NCBI GenBank assembly: GCA_026874595.1
Contig: CM049314.1
Span: forward strand, 50,637,812-50,701,811
Reading direction: 5' to 3'
From: Sipunculus nudus
Lineage: Eukaryota; Annelida; Sipuncula; Golfingiida; Sipunculidae
DNA length: 64,000 nucleotides
Positions 1 to 64,000 of the stretch are shown piece after piece. The translations under genes were made by a program, and so were the position numbers. Positions within the stretch are counted from its first letter, which is position 1. Every line of letters starts with the position of its first letter. Under the pieces are notes generated by a model. The model saw only the letters and a list, made by a program, of their open reading frames with translations, was not told the DNA's origin and did no database searches.

Positions 1-1621
1 GGCTGGGGCTGTCATCACCAAATTTTATGCCAATGTTGGTCACATAGGTCATATCTGAAATTGAGGTATTGGTGGCACCACCTGCATCGGCCTTTTTTGT
101 ACGGGGTCATCAGTGCCTGTATCACACTGAGGGCTACAACAAACTTCTTCTCTGAAACCATACGGCCAAAATGTTTAATATTGCACAAAAAATGATCCTA
201 GGGTAGTGCTTTCTGAAGTTTGTTCAAATGGTCTCTGTTCAGTGACTTTTGGCTAAGTTATGGGAAGCTGAATTTAGTCATATGCCATAACAGCCCATTT
301 TAGCTCAGTGGCTACAAAGATCTTCTTCTCAAAAACCACTGGGCCAATTTCTCAAATCTCACACATTAATTATCCTCAGATGTTGATAATTCAAGTTTGT
401 TCAAATGGTTTTGGTTCAGTGCTTTCTTGCTGAGTTACGGGAAGCTGAACTTAGCCAGTTTGCTGTATCTTCCTATATGAGTTATAAACCTGTGAAACGT
501 TTTTCGACTGATGCCACTGAAGCCAGTTTGTTAAATATTTTACAAGAATAATCCCTACAACAATTCTTATAATAATTGTCATTAATGGTTCCACATGAAT
601 GATTTTTGACTGAATTATGGAGATTGAATTGAGGCATTTTACCATATATGTTAGCTGTGAGATGCTATTACATCTAGCCTGGCACCAGTTTATCAGCATC
701 TATTACATCATGCCACTAGACATTTAGATTTCAGGTTATCTTTGGTTAATATTGACAAGAAATTTTTTTAAAAAGCTTTTAAATAAAAGTTAGATTAATG
801 ATTTAAGTTATTCATCATACCAGGCAGTGTTACAATCATGGATATTCAGCTCTCTGTTTGTATATAAAGACAACTGTACATGGATTATAAATTATTGGTA
901 TCCCTACTCAACTTAGTTCAAGAATTTGCCATCAATGAGATATATCTGTATTTTAATTTTGCATTCAGTTTGCATCTGTAATAATTATACATATATTCCT
1001 GATTTCTTTTTTATAAAAAGTCAGCTGAAAAGCATTTTGTATTGGAAAAATTAATTTCAAAGTTATTTCAAGTAGGGGCTACTTTTGTTTACAGATGGCA
1101 GCATTTTGTTTACCGTTGGCAGATTGCTAGTGCCTTGATGTTGGCCATTGACCAAGATGATGTCAGCTCTATAAATAGTTTTGGCACAGTGCCAGGATTG
1201 GAAGAAGTGCAGCCAGGTATAGGGGGATAGGTATACTCCGTGCAGTAGCTGCATTCTATTTATAGCTTTGGCAGACTGCTTACTGCATCAGATTTGGCAC
1301 TAAAATTCAGCCTGGATCTATTTATAGCTTTGACAGACTGCCAACTGTTGTCAGATTATGCAACAGGTCAAGAGTTCTCTCAGTGCATCCAAGTACAGGT
1401 CAAAAGTTCACTCAGTCTAGCCGGGTGCATGTCAAGAGTTCACTGAGTGCAGAAGCTTGAGGCAGCAATTTGTCACAGTTCACTCGTTGGCAACTGCCTT
1501 ACTCACCTAAACCTCCTAAGCCCAGTGCATCAAACTCTGGGGAAGTTTGATGTATTGGCCTGATATTTTGACTTGTCTATGTGTCTTTGATTGTATTCTC
1601 ATTTACAAGACAGGTGGTGCA
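1..1621 (+). mobile_element. Family C repeat, 5' cut by window edge
   Basis: This is repetitive DNA that matches 19320-20280, 24600-25500 and 60200-61500 over long stretches. Recurrent landmarks are AAATCTTCTTCTC..GAAAC, GTTTGTTCAAATGGT and TTTTGGCTGAGTTA. They are followed by a 3' part built of short repeats around CAGGTCAAGAGTTCACTCAG (1370-1470). I see no terminal inverted repeats and no coding capacity, so it is probably non-autonomous. The 5' end lies outside the window. Confidence 0.7.
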
Positions 1622-2802
1622 ATCTACATTGACTTTGTAGATTGTCCATTCGCCGTCTGCCGTCCGCCTTCAGGCCCATGGGTGCGCCGTCCATGGCGGT
1701 AAGTCAGAAATGGTCAGAGCAAGCAGCTCCAAATAACATGTAAGAATTAGTCACATGTGAAACTTGGTGCACGAGAGCTTCTTATTGGGTATATGCATGA
1801 TTGATTTACCATCTAATAGAGGTAAAGCTTAAAAACCTTTAAAAATCTTCTTCTCTGAAACTGTTCAGCCAAATTGTTAAATATTTCACAGAAATGTTCC
1901 CTGGAACAATCTCTCTCAAGTTTGTTCCAGTGGTTCCAGTTTGGTGATTTTTGATTGAGTTACAGTAAGTTGAACTTAGTCATTTGCTTGCTAAATTTAC
2001 AATCTCAGAAACGGCTGGAGCTATCATCATCAAATTTTATGTTAAAGTTGGTCACTTGAGTCATATCTGAAATTGAGGTATTGGTGGCACCACCTGCATT
2101 GGTCTTTTTGTATGGGGGTCAACAGTGCCTGAAGCATACACAGGGCTACCAAAAACTTCTTCTCTGAAAGGGTATAGCCAAATAGTTTAATATTGCACAG
2201 AAATGCTCCTAGGGTAGTGCTATTAAGTTTGTTCATATTGTCTCTGTTCAATGACTTTTGGCCGAGTAATCGGAAGCTGAATAAAGTTAAAGGTTATAGC
2301 AGCCCATTTCTACTCAATGGCTACATAGATGATCTTCTCGAAAATCACTGGGTCAAATTCTTTAATCTCACACATGAATGATCCTTAGATATTGATAATT
2401 CAGATTTGTTCAAATGGTTTTGATTCAGTGATTTTCTTAGATTTTATACAGGAAAAGTTAAAAAAGATATAAAAATTTTCTTCGCCAAAAGTTTCCAGCC
2501 AAATTGTCCAATATTTCAAAGAAATGATCCCTAGAACAATGTCTCGCAAATTTGTTTGAATGGCTCCAGTTCGGTGATTTATGGCCGAGTTACAGGAGGT
2601 TTAACTTAGTCATCTGTGCAAAAAAACATACTAAACTTAAAATCTCAGAAACAGCTGGAGCTGTCATCACCAAATTTTTTGCCGATGTTTGTCACATAAG
2701 TCATATCTGAAATTGAGGTGTTGATGGTGCCACCTACATTGATCTGTTTTTTACAAGCAAAAATGTAAGTTTAGACTCTTCTAGCTTATACACTATATTT
2801 TT
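1622..2802 (+). mobile_element. Family C repeat, 3' truncated by family A element
   Basis: A new copy of family C starts near the CCGTCTGCCGTCCGCC stretch (1652-1670), which aligns with 18925-18960. It runs through the same landmarks as the first copy. It stops where the T-run and AGCTCAGCTGAC of the next element begin. A short tail (2750-2802) is not shared with the other copies. Confidence 0.65.
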
Positions 2803-5800
2803 AGCTCAGCTGACTATAAGTCATCTGAGCTATAGTCGTGGTCCATTGTCCGTCGTCCGTCCGTCTGTCCGTCCGTCCGTCTGTCCGTCCGTCCGTCCGT
2901 AGATGTGGCACGTTTTGAAACCGTAAGACCTAGGAATCCAAAATTCAGCATAATGTTAGATGTCCCCAAGATCTCCTACCAAGCCAAAAACTGGGTCTTT
3001 GCGACTTCATTCCTTTGAGAAATAAAGGAAAAACCTCAATTTTTTATTAAAAACCTATTTTCACACTTCAGGACTGCCTAATATCAAAACCACTCATCTG
3101 TTTTTCCTCATATTTCCTATAAATACTCCTCTATATAATTCCTATGTACATGCCAAAAATTAGGTCTGTATTATATAATTTAAAAAAGTTATGGGCCCAA
3201 ACATAATGCATTTTGTAAATAATCAGGAAAGAAATTTTATCACTTAACACAAAACTTGTTAAAGCTAGGCACTTTTTTTCCAGTAATATTACTTTTATTA
3301 ATCAAAATTAAATTGTATACCCAAAATAAGATCTAAATCTTTTAAATTTTTTAAAATATTAGCAAAAATAAAAAATTGGTACCTTAAATTTTGCCCAACT
3401 TTGACCATGGCACTTTTTTTTGATGTAACCGCTGTGGATTTAATTTTCACAGCATGTTTTTGTTAGCATTTCAACTGTTAACACCAAAAATTTGAAACCA
3501 GTTGATCAAAAACTGTAGATTTTATTCAAGTTTTCAAGCAACGTGTCACATATTGCTAGTGTTATGCAGTTTGCTAGAGCTCAGCTCCCGAGCTTCAGCT
3601 CTAAGTTCCTTAAATTTGGCATACAGTTGGATTTCTCCAAATTCCCCTACCATGCCAAGAATTTGGTCACTAGGACTTAATTCCTTTGTGATATCAATGA
3701 AAAACTTCATTTTTCCATTAAAAACCCATTGTTACACTTTAAGACTGCCTCATATCAAAACCACTGATCTGACTTTGATCATATATAATATACATATTTT
3801 TCTATACATTCGCTATGCACATGCCAGAAATGATGTCAGTATTGTGTATTTTTTTTAAGTTATGGGCCCAAACATAATGCACTTTTTTAAAAATCAAGAA
3901 ATATATTTACTCACCTTAGATGAGAATTGCTGAAGCTGGAGACTTTTTGTCAGGAATATAACTTTATTTAATCAAGATTCGATTGTTTACCCAAAATTAG
4001 ATCTGAATTTTGCAAATTTTTCAAGTTATTAGCTTAAATAAAAAATCAATACCCTAAATTTTGTCCAACTTTGGCAATGGCATGTTTTTTTTCTGTAAGC
4101 ACTGTTGATTTAATTTTCACAGCATATATACATAAGGATTTAATCTTTTAAAATCTGAAATTTCAAAGGAATTGATTGAAAAGAGTAGCTTTTATTCCAG
4201 TTTTCATACACCATGTCAAGTGTTGTTTACATCTAGCCCACCTAGTAGTAAAGCCTTCACTTGCATTATGTAACCCACCCCAGGCAGCTTGTCTTGGCTC
4301 AGCTGGGCCACTACTAGCAGGCTTCTTCTCTGCCCTGCACACCCTCCCCCACCTAGATGATGCATTAACTAGATGAATGTTATAATTTTCTGTATTTCAT
4401 TTTATTCTTGGCTAGGCTACATTTTAGATTTTGTATTTACCACCAGGGTTACAATGATTAAAGTGCACATTTAATTGTGTCCACCAAGTGGTGTATTGCT
4501 ATGAAAGTGTGGATGTTCATCAGATAAGTAATTCCTTCCTTGAGAAGAGTAAAAACTTCACAAGGTGTGAAATTGACTTTTAATTCCAGGAATAAATTAA
4601 AGCTTAGATTGTAATTAGCATAATGATATTGTTTGTCCCTCATTCAACCAACAGTGTGTATACTTTATTTGAAAAGATGTTTTTATTTTACCAAATTTAC
4701 AGAATCTTATTTTATTTTGGTGAATAAGATTAAGCATGTACTGAAAACTCAAGTGTGCAAAACTTTTAATAGTGATTCAAGGAATAATCTTGCAGATGCC
4801 ATGTTGTGGCATTATTTTCTTTTAAATTCAGTTTAAAAATTTATGATTTAAAAATAATAAAAATATATGTGTATGCATAATATGACCCAATACGAGCTAC
4901 ACTCTGGATGTATGATTGCAACTTGGAATTCTAATATTTTAACTTATATTTTCAGTGTTTTTTAATACAAATTTATAAAACTTGCAAATAAAATAAAATT
5001 AATCAGATAAAAACTTTTTTAATGGAAAAAGTGGATATGCTTAAATAATATATAAACTTAAATGTATTATTCCCTTGAATGTGAAATAAAGGTATTAGTC
5101 CAGACCTAGGAATCCAAAATTTGGCATAATGTTAGATGTCCCCAAGATCTCCTACCAAGCTGAAAACTGGGTCTTTGCAACTTCGTTCCTTTGAGAAATT
5201 AAGGAAAAACCTCAATTTTTTATTTGAAACCTATTTTCACACTTCAGGACTGCCTAATATCAAAACCACTTATCTGTTTTTCCTCATATTTACCATAAAT
5301 ATTCCTCTATATAGTTCCTATATACATGCCAGAAATTATGTCTGTATTATTTAATTTAAAAAAGTTATGGGCCCAAACATGATGCATTTTGTAAAAAATC
5401 AGGAAAATATTTGATCACTAAACACAAAAAACATTAAATCTATGGACCTTTTTTCCAGTAATATAACTTTAATTAATCAAAATTAAATTGTATACCCAAA
5501 ATTAGATGAAAATCTTTTAAATTTTTTAAAATATTAATAAAAATAAAAAATTGGTACCTCAAATTTTGCCCAACTTTGACCATGGCACGTTTTTTTTTAC
5601 TGTAAGTACTGTGGATTTAATTTTCACAGCATGTTTTTGTTAGCATTTCAACTGTTAACACCAAAAATTTGAAACCAGTTGATCAAAAACTGTAGATTTT
5701 AATCAAGTTTTCAAGCACCATGTAACATATTGTTTACATCAAGCTAGTGTTATGCAGTTTGCAAGAGCTCAGCTCCCCAGCTTCAGCTCTAAGTTCCTTA

Positions 5801-7563
5801 AATTTGGCATACAGTTAGATGTCTCCAAAATCCCCCACCATGCCAAGAATTTGGTCACTAGGACCTAATACCTTTGAGATATTAATGAAAAACTTCATTT
5901 TTCCATTAAAAACCCATTGTTACACTTCAAGACTGCCTAATATCAAAAGCACTGATCTAACTTTAATCATAAATAATATACATATTTTTCATTCTCTATG
6001 CACATGCCAGAATGATGTCAGTATTGCGTAATTGTTTTAAGTTATGGGCCCAAACATAATGCACTTTGTAAAAAATCAAGAAATATATTTACTCCCTTAA
6101 CAAGGGCATTGCTGAAGCTAGAGATTTTTTTGTCAGGGATGTAACATTATTTAATCAAGATTCAATTGAATACCCAAAATTAGTTCTGAATTTTTCAAAT
6201 TTTATAAGTTATTAGCATAAATATAAAATAAGTACCTTAAATTTGCCCAACTGTGACCATGGCACGTTTGTTTCCCGTGAGCACTGTTGATATAATTTTC
6301 ATATCATGCACACATAAGGATTTCAGCTTTTTAGTTTAGAAAGCTGAAAGAAATTGGCCAAATATTGTAGCTTTTATTAATGTTTTTTATGAGACCCTGT
6401 CAGACTTTGGCTCTCTCCAGCCCCTCTTGAGTCACCACTTTGTTGACCTTGTTGACCTTTCATCAAATTATGCACGCTTGAGGCGAGAATCCAGGCAGCT
6501 TATGGCCAGCCACAGTTGATCCAGGTGTCCAACCCAACTCATCTAGTTGTTTTAACCAACAACATAACAATAAACAATAAATTAATAAACTTTTATTGGT
6601 TTTTAATAACAAATTAAAGAAAAATAGAAAAGGAATTTGTTAGTTTATAATAACAGGAAATTAACTTGCAGTTACTGATGATATAAGAATCTTGTATCGA
6701 TTGGTAGAATGTCACATATTCCAAATAACACCATGCAGTCACCTATGGCATTTTTCAGTTCAATTTTAATGATAAAGAAGTAAATCATATTATTCATTAC
6801 TAATCATTAGGGATTATATGAAGGAAATTAATGATAGACAAAGATGCAGTTGATAATATTAATCTAGATTCCTACTGTGTCTAGTGTGTACATTGATGTG
6901 AAATTAGTCCAAAATGAATTTTTTACAGTTATTTTTTAATATAAATAAAGGCCATAAAACCAGGTACTTATGATCATTATTTAAATGTGTGAATTTTGTA
7001 TATTCTGGATTCTCAACATCTTTGTTTGGTGAAAACTGAATAAATACCAGACATGGTGCGAATACTTTGTAATTGTATTTAAATACGAATATGATTATGT
7101 ACTCCATTATAAAATTTCTTGCATAAAGAATGGGAATTCAGGTAAAAATGAAAGTATATGAATACTCGTGCAAATACTTTCAAAATGTATTCATGAATGC
7201 ATTCATGAATATATTCTTTAATATTATTTTAATAATCATATCAGTTATATTTCATTTTAAAAAATCATATGATTCTCTTATTATTTTTAATTTAAATTAT
7301 ATTTGGGACAATATTTGTAATTTTTTTAATAAATAGTTAAACTCTTATATTATATGTTCTGCTTATAAGTTATATGGCCAAGTCAAAATCTGTGTGACAG
7401 TAGTACTCCATTTGTTAATAAAATAAATGAAATCAATCCTCTTCCCTGTCTCCAAAGGTACTATCAAAATCATACATAAGCTAAACAACAACAACTCATA
7501 ATACAGCTTATATTTATTACCACACAAAACCAGCATGTGCCTCATTTCTAAATAATATTTTTT
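2803..7563 (+). mobile_element. Family A (HINE/Pearl-like) element, long subtype, 3' end lost
   Basis: It begins TTTTT|AGCTCAGCTGACTATAAG, followed by a GTCC microsatellite (2850-2900). The body is modular. A module starting with GATGTCCCCAAGATCTCC and containing GACTGCCTAATATCAAAACC recurs at about 2960, 3600, 5130 and 5815, each ending with a CACAGCATG stretch. The copy at 55281-59123 shows the expected 3' end (CAGCTGAGC plus palindrome). Here the sequence runs straight from CTAAATAATATTTTT into the next element, so the terminal ~35 bp are missing. No transposase or Rep/helicase coding is visible. Confidence 0.75.
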
Positions 7564-9454
7564 AGCTCAGCTGACTATAAGTCATCTGAGCTATAGTCGT
7601 GGTCCATTGTCCGTCGTCCGTCCGTCTGTCCGTCCGTCCGTCCGTCCGTCCGTCCGTCCGTAGATGTGGCACGTTTTGAAACCGTAAGACCTAGGAATCC
7701 AAAATTCAGCATAATGTTAGATGTCCCCAAGATCTCCTACCAAGCCGAAAACTGGGTCTTTGCGACTTCGTTCCTTTGAGAAATTAAGGAAAAACCTCAA
7801 TTTTTTATTAAAATCCTATTTTCACACTTCAGGACTGCCTAATATCAAAACCACTCATCTGTTTTTCCTCATATTTACCATAAATATTCTTCCATATAGT
7901 TCCTATGTACATGCCAGAAATTAAGTCTGTTAAGTATAAATTCTTTAAGTTATGGGTCCAAACATAATGGACTTTGTAAAAAATCAGGAAAAATATTTAC
8001 TCACATAACATGAAAAATTTTGAAACTAGAGTCTGTTTTCCCAAGTATATAACTATGTTTAATTAAGATTCAATTGCTTACCCAAAATTAGATCTGAATT
8101 TTGTAAATTTTTTAAGTAATTAGCATAAAAATAAAATCAGTACCTTAAATTTTGCCCAACTTTGACCGTGGCACGTTTTTTTCCTGTAAGTACCATTGAT
8201 TTAATTTTCACAGCATGTAAACATAAATATTTAATTTGTTTAAATCTGAAATTTGGAAATAAAAGCTTGAAAATTAAGCTAGTTATTGATTTTTTTCTTG
8301 AGGCTCTATTGTAGTCATTTGCTTTGATTAGAGGTTACAGATGCAGGGTCCCACTCCAGGTCACTGGAAGTCAGCTATGCCAGGGTTTCTGATTTGTTAC
8401 AGTCACTGGGGGAGATCCCCTGCTGTGACAGGTGTACAGTTATTCTCATATCACCACCCCAATCACCACCCCCCCCCCCCCCCCCCCCCCCCCCCCCGCA
8501 AACCCAACCAACCAAGTGTTATGCAGTATTGTTATTGTTTTCACTGTATCTCCTTAATTGTAATGCTGTTTCCACTCTGATATGCAAAATCTTTCCTTGA
8601 AAAAGTAATTCAAGGTGTAATCCAGAAGATGATATGTTGTGTAATGTAGCATTTTTAAAGAAATCATTTTTCTTTTAAATCATTTTACCAATCATAATGG
8701 AACCCATCAGTATGCTTAAATTATGATAAAATATGAAGCACATTATGGATAAATAAAGACACAAAAATTGTGAAATCTAAATCAAGTATTTTTTTAGATA
8801 TTTATTGTTTTGCAGATTTAAAAGATATATTTTTGTGGTAAAAAATAAATAAACATTTGAATGCATGATGTGGTGTTATCTGACAAGATTGAGATTTATG
8901 ATGATACAATTGAGAATTATGAATCAACTTTTATATTCAGATATATATGTTATATTGAAAATGTATAGAAATATAAACTTAAATTTAAAAAAAAAATTGA
9001 TGTGTTAAAAAAATGAGGATTTATTACAAACATTTGTTCATTATTTTCCTGCATCAGCAGAATTTGAGATCAGGCTTTGTTTGCCATGTTTTATGTTGTT
9101 AATTAGTTATATTTCAACTGTATACATTTCATAAAAAACATATATTTAATAATATATATTATACAAAAAAAAGGTTCGATTGAACAAATGTGTAAACTAC
9201 TGAAATGTCAACAGTTAATCAAAAAACCAACTAATGATCATGGTAATTGTACAGATCATTTGTTCACAAACTGCTCACATGCTTCAGTTTCAACATTAGG
9301 AAACACATGGTCAGGTCACAAAATATTATTTGCAACAATTTCTTGCTCATCAATACAAACCAATCATATAAACCAACCATGGCCTTTATTACCTCTTCCT
9401 CTTACACTTTATATCCATTTGATATTATTTTAGATTTTTACCTTCAAGGTTAAC
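7564..9454 (+). mobile_element. Family A element, short subtype, 3' end replaced by family B
   Basis: The 5' end AGCTCAGCTGACTATAAG and the GTCC tract (7614-7662) match the other family A copies. The body matches 36887-38770 almost end to end, including a poly-C tract at 8469-8497. The match stops at CCTTCAAGGTTAAC, about 15 bp before the expected CAGCTGAGC 3' motif, where a family B element starts. Confidence 0.75.
8469..8497 (+). repeat. Poly-C tract (29 C)
   Basis: This is a homopolymer run inside a family A element. The corresponding site in the 36887 copy has only 9 C (about 37765). Overlapping proline-rich ORFs here are artefacts of the run. Length may be unreliable in assembly. Confidence 0.9.
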
Positions 9455-11355
9455 GAGGTATAGGAATGGCGCTTTGTCCGTCGGCTGTCCGCGTTCGTTT
9501 GCAGGGCACAAATCATAACTGCCGGACCTAGAAACCTCTAAGCTAATATGCAGGGAGGTCAATAAAAAATCTCCTTGGAAACCAGAAATTAGGTCACCTA
9601 TATCCTCTTCAAGCTATGGGGCTTGAAAGTACCTCCCAGAGTAATAAAAAATATAATACAAAACCTCCAATGTCTTGATAATTAATGCATGGATTGTCAT
9701 GAATCTTGCCTTGAATATTGAGCATGACTAATTTTGTCAGTTCCTGAAAAGTGGTGGCGCCACCTGTATTTTTTGTATTTTAATGAATATTTAAAAATAA
9801 TTTTTACTATAAAATGACAACAATCATGTCAGTTCCTCAGCTGTAATTACATCTAGTGTCCCAAAACCTGGTGTGTTTATTGATCACAAGTGGATGCCAT
9901 ATAGTTATCACCTTGTCTGTCTGTCAACCTGTCCATCCAAACAAATTTGTTTCCAGATGATAACTCAAGGTTGTGTTGACACATGGATTTCAAACCTGAC
10001 TTACATATGGCCCACCACTAAAGCAAGAACCTATATGATTTTGGGGACATGAGGTCAAAGGTCAAGGTTACACGACTCACTTTTTTAAAAGATTATGGCT
10101 GCATTTTAAGCCAATCTTTTCATCCCAAACTTTCCATTTTGAACATTTAGCTTGTATTGGGATAGCATAAATAAATTAGGGATCACATGGTCAAAGGTCA
10201 AGGTCACAGGGGCCATCTGTTCCCAAATTAGTTTCCAGATGATAACTCCAGTTTAGTTTTACATTTTGGTTTCAAACTTAAATTATGTATGACTCACCAT
10301 TAAAGTAAGAACCGTGTGGATTTTGGGGTTCAACAGTCAAAGGTCATGGTTACAGGACTCATTTCTTTAAAAAGAATGCATATGCATTTGAAGCCAAACT
10401 TTTCATCCCAAAACTTCCACCTTGAAGATATTGCTAACCTGCCAATAGGGGAAGATTCTGTTAAATTTTTGGGTCATTAGGTCAGAGGTCAAGGTCACAG
10501 TACCTACTTATTTAGAAAGATTGTGGATGCATTTTAAGCCAAACTTTTCGTCCAAAACCTTTCATCTTGCACATATAGCTGAGCTGATTGATTTGGGGGT
10601 CACAAGGTCAAAGGTCATCATCACAGGGGCCCATCTGTCCATATATTTGTTTCTGGATGAAAACTCTAGTTTGGATCGACATATTGGTTTCAATTTTGAC
10701 TTATATATGACCCACCAATAATGTAAGAAATCTTTTTGATTTTTGGGTCATAAGGCCAAAAGGTCAAGGTCACAGGACCCACTTCTTTAAAAAGATTGAT
10801 TATTTTTAGCCAAACTTTCTATCCCAAACATTCTATCTTCCAGATGTTGCTCACCTGCCAATAGTGGAAGTGATTTATGGATTTTGGGGTCACAAGGTCA
10901 AGGTCATGGGGGCCATCAATCCACATATTAGTTTTCAGATGATAACACCAGTTTAGTTTGAAATATTGGTTTAAAACTAGACTTATATATGGCCCACGAC
11001 TAAGGTAAGAACTATTGATTCTGGAGTCATGAGATCAAAGGTCAAGGTCATAGGACCCACCACTTTAGAAAGATTGTGGATGCATTTTAAGCCAAACTTT
11101 TCATCTCAATGCTTCCATCATCAACATATGGTGCACCTGCCAATAGGAGAAGTTTCCTTTGGATTTTGGGGTCATAAGGTCAAAGGTTAAGGTCTCAGGG
11201 CCCATCCATTCACAAATTAGTTTATGGATGATAACTCCAGTTACAGTAGACAGGTTGGCATCAAACTGATCACAGGACCAATATTTTGGAAAACCTCATA
11301 AACATATATCCTTATACACAAATGCAGCTGAGTGTCGAGACCCATGGGTCCCTAG
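9455..11355 (+). mobile_element. Family B HINE-like element with internal ~141-bp repeats
   Basis: The start (GAGGTATAGGAATGGCGC, then CCGTCGGCTGTCCG) is followed by an interior in which AGGTCAAAGGTCAAGGT-type blocks recur about every 141 bp. They are seen near 10052, 10193, 10336, 10480, 10608, 10757, 10895, 11037 and 11178. Alternating flanks suggest a ~285-bp dimeric unit. The 3' end is CAGCTGAG (11325-11332) followed by GACCCATGGGTC and CCTAG before a T-run, the same 3' design as family A. It is non-coding. Confidence 0.7.
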
Positions 11356-11365
11356 TTTTAAAATT

Positions 11366-11588
11366 TAAATGACATCAGTCTTCTTCCCTGTCTCCATAGA
11401 TACTATCAAACTCTTACATAAGCTAAACATTAACAACTCATAATACAGTATATATTTCCACACAAAACCAGCAGTGCCTCATTTCCATATCATTTTTTTT
11501 GATCATATATAACAGCTGAGCGCCGTGACCCATGGGTCCCTTGTTTATCATATATAACAGCTGAGCGTCGTGACCCATAGGTCCCTTG
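11366..11588 (+). mobile_element. Family A 3'-end fragment with duplicated terminus
   Basis: It matches the last ~200 bp of the long family A subtype (compare 58960-59123). The terminus occurs twice in tandem. One copy ends at 11543 (CCATGGGTCCCTTG), and after TTTATCATATATAACAG a second ends at 11588 (CCATAGGTCCCTTG). The repeat length is 45 bp. Confidence 0.75.
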
Positions 11589-11924
11589 TTTTTAAGAAAC
11601 TGTTAAGCTGATTGGTTTAAACTTGTTCTATGGTATTTTTCTGTCAGTTTTATAAGAATAGATTGGGTAAATGCAGCTTTAAAAAAAGCAGTGTAGCCAA
11701 TTGAAAAAGGCTTTCAGTGTCTGAACAGATTTGGCAGCATGGCAAGTTTCAACATGTCAAGTCAAGAGGTCAATCAGTGCACTCAGGTGCAGTCCAGAAA
11801 TCACCATGGCAATTGACCTGGCTCTGCCTGGTGTCCAGATACAGTCTAGACGTCTAGACGATGTGTCTAGACACACCATCTGAATGTCTAGAACCTGCCA
11901 CCCGTGTCAGATTTTACAATAGAT
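11589..11924 (+). repeat. Diverged family C tail and CTAGAC-rich stretch
   Basis: Positions 11640-11830 resemble the 3' part of family C (compare 24640-24830: AGCTTTAAAAAAA, then CTTTCAGT..., then CAGTGCA blocks). From 11845 to 11892 a cluster of TCTAGA/CTAGAC palindromes occurs. Nothing coding is seen. Confidence 0.45.
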
Positions 11925-12462
11925 AATAATAATAGTTTATTAAGCCTTCAGAAGAAGAGTACATGAATATAAAACACAAAAATATAAAGTAATTAGAACA
12001 GTAAAACTACAGATAAGACACCGTATTATACATAAAATCAATATATTAAAATGGTGTCAGAAGCATATTTAAGAGATATTTATTATAAGCGGTGTGACTG
12101 ACCAATAACTGCCGGACGGTATCCAACACTCTATCATTGACATCATATTTCAATTTCAATTTGCTTGTACCCCTTATCAAAAATATATTTGAGAAAACTT
12201 GTAACATATTTCAAACACGTTTCTTTTGATCTTGCAGTGAGATCAGAATGACCACCAAGCATGCATATTCAGTTAATATGTATAAAAAGGCCTGGCACGA
12301 GAGTTATTACTAAAGATGGTGCATGTTAAATCAAGACCATTCAATTCAACTGTTTTTTGTATCCTACTTACATTCAGTGCTTTCAAAATGGGAGAACTTT
12401 TGCAATATTTATGTAAACCAATACTGACCTTTAGTAGTTGTGACTGTAACTTTTCCATTTTT
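11925..12462 (-). pseudogene. 3' end of a LINE retrotransposon (degenerate ORF2 C-terminus)
   Basis: On the minus strand, 12458-12273 encodes a peptide with the pattern typical of the region after the reverse transcriptase domain of non-LTR elements: LQSQLLKVSIGLHKYCKSSP, then LKAL and SRARPFY. The reading continues in a broken frame to about 12130 (ETCLKYVTSFLKYIF-like). The element ends in a TTTATTAT/ATT microsatellite tail at 11928-11942, as in CR1/L2-like LINEs that lack poly(A). Family A element 12463 is inserted directly upstream, so the rest of the LINE is absent here. It is dead by frameshift and truncation. Confidence 0.6.
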
Positions 12463-13738
12463 AGCTCAGCTGACTATAAGTCATCTGAGCTATGGTCGTT
12501 TGGTCCATTGTCTGTCGTCCGTCCGTCTGTCCGTCCATCCGTAGATGTGGCATGTTTTGAAACTGTAAGACCTAGTAATCCAAATTTGGGCTTAATGTTA
12601 GATGTCCCCAAGATCTCCTACCAAGCCGAAAACTGGGTCTTTGCGACTTCGTTCCTTTGAGAAATTAAGGAAAAACCTCAATTTTTTTTATGTAAAACCT
12701 ATTTTCACACTTCAGGACTGCCTAATATCAAAACCACTCATCTGTTCTTACTCATATTTACCATAAATAATCCTCTATATAGTTCCTATGTACATGCCAG
12801 AAATTAGGTCTGTATTATATAATTTAAAAAAGTTATAGCCCCCAGCATAATGCATTTTGTAAATAATCAGGAAAGAAATTTGATCACTTAACACAAAACT
12901 TGTTAAAGCTACGCACTTTTTTTCCAGTTATATAACTTTTATTAATTAAAATTAAATTGTATACCCAAAATTAGAACAAAATCTTTTAAATTTTTTAAAA
13001 TATTAGCAAAAATAAAAAATTGGTACCTTAAATTTTGCCCAACTTTGACCATGGCACGTTTTTTCCCTGTAACTGCTGTGGATTTAATTTTCAAAGCATG
13101 TTTTTATTAGCATTTCAACTGTAAACATCAAAAATTTGAAACCAGTTGATCAAAAACTGTAGATTTTATTCAAGTTTTCAAGCTCCATGTCACATATTGT
13201 TTACATCAAGCTAGTGTTATGCAGTTTGCTAGAGTTCAGCTCCCCTGCTTCAGCTCTAAGTTCCTTTAATTTGGCAAACAGTTAGATGTCTCCAAAATTC
13301 CCTACAGTGCCAAGAATTTGGTCACTAGGACTTAATTCCTTCGACATATTAATGAAAAACTTCACTTTTCCATTAAAAATCCATTGTTACACTTCAGGAC
13401 TGCCTAATATCAAAACCACTGATCTGACTTTGATCATATATAATATACATATTTTTCTATACATTCGCTCTGCACATGCCAGAAATGATGTCAGTATTGC
13501 GTAATTGTTTTAAGTTATGGGCCCAAACATAATGGACTTTGTAAAAAATCAGGAAAAATATTGACGTTACATGAAAATTATTGAAGCTGGAGAATTTTTT
13601 TCAAGTATATAACTTTGTTTAATTAAGATTCAATTGTATACCCAAAATTCGATCTGTATTTTGTAAATTTTATAAGCTATTAGCATAAACATAAAATCAG
13701 TACCTTAAATTTACCCAACTTTGACATAGGCATGTTTT
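12463..13738 (+). mobile_element. Family A element, outer copy, 5' part
   Basis: AGCTCAGCTGACTATAAG starts at 12463 after a T-run inside the LINE remnant. Two modules follow (about 12600 and 13285). The body is interrupted at CCCAACTTTGACATAGGCAT-GTTTT, where a second family A element is inserted. It resumes at 18245. Confidence 0.8.
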
Positions 13739-16700
13739 AGTTCAGCTGACTATAGGTCATCTGAGCTATAGTTGTGGTCCATTGTCCGTCGTCCGTCCGT
13801 CTGTCCGTCCGTAGATGTGGCACGTTTTGAAACCGTAAGACCTAGGAATCCAAAATTCAGCATACTGTTAGATGTCCCCAAGATCTCCTACCAAGCCCAA
13901 AACTGGGTCTTTGTGACTTCATTCCTTTGAGAAATTAAGGAAAAACCTCAATTTTTTATTAAAAACCTATTTTCACACTTCAGGACTGCCTAATATCAAA
14001 ACCACTCATCTGTTTTTCCTCATATTTCCTATAAATAATCCTCTATATAATTCCTATGTACATGCCAGAAATTAGGTCTGTATTATATAATTTAAAAAAG
14101 TTATGGGCCCAAACATAATGCATTTTGTAAATAATCAGGAAAGAAATTTGATCACTTAACACAAAACTTGTTAAAGCTAAGCTCTTTTTTCCAGTAATAT
14201 TACTTTTATTAATCAAAATTAAATTGTATACCCAAAATTAGAACAAAATCTTTTAATTTTTTTAAAATATTAGCAAAAATAAAAATTTGGTACCTTAAAT
14301 TTTGCCCAACTTTGACCATGGGACGTTTTTTTGCTGTAACTGCTGTGGATTTAATTTTCACAGCATGTTTTTGTTAGCATTTCAACTGTTAACACCAAAA
14401 ATTTGAAACCAGTTGATCAAAAACTGTAGATTTTATTCAAGTTTTCAAGCACCATGTCACATATTGCTAGTGTTATGCAGTTTGCTGGAGCTCAGCTCCC
14501 GAGCTTCAGCTCTAAGTTCCTTAAATTTGGCATACAGTTAGATTTCTCCAAAATCCCCTACTATGCCAAGAATTTGGTCACTTGGACTTAATTCCTTCGA
14601 GATATCAATGAAAAACTTCATTTTTCCATTTAAAACCCATTGTTTCACTTTAAGACTGCCTAATATCAAAACCACTGATCTGACTTTGATCATATATAAT
14701 ATACATATTTTTCTATACATTCGCTATGCACATGCCAGAAATGATGTCAGTATTGTGTATTTTTTTTTAAGTTATGGGCCCAAACATAATGCACTTTATT
14801 TACTCACCTAAGATGAGAATTGCTGAAGCTGGAGACTTTTTGTAAGGAATATAACTTTATTTAATCAAGATTCGATTGTTTACCCAAAATTAGATCTGAA
14901 TTTTGCAAATTTTTCAAGTTATTAGCTTAAATAAAAAATCAATACCCTAAATTTTGTCCAACTTTGGCAATGGCATGTTTTTTTTCTGTAAGCACTGTTG
15001 ATTTAATTTTCACAGCATATATACATAAGGATTTAATCTTTTAAAATCTGAAATTTCAAAGGAATTGATTGAAAAGAGTAGCTTTTATTCAAGTTTTCAT
15101 ACACCATGTCAAGTGTTGTTTACATCTAGCCCATTTAGTAGTAAAGCCTTCACTTGCATTATGTAACCCACCAGGCAGCTTGTCTTGGCTCAGCTGGGCC
15201 ACTACTAGCAGGCTTCCCTCTGCCCTGCACACAACCCCCCCCCCCCTAGATGATGCATTAACTAGATGAATGTTATAATTTTCTGTATTTCATTTTATTC
15301 TTGGCTATGCTACATTTCAGATTTTGTATTTACCACCAGGGTTACAATGATTAAAGTGCACATTTAATTCTGTCCACAAAGTGGTGTATTGCTATGAGAG
15401 TGTGGATGTTCATCAGATAAGTAATTCCTTCCTTGAGAAGAGTAAAAACTTCACCAGGTGTGAAATTGACTATTAATTCCAGTAATAAATTAAAGCTTAG
15501 ATTGTAATTAGCATAATGATATTGTTTGTCCCTCATTCAACCAACATACATGTGTATACTTTATTTGTTTTTATTTTACCAAATTTACAGAATCATATTT
15601 TATTTTGGTAAATAAGATTAAGCATGTACTGAAAACTCCAATGTGCAAAACTTTTAATAGTGATTCAAGGAATAATCTTGCAGATGCCATGTTGTGGCAT
15701 TATTTTCTTTTAAATTCAGTTTAAAAATTTGTGATTTAAAAATAATAAAAATATATGTGTATGCATAATATGACCCAATACTAGCTACACTCTGGATGTA
15801 TAATGATTGCAACTAAGAATTCTAATATTTTAACTTATATTTTCAATGTTTTTTTAATACAAATGTATAAAACTTGTAAATAAAAAAAATTAATCAGATA
15901 AAAACTATTTTAATGGAAAAAGTGGATATGCTTAAATAATATATAAACTTAAATGTATTATTCCCTTGAATGTGAAATAAAGGTATTAGTCCAGACCTAG
16001 GAATCCAAAATTTGGCATAATGTTAGATGTCCCCAAGATCTCCTACCAAGCCGAAAACTGGGTCTTTGCAACTTCGTTCCTTTGAGAAATTAAGGAAAAA
16101 CCTAAATTTTTTATTTGAAACCTATTTTCACACTTCAGGACTGCCTAATATCAAAACCACCTATCTGTTTTTCCTCATATTTACCATAAATATTCCTCTA
16201 TATAGTTCCTATGTACATGCCAGAAATTATGTCTGTATTATTTAATTTAAAAAAGTTATGGGCCCAAACATAATGCATTTTTTAAAAAATCAGGAAAGAT
16301 ATTTGATCACTTAACACAAAAAACTTTAAAGCTATGGACCTTTTTTCCAGTAATATAACTTTAATTAATCAAAATTAAATTGTATACCCAAAATTAGATG
16401 AAAATCTTTAATTTTTAACAAAAATGTTTTTGTTAGCATTTCATCTGTTAACACCAAAAATTTGAAACCAGTTGATCAAAAACTGTAGATTTTAATCAAG
16501 TTTTTAAGCACCATGTAACTTGTTAGTTTATAATAACAGGAAATTACTACTGTGTCTAGTGTGTACATTGATGTGAAATTAGTCCAAAATGAATTTTTTA
16601 CAGTTATTTTTTAATATAAATAAAAGCCATAAAACCAGGTACTTATGATCATTATTTAAATGTGTGAATTTTGTATATTCTGGATTCTCAACATCAACTT

Positions 16701-18244
16701 TGTAATTGTATTTAAATACGAATATGATTATGTACTCCATTATAAAATTTCTTGCATAAAGAATGGGAATTCAGGAAAAAATGAAAGTATATGAATACTC
16801 GTGCAAATACTTTCAAAATGTATTCATGAATGCATTCATGAATATATTCTTTAATATTATTTTAATAATCATATCAGTTATATTTCATTTTAAAAAATCA
16901 TATGATTCTCTTATTATTTTTAATAAAAATTACTGTGGTTGCCTTTATATCGGCGGGGCTGAATTTTCGCAGTTTTTGTATTTTTAAAAGTTTACCAGGT
17001 TTCCTTTTTTGCGCTCTATCATTAGTCTAGTAGTTTTATTATCAAATATGGAACTATGAACTGTAATGACAAAATTATTTCATAAACCGCTGATTTCATT
17101 GTTATCCAGGTCTACTATTTCTCTGTCCGGATATCGCATGTTTAAACTGTCACGGACGGCTGAGCCGACTCGTGCGGGAAGCATTGACCCCGCTGGCTGT
17201 AATTAGTTCAGAGCCAAGGCTCATTCAAAACAACTCACATTCCACTGTTCTGCGGCACTTTGGCCCCATAATGAACTTTGACATTTCAAATATATTAAAA
17301 ATTCGCGTCATCATTAGCTAATCAAACATCGTTTGGCGCGTCATGATTTCGTTAGTGACAGAATAAGTCCTTTATACAGTTAAAAGGTGGCGCTACCCTA
17401 GCGGCTACGATCACTACTTTGTGGCAAATTTTATTTATTAACAGTTACTAAATACGGCACAATGTGAAGGAGTATCTTCTACTCAATATTCATTTTAAGC
17501 GGCAGTTGATGTCACCTGGCTTGGCACACATACACGTAATTTTAGAATATTACTGAACGGCGGGCATTGACACTTTCCAGACTTCAGTCCTGTGCCGGGC
17601 GGCAGGAAACACTGCCAGGCGCGCCCAACCGGTCTGAACATCCCTGCAAAGGATCACGGTTTTTGCATCTAAGCAAACCGATATTATTTTAAATGGGCCC
17701 TGTTTTTAATTCTCCCTGAATCACTTAAATTATATGCTGGAGGCTCGATGGCCATCACCACGTAGCTGAAGATTAATCTCAACTGTCGCCAACTATAACT
17801 ACAACGGCAGTTCTTGAAATTAACTATCATGGCCTGGTATATATGCATTCAAAACTGCGTGGTTTCAATTTCGCGGTCAGAGAGCGACCGTGAATATCGC
17901 GAATTTGAAACCACCGCAAATAAGAAGACAACCACAGTATATTTGGGACAATATTTGTAATTTTTTTAATAAATAGTTAAACTCTTATATTATATGTTCT
18001 GCTTATAAGTTATATGGCCAAGTCAAAATCCGTGTGACAGTAGTACTCCATTTGTTAATAAAATAAATGAAATCAATCCTCTTCCATCTCCAAAGGTACT
18101 ATCAAAATCATACATAAGCTAAACAACAACAACTCATAATACAGCTTATATTTATTACCACACAAAACCAGCATGTGCCTCATTTCTAAATAATATTTTT
18201 TTATCATATATAACAGCTGAGCGTCGTGACCCATAGGTCCCTTG
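13739..18244 (+). mobile_element. Family A element nested inside another family A element
   Basis: The 5' end is AGTTCAGCTGACTATAGG at 13739. The 3' end is CAGCTGAGCGTCGTGACCC, then ATAGGTCCCTTG, at 18244. Removing it rejoins the outer sequence as GCATGTTTT/TTTTCCCTGTGAG, the continuous sequence seen in uninterrupted copies. The target is therefore a T-run with no other duplication visible. It matches 55281-59123 but has internal deletions, plus a 1005-bp insertion at 16933-17937. No protein-coding capacity was recognised. Confidence 0.8.
16933..17937. mobile_element. 1005-bp TA-flanked DNA transposon (non-autonomous)
   Basis: The element begins CTGTGGTTGCC and ends GACAACCACAG, giving a terminal inverted repeat of about 10 bp plus further imperfect matches. 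It is flanked by TA on both sides (16931-16932 and 17938-17939). The paralogous family A sequence at 58809-58830 reads AAAAATTATATTTGGGAC with a single TA and no insert. That proves both boundaries and a TA target duplication. TA duplication fits the Tc1/mariner/pogo supergroup. There is no ORF of transposase size. The interior is more GC- and CpG-rich than its host repeat. Confidence 0.85.
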
Positions 18245-18894
18245 TTTTTCCCTGTGAGTACTGTTGATTTAATTTTCACAGCATGTAAACATAAGTATTT
18301 AATTTGTTTAAATCTGAAATTTGAAAATAAAAGGTTGAAAAATTAGGCTAGTTATTGAATTTTATCTTGAGGCTCTGTTGTAGTCACTTGCTTTGTTCTA
18401 GATGCAGGTAGGCCACTCCAGGTCACTGGAAGTCAGCTATGCAAGGGTTCCTGATTTGTTGCAGTCACTGGGGGAGATCCCCTGCTGTGACAGGTGTACA
18501 ATTGTTCTCATATCACACCCCTCCCCCCATGAATATTTAAATATACATTTGTATGCATGATGTGGTGTTATATGACAAGATTGAGATTTATGATGATGTA
18601 ATTTAAAATTATGAATCAACATTTATATTCAGAAATATTTGTTATATTGGAAATGTATACAAATTAAACTTAAAATAAAAAAATGAATATCTAATACAAA
18701 CATGTGTTTATTATTTTCAAGCCTCAGCAGAATTGGAGATCAGGCTTTGTTTGCCCTGAATGTATATGCAAAGTGTTGTTAATCCCACCATCCCCCCCCC
18801 CCCCCCCCCCCCCCCGGCCGTCATTGATCCTTTGCACCTCACCGTCACCTTTGCACTGGGACATTAGTTGTTATTGCAAATGTGTACAATTTTT
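18245..18894 (+). mobile_element. Family A element, outer copy, 3' part
   Basis: This continues the element begun at 12463 (CCCTGTGAGTACTGTTGATT...). It matches 8180-9080 of the short subtype, with internal deletions. It contains a 24-C tract at 18792-18815. The element is cut by a family C start at 18895, so no 3' terminus is present. Confidence 0.7.
18792..18815 (+). repeat. Poly-C tract (24 C)
   Basis: This is a homopolymer run in the family A-derived sequence, one of several poly-C tracts in family A copies. Confidence 0.9.
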
Positions 18895-20290
18895 AGCGAA
18901 CTTGTGAGCTTATGCGATGGCGCAGCGTTTTCCGTCCTTCGTCAGCCGTCCTCCGTCCAGGGCTGGCTTTCCTCTGTCCATGGCTGTAAGTCAGAAACCT
19001 TCAGAGCTAGCAAGTCCAAATTACATGGAAGAATTAGTCACATGTGAAACTTGGTGCCCTGTAGCTTATTATTGGGTATTTGCATTAATTTAGATTTTAT
19101 AGAGATAAAGCTAAAAAAGCTTCAAAAATCTTCTTCTCAGAAACTGTCCAGCCAAATTGTCCAATATTTCAAAGAAATGAACCCCGGAAGTATCTTTCTC
19201 AAGTTTGTTCGAATTGTACCAGTTCAGAGATTTTTGGCCGAGTTACAGGAGGTTAAACTTGGTCATCTGTCCAAAAAAGCACACTAAAATTAAAATCTCA
19301 GAAACGGCTGAAGCTATCATCACCAAATTTTATGCCAGTGTTGGTCACGTGAGTCATAACTGAATTTGAGGTATAGGTGGCGCCACCTGCATTGGCCTTT
19401 ATTGTAGGGGGGTCATCAATGCCTGTATCATACTGATGGCTACAAAAAACTTCTTCTCTGAAACCATATGGCCAAATTGTTTAATATCGCACAGAAATGA
19501 GCCTAGGGTAGTGCTTTCTGAAGTTTGTTCAAATACTCTCAGTTCAGTGACTTTTGGCTGAGTTATGGGAAGCTAAATTTAGTCATATGCTGTAACAGCC
19601 GATTTTAGCTCAGTGGCTACAAAGATCTTCTTCTGAAAAACCACTGGGCCAAATTCTTAAATCTCACACATTAATTATCCTTAGATGTTGATAATTCAAG
19701 TTTGTTTAAATGGTTTTGGTTCAGTGATTTTTGGCTGAGTTATGGGAAGCTTAACATAGCCATTTTGCTGTATTTTCCCATATGAGTTATAAACCTGTAA
19801 AACAATTTTTGACTGATGCCACTGAGGCCAATTTGTTTAATATTTTACAAGAATAATTCCCTGAATAATTCTTATAATAATTGTCTATTATGGTTCCAAA
19901 GAATGAATTTTGGCTGAATTATAAAGATTGAATTGATTCATTTTACCATATATGTTAGCTGTGTGAAGCAGATACATCTAGCCTGGCATCAGTTTATCAG
20001 CATCCATTGCATCATGCCTCTATAGACATATAGATTTCAGGATATCTATGGTTAATATTGACAAGAATGTTTTTTTTTAAAGCTTTTAAAAAATGTAAAT
20101 TCATGATTTTAGATATTCCTCATGCCAGACAATGTTTCCAATCACAGGTATACAGCTCTCTGTGGGTATATAAAGACGGCTGTACATGGATTATAAATAA
20201 TTGGTAACCATACTTAATTCAAGATTTTGCCATCAGTGAGATGTATCTGTATTATAATTTTGCATTCAGTATGCATCTGTAGTAATTTTT
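18895..20290 (+). mobile_element. Family C element
   Basis: The 5' end TTTTT|AGCGAACTTGTGAGCTTATG is followed by CCGTCCTTCGTCAGCCGTC. The body then matches windows 1-980 and 60000-60950. It ends where another family C start (AGCGAACCTGTGAGC, 20291) follows a T-run. The T-run plus AGC start parallels family A and suggests a related mobilisation mechanism. Confidence 0.7.
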
Positions 20291-20738
20291 AGCGAACCTG
20301 TGAGCTAATGTGATGATGTGGCAGTGTCTGTTGTCTGTACGTTAATCCATACTTTTTTGAAAACTTGAGCTAGCATCATGAAATTTAATGCAAAAAATTA
20401 GCCATCTGAAAAATTCTGCATTTTCTTAGAATTTTTAGAGAAAAAGCTAAAAACCTTAAAAAAATCTTCTCCTCTGAAACTGTCAAGCCAAATTATTCAG
20501 TATTTCACAGAAATAATCTTTTATACCATCTCTCTCAAGTTTGTTTGAATGGTTAAAGTTCGGTGAATTTTGGCCGAGTTACAGGAAGTTGAACTTAGTC
20601 ATATGTCCAAAAAAGCACACTAAAATGACAGTCTCAGAAACGGCTGGAGCTATCATCACCACATTTTATGCCAGTGTTGGTCACATGAGTCATATATGAA
20701 ATTCAGGTATTGGTGGTGCCACCTGCATTGACCTTTTT
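20291..20738 (+). mobile_element. Family C element, interrupted by family A
   Basis: It starts AGCGAACCTGTGAGC and runs to GCATTGACCTTTTT, where the 20739 family A element begins. After that element, TTTTGTTTGGGGGTCAT (23870-23886) continues the family C sequence (compare TTTTGTATGGGGGTCA at 2107-2122). The family A copy is therefore an insertion in a T-run of family C. Confidence 0.7.
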
Positions 20739-23700
20739 AGCTCAGCTGACTATAAGTCATCTGAGCTATAGTCATGGTCCATTGTCCGTCGTCCGTCCGT
20801 CTGTCTGTCCGTCCGTCCGTCTGTCCGTCCGTCTGGATGTCCGTCCGTAAGACTGGCACGTTTCGACACCGTTGGACCTACGAATCTGAATTTCGGCATA
20901 CCGTTAGATGTCCCCATAATCTCCTACCATGCCAAAAATTGGGTCAATAGGACTTCGTTCCTTTGAGATATTAAGGAAAAACCTCAATTTTTTATTAGAA
21001 ATCTATTTTCACACTTCAGGACTGCCTAATATCAAAACCACTCATCTGGTTTTCTTCATATTGAGCGTAAATATTCCTCTATATAGTTCCTATGTACATG
21101 CCAGATATTAAGTCAGTATTATATAATTTAAAAAAGTTATGGGCCCAAACATAATGGACTTTGTAAAAAAATCAGGAAGATATTTGGTCACTTAAGACCA
21201 AAAGTGTTAAAGGTAGGGACTTTTTTTTCAGTAATACAACTTTAATTAATAAAAATTTAATTGTATACCAAAAATTAGATCAAAATTTGTTAAATTTTTT
21301 TAAATATTGGCAAAAATATAAAATTGGTACCTTAAATTTTGCCCAACTTTGGCCATGGCACTTTTTTTCCTGTAAGTACTGTGGGTTTAATTTTCACACC
21401 ATGTATACATTAGGATTTAATCTGTAAAAATCTGAAATTTGAAAATAAAAGCTGCAAAATTAGGCTAGTTATTGAATTTTTTTGGAGGCTATTGTTGTAT
21501 TCCCTTACATTGTCAGGCAGTCCACTTTGATGACTGTAGGTCATTCAGTGCACATCTCTATGCTCCCCAGGCTGTTGACATAATTTTAGATGTCCCCAAA
21601 ATTTCCTACCATACCGAAAATTGGGTCATTAGGACTTTGTTCCTTCGAGATATTAAGGAAAAAACTCTGTTTTCCATAAAAAAAAGCCATTGTTACACTT
21701 CAAGGCTGCCTAATATCAAAACCACTGATCTGTTTTTGATCGTATTTAGTAATCACATTCTTTTATACATTTTCTATGAACATACCAAAAATTAGGTCAG
21801 TATTGGGTATTATTTTGAAGTTATGGGCCAAAACATAATGCAATTTTTTAAAAAATCAGGAAATATATTTACTCACCTAACATGAGAATTGCTGAACCTA
21901 GAGACTTTTTTTCAGGAATATAACTTTATTTAATCAAGATTCAATTGTTTACCCAAAATTAGATCTGAATTTTGCAAATTTTTCAAGTTATTAGCATAAA
22001 TAAAAAATCAATACCTTAAATTTTGTCCAACTTTGGCACTGTTGATTTAATTTTCCCAGCATATATGCATAAGGATTTAATCTTTTAAAATCTGAACATT
22101 CAAAAGAAATTGATTGGAATGAATAGCTTTTATTCATGTTTTCATACACCATGTCAAGTGTTGTTTACATCTAGCCCACCTAGTAGTACAGCCTTCACTT
22201 GCATTATGTAACCCACCCCAGGCAGCTTACCTTGGCCCAGCTTGGCCACTACTAGCAGGGTTCCCCTTTGCCCTGCACTTATCCCCCCCCCCAGCTGGTG
22301 CATAAACTAGATGAATGTTATAATTTTTCTGTATTTTATTTTATTCTTGGACATGCTACATTTTAGATTTTGTATTGTACCACCAGGGTTACAATGATTA
22401 AAGTGTACATTTAATTGTGTCCACAAAGTGGTGTATTGCTGTGAAAGTGTGGATGTTCATGAGATAAGTAATTCCTTACTTCAGAAGAGTAAAAACTTCA
22501 CCAGGTGTGAAATTGACTATTAATTCCAGTAATTAATTAAAACTGGGATAGTAATTAGCACAATGATATTGTTTGTCCCTCATTCAACCAACAGTGTGTA
22601 TACTTTATTTGAAAAGATGTTTTATTTTATCAAATTTACTTTTATTTTATTTTGGTGAATAAAATTAAGCATGTCCTGAAAACTCCAATGTGCAAAACTT
22701 TTTAATAGTGATTCAAGGAATATTCTTGTAGATGCCATGTTGTGGCATTATTTTCTTTTAAAATCAGTTTAAACATTTATGATTTAAAAATTATAAAATA
22801 TATGTGTATGCATAATATGACCCAATGTTTTTTACTATGTATATATAATGATTGCAACTTTTGCAACAATTCTAATATTTTAACTTTTATTTTCAGGTTT
22901 TTTAATTAAAAATTTATAAACCTGTAAATAAAAAAAATGATTCAGATAAAAACTTCTTAATGGAAAAAGTGGATCTGCTTAAAAAAATAGGATTATATTT
23001 AAACTTAAATGCATTACTCTCTTGAAAGTGAAATAAAGGTATTAGTCCATTCTGTCCACTTGCCTGTCCAACTATAAATTTTCGTATGCAACACAGTATC
23101 TCAAAACTTTTACTGTTTTTCTTCATGACAGTCTTGTCAGAGTATTAGTTTGCAATCATATATTTAGAACTTTACTATAACCAAGTAGGAGGGCCCCTTT
23201 CCTCTTAGCTTTTCATATTCTTATATAAATGAAAAACATTACAATAGAATATTTCTACATCCACCTTCGTGCTGCCCTCACTTTTCCCTTCTCCGAACCC
23301 CATCCCAAAGTCAGCCTCAGTAAGCAAGAACAAGATGAATCAGATATATTCATACTTTAATATTTTGTATAACTATTCGTCCATAGGTACCTATGTACAT
23401 GATGTAGACATAGTGGGCATCACAATAATGTACCTTGTCAAGACTAAAGAGATATTGTGTCATACAGTTACATATTCATAAATCACTTCATCAGCATAGT
23501 TAATCATAACATCATATCTGTCAAATTGAACGTTTGCAGACTACCAAACACTTTAGATCCTTCAACAAATAGCCTTATCATCATTCTACTACTGCTTATA
23601 ACTGCTGTCATTGCATTCATATTTGCTCAAATATATCACAATTTTCAACCCCTCCTAAATAAATAAAAAATAAACCACTTTATTTGACTCTATTAATCCA

Positions 23701-23873
23701 TCAGTCAGGTAATTTCATTTATCATTTACTCACATATTACATTACATTCCTTTATAATAGCCTAACATGTACATGATATTCATAAGCTTTATCGACTCAA
23801 TATAGTATCACAGTGGAGAAACATTTATAGTCCAATCACGATCAGCTGAGCGCCGTGACCCATGGGTCCCTTG
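20739..23873 (+). mobile_element. Family A element, complete, 3.1-kb subtype
   Basis: The 5' end is AGCTCAGCTGACTATAAG. A GTCC/GTCTGTCC tract lies at 20790-20850. Two modules (about 20905 and 21590) are followed by a unique 3' half. The 3' end is CAGCTGAGCGCCGTGACCC, then ATGGGTCCCTTG. The 5' AGCTCAGCTG is the inverse of the subterminal 3' CAGCTGAGC. The palindrome GACCCATGGGTC lies between that repeat and the end. This asymmetric layout is the published hallmark of Helentron-associated elements. It is nearly identical to 48775-51927 and to 25742-29855 minus its insert. It encodes no recognisable protein. Confidence 0.85.
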
Positions 23874-25741
23874 TTTTGTTTGGGGGTCATTTGTCATCTG
23901 TACATTAACCCATAATTTCTCAGGAATAGCAGGAGCTACCAGCCCCAGATTTCATGCAATAATCTGTCACATATAAAATTTTGTGGGATCAGCTTATTTT
24001 TTTTTACTATCTGCATTTACTTAGATTTTATAGGGAAAAAGCTGAAAAACTTTTAAAAGTCTTCATGTAAACGGTCCAGCCAAATTGTTCAATATTTTAC
24101 AGAAATGATCCCAGAGATTTGATGAATTTTAGTGGAGTTACATGAATTTGAACAGTCATTTGGCCAAATAAGCATACTGACAAAGTAATCTCAGAAATGC
24201 AGAAGCTAGCATTACCAAGTATTGTGCAAATGATGGTCACATGACTCTTATTTGAAGTTGCAGATTTTGTGGTGCCACCTACATTGACCTGTTTTTTATG
24301 GGCAAAACTTCACAATTTTAGCCTCTTTCAGCTTAAAATGTTTATGATGAAACTGTCAAGTTGAATCGTTCAATTTTTCAAAAGAACTATCCTAGGACAT
24401 GGTTCTTTCAATCATATCAGAAAAGCTTAAGTTGGTCTTATGTCTATTTCAAACTGAGGACTGCAAAACTGTTCTTCTACAAAATTATTGTTTCAATTAT
24501 AACTTCTGTAACATTGCACAAAAATTATTCTTAGGTGGCCTTTGTTCAAGTTTACTTGAATGATTTTTTTTGCAGAATTATTGGACCTTTAACAATAAAA
24601 GGACTGCATCTTTTATCATTCTAGATATTTTGATAACAAGTTTTTGAATATGTCAGCTTTAAAAAAAAAGCATTTTAGCCAAAGTCTTTCAGTATGTGTT
24701 AACAGTTTTACCATCAGGCCAAGATTGTGTATCTTTAATAGGTTGAGAAACTGCCAACTGTTTCAGATTTGGCAACAGATCAAGAGTTCATTCAGTGCAG
24801 CCAGATATAGGTCAAGAGTTCAATCAGTGCAGCCAAGCACAAGGCATGTGATCACCTCATGGGTGACATGTGAACACCTCATGGGCACCATGTGATCACC
24901 TCATGGGTGTCATGCCCCTCAGGGCAGGGCCCTTGCATGAGCTTATGCAATGGTGTGGCTACTATTTCAGATTTGCCAACAGGCTAGAGGTCAGTCTGGA
25001 TCTATTTATAGCTCTGTCAGACTGCCAACTGTATCAGATTAGGCAACAAGTCAAGAGTTCACTCAGTACAGCCAGGTATGGGTCTGGAGTTTACTCAGTG
25101 CAGTAGCTGCATTCTATTTATAGCATTGGCAGACTGCAAACTGCATCAGATTTGGCACCAAAGTTCAGCCTGTATCTATTTATAGCTTTGGCAGAGTTCC
25201 AACTGTGTCAGACTATGCATCAGGTCAAGAGTTCACTCAGTGCAGCCAGGTACAGGTCAAAAGTTCACTCAGTCTACCCAGGTTCAGGTCATGAGTTCAC
25301 TCAGTGCAGTAGACTGAGCCAGTAAATTTGTCACAGTTCACTCGGGTCAACTGCCTTTCTCACCTAAGCCTGGTCAGCCCCATGCATCAGACTCAAGGTT
25401 AGTTTGATGTATTGGCCTGATATTTTGACCTGTCTATGTATCTTTGATGGCTTTCTCGTTCGCAAGACAGGTGTCACCACCTACAATGACTTTTGCACAG
25501 TGTATGTGCCTGCTTATTTCGACAGAGGAATTTGATATATCAGCCTGAAATTGGGCATAAATATACTTATTGAATAGCTTTGTCGTATACAAGACTGGTG
25601 GTGCCACCTACAAATATTTTTTGCACAGTGTGTGTTCCTGCTTATTTTCAGGAGGGATTGATATATGAGTCTGAAATTGGGCATATGTATATATCTCTTA
25701 TAACTTTGTTGTATACAAGACTGGTGGTGCCAGCTACAATC
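23874..25741 (+). mobile_element. Family C element(s), including internal short repeats
   Basis: The first ~20 bp close the copy interrupted at 20738. From about 23896 (CATCTGTACATTAACCC) a further copy runs on. It contains the CAAGAGTTCACTCAGTGCAG short-repeat zone (24780-25320) and a GATCACCTCATGGG triplication (24850-24911). It ends with TGGTGCCAGCTACAATCA, the sequence also found directly before the family A element at 61746. Confidence 0.65.
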
Positions 25742-28700
25742 ACTATAGTCGTGGTCCATTGTCCATCATCCGTCCGTCCGTCCGGATGTCCGTCCGTAAG
25801 ACTGGCACGTTTCGACACTGTTGGACCTACAAATCTGAAATTCGGCATACAGTAAGATGTCCCCAAAATCTCCTACCATGCCAAAAATTGGGTCAATAGG
25901 ACTTAGTTCCTTCGAGATATTAAGGAAAAACCTCAATTTTTTATTAGAAATCTATATTCACACACTTCAGGACTGCCTAATATCAAAACCACTCATCTGG
26001 TTTTCTTCATATTTACCATAAATATTCCTCTATATAGTTCCTATGTACATGCCAGATATTAAGTCAGTATTATATAATTTAAAAAAGTTATGGGCCCAAA
26101 CATAATGGACTTTGTAAAAAAATCAGGAAGATATTTGGTCACTTAAGACCAAAAGTGTTAAAGGTAGGGACTTTTTTCCAGTAATACAACTTTAATTAAT
26201 CAAAATTTAATTGTATACCAAAAATTAGATCAAAATCTGTTAAATTTTTTTAAATACAGTAGAACGCCTGTATTACGGTCACCATCGGGACTGCATGAAA
26301 GTGGCCTTAATACGGGAGTGGCCGTTATACAGGACACCAGGATAGGGGGATTGAAATGTATTACAAAACCAAGTTCAAATATTTATTACAATCAATAAAA
26401 TAAACATATAAACAGAGTGTTAGTATATTTACTGTTATCAATAAAAAAAATAAAATATTCACAATCATCTCAACCCTATTTATAACAATTACCAACAATA
26501 TATAAAAATACAGTGTTTGTTATTAAATTAGAGATTGTATATACATAATATTTGTACAATTTTAATGTTTATTTTGCATTCATAATTATTCAAGTATGAG
26601 TAAATTGTGAGATGTTTGTCGCACTGGTTTCGTTTGATGTACGTGTTCACAAGGACATTAAAGAAAGTTTAAAGATCCACAGTTTGCCGAACGTTTTTCT
26701 GTGGACATAATCATCCAGAACCGCTGGTTGTCATTTGTTAATTAAATGACAAGCACCCTGATTAAGATCAGGCTCGCACGACTGATTCCCAAACATACAC
26801 GCAGGTGGGAACACATGCCTTACTATCATGCATAGTGTGATGCTGGCTACGTGTCAAACAATTCAGTCACGGTAGAGTGGCTCTCATTAACAAACAGGAA
26901 TATGTGAGAGCTTTTACACTTGTGTAATAATATTGTGGTCAGAAGTGGCCGCTCGATTTGTTGAGCCCATGTCACGGAGTCACTGTCCCTGACTGTAATT
27001 GAGGCGTTTCCCGGCCTGCGGGACCGAGAGATCTGGCCGTAATACGGAATAGAGGAGTGACCGTAATTGACAACGAAATGATAATGAAATATAAGGGTCG
27101 AAAATTTGGGACCGGAAAATCTGACCATTATAGACGTATTGACCATTATTCAGGCGTGGCCGTTAGCAGGTGTTCTACTGTATTGGCAAAAATATAAAAT
27201 TGGTACCTTAAATTTTGCCCAACTTTGGCCAAGGCATGTTTTTTTCCTGTAAGTACTGTGGATTTAATTTTCACAGCATGTATACATAAGGATTTAATCT
27301 GTTAAAATCTGAAATTTGAAAATAAAAGCTGCAAAATTAGGCTAGTTATTGAATTTTTTTGAGGCTCTTGTTGTATTCCCTTACATTGTCAAGCAGTCCA
27401 CTTTGATGACTGTAGGTCATTCAGTGCACATCTCTATGCTCCCCAGGCTGTTGGCATAATTTAAGATGTCCCCAAAATCTCCTACCATACAAAACATTGG
27501 GTCATTAGGACTCTGTTCCTTTGAGATATTAAGGAAAAAAACTCTGTTTTCCATAAAAAAGGCCATTGTTACACTTCAAGGCTGCCTAATATCAAAACCA
27601 CTGATCTGTTTTTGATCGTATTTAGTATTCACATTCTTACATACATTTTCTATGAACATACCAAAAATTAGGTCAGTATTGGGTTTTATTTTGAAGTTAT
27701 GGGCCAAAACATAATGCAGTTTTTTAAAAAATCAGGAAATATATTTACTCACCTAACATGAGAATTGCTGAACCTAGAGACTTTTTTTCAGGAATATAAC
27801 TTTATTTAATCAAGATTCAATTGTTTACCCAAAATTAGATCTGAATTTTGCAAATTTTTTCAAGTTATTAGCATAAATAAAAAATCAATACCTTAAATTT
27901 TGTCCAACTTTGGCACTGTTGATTTAATTTTCCCAGCATATATACATAAGGATTTAATCATTTAAAATCTGAAATTTCAAAGAAATTGATTGGAAAGAAT
28001 GGCTTTTATTCATGTTTTCATACACCATGTCAAGTGTTGTTTACATCTAGCCCACCTAGTAGTACAGCCTTCACTTGCATTATGTAACCCACCCCAGGCA
28101 GCTTGCCTTGGCCCAGCTTGGCCACTACAAGCAGGCTTCCCCTCTGCCCTGCACACAACCCCCCCCCCCCCCCCCCAGCTGGTGCATAAACTAGATGAAT
28201 GTTATAATTTTCTGTATTTTATTTTATTCTTGGACATGCTGCATTTTAGATTTTGTATTGTACCACCAGGGTTACAATGATTAAAGTGTACATTTAATTG
28301 TGTCCACAAAGTGGTGTATTGCTATGAAAGTGTTGATGTTCATGAGATAAGTGAATCCTTACTTCAGAAGAGTAAAAACTTCATCAAGTGTGAAATTGAC
28401 TATTAATTCCAGTAATAAATTAAAACTGGGATAGAAATTAGCACAATGATATTGTTTGTCCCTCATTCAACCAACAGTGTGTATACTTTATTTGAAAAGA
28501 TGTTTTATTTTATCAAATTAACTTTTATTTTATTTTGGTGAATAAAATTAAGCATGTACTGAAAACTCCAATGTGCAAAACTTTTTAATAGTGATTCAAG
28601 GAATATTCTTGTAGATGCCATCTTGTGGCATTATTTTCTTTTAAATTCATTTTAAACATTTATGATTTAAAAATAATAAAATATATGTGTATGCATAATA

Positions 28701-29855
28701 TGACCCAATATGAGCTACACTCTGGATATATGATGATTGCAACGTTTGCAACAATTCTAATATTTTAACTTATAGTTTCAGTTTTTTACTCTGTATATAT
28801 AATGATTGCAACTTTTGCAGCAATTCTAATATTTTAACTTATATTTTCAGGTTTTTTATTAAAAATTTATAAAACCTGTAAATAAAAAAATGATTCAGAT
28901 AAAAACTTCTTAATGGAAAAAGTGGATATGCTTAAAAAAAATAGGATTATATATAAACTTAAATGCATTATTCCCTTGAAAGTGAAATAAAGGTATTAGT
29001 CCATTCTGTCCACTTGCCTGTCCATCTGTAAATTTTCATATGCATCACAGTATCTCAAAACTTTTACTGTTTTTCTTCATGACAGTCTTGTCAGAGTATT
29101 AGTTTGCAATCATATATTTAGAACTTTACTATAACCAAGTAGGAGGGCCCCTTTCCTCTTAGCTTTTCATATTCCTATATAAATGAAAAACATTACAATA
29201 GAATATTTCTACATCCACCTTTGTGCTGCCCTCACTTTTCCCTTCTCCGAACCCCATCCCAAAGTCAGCCTCAGTAAGCAAGAACAAGATGAATCAGATA
29301 TATTCATACTTTAATATTTTGTATAACTATTCGTCCATAGGTACCTAGGTACATGCCAGAAATTATGTCAATATTGAGTAATATGTAGACATAGTGGGCA
29401 TCACAATAATGTACCTTGTCAAGACTAAAGAGATATTGTGTCATACAGTCACAAATTCATAAATCACTTCATCAGCATAGTTAATCATAACATCATATCT
29501 GTCAAATTGAAAGCTTTGCAGACTACCATACACTTTAGATCCTTCAACAAATAGCCTTATCATCATTCTACTACTGCTTATTACTGCTGTCATTGCATTC
29601 ATATTTGCTCAAATATATCACAATTTTCAACCCCTCCTAAATAAATAAAAAATAAACCACTATATTTGACTCTATTAATCCATCAGTCAGGTAATTTCAT
29701 TTATCATTTACTCACATATCACATTACATTCCTTTATATTAGCCCAACATGTCCATGATATTCATAAGCTTTATCGACTCGATATAGTATCACAGTGGAG
29801 AAACATTTATAGTCCAATCATGATCAGCTGAGAGCCGTGACCCATGGGTCCCTTG
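25742..29855 (+). mobile_element. Family A element, 3.1-kb subtype, with nested transposon and 5' deletion
   Basis: The copy matches 20739-23873 and 48775-51927 throughout, except for two changes. The first ~30 bp (AGCTCAGCTGAC...CATCTGAG) are missing, so it starts at CTATAGTCGTGG. A 924-bp insert lies at 26257-27180. The 3' end is CAGCTGAGAGCCGTGACCC, then ATGGGTCCCTTG. A poly-C tract of 18 lies at 28159-28176. Confidence 0.85.
26257..27180. mobile_element. 924-bp TA-flanked pogo/Tigger-like MITE
   Basis: The ends are CAGTAGAACGCCTGTATTAC and, inverted, CAGTAGAACACCTGCTAAC (14 of the first 15 bases equal). The element is flanked by TA at 26255-26256 and 27181-27182. The sister copy at 21300-21310 reads TTTAAATATTGGC with a single TA, which proves the insertion. 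CAGT(A)GAAC ends with TA duplication fit the pogo/Tigger group. No transposase ORF is present, so mobilisation would need a helper. Confidence 0.88.
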
Positions 29856-30175
29856 TTTTTGTGTTGTGTGCACCCATGCCAGAATTTCAGCAGTGCTGTT
29901 TGTGTAATTGTTTCTTATTCAAAATGTTTAGTACTTGCATTGTTCATATACATGAGAAGTAATGGTCCAGCATTGAAGCATTATACCTGGTGTATTTCCA
30001 TATGCACAGGTTCGCATTAGGCTTGTAGGCCTTGTTATATATTGTATTACTATTTGTTACCTATGTACATGCCAGAAATTATGTCAATATTGTGTAATAT
30101 GTAGACGTGGTGGGCATCAATATAATGTACCTTGTCAAGACCTAAGAGATATCATGTCATACAGTCACAATTCAT
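29856..30175 (+). repeat. Unassigned interval with a partial family A duplicate
   Basis: 29856-30050 shows nothing I recognise. 30055-30170 (TACCTATGTACATGCCAGAA onward, through GGGCATCA and CCTTGTCAAGA) duplicates 29337-29455 of the neighbouring family A element, so it is a fragment of that family. Confidence 0.55.
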
Positions 30176-30695
30176 TTCACACATATGATAAAGAATCAAC
30201 ATTGCTTACAAAGTTTGAGAAACCAGCTCCTTGAAGAGAATAAAATGCCCTCTTGCATGCATTTATGCGGTCATCAATATGCTCCTTAGGAACAGAATTT
30301 GACAATGTAACACCGAGATATCTCACTTTTGCATTCAGTCAGCTTAACACTATCAAGTCGCCATTCAGGGTGAGGTTCTAGTGTACACTGCCCAAAAACA
30401 ACAAACTCGGTTTTCTGTGGATTAAACCTAAGACCATGTTGTGTTATATACCCATAGCTAAATCAGTCATCTTTTGTAAACCAGAGGCAGTCAGGCTTGC
30501 TAACATGAGATCGTCAGGATAACAGAATACATTGTAAGATACATTATTAATCTTTATGCCACCTGGTAAATTTGATGATGCGTTGACCAAATCTTGATAG
30601 AATAAATTAAAGAAAAAAAAGGGGAGGTTAGTCCTCCCTGACATGTGCCCTTGGTAAATTTTATTGCCTCACTTAGCTGTGAACCCCATTTAATT
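30176..30695 (-). pseudogene. LINE reverse transcriptase remnant, C-terminal part
   Basis: Read on the minus strand from 30695, it contains KFTKGTCQGGLTSP (the xQGG..SP motif), FNLFYQDLV, then NVFCYPDDLMLASLTASGL. The last corresponds to the catalytic FxYADD box, here with Pro instead of Ala. HGLRFNPQKTEFVVFG follows. A frameshift near 30335 moves the reading to VRYLGVTLS and the downstream KRAFYSLQGAGF. These are canonical motifs of non-LTR reverse transcriptases. It is broken by the frameshift, by the 1.29-kb insertion at 30696, and by loss of both ends, so it cannot make an active enzyme. Confidence 0.8.
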
Positions 30696-31984
30696 GTATC
30701 CCCAGACAAAGTTGGGATACTATTGTTTCACGACGGTCCCGCCGCCGCCGCAGAAAAACCTCGAGCAGGATAACTAAAAAAATATTTCACTGATCTTTTT
30801 CAAACTTTACATTCGTATAGATATAGGTAAGGGGACAAAGCCTATTTAAAATGGGGTCATGACCTATGCTAGGAGAGTGACCTTGACCTTGAATAGGTCC
30901 ATTTTTGCTGAAAATAACACAAATTCTTAAATATCTCAAGTAAGCTTGCATGGACTGGTCCAAGAATCAAAGTGACCGAAGATCTTGGATAGCCTTGTGA
31001 TATACCAGAAACTGGTGGCGCCACCTATTATCCTTTTCTTGTTTTTACGCCTTTTAATACCCCCATAATTGCCACTTGACAGTACTGTAAGCATTATAAG
31101 TCAAAAACTAATGGACAGATTTCTTTCATATTATGCACATGTAGAAATATGGGTTATGGGATGAGGTCTATTTACATTTGGGTCATGACCTTTACCATGA
31201 GAGTGTCCTTGACCTTTCATGTATCCATATTTGGTGAAAATCACACACCTCTTATGATATCTCCAGTGTTGATAGCCATATGGATTTCAAACGTGACTTA
31301 TGTATGGCCCACCACTAGAGTAAGAACCCTTTAGGTTCTAGGGTCATGAGGTCAAAGGTCAAGGTCACTGGACTTGCATCTAAAAAGATACTGTGGATGC
31401 ATTTTAAGCCAAACTTTCATCCAAGGTCTTCCATCTTGAATATATAGCTCACTTGCCAATAGTGGATGATCCATATCAATTTTGGGGTCACAAGGTCAAA
31501 GGTCAAGGCCACAGGGGCTATCTGTCAAAAAATTAGTTTCTGGATGATAATTCCTGCTTTTTTTGATGTATTGATTTCAAACTTGACTTATATATGTCCC
31601 ATTGAAAAAGCAAGACTCCAATTGATTTTGGGGTCATGAGGTCAAAGGTCAAGGTCACAGGACACATCTTTAAAAAGATTGTGAATGCATTTTCAGCCAA
31701 ACATTTCATCTCAGACATTTCATCTTGCACATACAGTTCCCCTGCCAATAGAGGAAGATGCCTGTCAGTTTCTTGGATAGCCTTGTGATGTGCCAAAAGG
31801 TCAAGGTCACAGGACCAACATCTTCAAAAAGATTGTGGATTGATAGATGGAAGAAACAATAATTGCTTGCCAAGTGTCAGTATATGCTGCTAAAAATGGG
31901 GGCCTGTTCTTAAAGGGGGGAGGGGGGGGGGTGCCTACTATGTCTGGGGATACTCTGGCACCTGCGGTGCCAAGAAATGTCTAG
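30696..31984 (+). mobile_element. Helentron-associated (HINE-like) element inserted in the LINE
   Basis: The 5' terminus is GTATCCCCAGACA. Its inverse TGTCTGGGGATAC lies subterminally at 31941-31953. It is followed by a hairpin GGCACC-TGC-GGTGCC (31957-31971) and a CTAG end (31981-31984). Flanks are ..CCATTTAATT and TTTGAACTG. Joining them with one TT gives the minus-strand reading VQIKWG, which fits the reverse transcriptase frame, so the boundaries are well supported with a TT target. The interior carries AGGTCAAAGGTCA repeats at 31349, 31493 and 31639, like family B. It is non-coding. Confidence 0.75.
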
Positions 31985-32341
31985 TTTGAACTGTTATTGA
32001 TTTATACCAGTTCACAATCAGTACCCAGCAGTTATCAGGTATAAAATTTATAGCTTAATTTAAACAAAATACCATGTGGTATAGCATCAAATGCACCCTC
32101 TGCATCTATAATGAACATCTATGGACAGAAGAACCACGCTTGGATCAATACGTTATGACATCATTAGCTAGGGAAGAGGCCATATTGGTACCTCTCCCTG
32201 CAACGAATCCGAATTGCAAATCACTTAATTCATGGAAATCAGATACATCCAGTATATATAATTCCATAATTTTAGATATTGTCCATGAGATTGTAATAGG
32301 TCGATAATTTCTTGGTAGAGTAGGATCTAGTGTTGGTTTTT
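31985..32341 (-). pseudogene. LINE reverse transcriptase remnant, N-terminal part
   Basis: On the minus strand 32341-32145 encodes the start of the reverse transcriptase domain: LPRNYRPITIS, SKIMELYIL, then DLQFGFVAGRGT. After a stop/frameshift the reading resumes as FIIDAEGAFDAIPHGILF, which holds the motif A aspartates. It shifts again and continues NCWVLIVNWYKSITVQ up to the insertion at 31984. Together with 30176-30695 it is one broken LINE copy in minus orientation. Its upstream part is cut off by the family A element at 32342. Confidence 0.8.
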
Positions 32342-35102
32342 TGCTCAGCTGACTATAAGTCATCTGAGCTATAGTCATGGTCCTTTGTCCGTCGGCTGTC
32401 TGTCTGTCTGTCTGTTAAAATGGCACATTTTGAAACCATTGGACCTACAAATCTAAAATTCGGCATACCTTTAGATGTCCCCCAAATCTCCAACCATACC
32501 CAAAATTGGGTCACTAGGACTTTGTTCCTTCGAATTATTAAGGAAAAACCTCCGTTTTCCATTTAAAACCCATTGTTACACTTCAAGACTGCCTAATATC
32601 AAAACCACTGACCTGATATTGACCATTTTTAATTTATTAATTCCTCTATATATCCTATGTACATACCAGAAATTACTTCAATATTTTTTAAATTCTCGAA
32701 ATAATGGGCCCAAACATAATGCACTTTAAAAAAATTCAGGAAATATGTTTACACTCTTTAACTTGAGAATTGCTGAAGCTAGAGACTTTCTTTCAGGTAT
32801 ATAACTATATTTAATCAAGATTCAATTGTATACCAAAAATTAGATCTGAATTTTTTAAATTTTATAAGTTATTAGCATAAATATAAAATCAGTAACTTAA
32901 ATTTTGCCCAGATCTGACCATGGCACATTTTTTTCCTGTAAATGCTGTGGATTTAATTTTCACAGCATGCTTCCATAAGCATTTCATCTCTAAACATCTG
33001 AAATTTGAAACCAGTTGATCAAAAACTGTAGATTTCATTTAAGTTTTCAAGCACCATGTAAAGTATTGATTAGATCAAGCAAATGTTATGCAGTTTGCTC
33101 AGCTCCCCAGCTTCCCAGACCAGCTCTCAGCTCCCAAAATTTGGCATACAGTTAGATGTCCCCCAAACCCCCCTACCATTCCATAAGTTTGGTCAATAGA
33201 ACTTCATTCCTTCGAGATATAAAGAAAAAACTTTAATTTTCAATAAAAAAAACCCATTGTTACACTTCAAAACTGCCTAATATCAAAACCACTGTTATCT
33301 GACTTTGATCATATAAAATATATATGTTCTTCTAAACCACTGTGATCTGACTTTGATCATATAAAATATATATGTTCTTCTATTTATACTCTATGCACAT
33401 GTCAGAAATGATGTGAGTATTGCGAAATTGTTTTAAGTTATGGGCCCAAACATAATTCACTTTGTAAACAAGAAATATGTTTACTCCCTTAACATGAAAA
33501 TGGCCGAAGCTAGAGATTTTTTTTTGTCAGGGATATAACATTATATAATCAAGATTCAATTGTATACCCAAAATTAGTTATGAATTTTTCAAATTTTATA
33601 AGTTATTAGTATAAATATAAATCAGTACCTTAAATTTTGCCTAATTGTGATCATTGCATGTTTGTTTTGTGTGAGCACTGTTGATATAATTTTCATATCA
33701 TGCAGAAATAAGGATTTCAGCTTCTTAGTTTTGAAAGTTGAAAGAAATTGGCCAAAAACTGTAGCTTTTATTAAAGTTTTTATGACACCATGTCAGATCC
33801 AGGCTCTACCCAGGCCCTATTCAGTCACCTGTATGTCCTCTACTTGACCTTTCCTGCCAATTCTGCATGCATGATGGGGGGCATATACTTGCAGCTGGGC
33901 ATTTTATTGCTCCCCACAGCTGATCCAGGTGTCCAACGCAGCTCATCTATTAGTTGTTTAGAACAACAGCATAACAATAAACAATGAATAAATAAATTTT
34001 TATAGATCTATAATAACAACTGTAAAAATAATCAGTAGAAAAGGAATATGACAGTTGATGAGTAACAGGGAATTACCTTGCAGTTACTGATGTTTTATGG
34101 ATTTTGTATGGATGGATGAAAATGTATTCCAAGTAACACAATTGAGTCACGTATGGTATTTTTCTTTTCAGTTTTACTAATAAAAAAAAATAATTAAATT
34201 ATATTGTTATGTACTATTAGGGATTATATGAAGGAAATTAATGATTTACAAAGATGCACTTTATTATATAGATCTAAATTCCCAGGTCTTTTCCAAGTGT
34301 TTCAGCTTGTTAATTTATATTTATTTCAAAATTTTAAAAAAAGTTAAAATGTCAAAATTTTTAAATTTTACTCAGTCAAGTACTGATTAAAGATGTCAAT
34401 ATGTTTCACTTATGACATTCAGACACGTAACTGTAACAGCTGTCACAAGACTATGTAAATAATCAAAATTTATATTACTGGTTCCTATATTTCAGTTAAT
34501 AAAATTAAACTTGCCCATCTCTAGTTTTCTCCTTGTTTAATTTATAGGGTGTTCTTAAACTTGGGTTATTTTTTACACATATAATGGTTTCATAGCTGAG
34601 ATACTTCAAATTTTTTTCTGATAATTTTTTTTTAATTAAAATTTGAACATGATAAAAAAGCAGATCTTATGATTTCTGTAATGTTAATAATTGTCATAAG
34701 ACTCATGCTATGTCCATTGTGTAGTTTGATATGAAGGTAGTCCAAAGAGAATATTATAGTTTTATTTTTTGAATATAAATAAAATTCATAAAACCAGGTA
34801 CTTATGATCATTATTTAAAATATGTGATATTTGTTTATTCTGGATTCTCAAGAACTTTGTTTGGCTAAAACTGAATAAATACCAGACATGGTGCAGTACT
34901 TTGCAAATATATTTGAATGCAAATATGAATATGTACCCCATAATTTCATGTATAAGGATAGGAATACAGGTAAAACTGTAAGTATTTGAATACAAATGCA
35001 TTCATAAATATATTCTGTAATATTATTTCAATAATCATTTATTTCGACAATATCATTAACAAATCTTTGATGAAAAAAACAGGTGATACTGTTATCTTTT
35101 TA
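32342..35102 (+). mobile_element. Family A element, diverged, 3' end missing
   Basis: It starts TTTTT-TGCTCAGCTGACTATAAG, with a short GTCTGTCTGTCTG tract (32399-32416). Modules at about 32470 and 33150 follow, then sequence matching 6640-7250 of the long subtype. A 55-bp stretch around TGATCTGACTTTGATCATAT is duplicated at 33295-33380. It runs into the family B start at 35103 without a CAGCTGAGC terminus. Confidence 0.65.
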
Positions 35103-36220
35103 GGCTCAGCTGACTTTCAGCTGACTTGGGTCTTTGTCCGTCGTCCTTCTGTCCGTCCGGCCGGCCGTCCGGCCGTTAGCAGGGCACAAATCGTAACCGT
35201 AGGGGCTAGGGCCATGAACCCTATGCAGTCTTAGAGGTTCTAAAAAGATCTCCTTGCAAACCTGAAATTAGGTCACTGCGACCTATATTCTCGAAGTTAT
35301 GGGGTGTGTTTGCACCCCCCAGAAATAATTCTTTTAGCCAAAATTTTCATCCCAAACCTTCCATCTTTCACATACAGCTCACCTACCAACATGGGAAGTA
35401 CCATAATTATTTTGAGGTCACAAGGTCAAAGGTCAAGGTCACAGTACCAACTTCTTTGAAAAGCCTGTGGATGCATTTTAAGCCAAACCTTTCATCCCAA
35501 TTCTTTGATCTTTCACATATAGCTCACCTACTAAGTGGGAGAAGAATCCTATAGATGTTGAGGTCACAAGGTCATAGGTCAGGGTCACAGGATCCACTTC
35601 TTTGATAAGGCTGTGGACACATTTCAAGCTAGACCTTTCATTCCAAACCTTTCAGCACTGATATCGCTTCTCTGCCAACAGGGGAAAAGACCTGTTGATT
35701 TTGAGGTCAAAGGTCAAGTTCACTGCACCCTCTTCTTGCGTGGAGTCATTTTCAGGCAAACTTTTCAATCTATACTTTCCATCTGTCATATATGGCTTAC
35801 CTACCAATAGGGGAAGAAGCCTATTGATGTTGAGTTCAAAAGGTCAAAGGTCAAGGTCACAATATTGTTCTAAATGCTTGTGAACATATTTCAAGTGAAA
35901 CTGTTCAACCCAAACCTTGAGTCTTTCACATATGCCACATCTATGCATCACTCAATGTGATTCAAACTTCATATTTATGGGTCTTTTTGCATGAAGAAAA
36001 AACTAATTGATTTTGAGGTCAGCTGGTCAGGAGGTTAAAGTTTGCAGGTCTAAGTTATTCACTCATTGGTTGCAAAGTAATTACACCCAGCCAGATGTAA
36101 TTGGTTAGTAGTTACCCATCATTTAGAAAGAATCCAGTTGATATGTGGGCAAAAGGCAAAGGTCATAGGTCAGGTCAACTTATTCTGTAGACCATCTCTA
36201 TTTTTCTTGTATATATAAGC
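35103..36220 (+). mobile_element. Family B element, partial
   Basis: GGCTCAGCTGACTTTCAGCTGAC is followed by a GTCCGGCCGGCCGTCC tract (35153-35176) and GCAGGGCACAAATCGTAACC (compare 9502-9521). Repeats with AGGTCAAAGGTCA occur at 35423, 35704 and 35841. No clear 3' terminus was found. The last part (from about 36050) fades into unassigned sequence. Confidence 0.6.
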
Positions 36221-36886
36221 TTGCACTCCAGCTGGTACATCTCACCGTGTGGCTGTAATTGTGAGTCACACTGGTGACATATGACTCCCTTTTGTATCAG
36301 GCTATTAAGTGATAAGGCTGAGTGATAAGTACCTCATTACTGCATAACAAAATACTTCAGCCAGGAATTAACACTATGAGAGTATAGTATTAAGGTTTAG
36401 CTACTGATTTATTAGATGATGGGAACATTTTGCAGTTTATTTTATGGAATCATAGCAATAAACTTCGTTTCCTAGATATCTGAAAATTTTTATATAAATC
36501 ACCACATATAAAAGCAAGTGTTTGTTCTCATAATATGTGGATGTGTACTTGATTTAGGATGGCTTTATTTTATTACAAGACTCTTAGTCATGCTTTCTGC
36601 ATTTCTATTCTTTCAGGTTTTGCAGTTTACCAACCCTGCTGACCCCATTGAAAAGCAGAGTGATAATAAAAAATATTGGACCTACACTTTTACATTTGCA
36701 TATCTATAAATCTGATATGAGCGCCTGAACATGCCTTTTGAATTGTTTTGGACATTCATTACTGTAACATCATTTGGAGAATTTGCCCCAAGTTTGGTCT
36801 ATTGTTGGAGGATGTGTGATATCAATTGTCAGACTTGTCAGAAATCCATTGTGTCTGCCAGTTAGCCACCTTAGAAATCCTTTTTT
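36221..36886 (+). other. Non-repeat interval holding a possible exon
   Basis: This stretch does not match the repeat families elsewhere in the window. It holds the splice-acceptor candidate described separately. It ends in a T-run where family A inserts. Confidence 0.4.
36617..36709 (+). CDS. Possible terminal exon, unknown protein
   Basis: A pyrimidine-rich tract ends in TTTCTATTCTTTCAG at 36616, a good 3' splice site. It is followed by an open 30-codon reading (VLQFTNPADPIEK..., ending WTYTFTFAYL) that stops with TAA. The composition is less AT-biased than its surroundings and looks coding. I do not recognise a family. No upstream exon could be linked to it, since repeats fill the sequence before it. 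A chance ORF is quite possible. Confidence 0.2.
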   Translation, partial: VLQFTNPADPIEKQSDNKKYWTYTFTFAYL

Positions 36887-38770
36887 AGCTCAGCTGACTT
36901 TAAGTCATCTGAGCTATAGTCGTGGTCCATTGTCCGTCATCCGTCCGTCTGTCCGTCCGTCCGTCCGTAGATGTGGCACGTTTTGAAACCGTAAGACCTA
37001 GGAATCCAAAATTCATCATAATGTTAGATGTCCCCAAGATCTCCTACCAAGCCAAAAACTGGGTCTTTGCGACTTTGTTCCTTTGAGAAATTAAGGAAAA
37101 ACCTCAATTTTTTATTAAAATCCTATTTTCACACTTCAGGACTGCCTAATATCAAAACCACTCATCTGTTTTTCTTCATATTTACCATAATTATTCCTCT
37201 ATATAGTTCCTATGTACATGCCAGAAATTAAGTCTGTAAAGTATAAATTCTTTAAGTAATGGGCCCAAACATAATGGACTTTGTAAAAAATCAGGAAAAA
37301 TATATACTCACTTAACACTCTAATTTTGAAACTAGAGTCTATTTTCCCAAGTATATTACTATGTTTAATTAAGATTCAATTGTTTACCGAAAATTAGATC
37401 TGAATTTTGTAAATTTTTTAAGTTATTAGCATAAAAATAAAATCAGTACCTTAAATTTTGCCCAACTTTGACCATGGCACTTTTTTTTCTGTTAGTACCA
37501 TTGATTTAATTTTCACAGCGAGTAAATATTTAATTTGTTTAAATCTGAAAGTTGAAAATAAAAGCTTGAAAATTAGGCTAGTTATTGATTTTTTCTTGAG
37601 GCTCTGTTGTAGTCATTTGCTTTGATTACAGATTACAGATGCAGGGTCCCACTCCAGGTCAATGGAAGTCAGCTATGCCAGGGTTTCTGATTTGTTACAG
37701 TCACTGGGGGAGATCCCCTGCTGTGACAGGTGTACAGTTATTCTCATATCACCATCCCAATCACCCCCCCCCCAGCAAACCCAACCCACCAAGTGTTATG
37801 CAGTAATTTTTATTGCTTTCACTGCATCTCCTTCATTGTAATGCTGTTTCCACTCCGATATGCAAAATCTTTCCTTGAAAAGGTAATTCAAGGTGTAATC
37901 CAGAAGATGCAATGTTGTGTAATGTGGCATTTTTAAAGAAATCAATTTTCTTTTAAATGATTTTAACAAATATAATTGAACCCTTCAGTATGCTTAAATT
38001 TATAAAATATGAAGCACATTATGGATAAATAAAGACACATTTAAAAATTGTGAAATCTAAATCAAGTATTATTTTAAGATATTTATTGTTTTGCAGATTT
38101 AAAAGATATATTTTTGTGGTAAAAAATAAATAAACATTTGTATGCATGATGAGGTGTTATCTGACAAGATTGAGATTTATGATGATGCAATTAAGAATTA
38201 TGAATCAACTTTTATATTCGGATATATAGGTTATATTGGAAATGTATAGAAATATAAACTTATAATAAAAAAAATTGATGAAATAAAAAAATGAGGATTT
38301 AATACAAACATTTGTTCATTATTTTCCTGCCTCAGCAGAATTTGAGATCAGGCTTTGTTTGCCCTGTTTTATGTTGTTCATTAGTTATATTTCAACTGTA
38401 TAAATTTCATTAAAAAATACATTTATATTTAATAATATATATTATACAAAAAATAGATTCAATTGAACAAATGTGTAAACTACTGAAATGTCAACAGTTA
38501 ATCAAAAAGCCAACTAATGATCATGGTAATATTACAGATCATTTGTTCACAAACTGCTCACATGCTTCAATTTCAATATTAGGAAACACATGGTTAGGTC
38601 ACAAAATATTATTTGCAACAATTTCTTGCTCATCAAGACAAACCAATCATATAAACCAATCATGGCCTTTATTACCTCTTCCTCTTACACAGCATCTCCA
38701 TTTGATATTATTTTAGATTTTTACCTTCAAGGTCAACTTCAGCTGAGCATAGTGACCCATAGGTCCCTTG
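36887..38770 (+). mobile_element. Family A element, complete short subtype (1.9 kb)
   Basis: The 5' end is AGCTCAGCTGACTTTAAG after TTTTTT, with a GTCC tract at 36942-36968. One module (about 37025) is followed by a distinct 3' half. The 3' end is CAGCTGAGCATAGTGACCC, then ATAGGTCCCTTG, before TTTTT. The inverse 5' AGCTCAGCTG and subterminal 3' CAGCTGAGC are intact. The final palindrome has one mismatch (GACCCATAGGTC). This shortest complete copy defines the minimal unit that moves. It has no coding capacity. Confidence 0.85.
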
Positions 38771-39365
38771 TTTTTAAAATGTCCTAGTCTGAAAGGTTCA
38801 TTTGGCTGAAATCATAATCTCCTGACTTAGTGGAATTGAAATTGAGGTGATTTGCTGTGTTTTTCTATCTATCTGCCTGTTTTTAAATAGTTAATAATTA
38901 TGAATAAACTTTTTTTTCAATCAAGCACTGTTAAATTAAATTTCATATCCTGTATGTATAAGCAAAGGTGTTGTATAACTCCCACCATTCCCTCTGATCA
39001 TCATGACCCATGGGTCCCTGGGTCATTTGTTTATTTATTCTGTAAGGGAGCACATTTTTGTAAAACAGGTAAACCAGACTGGAAGTTTAATGGTATACAG
39101 AAGCCTCCATAATGGATTTTAGTCCCAGATGAGTAATGTTTGATTATGATATGGTCAACCATATTTAGCAACCTTTTGCAATGTTCAGTAACTTCTGTTT
39201 TGTTTTCAGATATAGCTGAGAATATCAGGGATAAGCCAAATACTGAGAATATTTGGGTGATGCAAGAGCATGTTGGTCATTCTCACAGAGGTCAGAAAAC
39301 CAAGATGATAACTTTGGACAGATATGATTGTTTGTCATGGTTAAAATATAATCTAATTCAGGAGA
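38771..39365 (+). other. Upstream flank of the DUF229 gene
   Basis: This is mostly non-repeat sequence. A palindromic GACCCATGGGTCCCTGGGTC at 39004-39023 may be a relic of a family A 3' end. TTTGTTTTCAG (about 39199-39209) could serve as a splice acceptor. A 39140-39394 ORF runs through it and ends at the stop of the first minisatellite unit. No TATA or initiator element can be assigned. Confidence 0.4.
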
Positions 39366-40182
39366 CGATGGAGAGGATTCAACACTGTGCCTAGCCATTC
39401 AGATCAGACAATGGAGAGGATTCAGCACTGTGCCTAGCCATTCAGATCAGACAATGGAGAGGATTCAGCACTGTGCCTAGCCATTCAGATCAGACAATGG
39501 AGAGGATTCAGCACTGTGCCTAGCCATTCAGATCAGACAATAGAGAGGATTCAACACTGTGCCTAGCCATTCAGATCAGACAATGGAGAGGATTCAACAC
39601 TGTGCCTAGCCATTCAGATCAGACAATGGAGAGGATTCAACACTGTGCCTAGCCATTCAGATCAGACAATGGAGAGGATTCAGCACTGTGCCTAGCCATT
39701 CAGATCAGACAATAGAGAGGATTCAACACTGTGCCTAGCCATTCAGATCAGACAATGGAGAGGATTCAACACTGTGCCTAGCCATTCAGATCAGACAATG
39801 GAGAGGATTCAACACTGTGCCTAGCCATTCAGATCAGACAATAGAGAGGATTCAGCACTGTGCCTAGCCATTCAGATCAGACAATGGAGAGGATTCAGCA
39901 CTGTGCCTAGCCATTCAGATCAGACAATAGAGAGGATTCAGCACTGTGCCTAGCCATTCAGATCAGACAATGGAGAGGATTCAGCACTGTGCCTAGCCAT
40001 TCAGATCAGACAATAGAGAGGATTCAGCACTGTGCCTAGCCATTCAGATCAGACAATGGAGAGGATTCAACACTGTGCCTAGCCATTCAGATCAGACAAT
40101 GGAGAGGATTCAGCACTGTGCCTAGCCATTCAGATCAGACAATGGAGAGGATTCAGCACTGTGCCTAGCCATTCAGGTCAGA
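39366..40182 (+). repeat. 43-bp minisatellite, 19 units
   Basis: The array is exactly 19 x 43 bp with no indels, and ends two bases before the gene's ATG. Apart from a CGATGG start in unit 1 and GTCAG for ATCAG in unit 19, only two positions vary. They are CAATGG/CAATAG (A in units 5, 9, 12, 14, 16) and TTCAGCAC/TTCAACAC (A in units 1, 5, 6, 7, 9, 10, 11, 17). The pattern shows a four-unit higher order (5-8 against 9-12) and a two-unit order (12-17). That implies recent unequal exchange or slippage. Each unit with CAATGG contains a complete ORF, MERIQHCA-stop, in ACAATGG context. Confidence 0.97.
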
Positions 40183-40184
40183 TC

Positions 40185-42149
40185 ATGAGGGTTTGTGTCC
40201 GCTGTATCCGACATTGCCTGGCTCTCAGCATTTCCTCTTTATTCATCTCATCTGGATATTTTATCATATTTTACCTGAAAGCAGTCATATTCTCTGATTT
40301 TGGGAATCCTGCCGAGAGACACTTGTTGCATTTGGATGTTGACACCGTTCTGCCAGATAGGCATATTCTTCAGGAAAATGGAGTTGATCACCTGTTTGAA
40401 TGTGTTCAGCCCACCTTTGCTTTAGACAGTAAACCATATGACAATCATCCTGTAGAACCAATATCATGTCCAGTGGAAGAGAACTGGGTGTATGTTGAAA
40501 ATGGAACATTCAGAATATCAAAAAAATCTGTTGACAGGCATGGACAAATACAGTGTGCATTTGGACCAATCCTTAGAGATGAAGATGACATCAATGTTAC
40601 AACAGGAAAAGCACTTTTTCCTTGGCTTGATGGTCAACAAATAAAAACTGACATATTTCGTATAAAGTGTCTTGCTGCTGATGGCACAAAGCACGCAAAT
40701 ATTCACTCTGCCATATCTTTAAAAACAGATGTTGTGAACAGGAGTGCGAAAAACCATTCATCTGGATATGCACTTGGACTTAATGTACTAATGTTTGGGT
40801 TAGACTCCATGTCACGTCTAGGTTGGATGCAACAGCTTCCAAAAACATATCAATATTTTAGCCAAGATTTGAAGGGCATTGTTTTAAAAGGTTACAACAT
40901 TGTAGGTGATGGGACACCGCAGGCTCTGCTTCCTATCCTGACTGGACATACTGAGGCAGAACTGCCAGAAGCCAGGAGGGGCCATCCTGGTGCAAAGCAG
41001 GTGGATGCACATCCTTGGATATGGAGGGATTATTCCAAAGCCGGTTATGTGACTCAATGGGGGGAAGATGGAGCAGCATATGGCACTTTCCAGTACAGAA
41101 TGTACGGGTTTAAACATCAACCAGTGGATTATTATCTTCGTCCATTTTATCTGTCTGTTGAAAAATTATACAAATACTTCCAACCGTATTGTGTAGGATC
41201 AGTTCCGCGTCATGTGAATATGCTTAGATGGATCATGGACTTGTACCACATGTACCCAAACAGGAGGAAATTTAGCTTTCTGTTTCATTCAGAGTTAACA
41301 CATGATAGTACTGGTATGTTACCTGCTGCTGATATGGATATCCAACAATTTCTTCAAAATATGGAAGAGCAGCAATACCTGAACAACACTGTACTGATTC
41401 TGATGTCTGATCATGGGCCAAGGTATAACGGGGCCAGGAAGACCATCAGAGGTAAATATGAAGAAAGAATGCCATTCTTCTCATTCAGGTTTCCACCTTG
41501 GTTTGAGGAAAAATATCCCCTTGCCATTAAAAATTTCAGACGAAATGTACAAAGACTTACTACACCTTTTGACATTCATGAGACATTGAAAGAGATCATA
41601 AATTATACTGGCGTAGGAAAAGGGCATGTGACAAAACGGGGTATCAGTCTCTTTAAAGAGATTCCAGCAGGACGGTCCTGCAGTCACGCAGGAATTGCAC
41701 CACATTGGTGTTCATGTCTCAAGTGGGAATCAGTTGGGATAAGTGATGTTTATGTAAATTCTGCTGCAGCAGCATTGGTCCGTGCCATAAACCACTTTAC
41801 AAGCAAATATAGAAAACTCTGCCACATCCTATATCTTGATACTGTATTAGGTGCTGTCAGATATGCACCTGATGATAAAATGTTACGTTTTAAAAGAAGT
41901 AAAGACTCAGATGGACGTGAGGCTGATATGACTGACAACATGGCCCCATCTGAAGTTTTATATCAGGTAACTATAGTTACGAAACCTAGTAGAGCCAAGT
42001 ATGAAGCAACCATAAAGTATCTTGTGGACTTTGATGAGTATAAGGTTAATGACAGAGAAATCAGCAGGATAAATAAATATGGCAGTCAACCTCATTGTAT
42101 AATGAGTGTACTTCCCCATCTCAGAAAATACTGTTTTTGTATTAATTGA
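40185..42149 (+). CDS. DUF229 family type II membrane protein (alkaline-phosphatase-like fold)
   Basis: This is a 654-residue intron-free ORF. It has a short basic N-terminus and one hydrophobic segment (about residues 12-36), so it is probably a type II, Golgi/secretory-pathway protein with its catalytic domain in the lumen. Family motifs are in order: LMFGLDSMSRLGW (Asp207, a likely metal ligand); GYNIVGDGTPQALLPILTG (Thr244 at the nucleophile position of sulfatase-like enzymes); QWGEDGAAYGTFQYRMYGF; DYYLRP; FHSELTHD (His368, His373, Asp374); LMSDHGPR (Asp409, His410); and a Cys-rich SCSHAGIAPHWCSC near 500. Sequons lie near residues 106, 137, 190, 400 and 473. Length fits the family. Upstream in-frame sequence lacks another ATG after a TAG at 40080, although GTG at 40161 is open; ATG 40185 has A at -3. 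The substrate is unknown for the family; phosphoester or sulfate transfer or hydrolysis is inference. An upstream non-coding exon cannot be excluded. Confidence 0.93.
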   Translation: MRVCVRCIRHCLALSISSLFISSGYFIIFYLKAVIFSDFGNPAERHLLHLDVDTVLPDRHILQENGVDHLFECVQPTFALDSKPYDNHPVEPISCPVEENWVYVENGTFRISKKSVDRHGQIQCAFGPILRDEDDINVTTGKALFPWLDGQQIKTDIFRIKCLAADGTKHANIHSAISLKTDVVNRSAKNHSSGYALGLNVLMFGLDSMSRLGWMQQLPKTYQYFSQDLKGIVLKGYNIVGDGTPQALLPILTGHTEAELPEARRGHPGAKQVDAHPWIWRDYSKAGYVTQWGEDGAAYGTFQYRMYGFKHQPVDYYLRPFYLSVEKLYKYFQPYCVGSVPRHVNMLRWIMDLYHMYPNRRKFSFLFHSELTHDSTGMLPAADMDIQQFLQNMEEQQYLNNTVLILMSDHGPRYNGARKTIRGKYEERMPFFSFRFPPWFEEKYPLAIKNFRRNVQRLTTPFDIHETLKEIINYTGVGKGHVTKRGISLFKEIPAGRSCSHAGIAPHWCSCLKWESVGISDVYVNSAAAALVRAINHFTSKYRKLCHILYLDTVLGAVRYAPDDKMLRFKRSKDSDGREADMTDNMAPSEVLYQVTIVTKPSRAKYEATIKYLVDFDEYKVNDREISRINKYGSQPHCIMSVLPHLRKYCFCIN

Positions 42150-42207
42150 AGAATATGGTGATAAACTTCAAAGACTCCTTATAGATGTGCATGTTAACAA
42201 AGCTGAC

Positions 42208-42345
42208 TTTGAGCAATAGTGATAACCCATTGTCTATCCATCTGTCCATTAGACTGACACATTTTGATGCCATTGGATTTATGAATTTGTAATTTAACAT
42301 ATAATTAGATGAATATAAATAATTCTACCAAACCTGAAATTAGGT
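42208..42345 (+). mobile_element. Highly degenerate family A 5' fragment
   Basis: The sequence GAGCAATAGTGATAACCCAT, then TGTCTATCCATCTGTCC, GACACATTTTGATGCCATTG and AATTAGATG, aligns with the start of family A (for example 61771-61890) with many changes. It is an old copy lying in the likely 3' untranslated region of the DUF229 gene. Confidence 0.5.
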
Positions 42346-42369
42346 CTCTGTGACATCTTTATATTGAAA

Positions 42370-42375
42370 AATAAA
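42370..42375 (+). terminator. Possible polyadenylation signal
   Basis: AATAAA lies 221 bp after the DUF229 stop codon. In sequence this AT-rich the hexamer is common by chance. No GT-rich downstream element was clearly seen. Confidence 0.2.
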
Positions 42376-42467
42376 ATGAAAAACTTACCTTGTAAGGTAA
42401 TTACTGACACTTCAAAGCTACTTCTAGTCATATGTATTGTAGATATACCCCTCAGATTTCCATTTTT

Positions 42468-43235
42468 AGCTCCACGGACTATAATTCATCTGAGCTATAG
42501 TCATTGTCCGGACAGTCGTCCGTTTACAAGGCACATTTTGAAACCGTAAGCTATAGGAATCCAAAATTCGACATAAAGGTGACTGTGTTCTCCTACCACA
42601 CCCAAAATTAGGTCTCAGTGTCTTCGTTCCTCCGTTATTACCAAAAAAAACTAAATAAATTAGGTCAAGGTGACTTCGTTCCTCAGAGAAACTAGGGAAA
42701 AAAACTAAAAAAAAAAAACCTGTTGTTACACTTCAAGATCGCCCACTATGAAAACCACTGGTGTTGTTTAGTTCAAATTTGGCATACTAGTATATGGCTC
42801 TGCATATTTCGTATGCTTTTGCCAGAAATAAGGCAATATTGCGTAAGTTTCAGACCAGGACATAATGCACCTTGTCAAAACATCAGGAAATATATTTACC
42901 TAATTTACTTGTTAACAGTTGAAGCTGGAGAGGTTTTTTTTTAAGGATTTTACTTAATTTAGTTTCCATTTAATTGTATACCAAATCTTAGATCAGAATC
43001 TTGTAAAATTTTCAAGTTATTAGCGTAAATTTAAAAATTAGTACCTTAAATTTTTACCATGGCACATTTTTCCTATGAGCCCTGTTAATTACTTTAATTT
43101 TCACAGCTTTTACACACAAGTTAGTACGGGGTAAATCTTTCATAAAATGAAAATTGAAAGCAATTGGTCAAAAACTGTAGCTTGTATTCAAGTTTTCAAC
43201 CACCATGTCAAGTATTGTTTACATCAGGCCAGCCG
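42468..43235 (+). mobile_element. Diverged family A element, interrupted
   Basis: It begins TTTTT-AGCTCCACGGACTATAA, followed by CATCTGAGCTATAGTCATTG and a module-like body (CACTTCAAGATCGCC at 42729-42743, then TTTAATTTTCACAGC at 43095-43109). It is more diverged than other copies. It is interrupted at CATCAGGCCAGCC by the 4.2-kb inverted-repeat element. Confidence 0.65.
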
Positions 43236-43501
43236 GGATCATCTCAGATAGACGCTGTTCAGATAGACGCCATTGTATCACGTGGACGCTGTTCATTTGG
43301 ACGCTATGAAAATGGACGCTGTTCATATAGACGCCTTCGTATTATGAGCCCATATACGCCTTAATACAAGCCATATAGCCACATTTATATATTTTACGTA
43401 TTTCCTTTAAGTGTGTATATCGTTTGATTGAAGATGAACGTTAACAAAAATGTCTTAGAGACCATCGTATTATAGACGCCATCGTATATTGTTTCCTTAT
43501 A

Positions 43502-43686
43502 CAATGAAACCTCAGTGTGTCAAACTCGCTTAAGTCGAATACCCCGCTTATGTCGAAGTTACGGACTCGATATTCCGGACAACTCTAGTTAAATTATAAC
43601 CAAATTAAAACCCGCTTGTGTCGAACCTTGGATGTGTCGAAGTTTTCTGAGGGTCCCTTCGACTTCGACACAACGAGGTTTCACTG
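43502..43686. mobile_element. 185-bp pogo-like MITE
   Basis: The ends are CAATGAAACCTC and, inverted, CAGTGAAACCTC, flanked by TA at 43500-43501 and 43687-43688. The paralogous segment at 44552-44570 reads CCTTAGATTTGAAACC without the insert and with exact length agreement (TA there is GA). The subterminal regions also pair (TCGAAT.., GACTTCGACACAACGAGG), giving a strong hairpin. It is typical of Tigger/pogo-derived MITEs. Confidence 0.85.
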
Positions 43687-43982
43687 TATTTGAGACCTAA
43701 TTTAATAAAAACAATTTGATGTTTAGATCACATTTTATATGTAGTGCGAATGAAAAGGAACGCTGATCATACAGAAGTTATCGTATTATATATGCCATCG
43801 TCTGCATCGTCCCTTCAGAAGACGCCTAAGGACAAGTAATGAAAACAATTCTCATTTTTAAATGAAATGTTTTCATAAAAAGGAGACCCAATTTAATAAT
43901 AACCATGTTATGTTTTAGATTATATTGTATGTTTGTGCGTATTGCATGCGAATGAGGGTCTTTTCATATATCATGCAAATCA

Positions 43983-45180
43983 AAATGAACGCTGATCATA
44001 TCTAGACGTTATCGTATTATAGACGCCAGCGTCTCTATCCACCCATTCAGAAAGACGCCTAATGACAAGTAATGAATATAATTCTCATTATTTTAAAATG
44101 TTTCCATAAAAGGGGGACCCAATTTTATAATAACCATGTTATGTTTTAGATTATATTGTGTGTTTGTGCATATTTCGTGCGAATGAGGGTCTTTTGTTTC
44201 ATTTACCCGACAAATAATGGTCATGTGTAGTTTCAATTATATAACGGTTATGTAATGTTTATTATATTTTCCATTGTTAATTATTCTATCATTCCTCAAT
44301 ATACGATGTATAGTTAAAATTAAAGAACCTGAAGCAATGAAATCATGTGCATGATAGGATTAATTAGTCAACATCAAAGAAAACCTACCTCATTATCGGG
44401 GTATCCCGTTAATTGAATGGTCAATGGGGTGACCAAGCTGTAGCTGACATTGTACCGAGGACTCGTTTATTGTTAAACAACAATATATGATCACTGATCC
44501 ATGTCGGGTTTAGAATATTTGACTGCTTTTACAGAGCTACAATAAATTGTTTCCTTAGATTTGAAACCTAATTTAATAAAACAATTTCAATACCAAATTA
44601 ATGTTTCAGATCATATTTTATATATCATGCTAATGAAAATGAACGCTGATCATATAGATGGTAACGTATATTATAGACGCCAGCGTCTCTATACACCCTT
44701 TCAGAAAGACGCCTAATGACAAGTAATGAATATAATTCTCATTATTTTAAAATGTTTCCATAAAAGGGGGACCCAATTTTATAATAACCATGTTATGTTT
44801 TAGATAATATTGTGTGTTTGTGCATATTTCGTGCAAATGAGGGTCTTTTGTTTCATTTACCCGACAAATAAAAGTTTAAATAATGGTCATGTGTAATTAT
44901 ATAAAGGTTATGTAATGTTTATTATATTTTCCATTGTTAATTATTCTATCATTCCTCAATATACAATGTATAGTTAAAATTAAAGAACCTGAAGCAATGA
45001 AATCATGTACATGATAGGATTAATTAGTCAACATCAAAGAAAACCTACCTCATCATCGGGGTATCCCGTTAATTAAATGATCAATCAGATTACCAGGCTC
45101 TAGCTGACATAGTACCCAGGACTCGTTTATTGTTAAAACAACAATATATGATCACTGATCCATGTCCGGTTTAGAATATT
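43983..45180 (+). repeat. 653-bp direct tandem duplication
   Basis: The blocks starting AATGAACGCTGATCATAT at about 43983 and 44636 are highly similar for ~550 bp. Shared stretches include GACGCCAGCGTCTCTAT, AAAGACGCCTAATGACAAG and GGGGTATCCCGTTAATT. A third, weaker copy begins near 43752. The unit start resembles the element's terminal GGACGCTG motif. Confidence 0.85.
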
Positions 45181-45282
45181 TGGCTTTTTCATAAATTTAA
45201 CTTTTAATTTTAATTATTTGATTCCACATACATATATATAAATACATATATACATATATATACTTGACGAAACAGTATTATA

Positions 45283-46171
45283 TAGTGGTGGGCTGATCAT
45301 CGAGTTTTTTCGAAAGTCAGTCGGTTTGCTGCAACTTTCAAGCGCTCAATTACAAAAGGCAACTATCGATTACATCATACTCAAGAATGTCTTTAAGTTA
45401 TAGGCAAAATTACTCTTCCATTTTTTACAACATTCCGCGCTACATATAATGAGTTTGTGTTCCCAAATAACCTCCGTATATAACTGAGTATGACACACAC
45501 AGATGAGAGAACGGAGGACTTATTAAATCTATGTGAACTGGCAGGGAGCTGCAAAAATTAGCGGAGAGTTTTCTAACGAGATGTTCATTGCAAAATATGG
45601 GCGTTATGGAGTTAAATGCTCCAAAATGCTCCAGGTCTATGCCAATTTTGCAAGATTCTCTTAGAAATAATCTCCTCAACTGATGTCAGGTGCCGCTGCC
45701 GCATGAGTAATTTTATTTATAGCTTTCAATTAATTATTTTTTAATTTTTACCAAAAATTATATGGGCCTTAATTTTTCTGACAGGCCTGTGAAACCAGTA
45801 TACATGTCGGCAGTCATCATAATTGCTTTAAAATGAAAGTCCTAATAATGAAGTTAAAATGATACGCGGGAGTAGCCTATTCATGAGGGCAAGAAAGTAG
45901 ATGTCCTGGACTGTGGTTTAATTGATTACTATAATTAATTAAAATGAAACTTGTATAGCATATCTTAGTGATAAAAGGAAAATTTAACAAAGGCAAAAAC
46001 TTCTTTTCGTAAGGTAAACTTACTAAGACATGCGGGCTGGGTTGAGAGAGTACAGTTTCACAGATAATTGCACATTTCTTTATATTTGTCTGAACCGATT
46101 AATAATCGATCATCGATCGGTTTGCCCAAACCGATGATCGATTATGAAAAAGGAACCGACTCCCACCACTA
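45283..46171. mobile_element. 889-bp hAT-like non-autonomous transposon
   Basis: The ends TAGTGGTGGG and CCCACCACTA form a perfect 10-bp inverted repeat. It is flanked by a perfect 8-bp duplication GTATTATA (45275-45282 and 46172-46179). The 8-bp target duplication and the xAGxGGTGGG end fit the hAT superfamily. Subterminal AATCGATCATCGATCGGTTT and its inverse form a hairpin near the right end (46100-46145). The interior lacks a transposase ORF. Confidence 0.9.
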
Positions 46172-47440
46172 GTATTATATATATAAGAGATTGCATAGTC
46201 AATAATCTTGTTAAATGAAAAATCAATAATAAGATTTCGGGACTTCCCTAGCCAACTACATACTGGGTCTCATTTTTTGTTAAAATCACATTATATATCT
46301 CTCTTAACAAGTTAATATTTCATTATTAACCATATTCACCACATATGCAATTCATAAATGAATTATACAAAAATAAATGTATTGCCATTTCACACTTATA
46401 AACTTACCAGATATATATATGGATAAACGCCATGGAAATACATGTAAAGATGTTGTTCAGATAAAAGCCGCATATCATCAGACAGACGCTATTGGTATAG
46501 AATATATTGTGTGCCCTCCAATTATTTATTAAAAGAAATCAAAATAAAAGTCGAACAAGTTCATATTCACATTAATGGGAAGACTTTTTGTGAATGTTTG
46601 CTTTAATTCTGGGTGGACTATATTTTTATATTGTGGACTATAAGCTCTGGGAAACAGCCATATGTGTAGTTTACAATATTATTTTAAAATTTTATCTTTA
46701 TATCAGATTGTCTTTGAAAGATAAGTCATTGAAAAAAAATCACATATTGACAAAATCACATAACAATATACAATGTATCTACACATGTATGTTTATTCTC
46801 GTCATATCGTGTTTCTGTATACCTTAAACCTCTACAAAGTCATGCCGCTGGAAAGATTCGTTGGCCTATTTCTACCAAGCATTAAGATTGTTGTAACGAA
46901 GAAAAAAGCAATGTTTGTTACCCATATTAAGTAGTTCTATCTCCTAAGAAATTGTTCTTATTGTCATAAATATCAAGCTTGAAAATGCGGTACCGATCGG
47001 ACCGGTTGCTCAGGTGTATGCAGTTCAGACAAATCGCCCTTGGAAACTATAAATCATTGCGTGATGAACGTTTGGTTGGTTAAAAAAATATACAAAACAC
47101 ACATTTACAGAAAAATCTTTACTGACACAGTTCAATTTCATTTTCCTATTCGGTCGTCCATTGATGGTACGTCATCACAAACGGTCGATATAGGCCGGTA
47201 CATGTGGTTCCAAATTTGACAAAAGTGCATAATATTAAAAACCAATAACAATGGGTTGAGTTGGTGGATTAATATTGCTTTATTTTGTATGATTATCCCT
47301 GTATGATTCTCATAGTGTTAGGATAGCGTCTAAATGGATAGCGTCCAGCTGATCAGCGTCCATTTTCATAGCTTCCAGCTGTCGGCGACCATTTTTATAG
47401 CGTCCATCTGAACAGCGTCCAGGTGACACGGACCCCAGCC

Positions 47441-48411
47441 AGCCTACCTGGACACGGACCCCAGCCAGCCTAGTACCATGGCATTATCACATGGTCTTTC
47501 GGTGAGTGTGTCTGGCAGGTTAATACTTGTTAATACATCTGTTACTATATAAATTTCATAAAGAAACTAGAAACAAGATAAAATATTAAAAGTTATAGGA
47601 CCTTGGTTATGCCATGTTTAATTGGAGTAGACGATTGTTATAACATAATTTCTATGGATCTGCTTTACAATAGATTAAAATTAGACACTTGCCAGCAGGA
47701 ATTGAAATCAAGCTTTCACAGTTTTAGAAGCTCACTCACATGCCAGGCTTATAGGGCATCTCAGCTAGTGTCTATTATCAAGGCCATGCAGCCTAATGAA
47801 AGTTGTATAACAAAATATTGACACTGTAGTTGGGCTCTTGCACTATATTATCAATTAAGTTCACATATGGACACACCAGGTTAATTAGCTCAGACTGTAT
47901 AGTTGGTCTCAGCTCAGTGATTATCTCCAGGTAAGGGTTCAACAAGCATTCTTACCTGTCGGTGTTAATGAGTCTTGGTGCCAGACTTATTTCAATACCT
48001 GACAATGATATGAATAAATTAGATATACAGTGTTAGAGAGGAGGCGACCAATAGCTATCATTTGGGTTTTTGATTGGTTAAAAGGACTGTGTTGAGGATA
48101 ATAAAAGGGGGGGGGGGGTGTCTCAGGACAGGAGGCAGCTTATACCTGGGAGCTGTAGTTAGTAGTTGAGAACGGATAGGAAGATTAGTTTATAGTACAA
48201 CATAGTAATATTTCATTGTAACTGTGATGCCAGGTGCCGTCTATGAAGATTGGAATTATACCGTTGTAAACAAATATTGTTCATCAATTCATACATCTGT
48301 AACGCCACGTCACAGTATGCTGAGAAAGAGCTATAGTCCTGGCCTCCCCAACCTGTTACATAACACACTTCACCCTGGCACCCTTTGCCCAGCTGAGTCT
48401 TGGTTCCCCTC
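47441..48411 (+). other. Unassigned interval with promoter-like cluster
   Basis: The first ~35 bp are a 29-bp tandem duplication (ACGGACCCCAGCCAGCCTA). The remainder does not match other repeats in the window. An ORF at 47603-47821 has no family I recognise. Confidence 0.4.
48048..48118 (+). promoter_or_regulatory. Promoter-like cluster (CCAAT, ATTGG, TATA-like, G12)
   Basis: CCAAT (48048-48052), an inverted ATTGG (48073-48077) and ATAATAAAAGG (48098-48108) occur in the spacing expected for an RNA polymerase II core promoter. A run of 12 G follows. No gene starts downstream that I can identify. A solitary LTR or a decayed promoter are alternatives. Confidence 0.25.
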
Positions 48412-48774
48412 GGTTGCACATTTTTGTCTGTAAGCATTGTTGATTTAACTTCATAGGATGCACATATATGGATATAAGCTTTTAAGGCCTTTAATTTGAA
48501 AACGATAAAAATTGTAGCTTTTATCTAAGTTTTTAGAAGATCATGTCATAAAAATAAATGTTGTATACGTATAGGTGTTGTGGCCACCTGAGACTGTTTA
48601 TGTAAAAATTGACAGGTCGAATAAACAAGATCGATGAATATTATGATGTCAATGTTAAATTCAATTTTTGTTAAGACTGTTGAAAATGATGGATTTTTTT
48701 TAAACAAGATAACTTTTCAGGATTAGAATCCCAAACTCCAAGTATTGCAAATTTATGGTTTTAATTTTGTTTTT
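48412..48774 (+). mobile_element. Family A-derived fragment
   Basis: TTGCACATTTTTGTCTGTAAGC and AACTTCATAGGATGCACATA parallel the CACAGCATG section of family A (for example 4080-4130). AAATTGTAGCTTTTATCTAAG also matches. It ends in TTTTGTTTTT, where the next family A element is inserted. Confidence 0.5.
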
Positions 48775-51700
48775 AGCTCAGCTGACTATAAGTCATTTGA
48801 GCTATAGTCATGGTCCATTGTCCGTCGTCCGTCCGTCTGTCTGTCCGTCCGTCCGTCCGTCTGTCCGTCTGGATGTCCGTCCGTAAGACTGGCACGTTTC
48901 GACACCGTTGGACCTACAAATCTGAATTTCGACATACAGTTAGATGTCCCCATAATCTCCTACCATGCCAAAAATTGGGTCAATAGGACTTTGTTCCTTT
49001 GAGATATTAAGGAAAAACCTCAATTTTTTACTAGAAATCTATTTTCACACTTCAGGACTGCCTAATATCAAAACCATTCATCTGGTTTTCCTCATATTTA
49101 CCATAAATATTCCTCTATATAGTTCCTATGTACATGCCAGATATGAAGTCAGTATTATATAATTTAAAAAAGTTATGGGCCCAAACATAATGGACTTTGT
49201 AAAAAAAATCAGGAAGATATTTGGTCACTTAAGACCAAAAGTGTTAAAGGTAGGGACTTTTTTCCAGTAATACAACTTTAATTAATCAAAATTTAATTGT
49301 ATACCAAAAATTAGATCAAAATCTGTTAAATTTTTTAAAATATTGGCAAAAATATAAAATTGGTACTTTAAATTTTGCCCAACTTTGGCCATGGCACGTT
49401 TTTTTCCTGTAAGTACTGTGGATTTAATTTTCACACCATGTATACATAAGGATTTAATCTGTTAAAAATCTGAAATTTGAAAATAAAAGCTGCAAAATTA
49501 GGCTAGTTATTGAATTTATTTGGAGGCTCTTGTTGTATTCCCTTACATTGTCAAGCAGTCCACTTTGATGACTGTAGGTCATTCAGTGCACATCTCTATG
49601 CTCCCCAGGCTGTTGACATAATTTTAGATGTCCCCAAAATCTCCTACCATACCGAAAATTGGGTCATTAGGACTTTGTTCCTTCGAGATATTAAGGAAAA
49701 AAAACTCCGTTTTCCATAAAAAAAGCCATTGTTACACTTCAAGGCTGCCTAATATCAAAACCACTGATCTGTTTTTGATCTTATTAAGTATTCACATTCT
49801 TTTATACATTTTCTATGAACATACCAAAAATTAGGTCAGTATTGGGTATTATTTTGAAGTTATGGGCCAAAACATAATGCAATTTTTAAAAAAATCAGGA
49901 AATATATTTACTCACCTAACATGAGAATTGCTGAACCTAGAGACTTTTTTTCAGGAATATAACTTTATTTAATCAAGATACAATTGTTTACCCAAAATTA
50001 GATCTGAATTTTGCAATTTTTTCAAGTTATTAGCATAAATAAAAAATCAATACCTTAAATTTTGTCCAACTTTGGCACTGTTGATTTAATTTTCCCAGCA
50101 TATATGCATAAGGATTTAATCTTTTAAAATCTGAACTTTCTAAAGAAATTGTTTGGAATGAATAGCTTTTATTCATGTTTTCATACACCATGTCAAGTGT
50201 TGTTAACATCTAGCCCACCTAGTAGTACAGCCTTCACTTGCATTATGTAACCCACCCCAGGCAGCTTACCTTGGCCCAGCTTGGCCACTACTAACAGGCT
50301 TCCCCTCTGCCCTGCACTCATCCCCCAGCTGGTGCATAAACTAGATGAATGTTATAATTTTTCTGTATTTTATTTTATTCTTGGACATGCTACATTTTAG
50401 ATTTTGTATTGAACCACCAGGGTTACAATGATTTAAGTGTACATTTAATTGTGTCCACAAAGTGGTGTATTGCTTTGAAAGTGTGGATGTTCATGAGATA
50501 AGAAATTACTTACTTCAGAAGAGTAAAAACTTCACCAGGTGTGAAATTGACTATTAATTCCAGTAATTAATTAAAACTGGGATAGTAATAAGCAGAATGA
50601 TATTGTTTGTCCCTCATTCAACCAACAGTGTGTATACTTTATTTGAAAAGATGTTTTATTTTATCAAATTTACTTTTATTTTATTTTGGTGAATAAAATT
50701 AAGCATGTCCTGAAAACTCCAATGTGCAAAACTTTTTAATAGTGATTCAAGGAATATGCTTGTAGATGCCATGTTGTGGCATTATTTTCTTTTAAAATCA
50801 GTTTAAACATTTATGATTTAAAAATAATAAAATATATGTGTATGCATAATATGACCCAATGTTTTTTACTCTGTATATATAATGATTGCAACTTTTGCAA
50901 CAATTCTAATATTTTAACTTATATTTTCAGGTTTTTTAATTAAAAATTTATAAACCTGTAAATAAAAAAATGATTCAGATAAAAACTTCTTAATGATAAA
51001 AGTGGATCTGCTTATAAAAATAGGATTATATATAAACTTAAATGCATTATTCTCTTGAAAGTGAAATAAAGGTATTAGTCAATTCTGTCCACTTGCCTGT
51101 CCATCTGTAAATTTTCGTATGCAACACAGTATCTCAAAACTTTTACTGTTTTTCTTCATGACAGTCTTGTATTAGTTTGCAATCATATATTTAGAACTTT
51201 ACTATAACCAAGTAGGAGGGCCCCTTTCCTCTTAGCTTTTCATATTCTTATATAAATGAAAAACATTACAATAGAATATTTCTACATCCACCTTCGTGCT
51301 GCCCTCACTTTTCCCTTCTCCGAACCCCATCCCAAAGTTAGCCTCAGTACGCAAGAACAAGATGAATCAGATATATTCATACTTTAATATTTTGTATAAC
51401 TATTCGTCCATAGGTACCTATGTACATGCTAGAAATTATGTCAATATTGTGTAATATGTAGACATAGTGGGCATCACAATAATGTACCTTGTCAAGACTA
51501 AAGAGATATTGTGTCATACAGTCACCTATTCATAAATCACTTCATCAGCATAGTTAATCATAACATCATATCTGTCAAATTGAATGCTTGCAGACTACCA
51601 TACACTTTAGATCCTTCAACAAATAGCCTTATCATCATTCTACTACTGCTTATTACTGCTGTCATTGCATTCATATTTGCTCAAATATATCACAATTTTC

Positions 51701-51927
51701 AACCCCTTCTAAATAAATAAAAAATAAACCACTTTATTTGACTCTATTAATCCATCAGTCAGGTAATTTCATTTATCATTTACTCGCATATTACATTACA
51801 TTCCTTTATAATAGCCAAACATGTACATGATATTCATAAGCTTTATCGACTCGATATAGTATCACAGTGGAGAAACATTTATAGTCCAATCACGATCAGC
51901 TGAGCGCCGTGACCCATGGGTCCCTTG
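48775..51927 (+). mobile_element. Family A element, complete, 3.15-kb subtype
   Basis: The 5' end is AGCTCAGCTGACTATAAG, with a GTCC/GTCTGTCC tract at 48825-48884. Modules lie at about 48940 and 49625. The 3' end is CAGCTGAGCGCCGTGACCC, then ATGGGTCCCTTG. It is nearly identical to 20739-23873, which implies recent spread. Internal ORFs of ~70 codons (for example near 51511) recur because copies are similar; they carry no recognised domain. Confidence 0.87.
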
Positions 51928-53482
51928 TTTAATATGCAGATGTGATTTTATATTAGGATCTAATATAGGTAAAATCTCGTGTACAAGCCAGACCCGTGTA
52001 TAAGACGGTCCTGAGTGTTTAGGTGGGAGAACAGGGGAACATTTTTATGGGCCCTAAGGATCAAAAGTCATAGCTCATGGCAGCTTGGCAGACGACGTCA
52101 TCGTTTGTGGAGGCACGTGAATGGAAAAAATAACTGTAACATGATCTTATCTTTGCAGGAAAAGGAGGTAAAAACTAAGTAACGTTTAATAAAAATTAAT
52201 TACATAGTATTAATTATTATAGCAAAAAATATTAAAATTTAGTTTATTGCAGAAATGAAGATCGTCTCACTCTGACACTCAGAATCAGCAGGTGGGCAAT
52301 AATAGAAGAGCCATGGATTTCTTATACATTCCGTCATTGCTCATCGATTTTAAACGTCTGTTGATTGTTCATGATTGATATCAAAAGATGAGGCCACGTA
52401 AAAGAGCATTCTGATTCTGTCCTGGGCTTATTTATATCCGTGGATCAAGGGCAATTTTTATTGTCAGAGAATTTTATTATACATTCTGTAAACAGTTTAA
52501 CAGTTTTATTCAAGTTTAAATTAACTCCGGTCTGCCTTTTCTCGACAGGTGGACGTACTGTTAATAATAATAGTAATAATAATAATGATAATAATTTATT
52601 CAACTCAGGTGAACCATTACACGTGACAGGCGCGGATCCAGGACTTATTACAGGGAGGGGTCAACGGGTTTAATGCATAAATTTGTCTAAAAAAGGTCGA
52701 TGGTTAAGAGCAGTGGGGGGGGGGGTGTCTCGACTCCAAAAGCGGCCTGTCATGCATTGTAAGATTTGTCTGAAAAAGCTAACTGAATATATGTAGCGTA
52801 GGTATCCGTCATAGCGAACTGCAGGGAGAGGCACGGGAGCCAGGGCTACACGTGGAAAACTCGCGTCCAGTTTTTTTTTTATGAAAGTTTTCATGAGTTA
52901 ATCCTATAATCCACAATATGAAGAGTACTTAAAGCCCAAAACACTTACGTGTGCATCAATTTGCGCAACGCGTACGGCTCACGACAAATTCAAAACACGC
53001 GGCTACAACGCGCACAACACACGTCAGATTGGATAGTATTAACCTAGCCCTACGCTCCCGAGGCAGCGGAAATCTTGCGCTTCTAAAGAAGCTACTGATT
53101 TTCGCGCTGCCTGCTTTAACCGTTTTTGATGCACTTAAACACCGGGTGGTGGGCCTGTCTGCTGAAAAAAAAACTGCTGATGTGACTAGCAGCCAACCAA
53201 ATGCAGTCAACAAACACTCGACAGGCATCAGGCTCCGCCCAGAAACCACGTGGGGGGGGGGGGGGCATTCTCTCTGAGCCTGTGACCTGTTCAAACGGTT
53301 GCCGGGGCGGTGAGCTGTCACTCAAAAACGAAATGAACAACATTTGCTCCTCGCTTGGCTGGTAACCCATTTTATCTTCCAGCACAGGGTTTCATCTGAT
53401 TGGACCAAAATACTGTGCTCCCCGCCTGGTGTAACGATTCAGAATACGAGGTCAAAACAAACAGTGCTTGCGATATAGGTAG
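51928..53482 (+). other. Unassigned interval
   Basis: The contents are a TAATAATAATAG microsatellite (52560-52597), a GGCGCGGATCCAGG motif (52629-52642) resembling a GCGGATCCAG motif at 59743, and G-runs at 52714-52723 and 53252-53263. A more CpG-rich part (52960-53330) carries overlapping ORFs on both strands (108 and 121 codons). Neither ORF resembles a known family, and overlap on both strands argues for base-composition artefacts. Confidence 0.4.
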
Positions 53483-53832
53483 TAGGCACTCGGTTAAACC
53501 CGTAATATCCGCGGAATATCCTCGGAAATTCCGAGATATCTCAGAATAAATGTTTGAGCGATTTCCCGCGTCGGACGACTCAAGAAAGTCGAAAAAAAGT
53601 ACCCATACCTAAAGGATGAGTAGTAATCTTTCTATTTCTTATGGGTTCAGTTCTTATCTTTACCTTATTAAGGTACAGCGGACGATTTTATGAACATATT
53701 TATAAATTATTTTGTACCTGTTGCAGAACATCGTTTAATTCTTTTATAGCGCAATAGTTTCATTATTATTAAATATATAAGGTCTATAGATTATAATGTA
53801 TAATGGTGTAATAAAATATAAAAGTATATATA

Positions 53833-53837
<5 letters not shown>

Positions 53838-53878
<41 letters not shown>

Positions 53879-53929
53879 TATTTAAAATCGTACTAATATT
53901 CAGATTTGTGTAAAAAAAAGTTTTATATA

Positions 53930-53972
<43 letters not shown>
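53838..53972 (+). repeat. Two (AT)n microsatellites
   Basis: Pure alternating AT runs lie at about 53838-53875 and 53931-53972. They are separated by a unique spacer inside the long-TIR element. Confidence 0.9.
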
Positions 53973-53974
<2 letters not shown>

Positions 53975-54099
53975 ATTACATACGTATTCATATGTTGATA
54001 TATGTCAGGGTATGTGTGTGTTAATTTATATCCATATTTTTTGTATTTGTGTTATTTTTACTATTTCTCTGTAAGAATAAAGATCACAAATGTACTAGT

Positions 54100-54690
54100 A
54101 TTCATTTACTTTTACTGAATGTTGCATTTGTAAATTGTTCATACATAGACACCAGGTATAATGTGCATTTCATGATCATTTCACTTTTCATTTGTAAATA
54201 TTTCAATAATTGTCACTTAATTGGTATAACATGTATTTGACATGGTGACCATTTCACTTCTCATTATTTCATTTCTCGACACCTGGTGTTACATGTACTT
54301 CATTTGCAATTTACTTTTCATTTTTAAATGTTTCATACCTTGTGTAAACAATATTTATTGAATCTTAAATTAATCAGTAACAGGGCACAGCCCCATATTA
54401 ATTCCTCTCCTCTCTTTCATATACATTGTCACCTGGTAACGTACATAATTTATTTCAAGATGATGATTTCACTTTTCATTTGTAAATATAATACATGGTA
54501 TAGGGATTGTATTACATGATCATTTTACTGTTCATTTGAACATAATGCATAAAATGATACCTGGTACTACTTGTATTTCATCTTATTACTTGTCATTTGT
54601 AAATATTTCATACATTGATAACTGGTATCTGGTGTATTTCATCAGGCTGAATTTACTTTTAATTTGTCAATATTTCATTTGATTATTATG
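54100..54690 (+). repeat. Degenerate ~70-90-bp tandem repeat
   Basis: Phrases such as CACTTTTCATTTGTAAATAT, TTTCAT and CACCTGGTAT recur at irregular 70-90 bp spacing, at least seven times. It is an old satellite-like array within the long-TIR element. Confidence 0.65.
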
Positions 54691-55280
54691 GTTCAGTTGC
54701 TCTTAAATTATTTTTTTAGGGAGTTGTCTTCTTTGTTCATTTATCTAATAACAAAAATAGAATTTTAATAATGCCAGTGTTAAATGTAGACACAGATACT
54801 GCTGAAGCCTCCATGTCCCGCCCCTTTCTTTAGTTGTGGACTTCTACAATATTCCATTATCTTATTATCAGTAAGAGGGGTATATCTGATAAATCTCAAA
54901 TTCACTCGCTTTACTGGCGATTTAACCATTTTCTTTTTATCCAGGCCTGTCAGCTGTTTATACTCTCCCAGAATTGTCCTAAAACCGCCGGATTTAGGTA
55001 TAATCCACCATAAAACATTGCCTTCGTCCATAATAATAAGAAGATTAGAACTGAACCCTGAAGAAGTAGGAAGATTATTATCCAGTCTATAGGTTTAGAT
55101 ACTTTTTTCTTACTGTCATGGGTCCTCCGCCAAGGGAAATCGCTCCAAATTTTATTCCGAGGAATCTCGGAATATCCTCGGAAATTCCGCGGATTTTCCG
55201 GGTTTTATGGAGTGCCTAGGTAGTAGGCCTATATAAGTTAAGCACTGTGTAAAGAGCAACCTAGCAACTTTTGAATTTTT

Positions 55281-58200
55281 AGCTCAGCTGACTATAAGTC
55301 ATCTGAGCTATAGTCGTGGTCCATTGTCCGTCGTCCGTCCGTCTGTCCGTCCATCCGTCCGTCCGTAGATGTGGCACGTTTTGAAACCGTAAGACCTAGG
55401 AATCCAAAATTCAGCATACTGTTAGATGTCCCCAAGATCTCCTACCAAGCCGAAAACTGGGTCTTTGGGACTTCATTCCTTTGAAAAATTTAGGAAAAAC
55501 CTCAATTTTTTATTAAAAACCTATTTTCACACTTCAGGACTGCCTAATATCAAAACCACTCATCTGTTTTTCCTCATATTTCCTATAAATAATCCTCCAT
55601 ATAATTCCTATGTACATGCCAGAAATTAGGTCTGTATTATATAATTTAAAAAAGTTATGGGCCCAAACATAATGCATTTTGAAAATAATCAGGAAAGAAA
55701 TTTTATCACTTAACACAAAACTTATTAAAGCTAAGCACTTTTTTTCCAGTAATATTACTTTTATTAATCAAAATTAAATTGTATACCCAAAATTAGATCA
55801 AAATCTTTAAAATTTTTTAAATATTAGCAAAAATAAAAATTTGGTACCTTAAATTTTGCCCAACTTTGACCATGGCACGTTTTTTTGCTGTAACTGCTGT
55901 GGATTTAATTTTCACAGCATGTTTTTGTTAGCATTTCAACTGTTAACACAAAAAATTTGAAACCAGTTGATCAAAAACTGTAGATTTTATTCAAGTTTTC
56001 AAGCACCATGTCACATATTGCTAGTGTTATGCAGTTTGCTAGAGCTCAGCTCCCGAGCTTCAGCTCTAAGTTCCTTAAATTTGGCATACAGTTAGATTTC
56101 TCCAAAATCCCCTACCATGCCAAGAATTTGGTCACTAGGACTTAATTCCTTCGAGATATCAATGAAAAACTTCATTTTTCCATTAAAAACCCATTGTTAC
56201 ACTTTAAGACTGCCTAATATCAAAACCACTGATCTGACTTTGATCATATATAATATACATATTTTTCTATACATTCGCTATGCACATGCCAGAAATGATG
56301 TCAGTATTGTGTATTTTTTTTAAGTTATGGGCCCAAACATAATGTACTTTTTTAAAAATCAAGAAATATATTTACTCACCTAAGATGAGAATTGCTGAAG
56401 CTGGAGACTTTTTGTCAGGAACATAACTTTATTTAATCAAGATTCGATTTTTTACCCAAAATTAGATCTGAATTTTGCAAATTTTTCAAGTTATTAGCTT
56501 AAATAAAAAATCAATACCCTAAATTTTGTCCAACTTTGGCAATGGCATGTTTTTTTTCTGTAAGCAATGTTGATTTAATTTTCATAGCATATATACATAA
56601 GGATTTAATCTTTTAAAATCTGAAACTTCAAAGGAATTGATTGAAAAGAGTAGCTTTTATTCAAGTTTTCATACACCATGTCAAGTGTTGTTTACATCTA
56701 GCTCACCTAGTAGTAAAGCCTTCACTTGCATTATGTAACCCACCCCAGGCAGCTTGTCTTGGCTCAGCTGGGCCACTACTAGCAGGCTTCCCCTCTGCCC
56801 TGCACACAACCCCCCCCCCCCCCCCCCCCAGATGATGCATTAACTAAATGAATGTTATAATTTTCTGTATTTCATTTTATTCTTGGCTATGCTACATTTT
56901 AGATTTTGTATTTACCACCAGGGTTACAATGATTAAAGTGCACATTTAATTGTGTCCACAAAGTGGTGTATTGCTATGAAAGTGTGGATGTTCATCAGAT
57001 AAGTAATTTCTTCCTTGAGAAGAGTAAAAACTTCACCAGGTGTGAAATTGACTATTAATTCCAGGAATAAATTAAAGCTTAGATTGTAATTAGCATAATG
57101 ATATTGTTTGTCCCTCATTCAACCAACAGTGTGTATACTTTATTTGAAAAGATGTTTTTATTTTACCAAATTTACAGAATCATATTTTATTTTGGTAAAT
57201 AAGATTAAGCATGTACTGAAAACTCCAATGTGCAAAACTTTTAATAGTGATTCAAGGAATAATCTTGCAGATGCCATGTTGTGGCATTATTTTCTTTTAA
57301 ATTCAGTTTAAAAATTTGTGATTTAAAAATAATAAAAATATATGTGTATGCATAATATGACCCAATACGAGCTACACTCTGGATGTATAATGATTTCAAC
57401 TAAGAATTCTAATATTTTAACTTATATTTTCAATGTTTTTTTAATACAAATGTATAAAACTTGTAAATAAAAAAAATTAATCAGATAAAAACTATTTTAA
57501 TGGAAAAGTGGATATGCTTAAATAATATATAAACTTAAATGTATTATTCCCTTGAATGTGAAATAAAGGTATTAGTCCAGACCTAGGAATCCAAAATTCG
57601 GCATAATGTTAGATGTCCCCAAGATCTCCTACCAAGCCGAAAACTGGGTCTTTGCAACTTCGTTCCTTTGAGAAATTAAGGAAAAGCCTCAATTTTTTAT
57701 TTGAAACCTATTTTCACACTTCAGGACTGCCTAATATCAAAACCACTTATCTGTTTTTCCTCATATTTACCATAAATATTCCTCTATATAGTTCCTATGT
57801 ACATGCCAGAAATTATGTCTGTATTATTTAATTTAAAAAAGTTATGGGCCCAAACATAATGCATTTTGTAAAATATCAGGAAAGATATTTGATCACATAA
57901 CACAAAAAACGTTAAAGCTATGGACCTTTTTTTCAGTAATATGACTTTAATTAATCAAAATTAAATTGTATACCCAAAATTAGATGAAAATCTTAAATTT
58001 TTAAAAATATTAATAAAAATAATAAATTGGTACCTTAAATTTTGCCCAACTTTGACCATGGCACGTTTTTTTTCCTGTAAGTACTGTGGATTTAATTTTC
58101 ACAGCATGTTTTTGTTAGCATTTCATCTGTTAACACCAAAAATTTGAAACCAGTTGATCAAAAACTGTAGATTTTAATCAAGTTTTCAAGCACCATGTAA

Positions 58201-59123
58201 CTTGTTAGTTTATAATAACAGGAAATTAACTTGCAGTTACTGATATAAGAATCTTGTATCGATGGGTAGAATGTCACATATTCCAAATAACACCATGCAG
58301 TCACCTATGGCATTTTTCAGTTCAATTTTAATGATAAAGAAGTAAATCATATTATTCATTACTAATCATTAGGGATTATATGAAGGAAATTAATGATAGA
58401 CAAAGATGCAGTTGATAATATTAATCTAGATTCCTACTGTGTCTAGTATGTACATTGATGTGAAATAAGTCCAAAATGAATTTTTTACAGTTATTTTTTA
58501 ATATAAATAAAAGCCATAAAACCAGGTACTTATGATCATTATTTAAATGTGTGAATTTTGTATATTCTGGATTCTCAACATCAACTTTGTAATTGTATTT
58601 AAATACGAATATGATTATGTACTCCATTATAAAATTTCTTGCATAAAGAATGGGAATTCAGGAAAAAATGAAAGTATATGAGAACTCGTGCAAATACTTT
58701 CAAAATGTATTCATGAATGCATTCATGAATATATTCTTTAATATTATTTTAATAATCATATCAGTTATATTTCATTTTAAAAAATCATATGATTCTCTTA
58801 TTATTTTTAATAAAAATTATATTTGGGACAATATTTGTAATTTTTTAATAAATAGTTAAACTCTTATATTATTGGTTCTGCTTATAAGTTATATGGCCAA
58901 GTCAAAATCTGTGTGACAGTAGTACTCCATTTGTTAATAAAATAAATGAAATCAATCCTCTTCCTTCTCCAAAGGTACTATCAAAATCATACATAAGCTA
59001 AACAACAACAACTCATAATACAGCTTATATTTATTACCACACAAAACCAGCATGTGCCTCATTTCTAAATAATATTTTTTTATCATATATAACAGCTGAG
59101 CGTTGTGACCCATAGGTCCCTTG
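55281..59123 (+). mobile_element. Family A element, complete long subtype (3.84 kb)
   Basis: The 5' end is AGCTCAGCTGACTATAAG after TTTTT, with a GTCC tract at 55334-55366. Modules lie at about 55425, 56100 and 57610. A 20-C tract lies at 56810-56829. The 3' end is CAGCTGAGCGTTGTGACCC, then ATAGGTCCCTTG, before TTTTT. It is the reference for the long subtype and provides the empty site for the 1005-bp transposon at 16933. No transposition protein is encoded. Confidence 0.85.
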
Positions 59124-59808
59124 TTTTTATCTTCGTAAAAATTGTAATCTTAATAATCAGCATTGGTTTAATTGTTTACAAATGTATCCGTTTGTGACCA
59201 AACATGTTCTAAATAAGACAGAACTCAGTGACTAGTCTTAATGATATTTATATATAAACCTTTGTGTTGCTTTGTTGCTCGTTTTCTATTCAGATATACA
59301 TTAATAATTTCAGATCAAAGAATTGTATCAAACTTTTACCCGCTGTTAAAAATAGAATGAGAGTGCTTTAGAGGGAATCTCCCTAAAGTTATGTCATTAT
59401 CAGGAATCCGCGTGCGACACGCGTCAAAAATCGCTTCAGAAGCGATTGCTGACACGTGACGCGCGCGTTAGGCATAGTCATTGATAAATAGAGTGGAGCG
59501 ACTCTTTCCAGATTTGACGCGTGACGCGCGCGTTATTGAGTTTTAGGCTTTATTCTTGCAGATTTTGTCCTTTTGTCCAATAACATTGCATAATATCCAT
59601 GTCACGCTGAACTCGGATCTATTTTTGTTCGAGGCCGCAGTCATTGACTAGGAATTTGGGTAATTTTTAAGTAGGAACTTCTTAACGGAGTGATAATTTT
59701 CCCCTGCTTGTGTCAGTACACAGAGGTCTAGTGCTACCTCAGTAGCGGATCCAGAGGAGGGTTCAGCGGGTCTGGATCCCCCTTTTTTCCGTCGCCGCAA
59801 CCTTTTCT
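59124..59808 (+). other. Non-repeat interval with CpG- and palindrome-rich core
   Basis: 59407-59535 contains two copies of ACGYGTGACGCGCGCGTTA (59456 and 59517 regions) and a hairpin AATCGCTTCAGAAGCGATT. It is CpG-rich against an AT-rich background. No ORF of interest is present. The end (59740-59790) has a GGATCCAG/CTGGATCC inverted pair. Confidence 0.5.
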
Positions 59809-61745
59809 AATGAACCTGTGTGAGCTTATGCGATGGTGTGGCGTCGTCTGTCGTCCGTGGGCCGTCGTCTGTATGTTAACCCAAAATATCTCGAAAACGG
59901 CAGGAGTTAGAATCACCAAATTTTATGTAAAAAATTTGTCATCTAAAAATCTCTATCGGATTTTGCTTATTTTTTGGCTAACTGCATTTTCTTAGATTTT
60001 ATAGGGAAAAAGCTAAAAAAAATTTAAAAAATCTTCTTCTCCGAAACTGTTCAGCCAATTTGTCCAATATTTCACAGAAATGATTTCTCGAACAATCTCT
60101 CTTAAGTTTGTTTGAATGGTTTAAGTTTGGTGATTTTTGGCTGAGTTACAAGAAGTTAAACATAGTCATCTGTCCAAAAAAGTATAGTAAAATTACAATC
60201 TCAGAAACGGCTGGAGCTATCATCACCAAATTTTATGTCAATATTGGTCACATGAGTCATATCTGCAATTGAGGTATTGGTGGCGCCACCTGCATCGGCT
60301 CTTATTGTACAGGGGTCATCAGTGCCAGTATCATACTGAGGGCCACAAAAAAAAATTCTTCACTGAAACCATATGGCCAAATTGTTTAATATCGCACAGA
60401 AATGATCCCAGGGTAGTGCTTTCTGATGTTTGTTCAAATGGTCTCAGTTCAATGACTTTAGGTCAATCATGGGAAGCTGAATTTAGTCTTATACCATGAC
60501 AACCCATCTTAGCTCAGTGGCTACAAGGATCTTCTCAAAAACCACTGGGCTAAATACTTAAATCTCACACATTAATTATTACTAGATGTTGATAATTCAA
60601 GTTTGTTCAAATGGTTTTGGTTCAGTGAATTTTGGCTGAGTTACGGGAAGCTGAACTAAGCCATTTTTCTGTATTTTTCTATGTGAGTTATAAGCCTGCA
60701 AAACGTTTTTCGACTGACGCCACTGAGGCTTATTTGTTTAATATTTTACAAGAATAATCCCTACAATAATTCTTAATAATAATTGTATTTAAGGGATCCA
60801 CATGAATGATTTTAGCTGAATTATGGAGATTGAATTGAGTAATTTTACCATATATGTTAGCTGTGTGAAGCAGTTACATCTAGCCTGGCACCAGTTTATC
60901 AGCATCTATTACATCAAGCCACAAGACATCTCGATTTCAGGTTAAATAACTTGGCAGACTGCCAACTATTTCAGATTTGGCAACAGGCAAAAGGTTAGCC
61001 TGGATCTATTTATAGCTTTAGCAGACTGGCAACTGTATCAGATTAGGCAACAGGTCAAGAGTTCACTCAGTGCAGCCAGGTATAGGCAAGAGTTTGAACA
61101 CTCAGTGCAGTAGCTGCTTTCTATTTATAGCTTTGCCAGAAGGCCCACTGCAACAGATTTGGCCCCAAAGGTCAGTCTGGGTCTATTTATAGCTTTGGCA
61201 GACTGCCAACTGTGTCAGATTATGCAACAGGTCAAGAGTTCACTCAGTGCAGCCAGGTACAGGTCAAAGATTCACTTAGTCTAGCCAGGTGCAGGTCAAG
61301 AGTTTATTCACTGCAGTAGCTTGAGCCAGCAATTTGTCACAGTTCACTCGTGGCAACTGCCTTTCTCACCTAAGCCTGGTCAACCCAGTGCATGAAACTC
61401 AAAAGAAGTTTGGTATATAAGCATGATATTTTGACCTGTCAATGCGCCATTGATGGCTTTCTCATTCAAAAGACAGGTGTCGCCACCTACAATGACTTTT
61501 GCACAATGTAGGTGCCTGCTTATTTCTGCGGGGGAATTTGATATATCAGCCTGAAATTGGGCATATTTTTTTCATATCGGATAGCTTTATTGTGTACAAG
61601 ACCGGTGGTGCCACCTACAATAATTTTTGCACAGTGTATGTCCCTGCTTATTTCTCAGGGACATGTTTGTCATGTCAGTCGGAAATTTGACATTGCTTTG
61701 ATAACTTTGTTGTATACAAGACTGATGGTGCCAGCTACAATCATT
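59809..61745 (+). mobile_element. Family C element, near full length
   Basis: The start (ATGAACCTGTGTGAGCTTATG, then GTCGTCTGTCGTCCG) corresponds to 18895. The body carries every family C landmark, and the tail carries the CAAGAGTTCACTCAGTGCAG repeats (61050-61320). It ends TGGTGCCAGCTACAATCATT just before the family A start. It is the longest single family C copy in the window (about 1.9 kb). It is non-coding. Confidence 0.7.
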
Positions 61746-64000
61746 AGCTCAGCTGACTAAAAGTCATCTGAGCTATAGTCGTGGTCCATTGTCAGTCGTC
61801 GTCCGTCTGTCTGTCTGTCCGTCCGTAAGACTGGCATGTTTCGACACCATTGGACCTACAAATCTGAAATTCGGCATACAGTTAGATGTCCCTAAAATCT
61901 CCTACCATGCAGAAAATTTGGTCAATAAGACTTTATTCCTTCGAGATATTAAGAAAAAACCTCAATTTTTTATTAGAAATCTATTTTCACACTTCAGGAG
62001 TGCCTAATTTCAAAACCACTCATCTGGTTTTCTTCATATTTACCATAAATATTCCTCTATATAGTTCCTATGTACATGCCAGAAATTAAGTCAGTATTAT
62101 TTAATTTAAAAAAGTTATAGGCCCAAACATAATGAACTTTGTAAAAAAATCAGGAACTTAAGACCAAAAAGGTAAAAGGTAATGACTTTTTCTCAGTAAT
62201 ACAACTTTAATTAATCAAAATTTAATTGTATACCAAAAATTACATCAAAATCTGTTAACCTTTTTTAAATATTGGCAAAAATATAAAATTGGTACCTTAA
62301 ATTTTGCCCAAGTTTGACCATGGCACGTTTTTTTCCTGTAACTGCTGTGGATTTAATATTCAAAGCATGTTTTTATTTGCATTTCAACTGTTAACACCAA
62401 AAATTTGAAACCAGTTGATCAAAAACTGTAGATTTTATTTAAGTTTTCAAGCACCATGTCACATATTGTTTACATCAAGCTAGTGTTATGCAGTCAGCTA
62501 GAGCTCAGCTCCCCAGCTTCAGCTCCAAGTTCCTTAAATTTGGCATACAGTTAGATGTCTCCAAAACCCCCTACCATGCCAAGAATTTGGTCACTAGGAC
62601 TTAATTCCTTCGAGATATTAATGAAAAACTTTATTTTTCAATTAAAAACCCATTGTTACAATTTAAGACTGCCTTATATCAAAACCACTGATCTGACTTT
62701 GATCATATATAATATACATATTTTTGTATACATTCGCTATGCACATGCCAGAAATGATGTCAGTATTGCGTAATTGTTTTAAGTTATGGGCCCAAACATA
62801 ATGCACTTATTAAAAAATCAAGAAATGTATTTACTCCCTTAACAAGAGGATTGCTGAAGCTAGAGATTTTTTGTCAGGGATGTAACATTATTTAATCAAG
62901 ATTCAATTAAATACCCAAAATTAGTTCTGAATTTTTCAAATTTTATAAGTTATTAGTATAAATATAAAATTAGTACCTTAAATTTTGCCCAACTTTGACC
63001 ATGGCACGTTTGTTTCCTGAGAGCACTGTTGATATAATTTTCATATCATGCACACATAAGGATTTCATCTTTGTAGTTTAGAAAGCTGAAAGAAATTGGC
63101 CAAATATTGTAGCTTTTATTAATGTTTTAATGAGACTATGTCAGACCCAGGCTAGCTAGCCCCTCTTCAGTCACCTGTATGTTGACCTTGTTGACCTTTC
63201 ATCAAATTATGCACGCTTGAGGCGAGGCATACACTAGGGCAGCCAGGCAGCTAACGCCCAGGCACAGTTGATCAAGGTGTCCAACCAAACTCATCTAATA
63301 GTTGTTTTGAAAAAAAAAACAACATAACAATAAACAATAAATTAATAAATTCATATTGGTTTTTAATAACAAATTAAAGAAAAATTAATAGAAAGGAATT
63401 TGTTAGTTGATGAGTAACAGAAAATTAACTTGCAGTTACTGATGATGTAAGAATCTTGTATGGATGGATAGAATGTTAATGTATTATTGTTATTCCAAAA
63501 ACACCATGCAGTCACCTATGGTATTTTTCAGTTCAATTTTAATGATAAAAAAATAAATAAATCATATTATTCATTACTAATCATTAGGGATCATATGAAG
63601 GAAATTAATGATGACAAAGATGCAGTTGATAATATTAATATAGATTCTTACTGTGTCTAGTGTGTAGATTGATGTGAAAGTAGTCCAAAGTGAATATATT
63701 ACATTTATTTTTTTTAATATAAATAAAAGCCATAAAACCAGGTACTTGTGATCATTATTTAAATTTGTGAATATTGTATATTCTGGATTCTCAACATCAT
63801 TGTTTGGCTAAAACTGAATAAATACTAGACATGGTGCGAATGCTTTGCAAATGTATTTGAATATGAATATGTACTGCATTAAAAAATTTTATTGCATAAG
63901 AATGGGAATTCATGTAAAAATGAAAGTATTTGAATACCAGTGCAGATACTTTCAAAATATATTCCTGAATGCATTCATGAATATATTCTATAATATTATT
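61746..64000 (+). mobile_element. Family A element, long subtype, cut by window end
   Basis: The 5' end is AGCTCAGCTGACTAAAAG, with a GTCTGTCTGTCC tract at 61805-61826. Modules lie at about 61885 and 62555. The rest matches 6030-7250. The 3' end lies beyond the window. Confidence 0.75.

Follow-up and report, generated by a model that had tools for sequence, protein, structure and literature searches.

A 43-bp minisatellite that repeats a short upstream open reading frame next to the start codon of a DUF229 gene in Sipunculus nudus

Minisatellites are tandem arrays whose size ranges from 0.5 kb to several kb (PMC2820488), and those that are born by slippage (Haber and Louis 1998; Taylor and Breden 2000, as cited in PMC2820488 and PMC3389668) are characterized by an exact period, homogeneous units, a short sequence common to the two edges, and variants that are distributed block-wise. 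The array described here, located in a window of 64,000 nucleotides of the S. nudus genome (contig CM049314.1), has an exact period, homogeneous units, and block-wise variants, shows a candidate common sequence at its edges, and differs in that one of its edges holds the start codon of a gene, so that an ATG position recurs in every unit. The 28-bp repeat of the TYMS enhancer region is likewise a tandem repeat that lies close to the 5' side of a start codon and whose copies show single-site differences; in the sections of PMC7712088 considered, that repeat has few copies, is demonstrated to be polymorphic, and is proposed to act on transcription through USF1, whereas the array of S. nudus is known from one sequence.

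As regards translation, the nearest described system is the GCN4 leader, in which four short upstream open reading frames (uORFs) are met in turn before one ORF, as several would be here; its uORFs are unequally spaced and proven to lie in mRNA, whereas the candidate uORFs of the array are identical and stand 16 nt apart where both neighbours have ATG (excerpts of PMC5972666). According to the same excerpts, ribosomes that have translated a short uORF must cover some distance, during which eIF2 is reloaded, before they can reinitiate. Vertebrate mRNAs show a depletion of uORFs near the coding sequence (CDS), and their uORFs stand in contexts that lower the translation of the uORF (PMC4890304, in part); this is the opposite of the array and argues against a regulatory role. 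No tandem array of identical uORFs was found in searches of open-licence papers.

The array and the gene that follows it

The elements of the locus are the following:

39363 to 40182, plus strand: minisatellite of 19 units of 43 bp plus AGA (Tandem Repeats Finder and unit-by-unit comparison)
39368 to 40168, plus strand: 14 copies of ATG GAG AGG ATT CAR CAC TGT GCC TAG, a potential uORF encoding MERIQHCA, in rotating frames, with ATA in the 5 other units (unit comparison)
40185 to 42149, plus strand: DUF229 gene, 654 aa in an uninterrupted frame, in which residues 11–29, close to the N-terminus, form a hydrophobic segment (Pfam PF02995, E = 2.5e-123; hydropathy)
42370 to 42375, plus strand: AATAAA, possible polyadenylation signal of the DUF229 gene (sequence)

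Tandem Repeats Finder delimited the array at 39363-40182 with a period of 43, 19.1 copies, 97% matches, 0% indels, and a score of 1535, the highest of the 36 rows obtained for the 64-kb window. The array itself is far beyond chance, and its 820 bp of homogeneous head-to-tail units (97% matches) lie within the minisatellite range. The comparison unit by unit resolved 19 units of exactly 43 bp at 39363-40179, followed by AGA to 40182, as an earlier note on this DNA had counted. The same note had recognized only two variable sites, ATG/ATA and CAG/CAA; this holds for the 17 internal units, and these are also the only sites at which a variant is common to several units, but each end unit adds a private variant. 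In unit 1, a G at position 5 creates a CpG in place of the CA found in the other 18 units, which suggests that this unit keeps the older state at the site, while in unit 19 a G at position 41 creates CAGGTC.

The ATG...TAG frame is complete in 14 of the 19 units, the other five (units 5, 9, 12, 14, and 16) having ATA, a variant that adds an extra TAG in another frame. All 14 ATGs are flanked by A at -3 and G at +4, and their frames reach a stop after 8 codons in the same unit, 16 nt before the ATG position of the next one, and the array ends 2 bp 5' of the main ATG (40185-40187). The earlier claims of 14 complete strong-context uORFs and five ATA units, of rotating frames each closing inside its own unit, and of an array ending 2 bp before the gene are thus all borne out.

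These 14 uORFs are one 8-codon uORF multiplied; in fact, any exact array with a period that is not a multiple of 3 repeats the ATG of its unit in rotating frames. A uORF with a purine at -3 and G at +4 that closes within the unit occurred in 5.0% of 20,000 shuffles of the unit, and a self-contained strong uORF was present in 4.2% of 21,001 overlapping real 43-mers of the window and in 2.5% of 4,772 GC-matched 43-mers. When the units are labelled A (ATG,CAG), B (ATG,CAA), C (ATA,CAG), and D (ATA,CAA), the ATA units sit in the blocks ADBB-ADBB and CACAC; a tandem block of at least 8 units, found in 839 of 20,000 permutations of the 17 internal labels, is only mildly unusual. One or two mutations spread by duplication would suffice for the ATA pattern, and the array is little informative on selection for or against the start codon because the ATA losses fall in duplicated blocks.

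The protein encoded downstream belongs to the DUF229 family, with a PF02995 match over residues 108-554 (412.9 bits versus a cut-off of 25) and a weaker Sulfatase match (26.3 bits versus a cut-off of 25). The next methionine of the frame is residue 203; therefore, 40185 is the only plausible start within its exon. Followed upstream, the main frame meets its first stop, a TAG, at 40080-40082, and an upstream exon may be spliced into the open stretch (40083-40184). In MolluscDB, a DUF229 family is listed as enriched in bivalves (68/79 proteins; PMC8059625, in part). A second DUF229 gene in the window was discarded, tblastn having found, besides the gene itself, no more than a 24-aa match (E 2.4), and a derivation of the unit from the DUF229 N-terminal coding sequence was likewise rejected, the local alignment being no better than that of shuffles (912/2000). 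The protein had no solved-structure relative at E 0.001 and no relatives in prokaryote and viral contig collections, which are little informative for an animal gene.

Other repeats surround the locus. The segment 38001-38737 (0.74 kb), upstream of the gene, is 93.5% identical to 8726-9454 and has a partial copy at 18538-18758 (84%). Downstream of the gene, at about 42460-43230, there is a dispersed repeat; BLAST placed 24 further matches of more than 340 bp in the window, at 63-71% identity, and some of these may belong to a single copy. On the minus strand, 30447-30668 and 32148-32414 appear by eye as LINE reverse transcriptase-like fragments, with no Pfam match at E 0.01.

Edges and possible origin of the array

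The ATG of the gene lies exactly one period past the last unit ATG (40142 + 43 = 40185), and the two borders of the array resemble each other:

39356 to 39370, plus strand: left edge, ATTCAGG then AGACGATG, resembling the right edge (edge comparison)
40171 to 40187, plus strand: right edge, ATTCAGGTCAGATCATG, containing the gene's own start codon, in the array register (edge comparison)

The flanks of the breakpoints agree: each breakpoint has ATTCAGG on its left, with an offset of 2 bp between the two, and AGA..ATG on its right; the match amounts to 7 identical bases on the left, an offset of up to 3 being allowed, and 6/8 on the right. In a register-fixed test on 200,000 random position pairs, designed after the edges had been inspected, the left match was found 327 times, the right match 1,644 times, and both 11 times. 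In free local alignment the similarity is weak, being equalled by 357/20,000 shuffled pairs and 1,966/20,000 real pairs, and 1,136 of 12,211 pairs 820 bp apart score as high as the edges. The internal junction, ATTCAG-ATC-AGACAATGG, corresponds to the right-edge pattern joined to the left-edge pattern, bar the two end-unit differences.

The register result gives moderate support to slippage between short direct repeats, one of which would overlap the start codon; the edge match could instead represent a decayed partial unit at each end, without a pre-existing direct repeat. If slippage is assumed, two short, imperfect direct repeats separated by 41-43 bp would have founded the array through slippage or unequal exchange, one of them lying upstream (ATTCAGG-AGACGATG) and the other (ATTCAGGTCAGATCATG) overlapping the DUF229 start codon. 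The 43-bp interval would by chance have contained one 8-codon uORF, and amplification would have copied everything, including the uORF; such an origin would explain why the frames rotate and why the array stops 2 bp short of the gene's ATG. The minisatellite is probably young and locus-specific, as judged from one 64-kb window, in which the unit was not found elsewhere (best match 39 bp at 74%, E 0.56). The uORFs would then most likely be a by-product of amplification, and productive DUF229 mRNAs, it may be guessed, avoid the array, most likely skipping the greater part of it by splicing into its end or by starting inside the last unit. The joint explanation, in which a passive slippage-born minisatellite carries uORFs as a by-product and productive mRNAs avoid most of it, appears fairly probable and is the one preferred here.

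Position relative to the transcript and rival explanations

Two candidate splice sites bear on whether the array would be kept in mRNA; they were ranked with general consensus matrices that are not trained on this organism:

39190 to 39209, plus strand: splice-acceptor-like AACTTCTGTTTTGTTTTCAG (general consensus matrix; rank 81/3328 AG sites)
40176 to 40177, plus strand: CAG/GTCAG junction in unit 19, candidate acceptor (rank 89/3328 AG) and donor (rank 37/3439 GT) (general consensus matrix)

Within 38800-40184, the highest-ranking acceptor-like site is that at 39209, which lies 153 nt before the array; splicing there would leave array and CDS in a single exon. The second best is that at 40176, whose predicted use as acceptor would remove the array and leave 8 nt before the ATG; it has a mixed tract (12/18 pyrimidines) and another AG 8 bp upstream (40168). 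Acceptor-like sites of similar rank are also present inside the CDS; therefore, neither 39209 nor 40176 is strong evidence. The region 39210-39362 contains 5 ATGs in 153 nt, versus 0.0207 per nt in the window, so that upstream ATGs are not depleted, as far as such small numbers can tell. The absence of depletion and the acceptor-like CAG/G at the end of the array are weak hints that lean against its retention in mRNA. From the acceptor-like site to the TAG of the first unit, a frame of 60 codons is open (39212-39391).

The CpG o/e has its minimum among 32 bins at 38001-40000 (0.03), although other bins go down to 0.07-0.12 and the array itself is nearly without CpG; when the array is excluded, 37801-39362 has a value of 0.06, and 2.9% of 312 windows are as low or lower. 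The CDS has a value of 0.32 and 42001-44000 one of 0.88. A sharp shift is observed along the window, from 0.03 at 38001-40000 to 0.86-0.88 at 42001-46000, just past the gene. If invertebrate methylation is mainly intragenic, in this animal as well, the array would lie within the transcription unit, and intron and leader would look alike in this respect.

The regulatory reading holds that the array is kept in the 5' leader, where scanning ribosomes would start at the 8-codon uORFs and stop 16 nt ahead of the following ATG position, so that few would arrive at the DUF229 start and translation would be repressed, the number of ATG units setting the residual level between alleles. This reading, which is unlikely, agrees with the strong-context ATG kept in 14/19 units, with the rank of the site at 39209, and, on the same assumption about intragenic methylation, with a CpG minimum fitting a methylated gene body; moreover, stronger repression goes with a short uORF-to-CDS distance and a good context (PMC4890304, in part). 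The undepleted ATGs of 39210-39362 argue against it, as does block duplication, which explains the ATG/ATA states, and the predicted leader is not unusually structured (z = +1.23 versus 20 shuffles). The array as an RNA structure was in fact discarded, two units giving z = -1.03 (200 shuffles), and neither an Rfam family at gathering score nor a tRNA was found. In a toy scanning model run with 18 sets of assumed parameters, three ATG units left 2-32% of the flow towards the main ATG, and an increase from 3 to 19 units brought a further 1.1- to 10-fold drop. The first three units cut the flow more than the next 16 in 15 of the 18 settings, which speaks against the regulatory reading; the other 3, which combine fast reloading with 50% drop-off, speak for it, the later units being at least as important there and units 4 to 19 contributing about 9- to 10-fold. 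Strong repression should thus follow if the array is kept in mRNA, a robust prediction of the model, while graded tuning by copy number hinges on its parameters. The stronger version, a start-codon dial in which a slippage-built retained leader with 14 identical strong uORFs sets DUF229 translation per allele through their number and ATG/ATA state, seems very improbable.

It is also conceivable, with rather little likelihood, that the array, placed in an intron or in DNA that is not transcribed, works there as a set of clustered transcription-factor sites. The ACAATGG of the unit may resemble a SOX site, and the ACAAT core survives the change of ATG to ATA; against this, unit 1 lacks the motif, and the CpG minimum is unlike an unmethylated promoter. 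A precedent for this reading is the TYMS TSER, a tandem repeat with USF1 sites just 5' of the start codon, with a proposed effect on transcription (PMC7712088, in part). Finally, there is a slight chance that the array belongs to a coding exon, or else to a dispersed satellite or a transposon. The frame open from 39212 to the first TAG (60 codons) and the main frame open back to 40083 are in keeping with a coding exon, but the 60-aa frame has no significant match in Pfam or PDB (best E 0.047, below cut-off, and 0.22, respectively). A dispersed element is disfavoured by the lack of the unit elsewhere in the window and of its patterns in viral and prokaryote contigs, which are the wrong collections for an animal satellite.

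The earlier note had left a regulatory and a passive role equally open; of the two, the passive one now seems better supported, one uORF having been multiplied, block duplication having spread the variants, and upstream ATGs not being depleted, while tuning by copy number proved parameter-dependent in the toy model. The preferred explanation is that of a passive minisatellite, probably born by slippage.

Significance of the array

The array is real and, judging from its sequence, probably passive, and nothing in this analysis is evidence that it controls the DUF229 gene. As a general warning, 'many uORFs' in a tandem array count as one observation. If the array were spliced out or untranscribed, it would illustrate how the birth of a minisatellite can copy the region of a start codon; if it were retained in mRNA, it would serve as a natural titration series of the number of uORFs that a ribosome can pass, and as a candidate VNTR with an effect at the level of translation.
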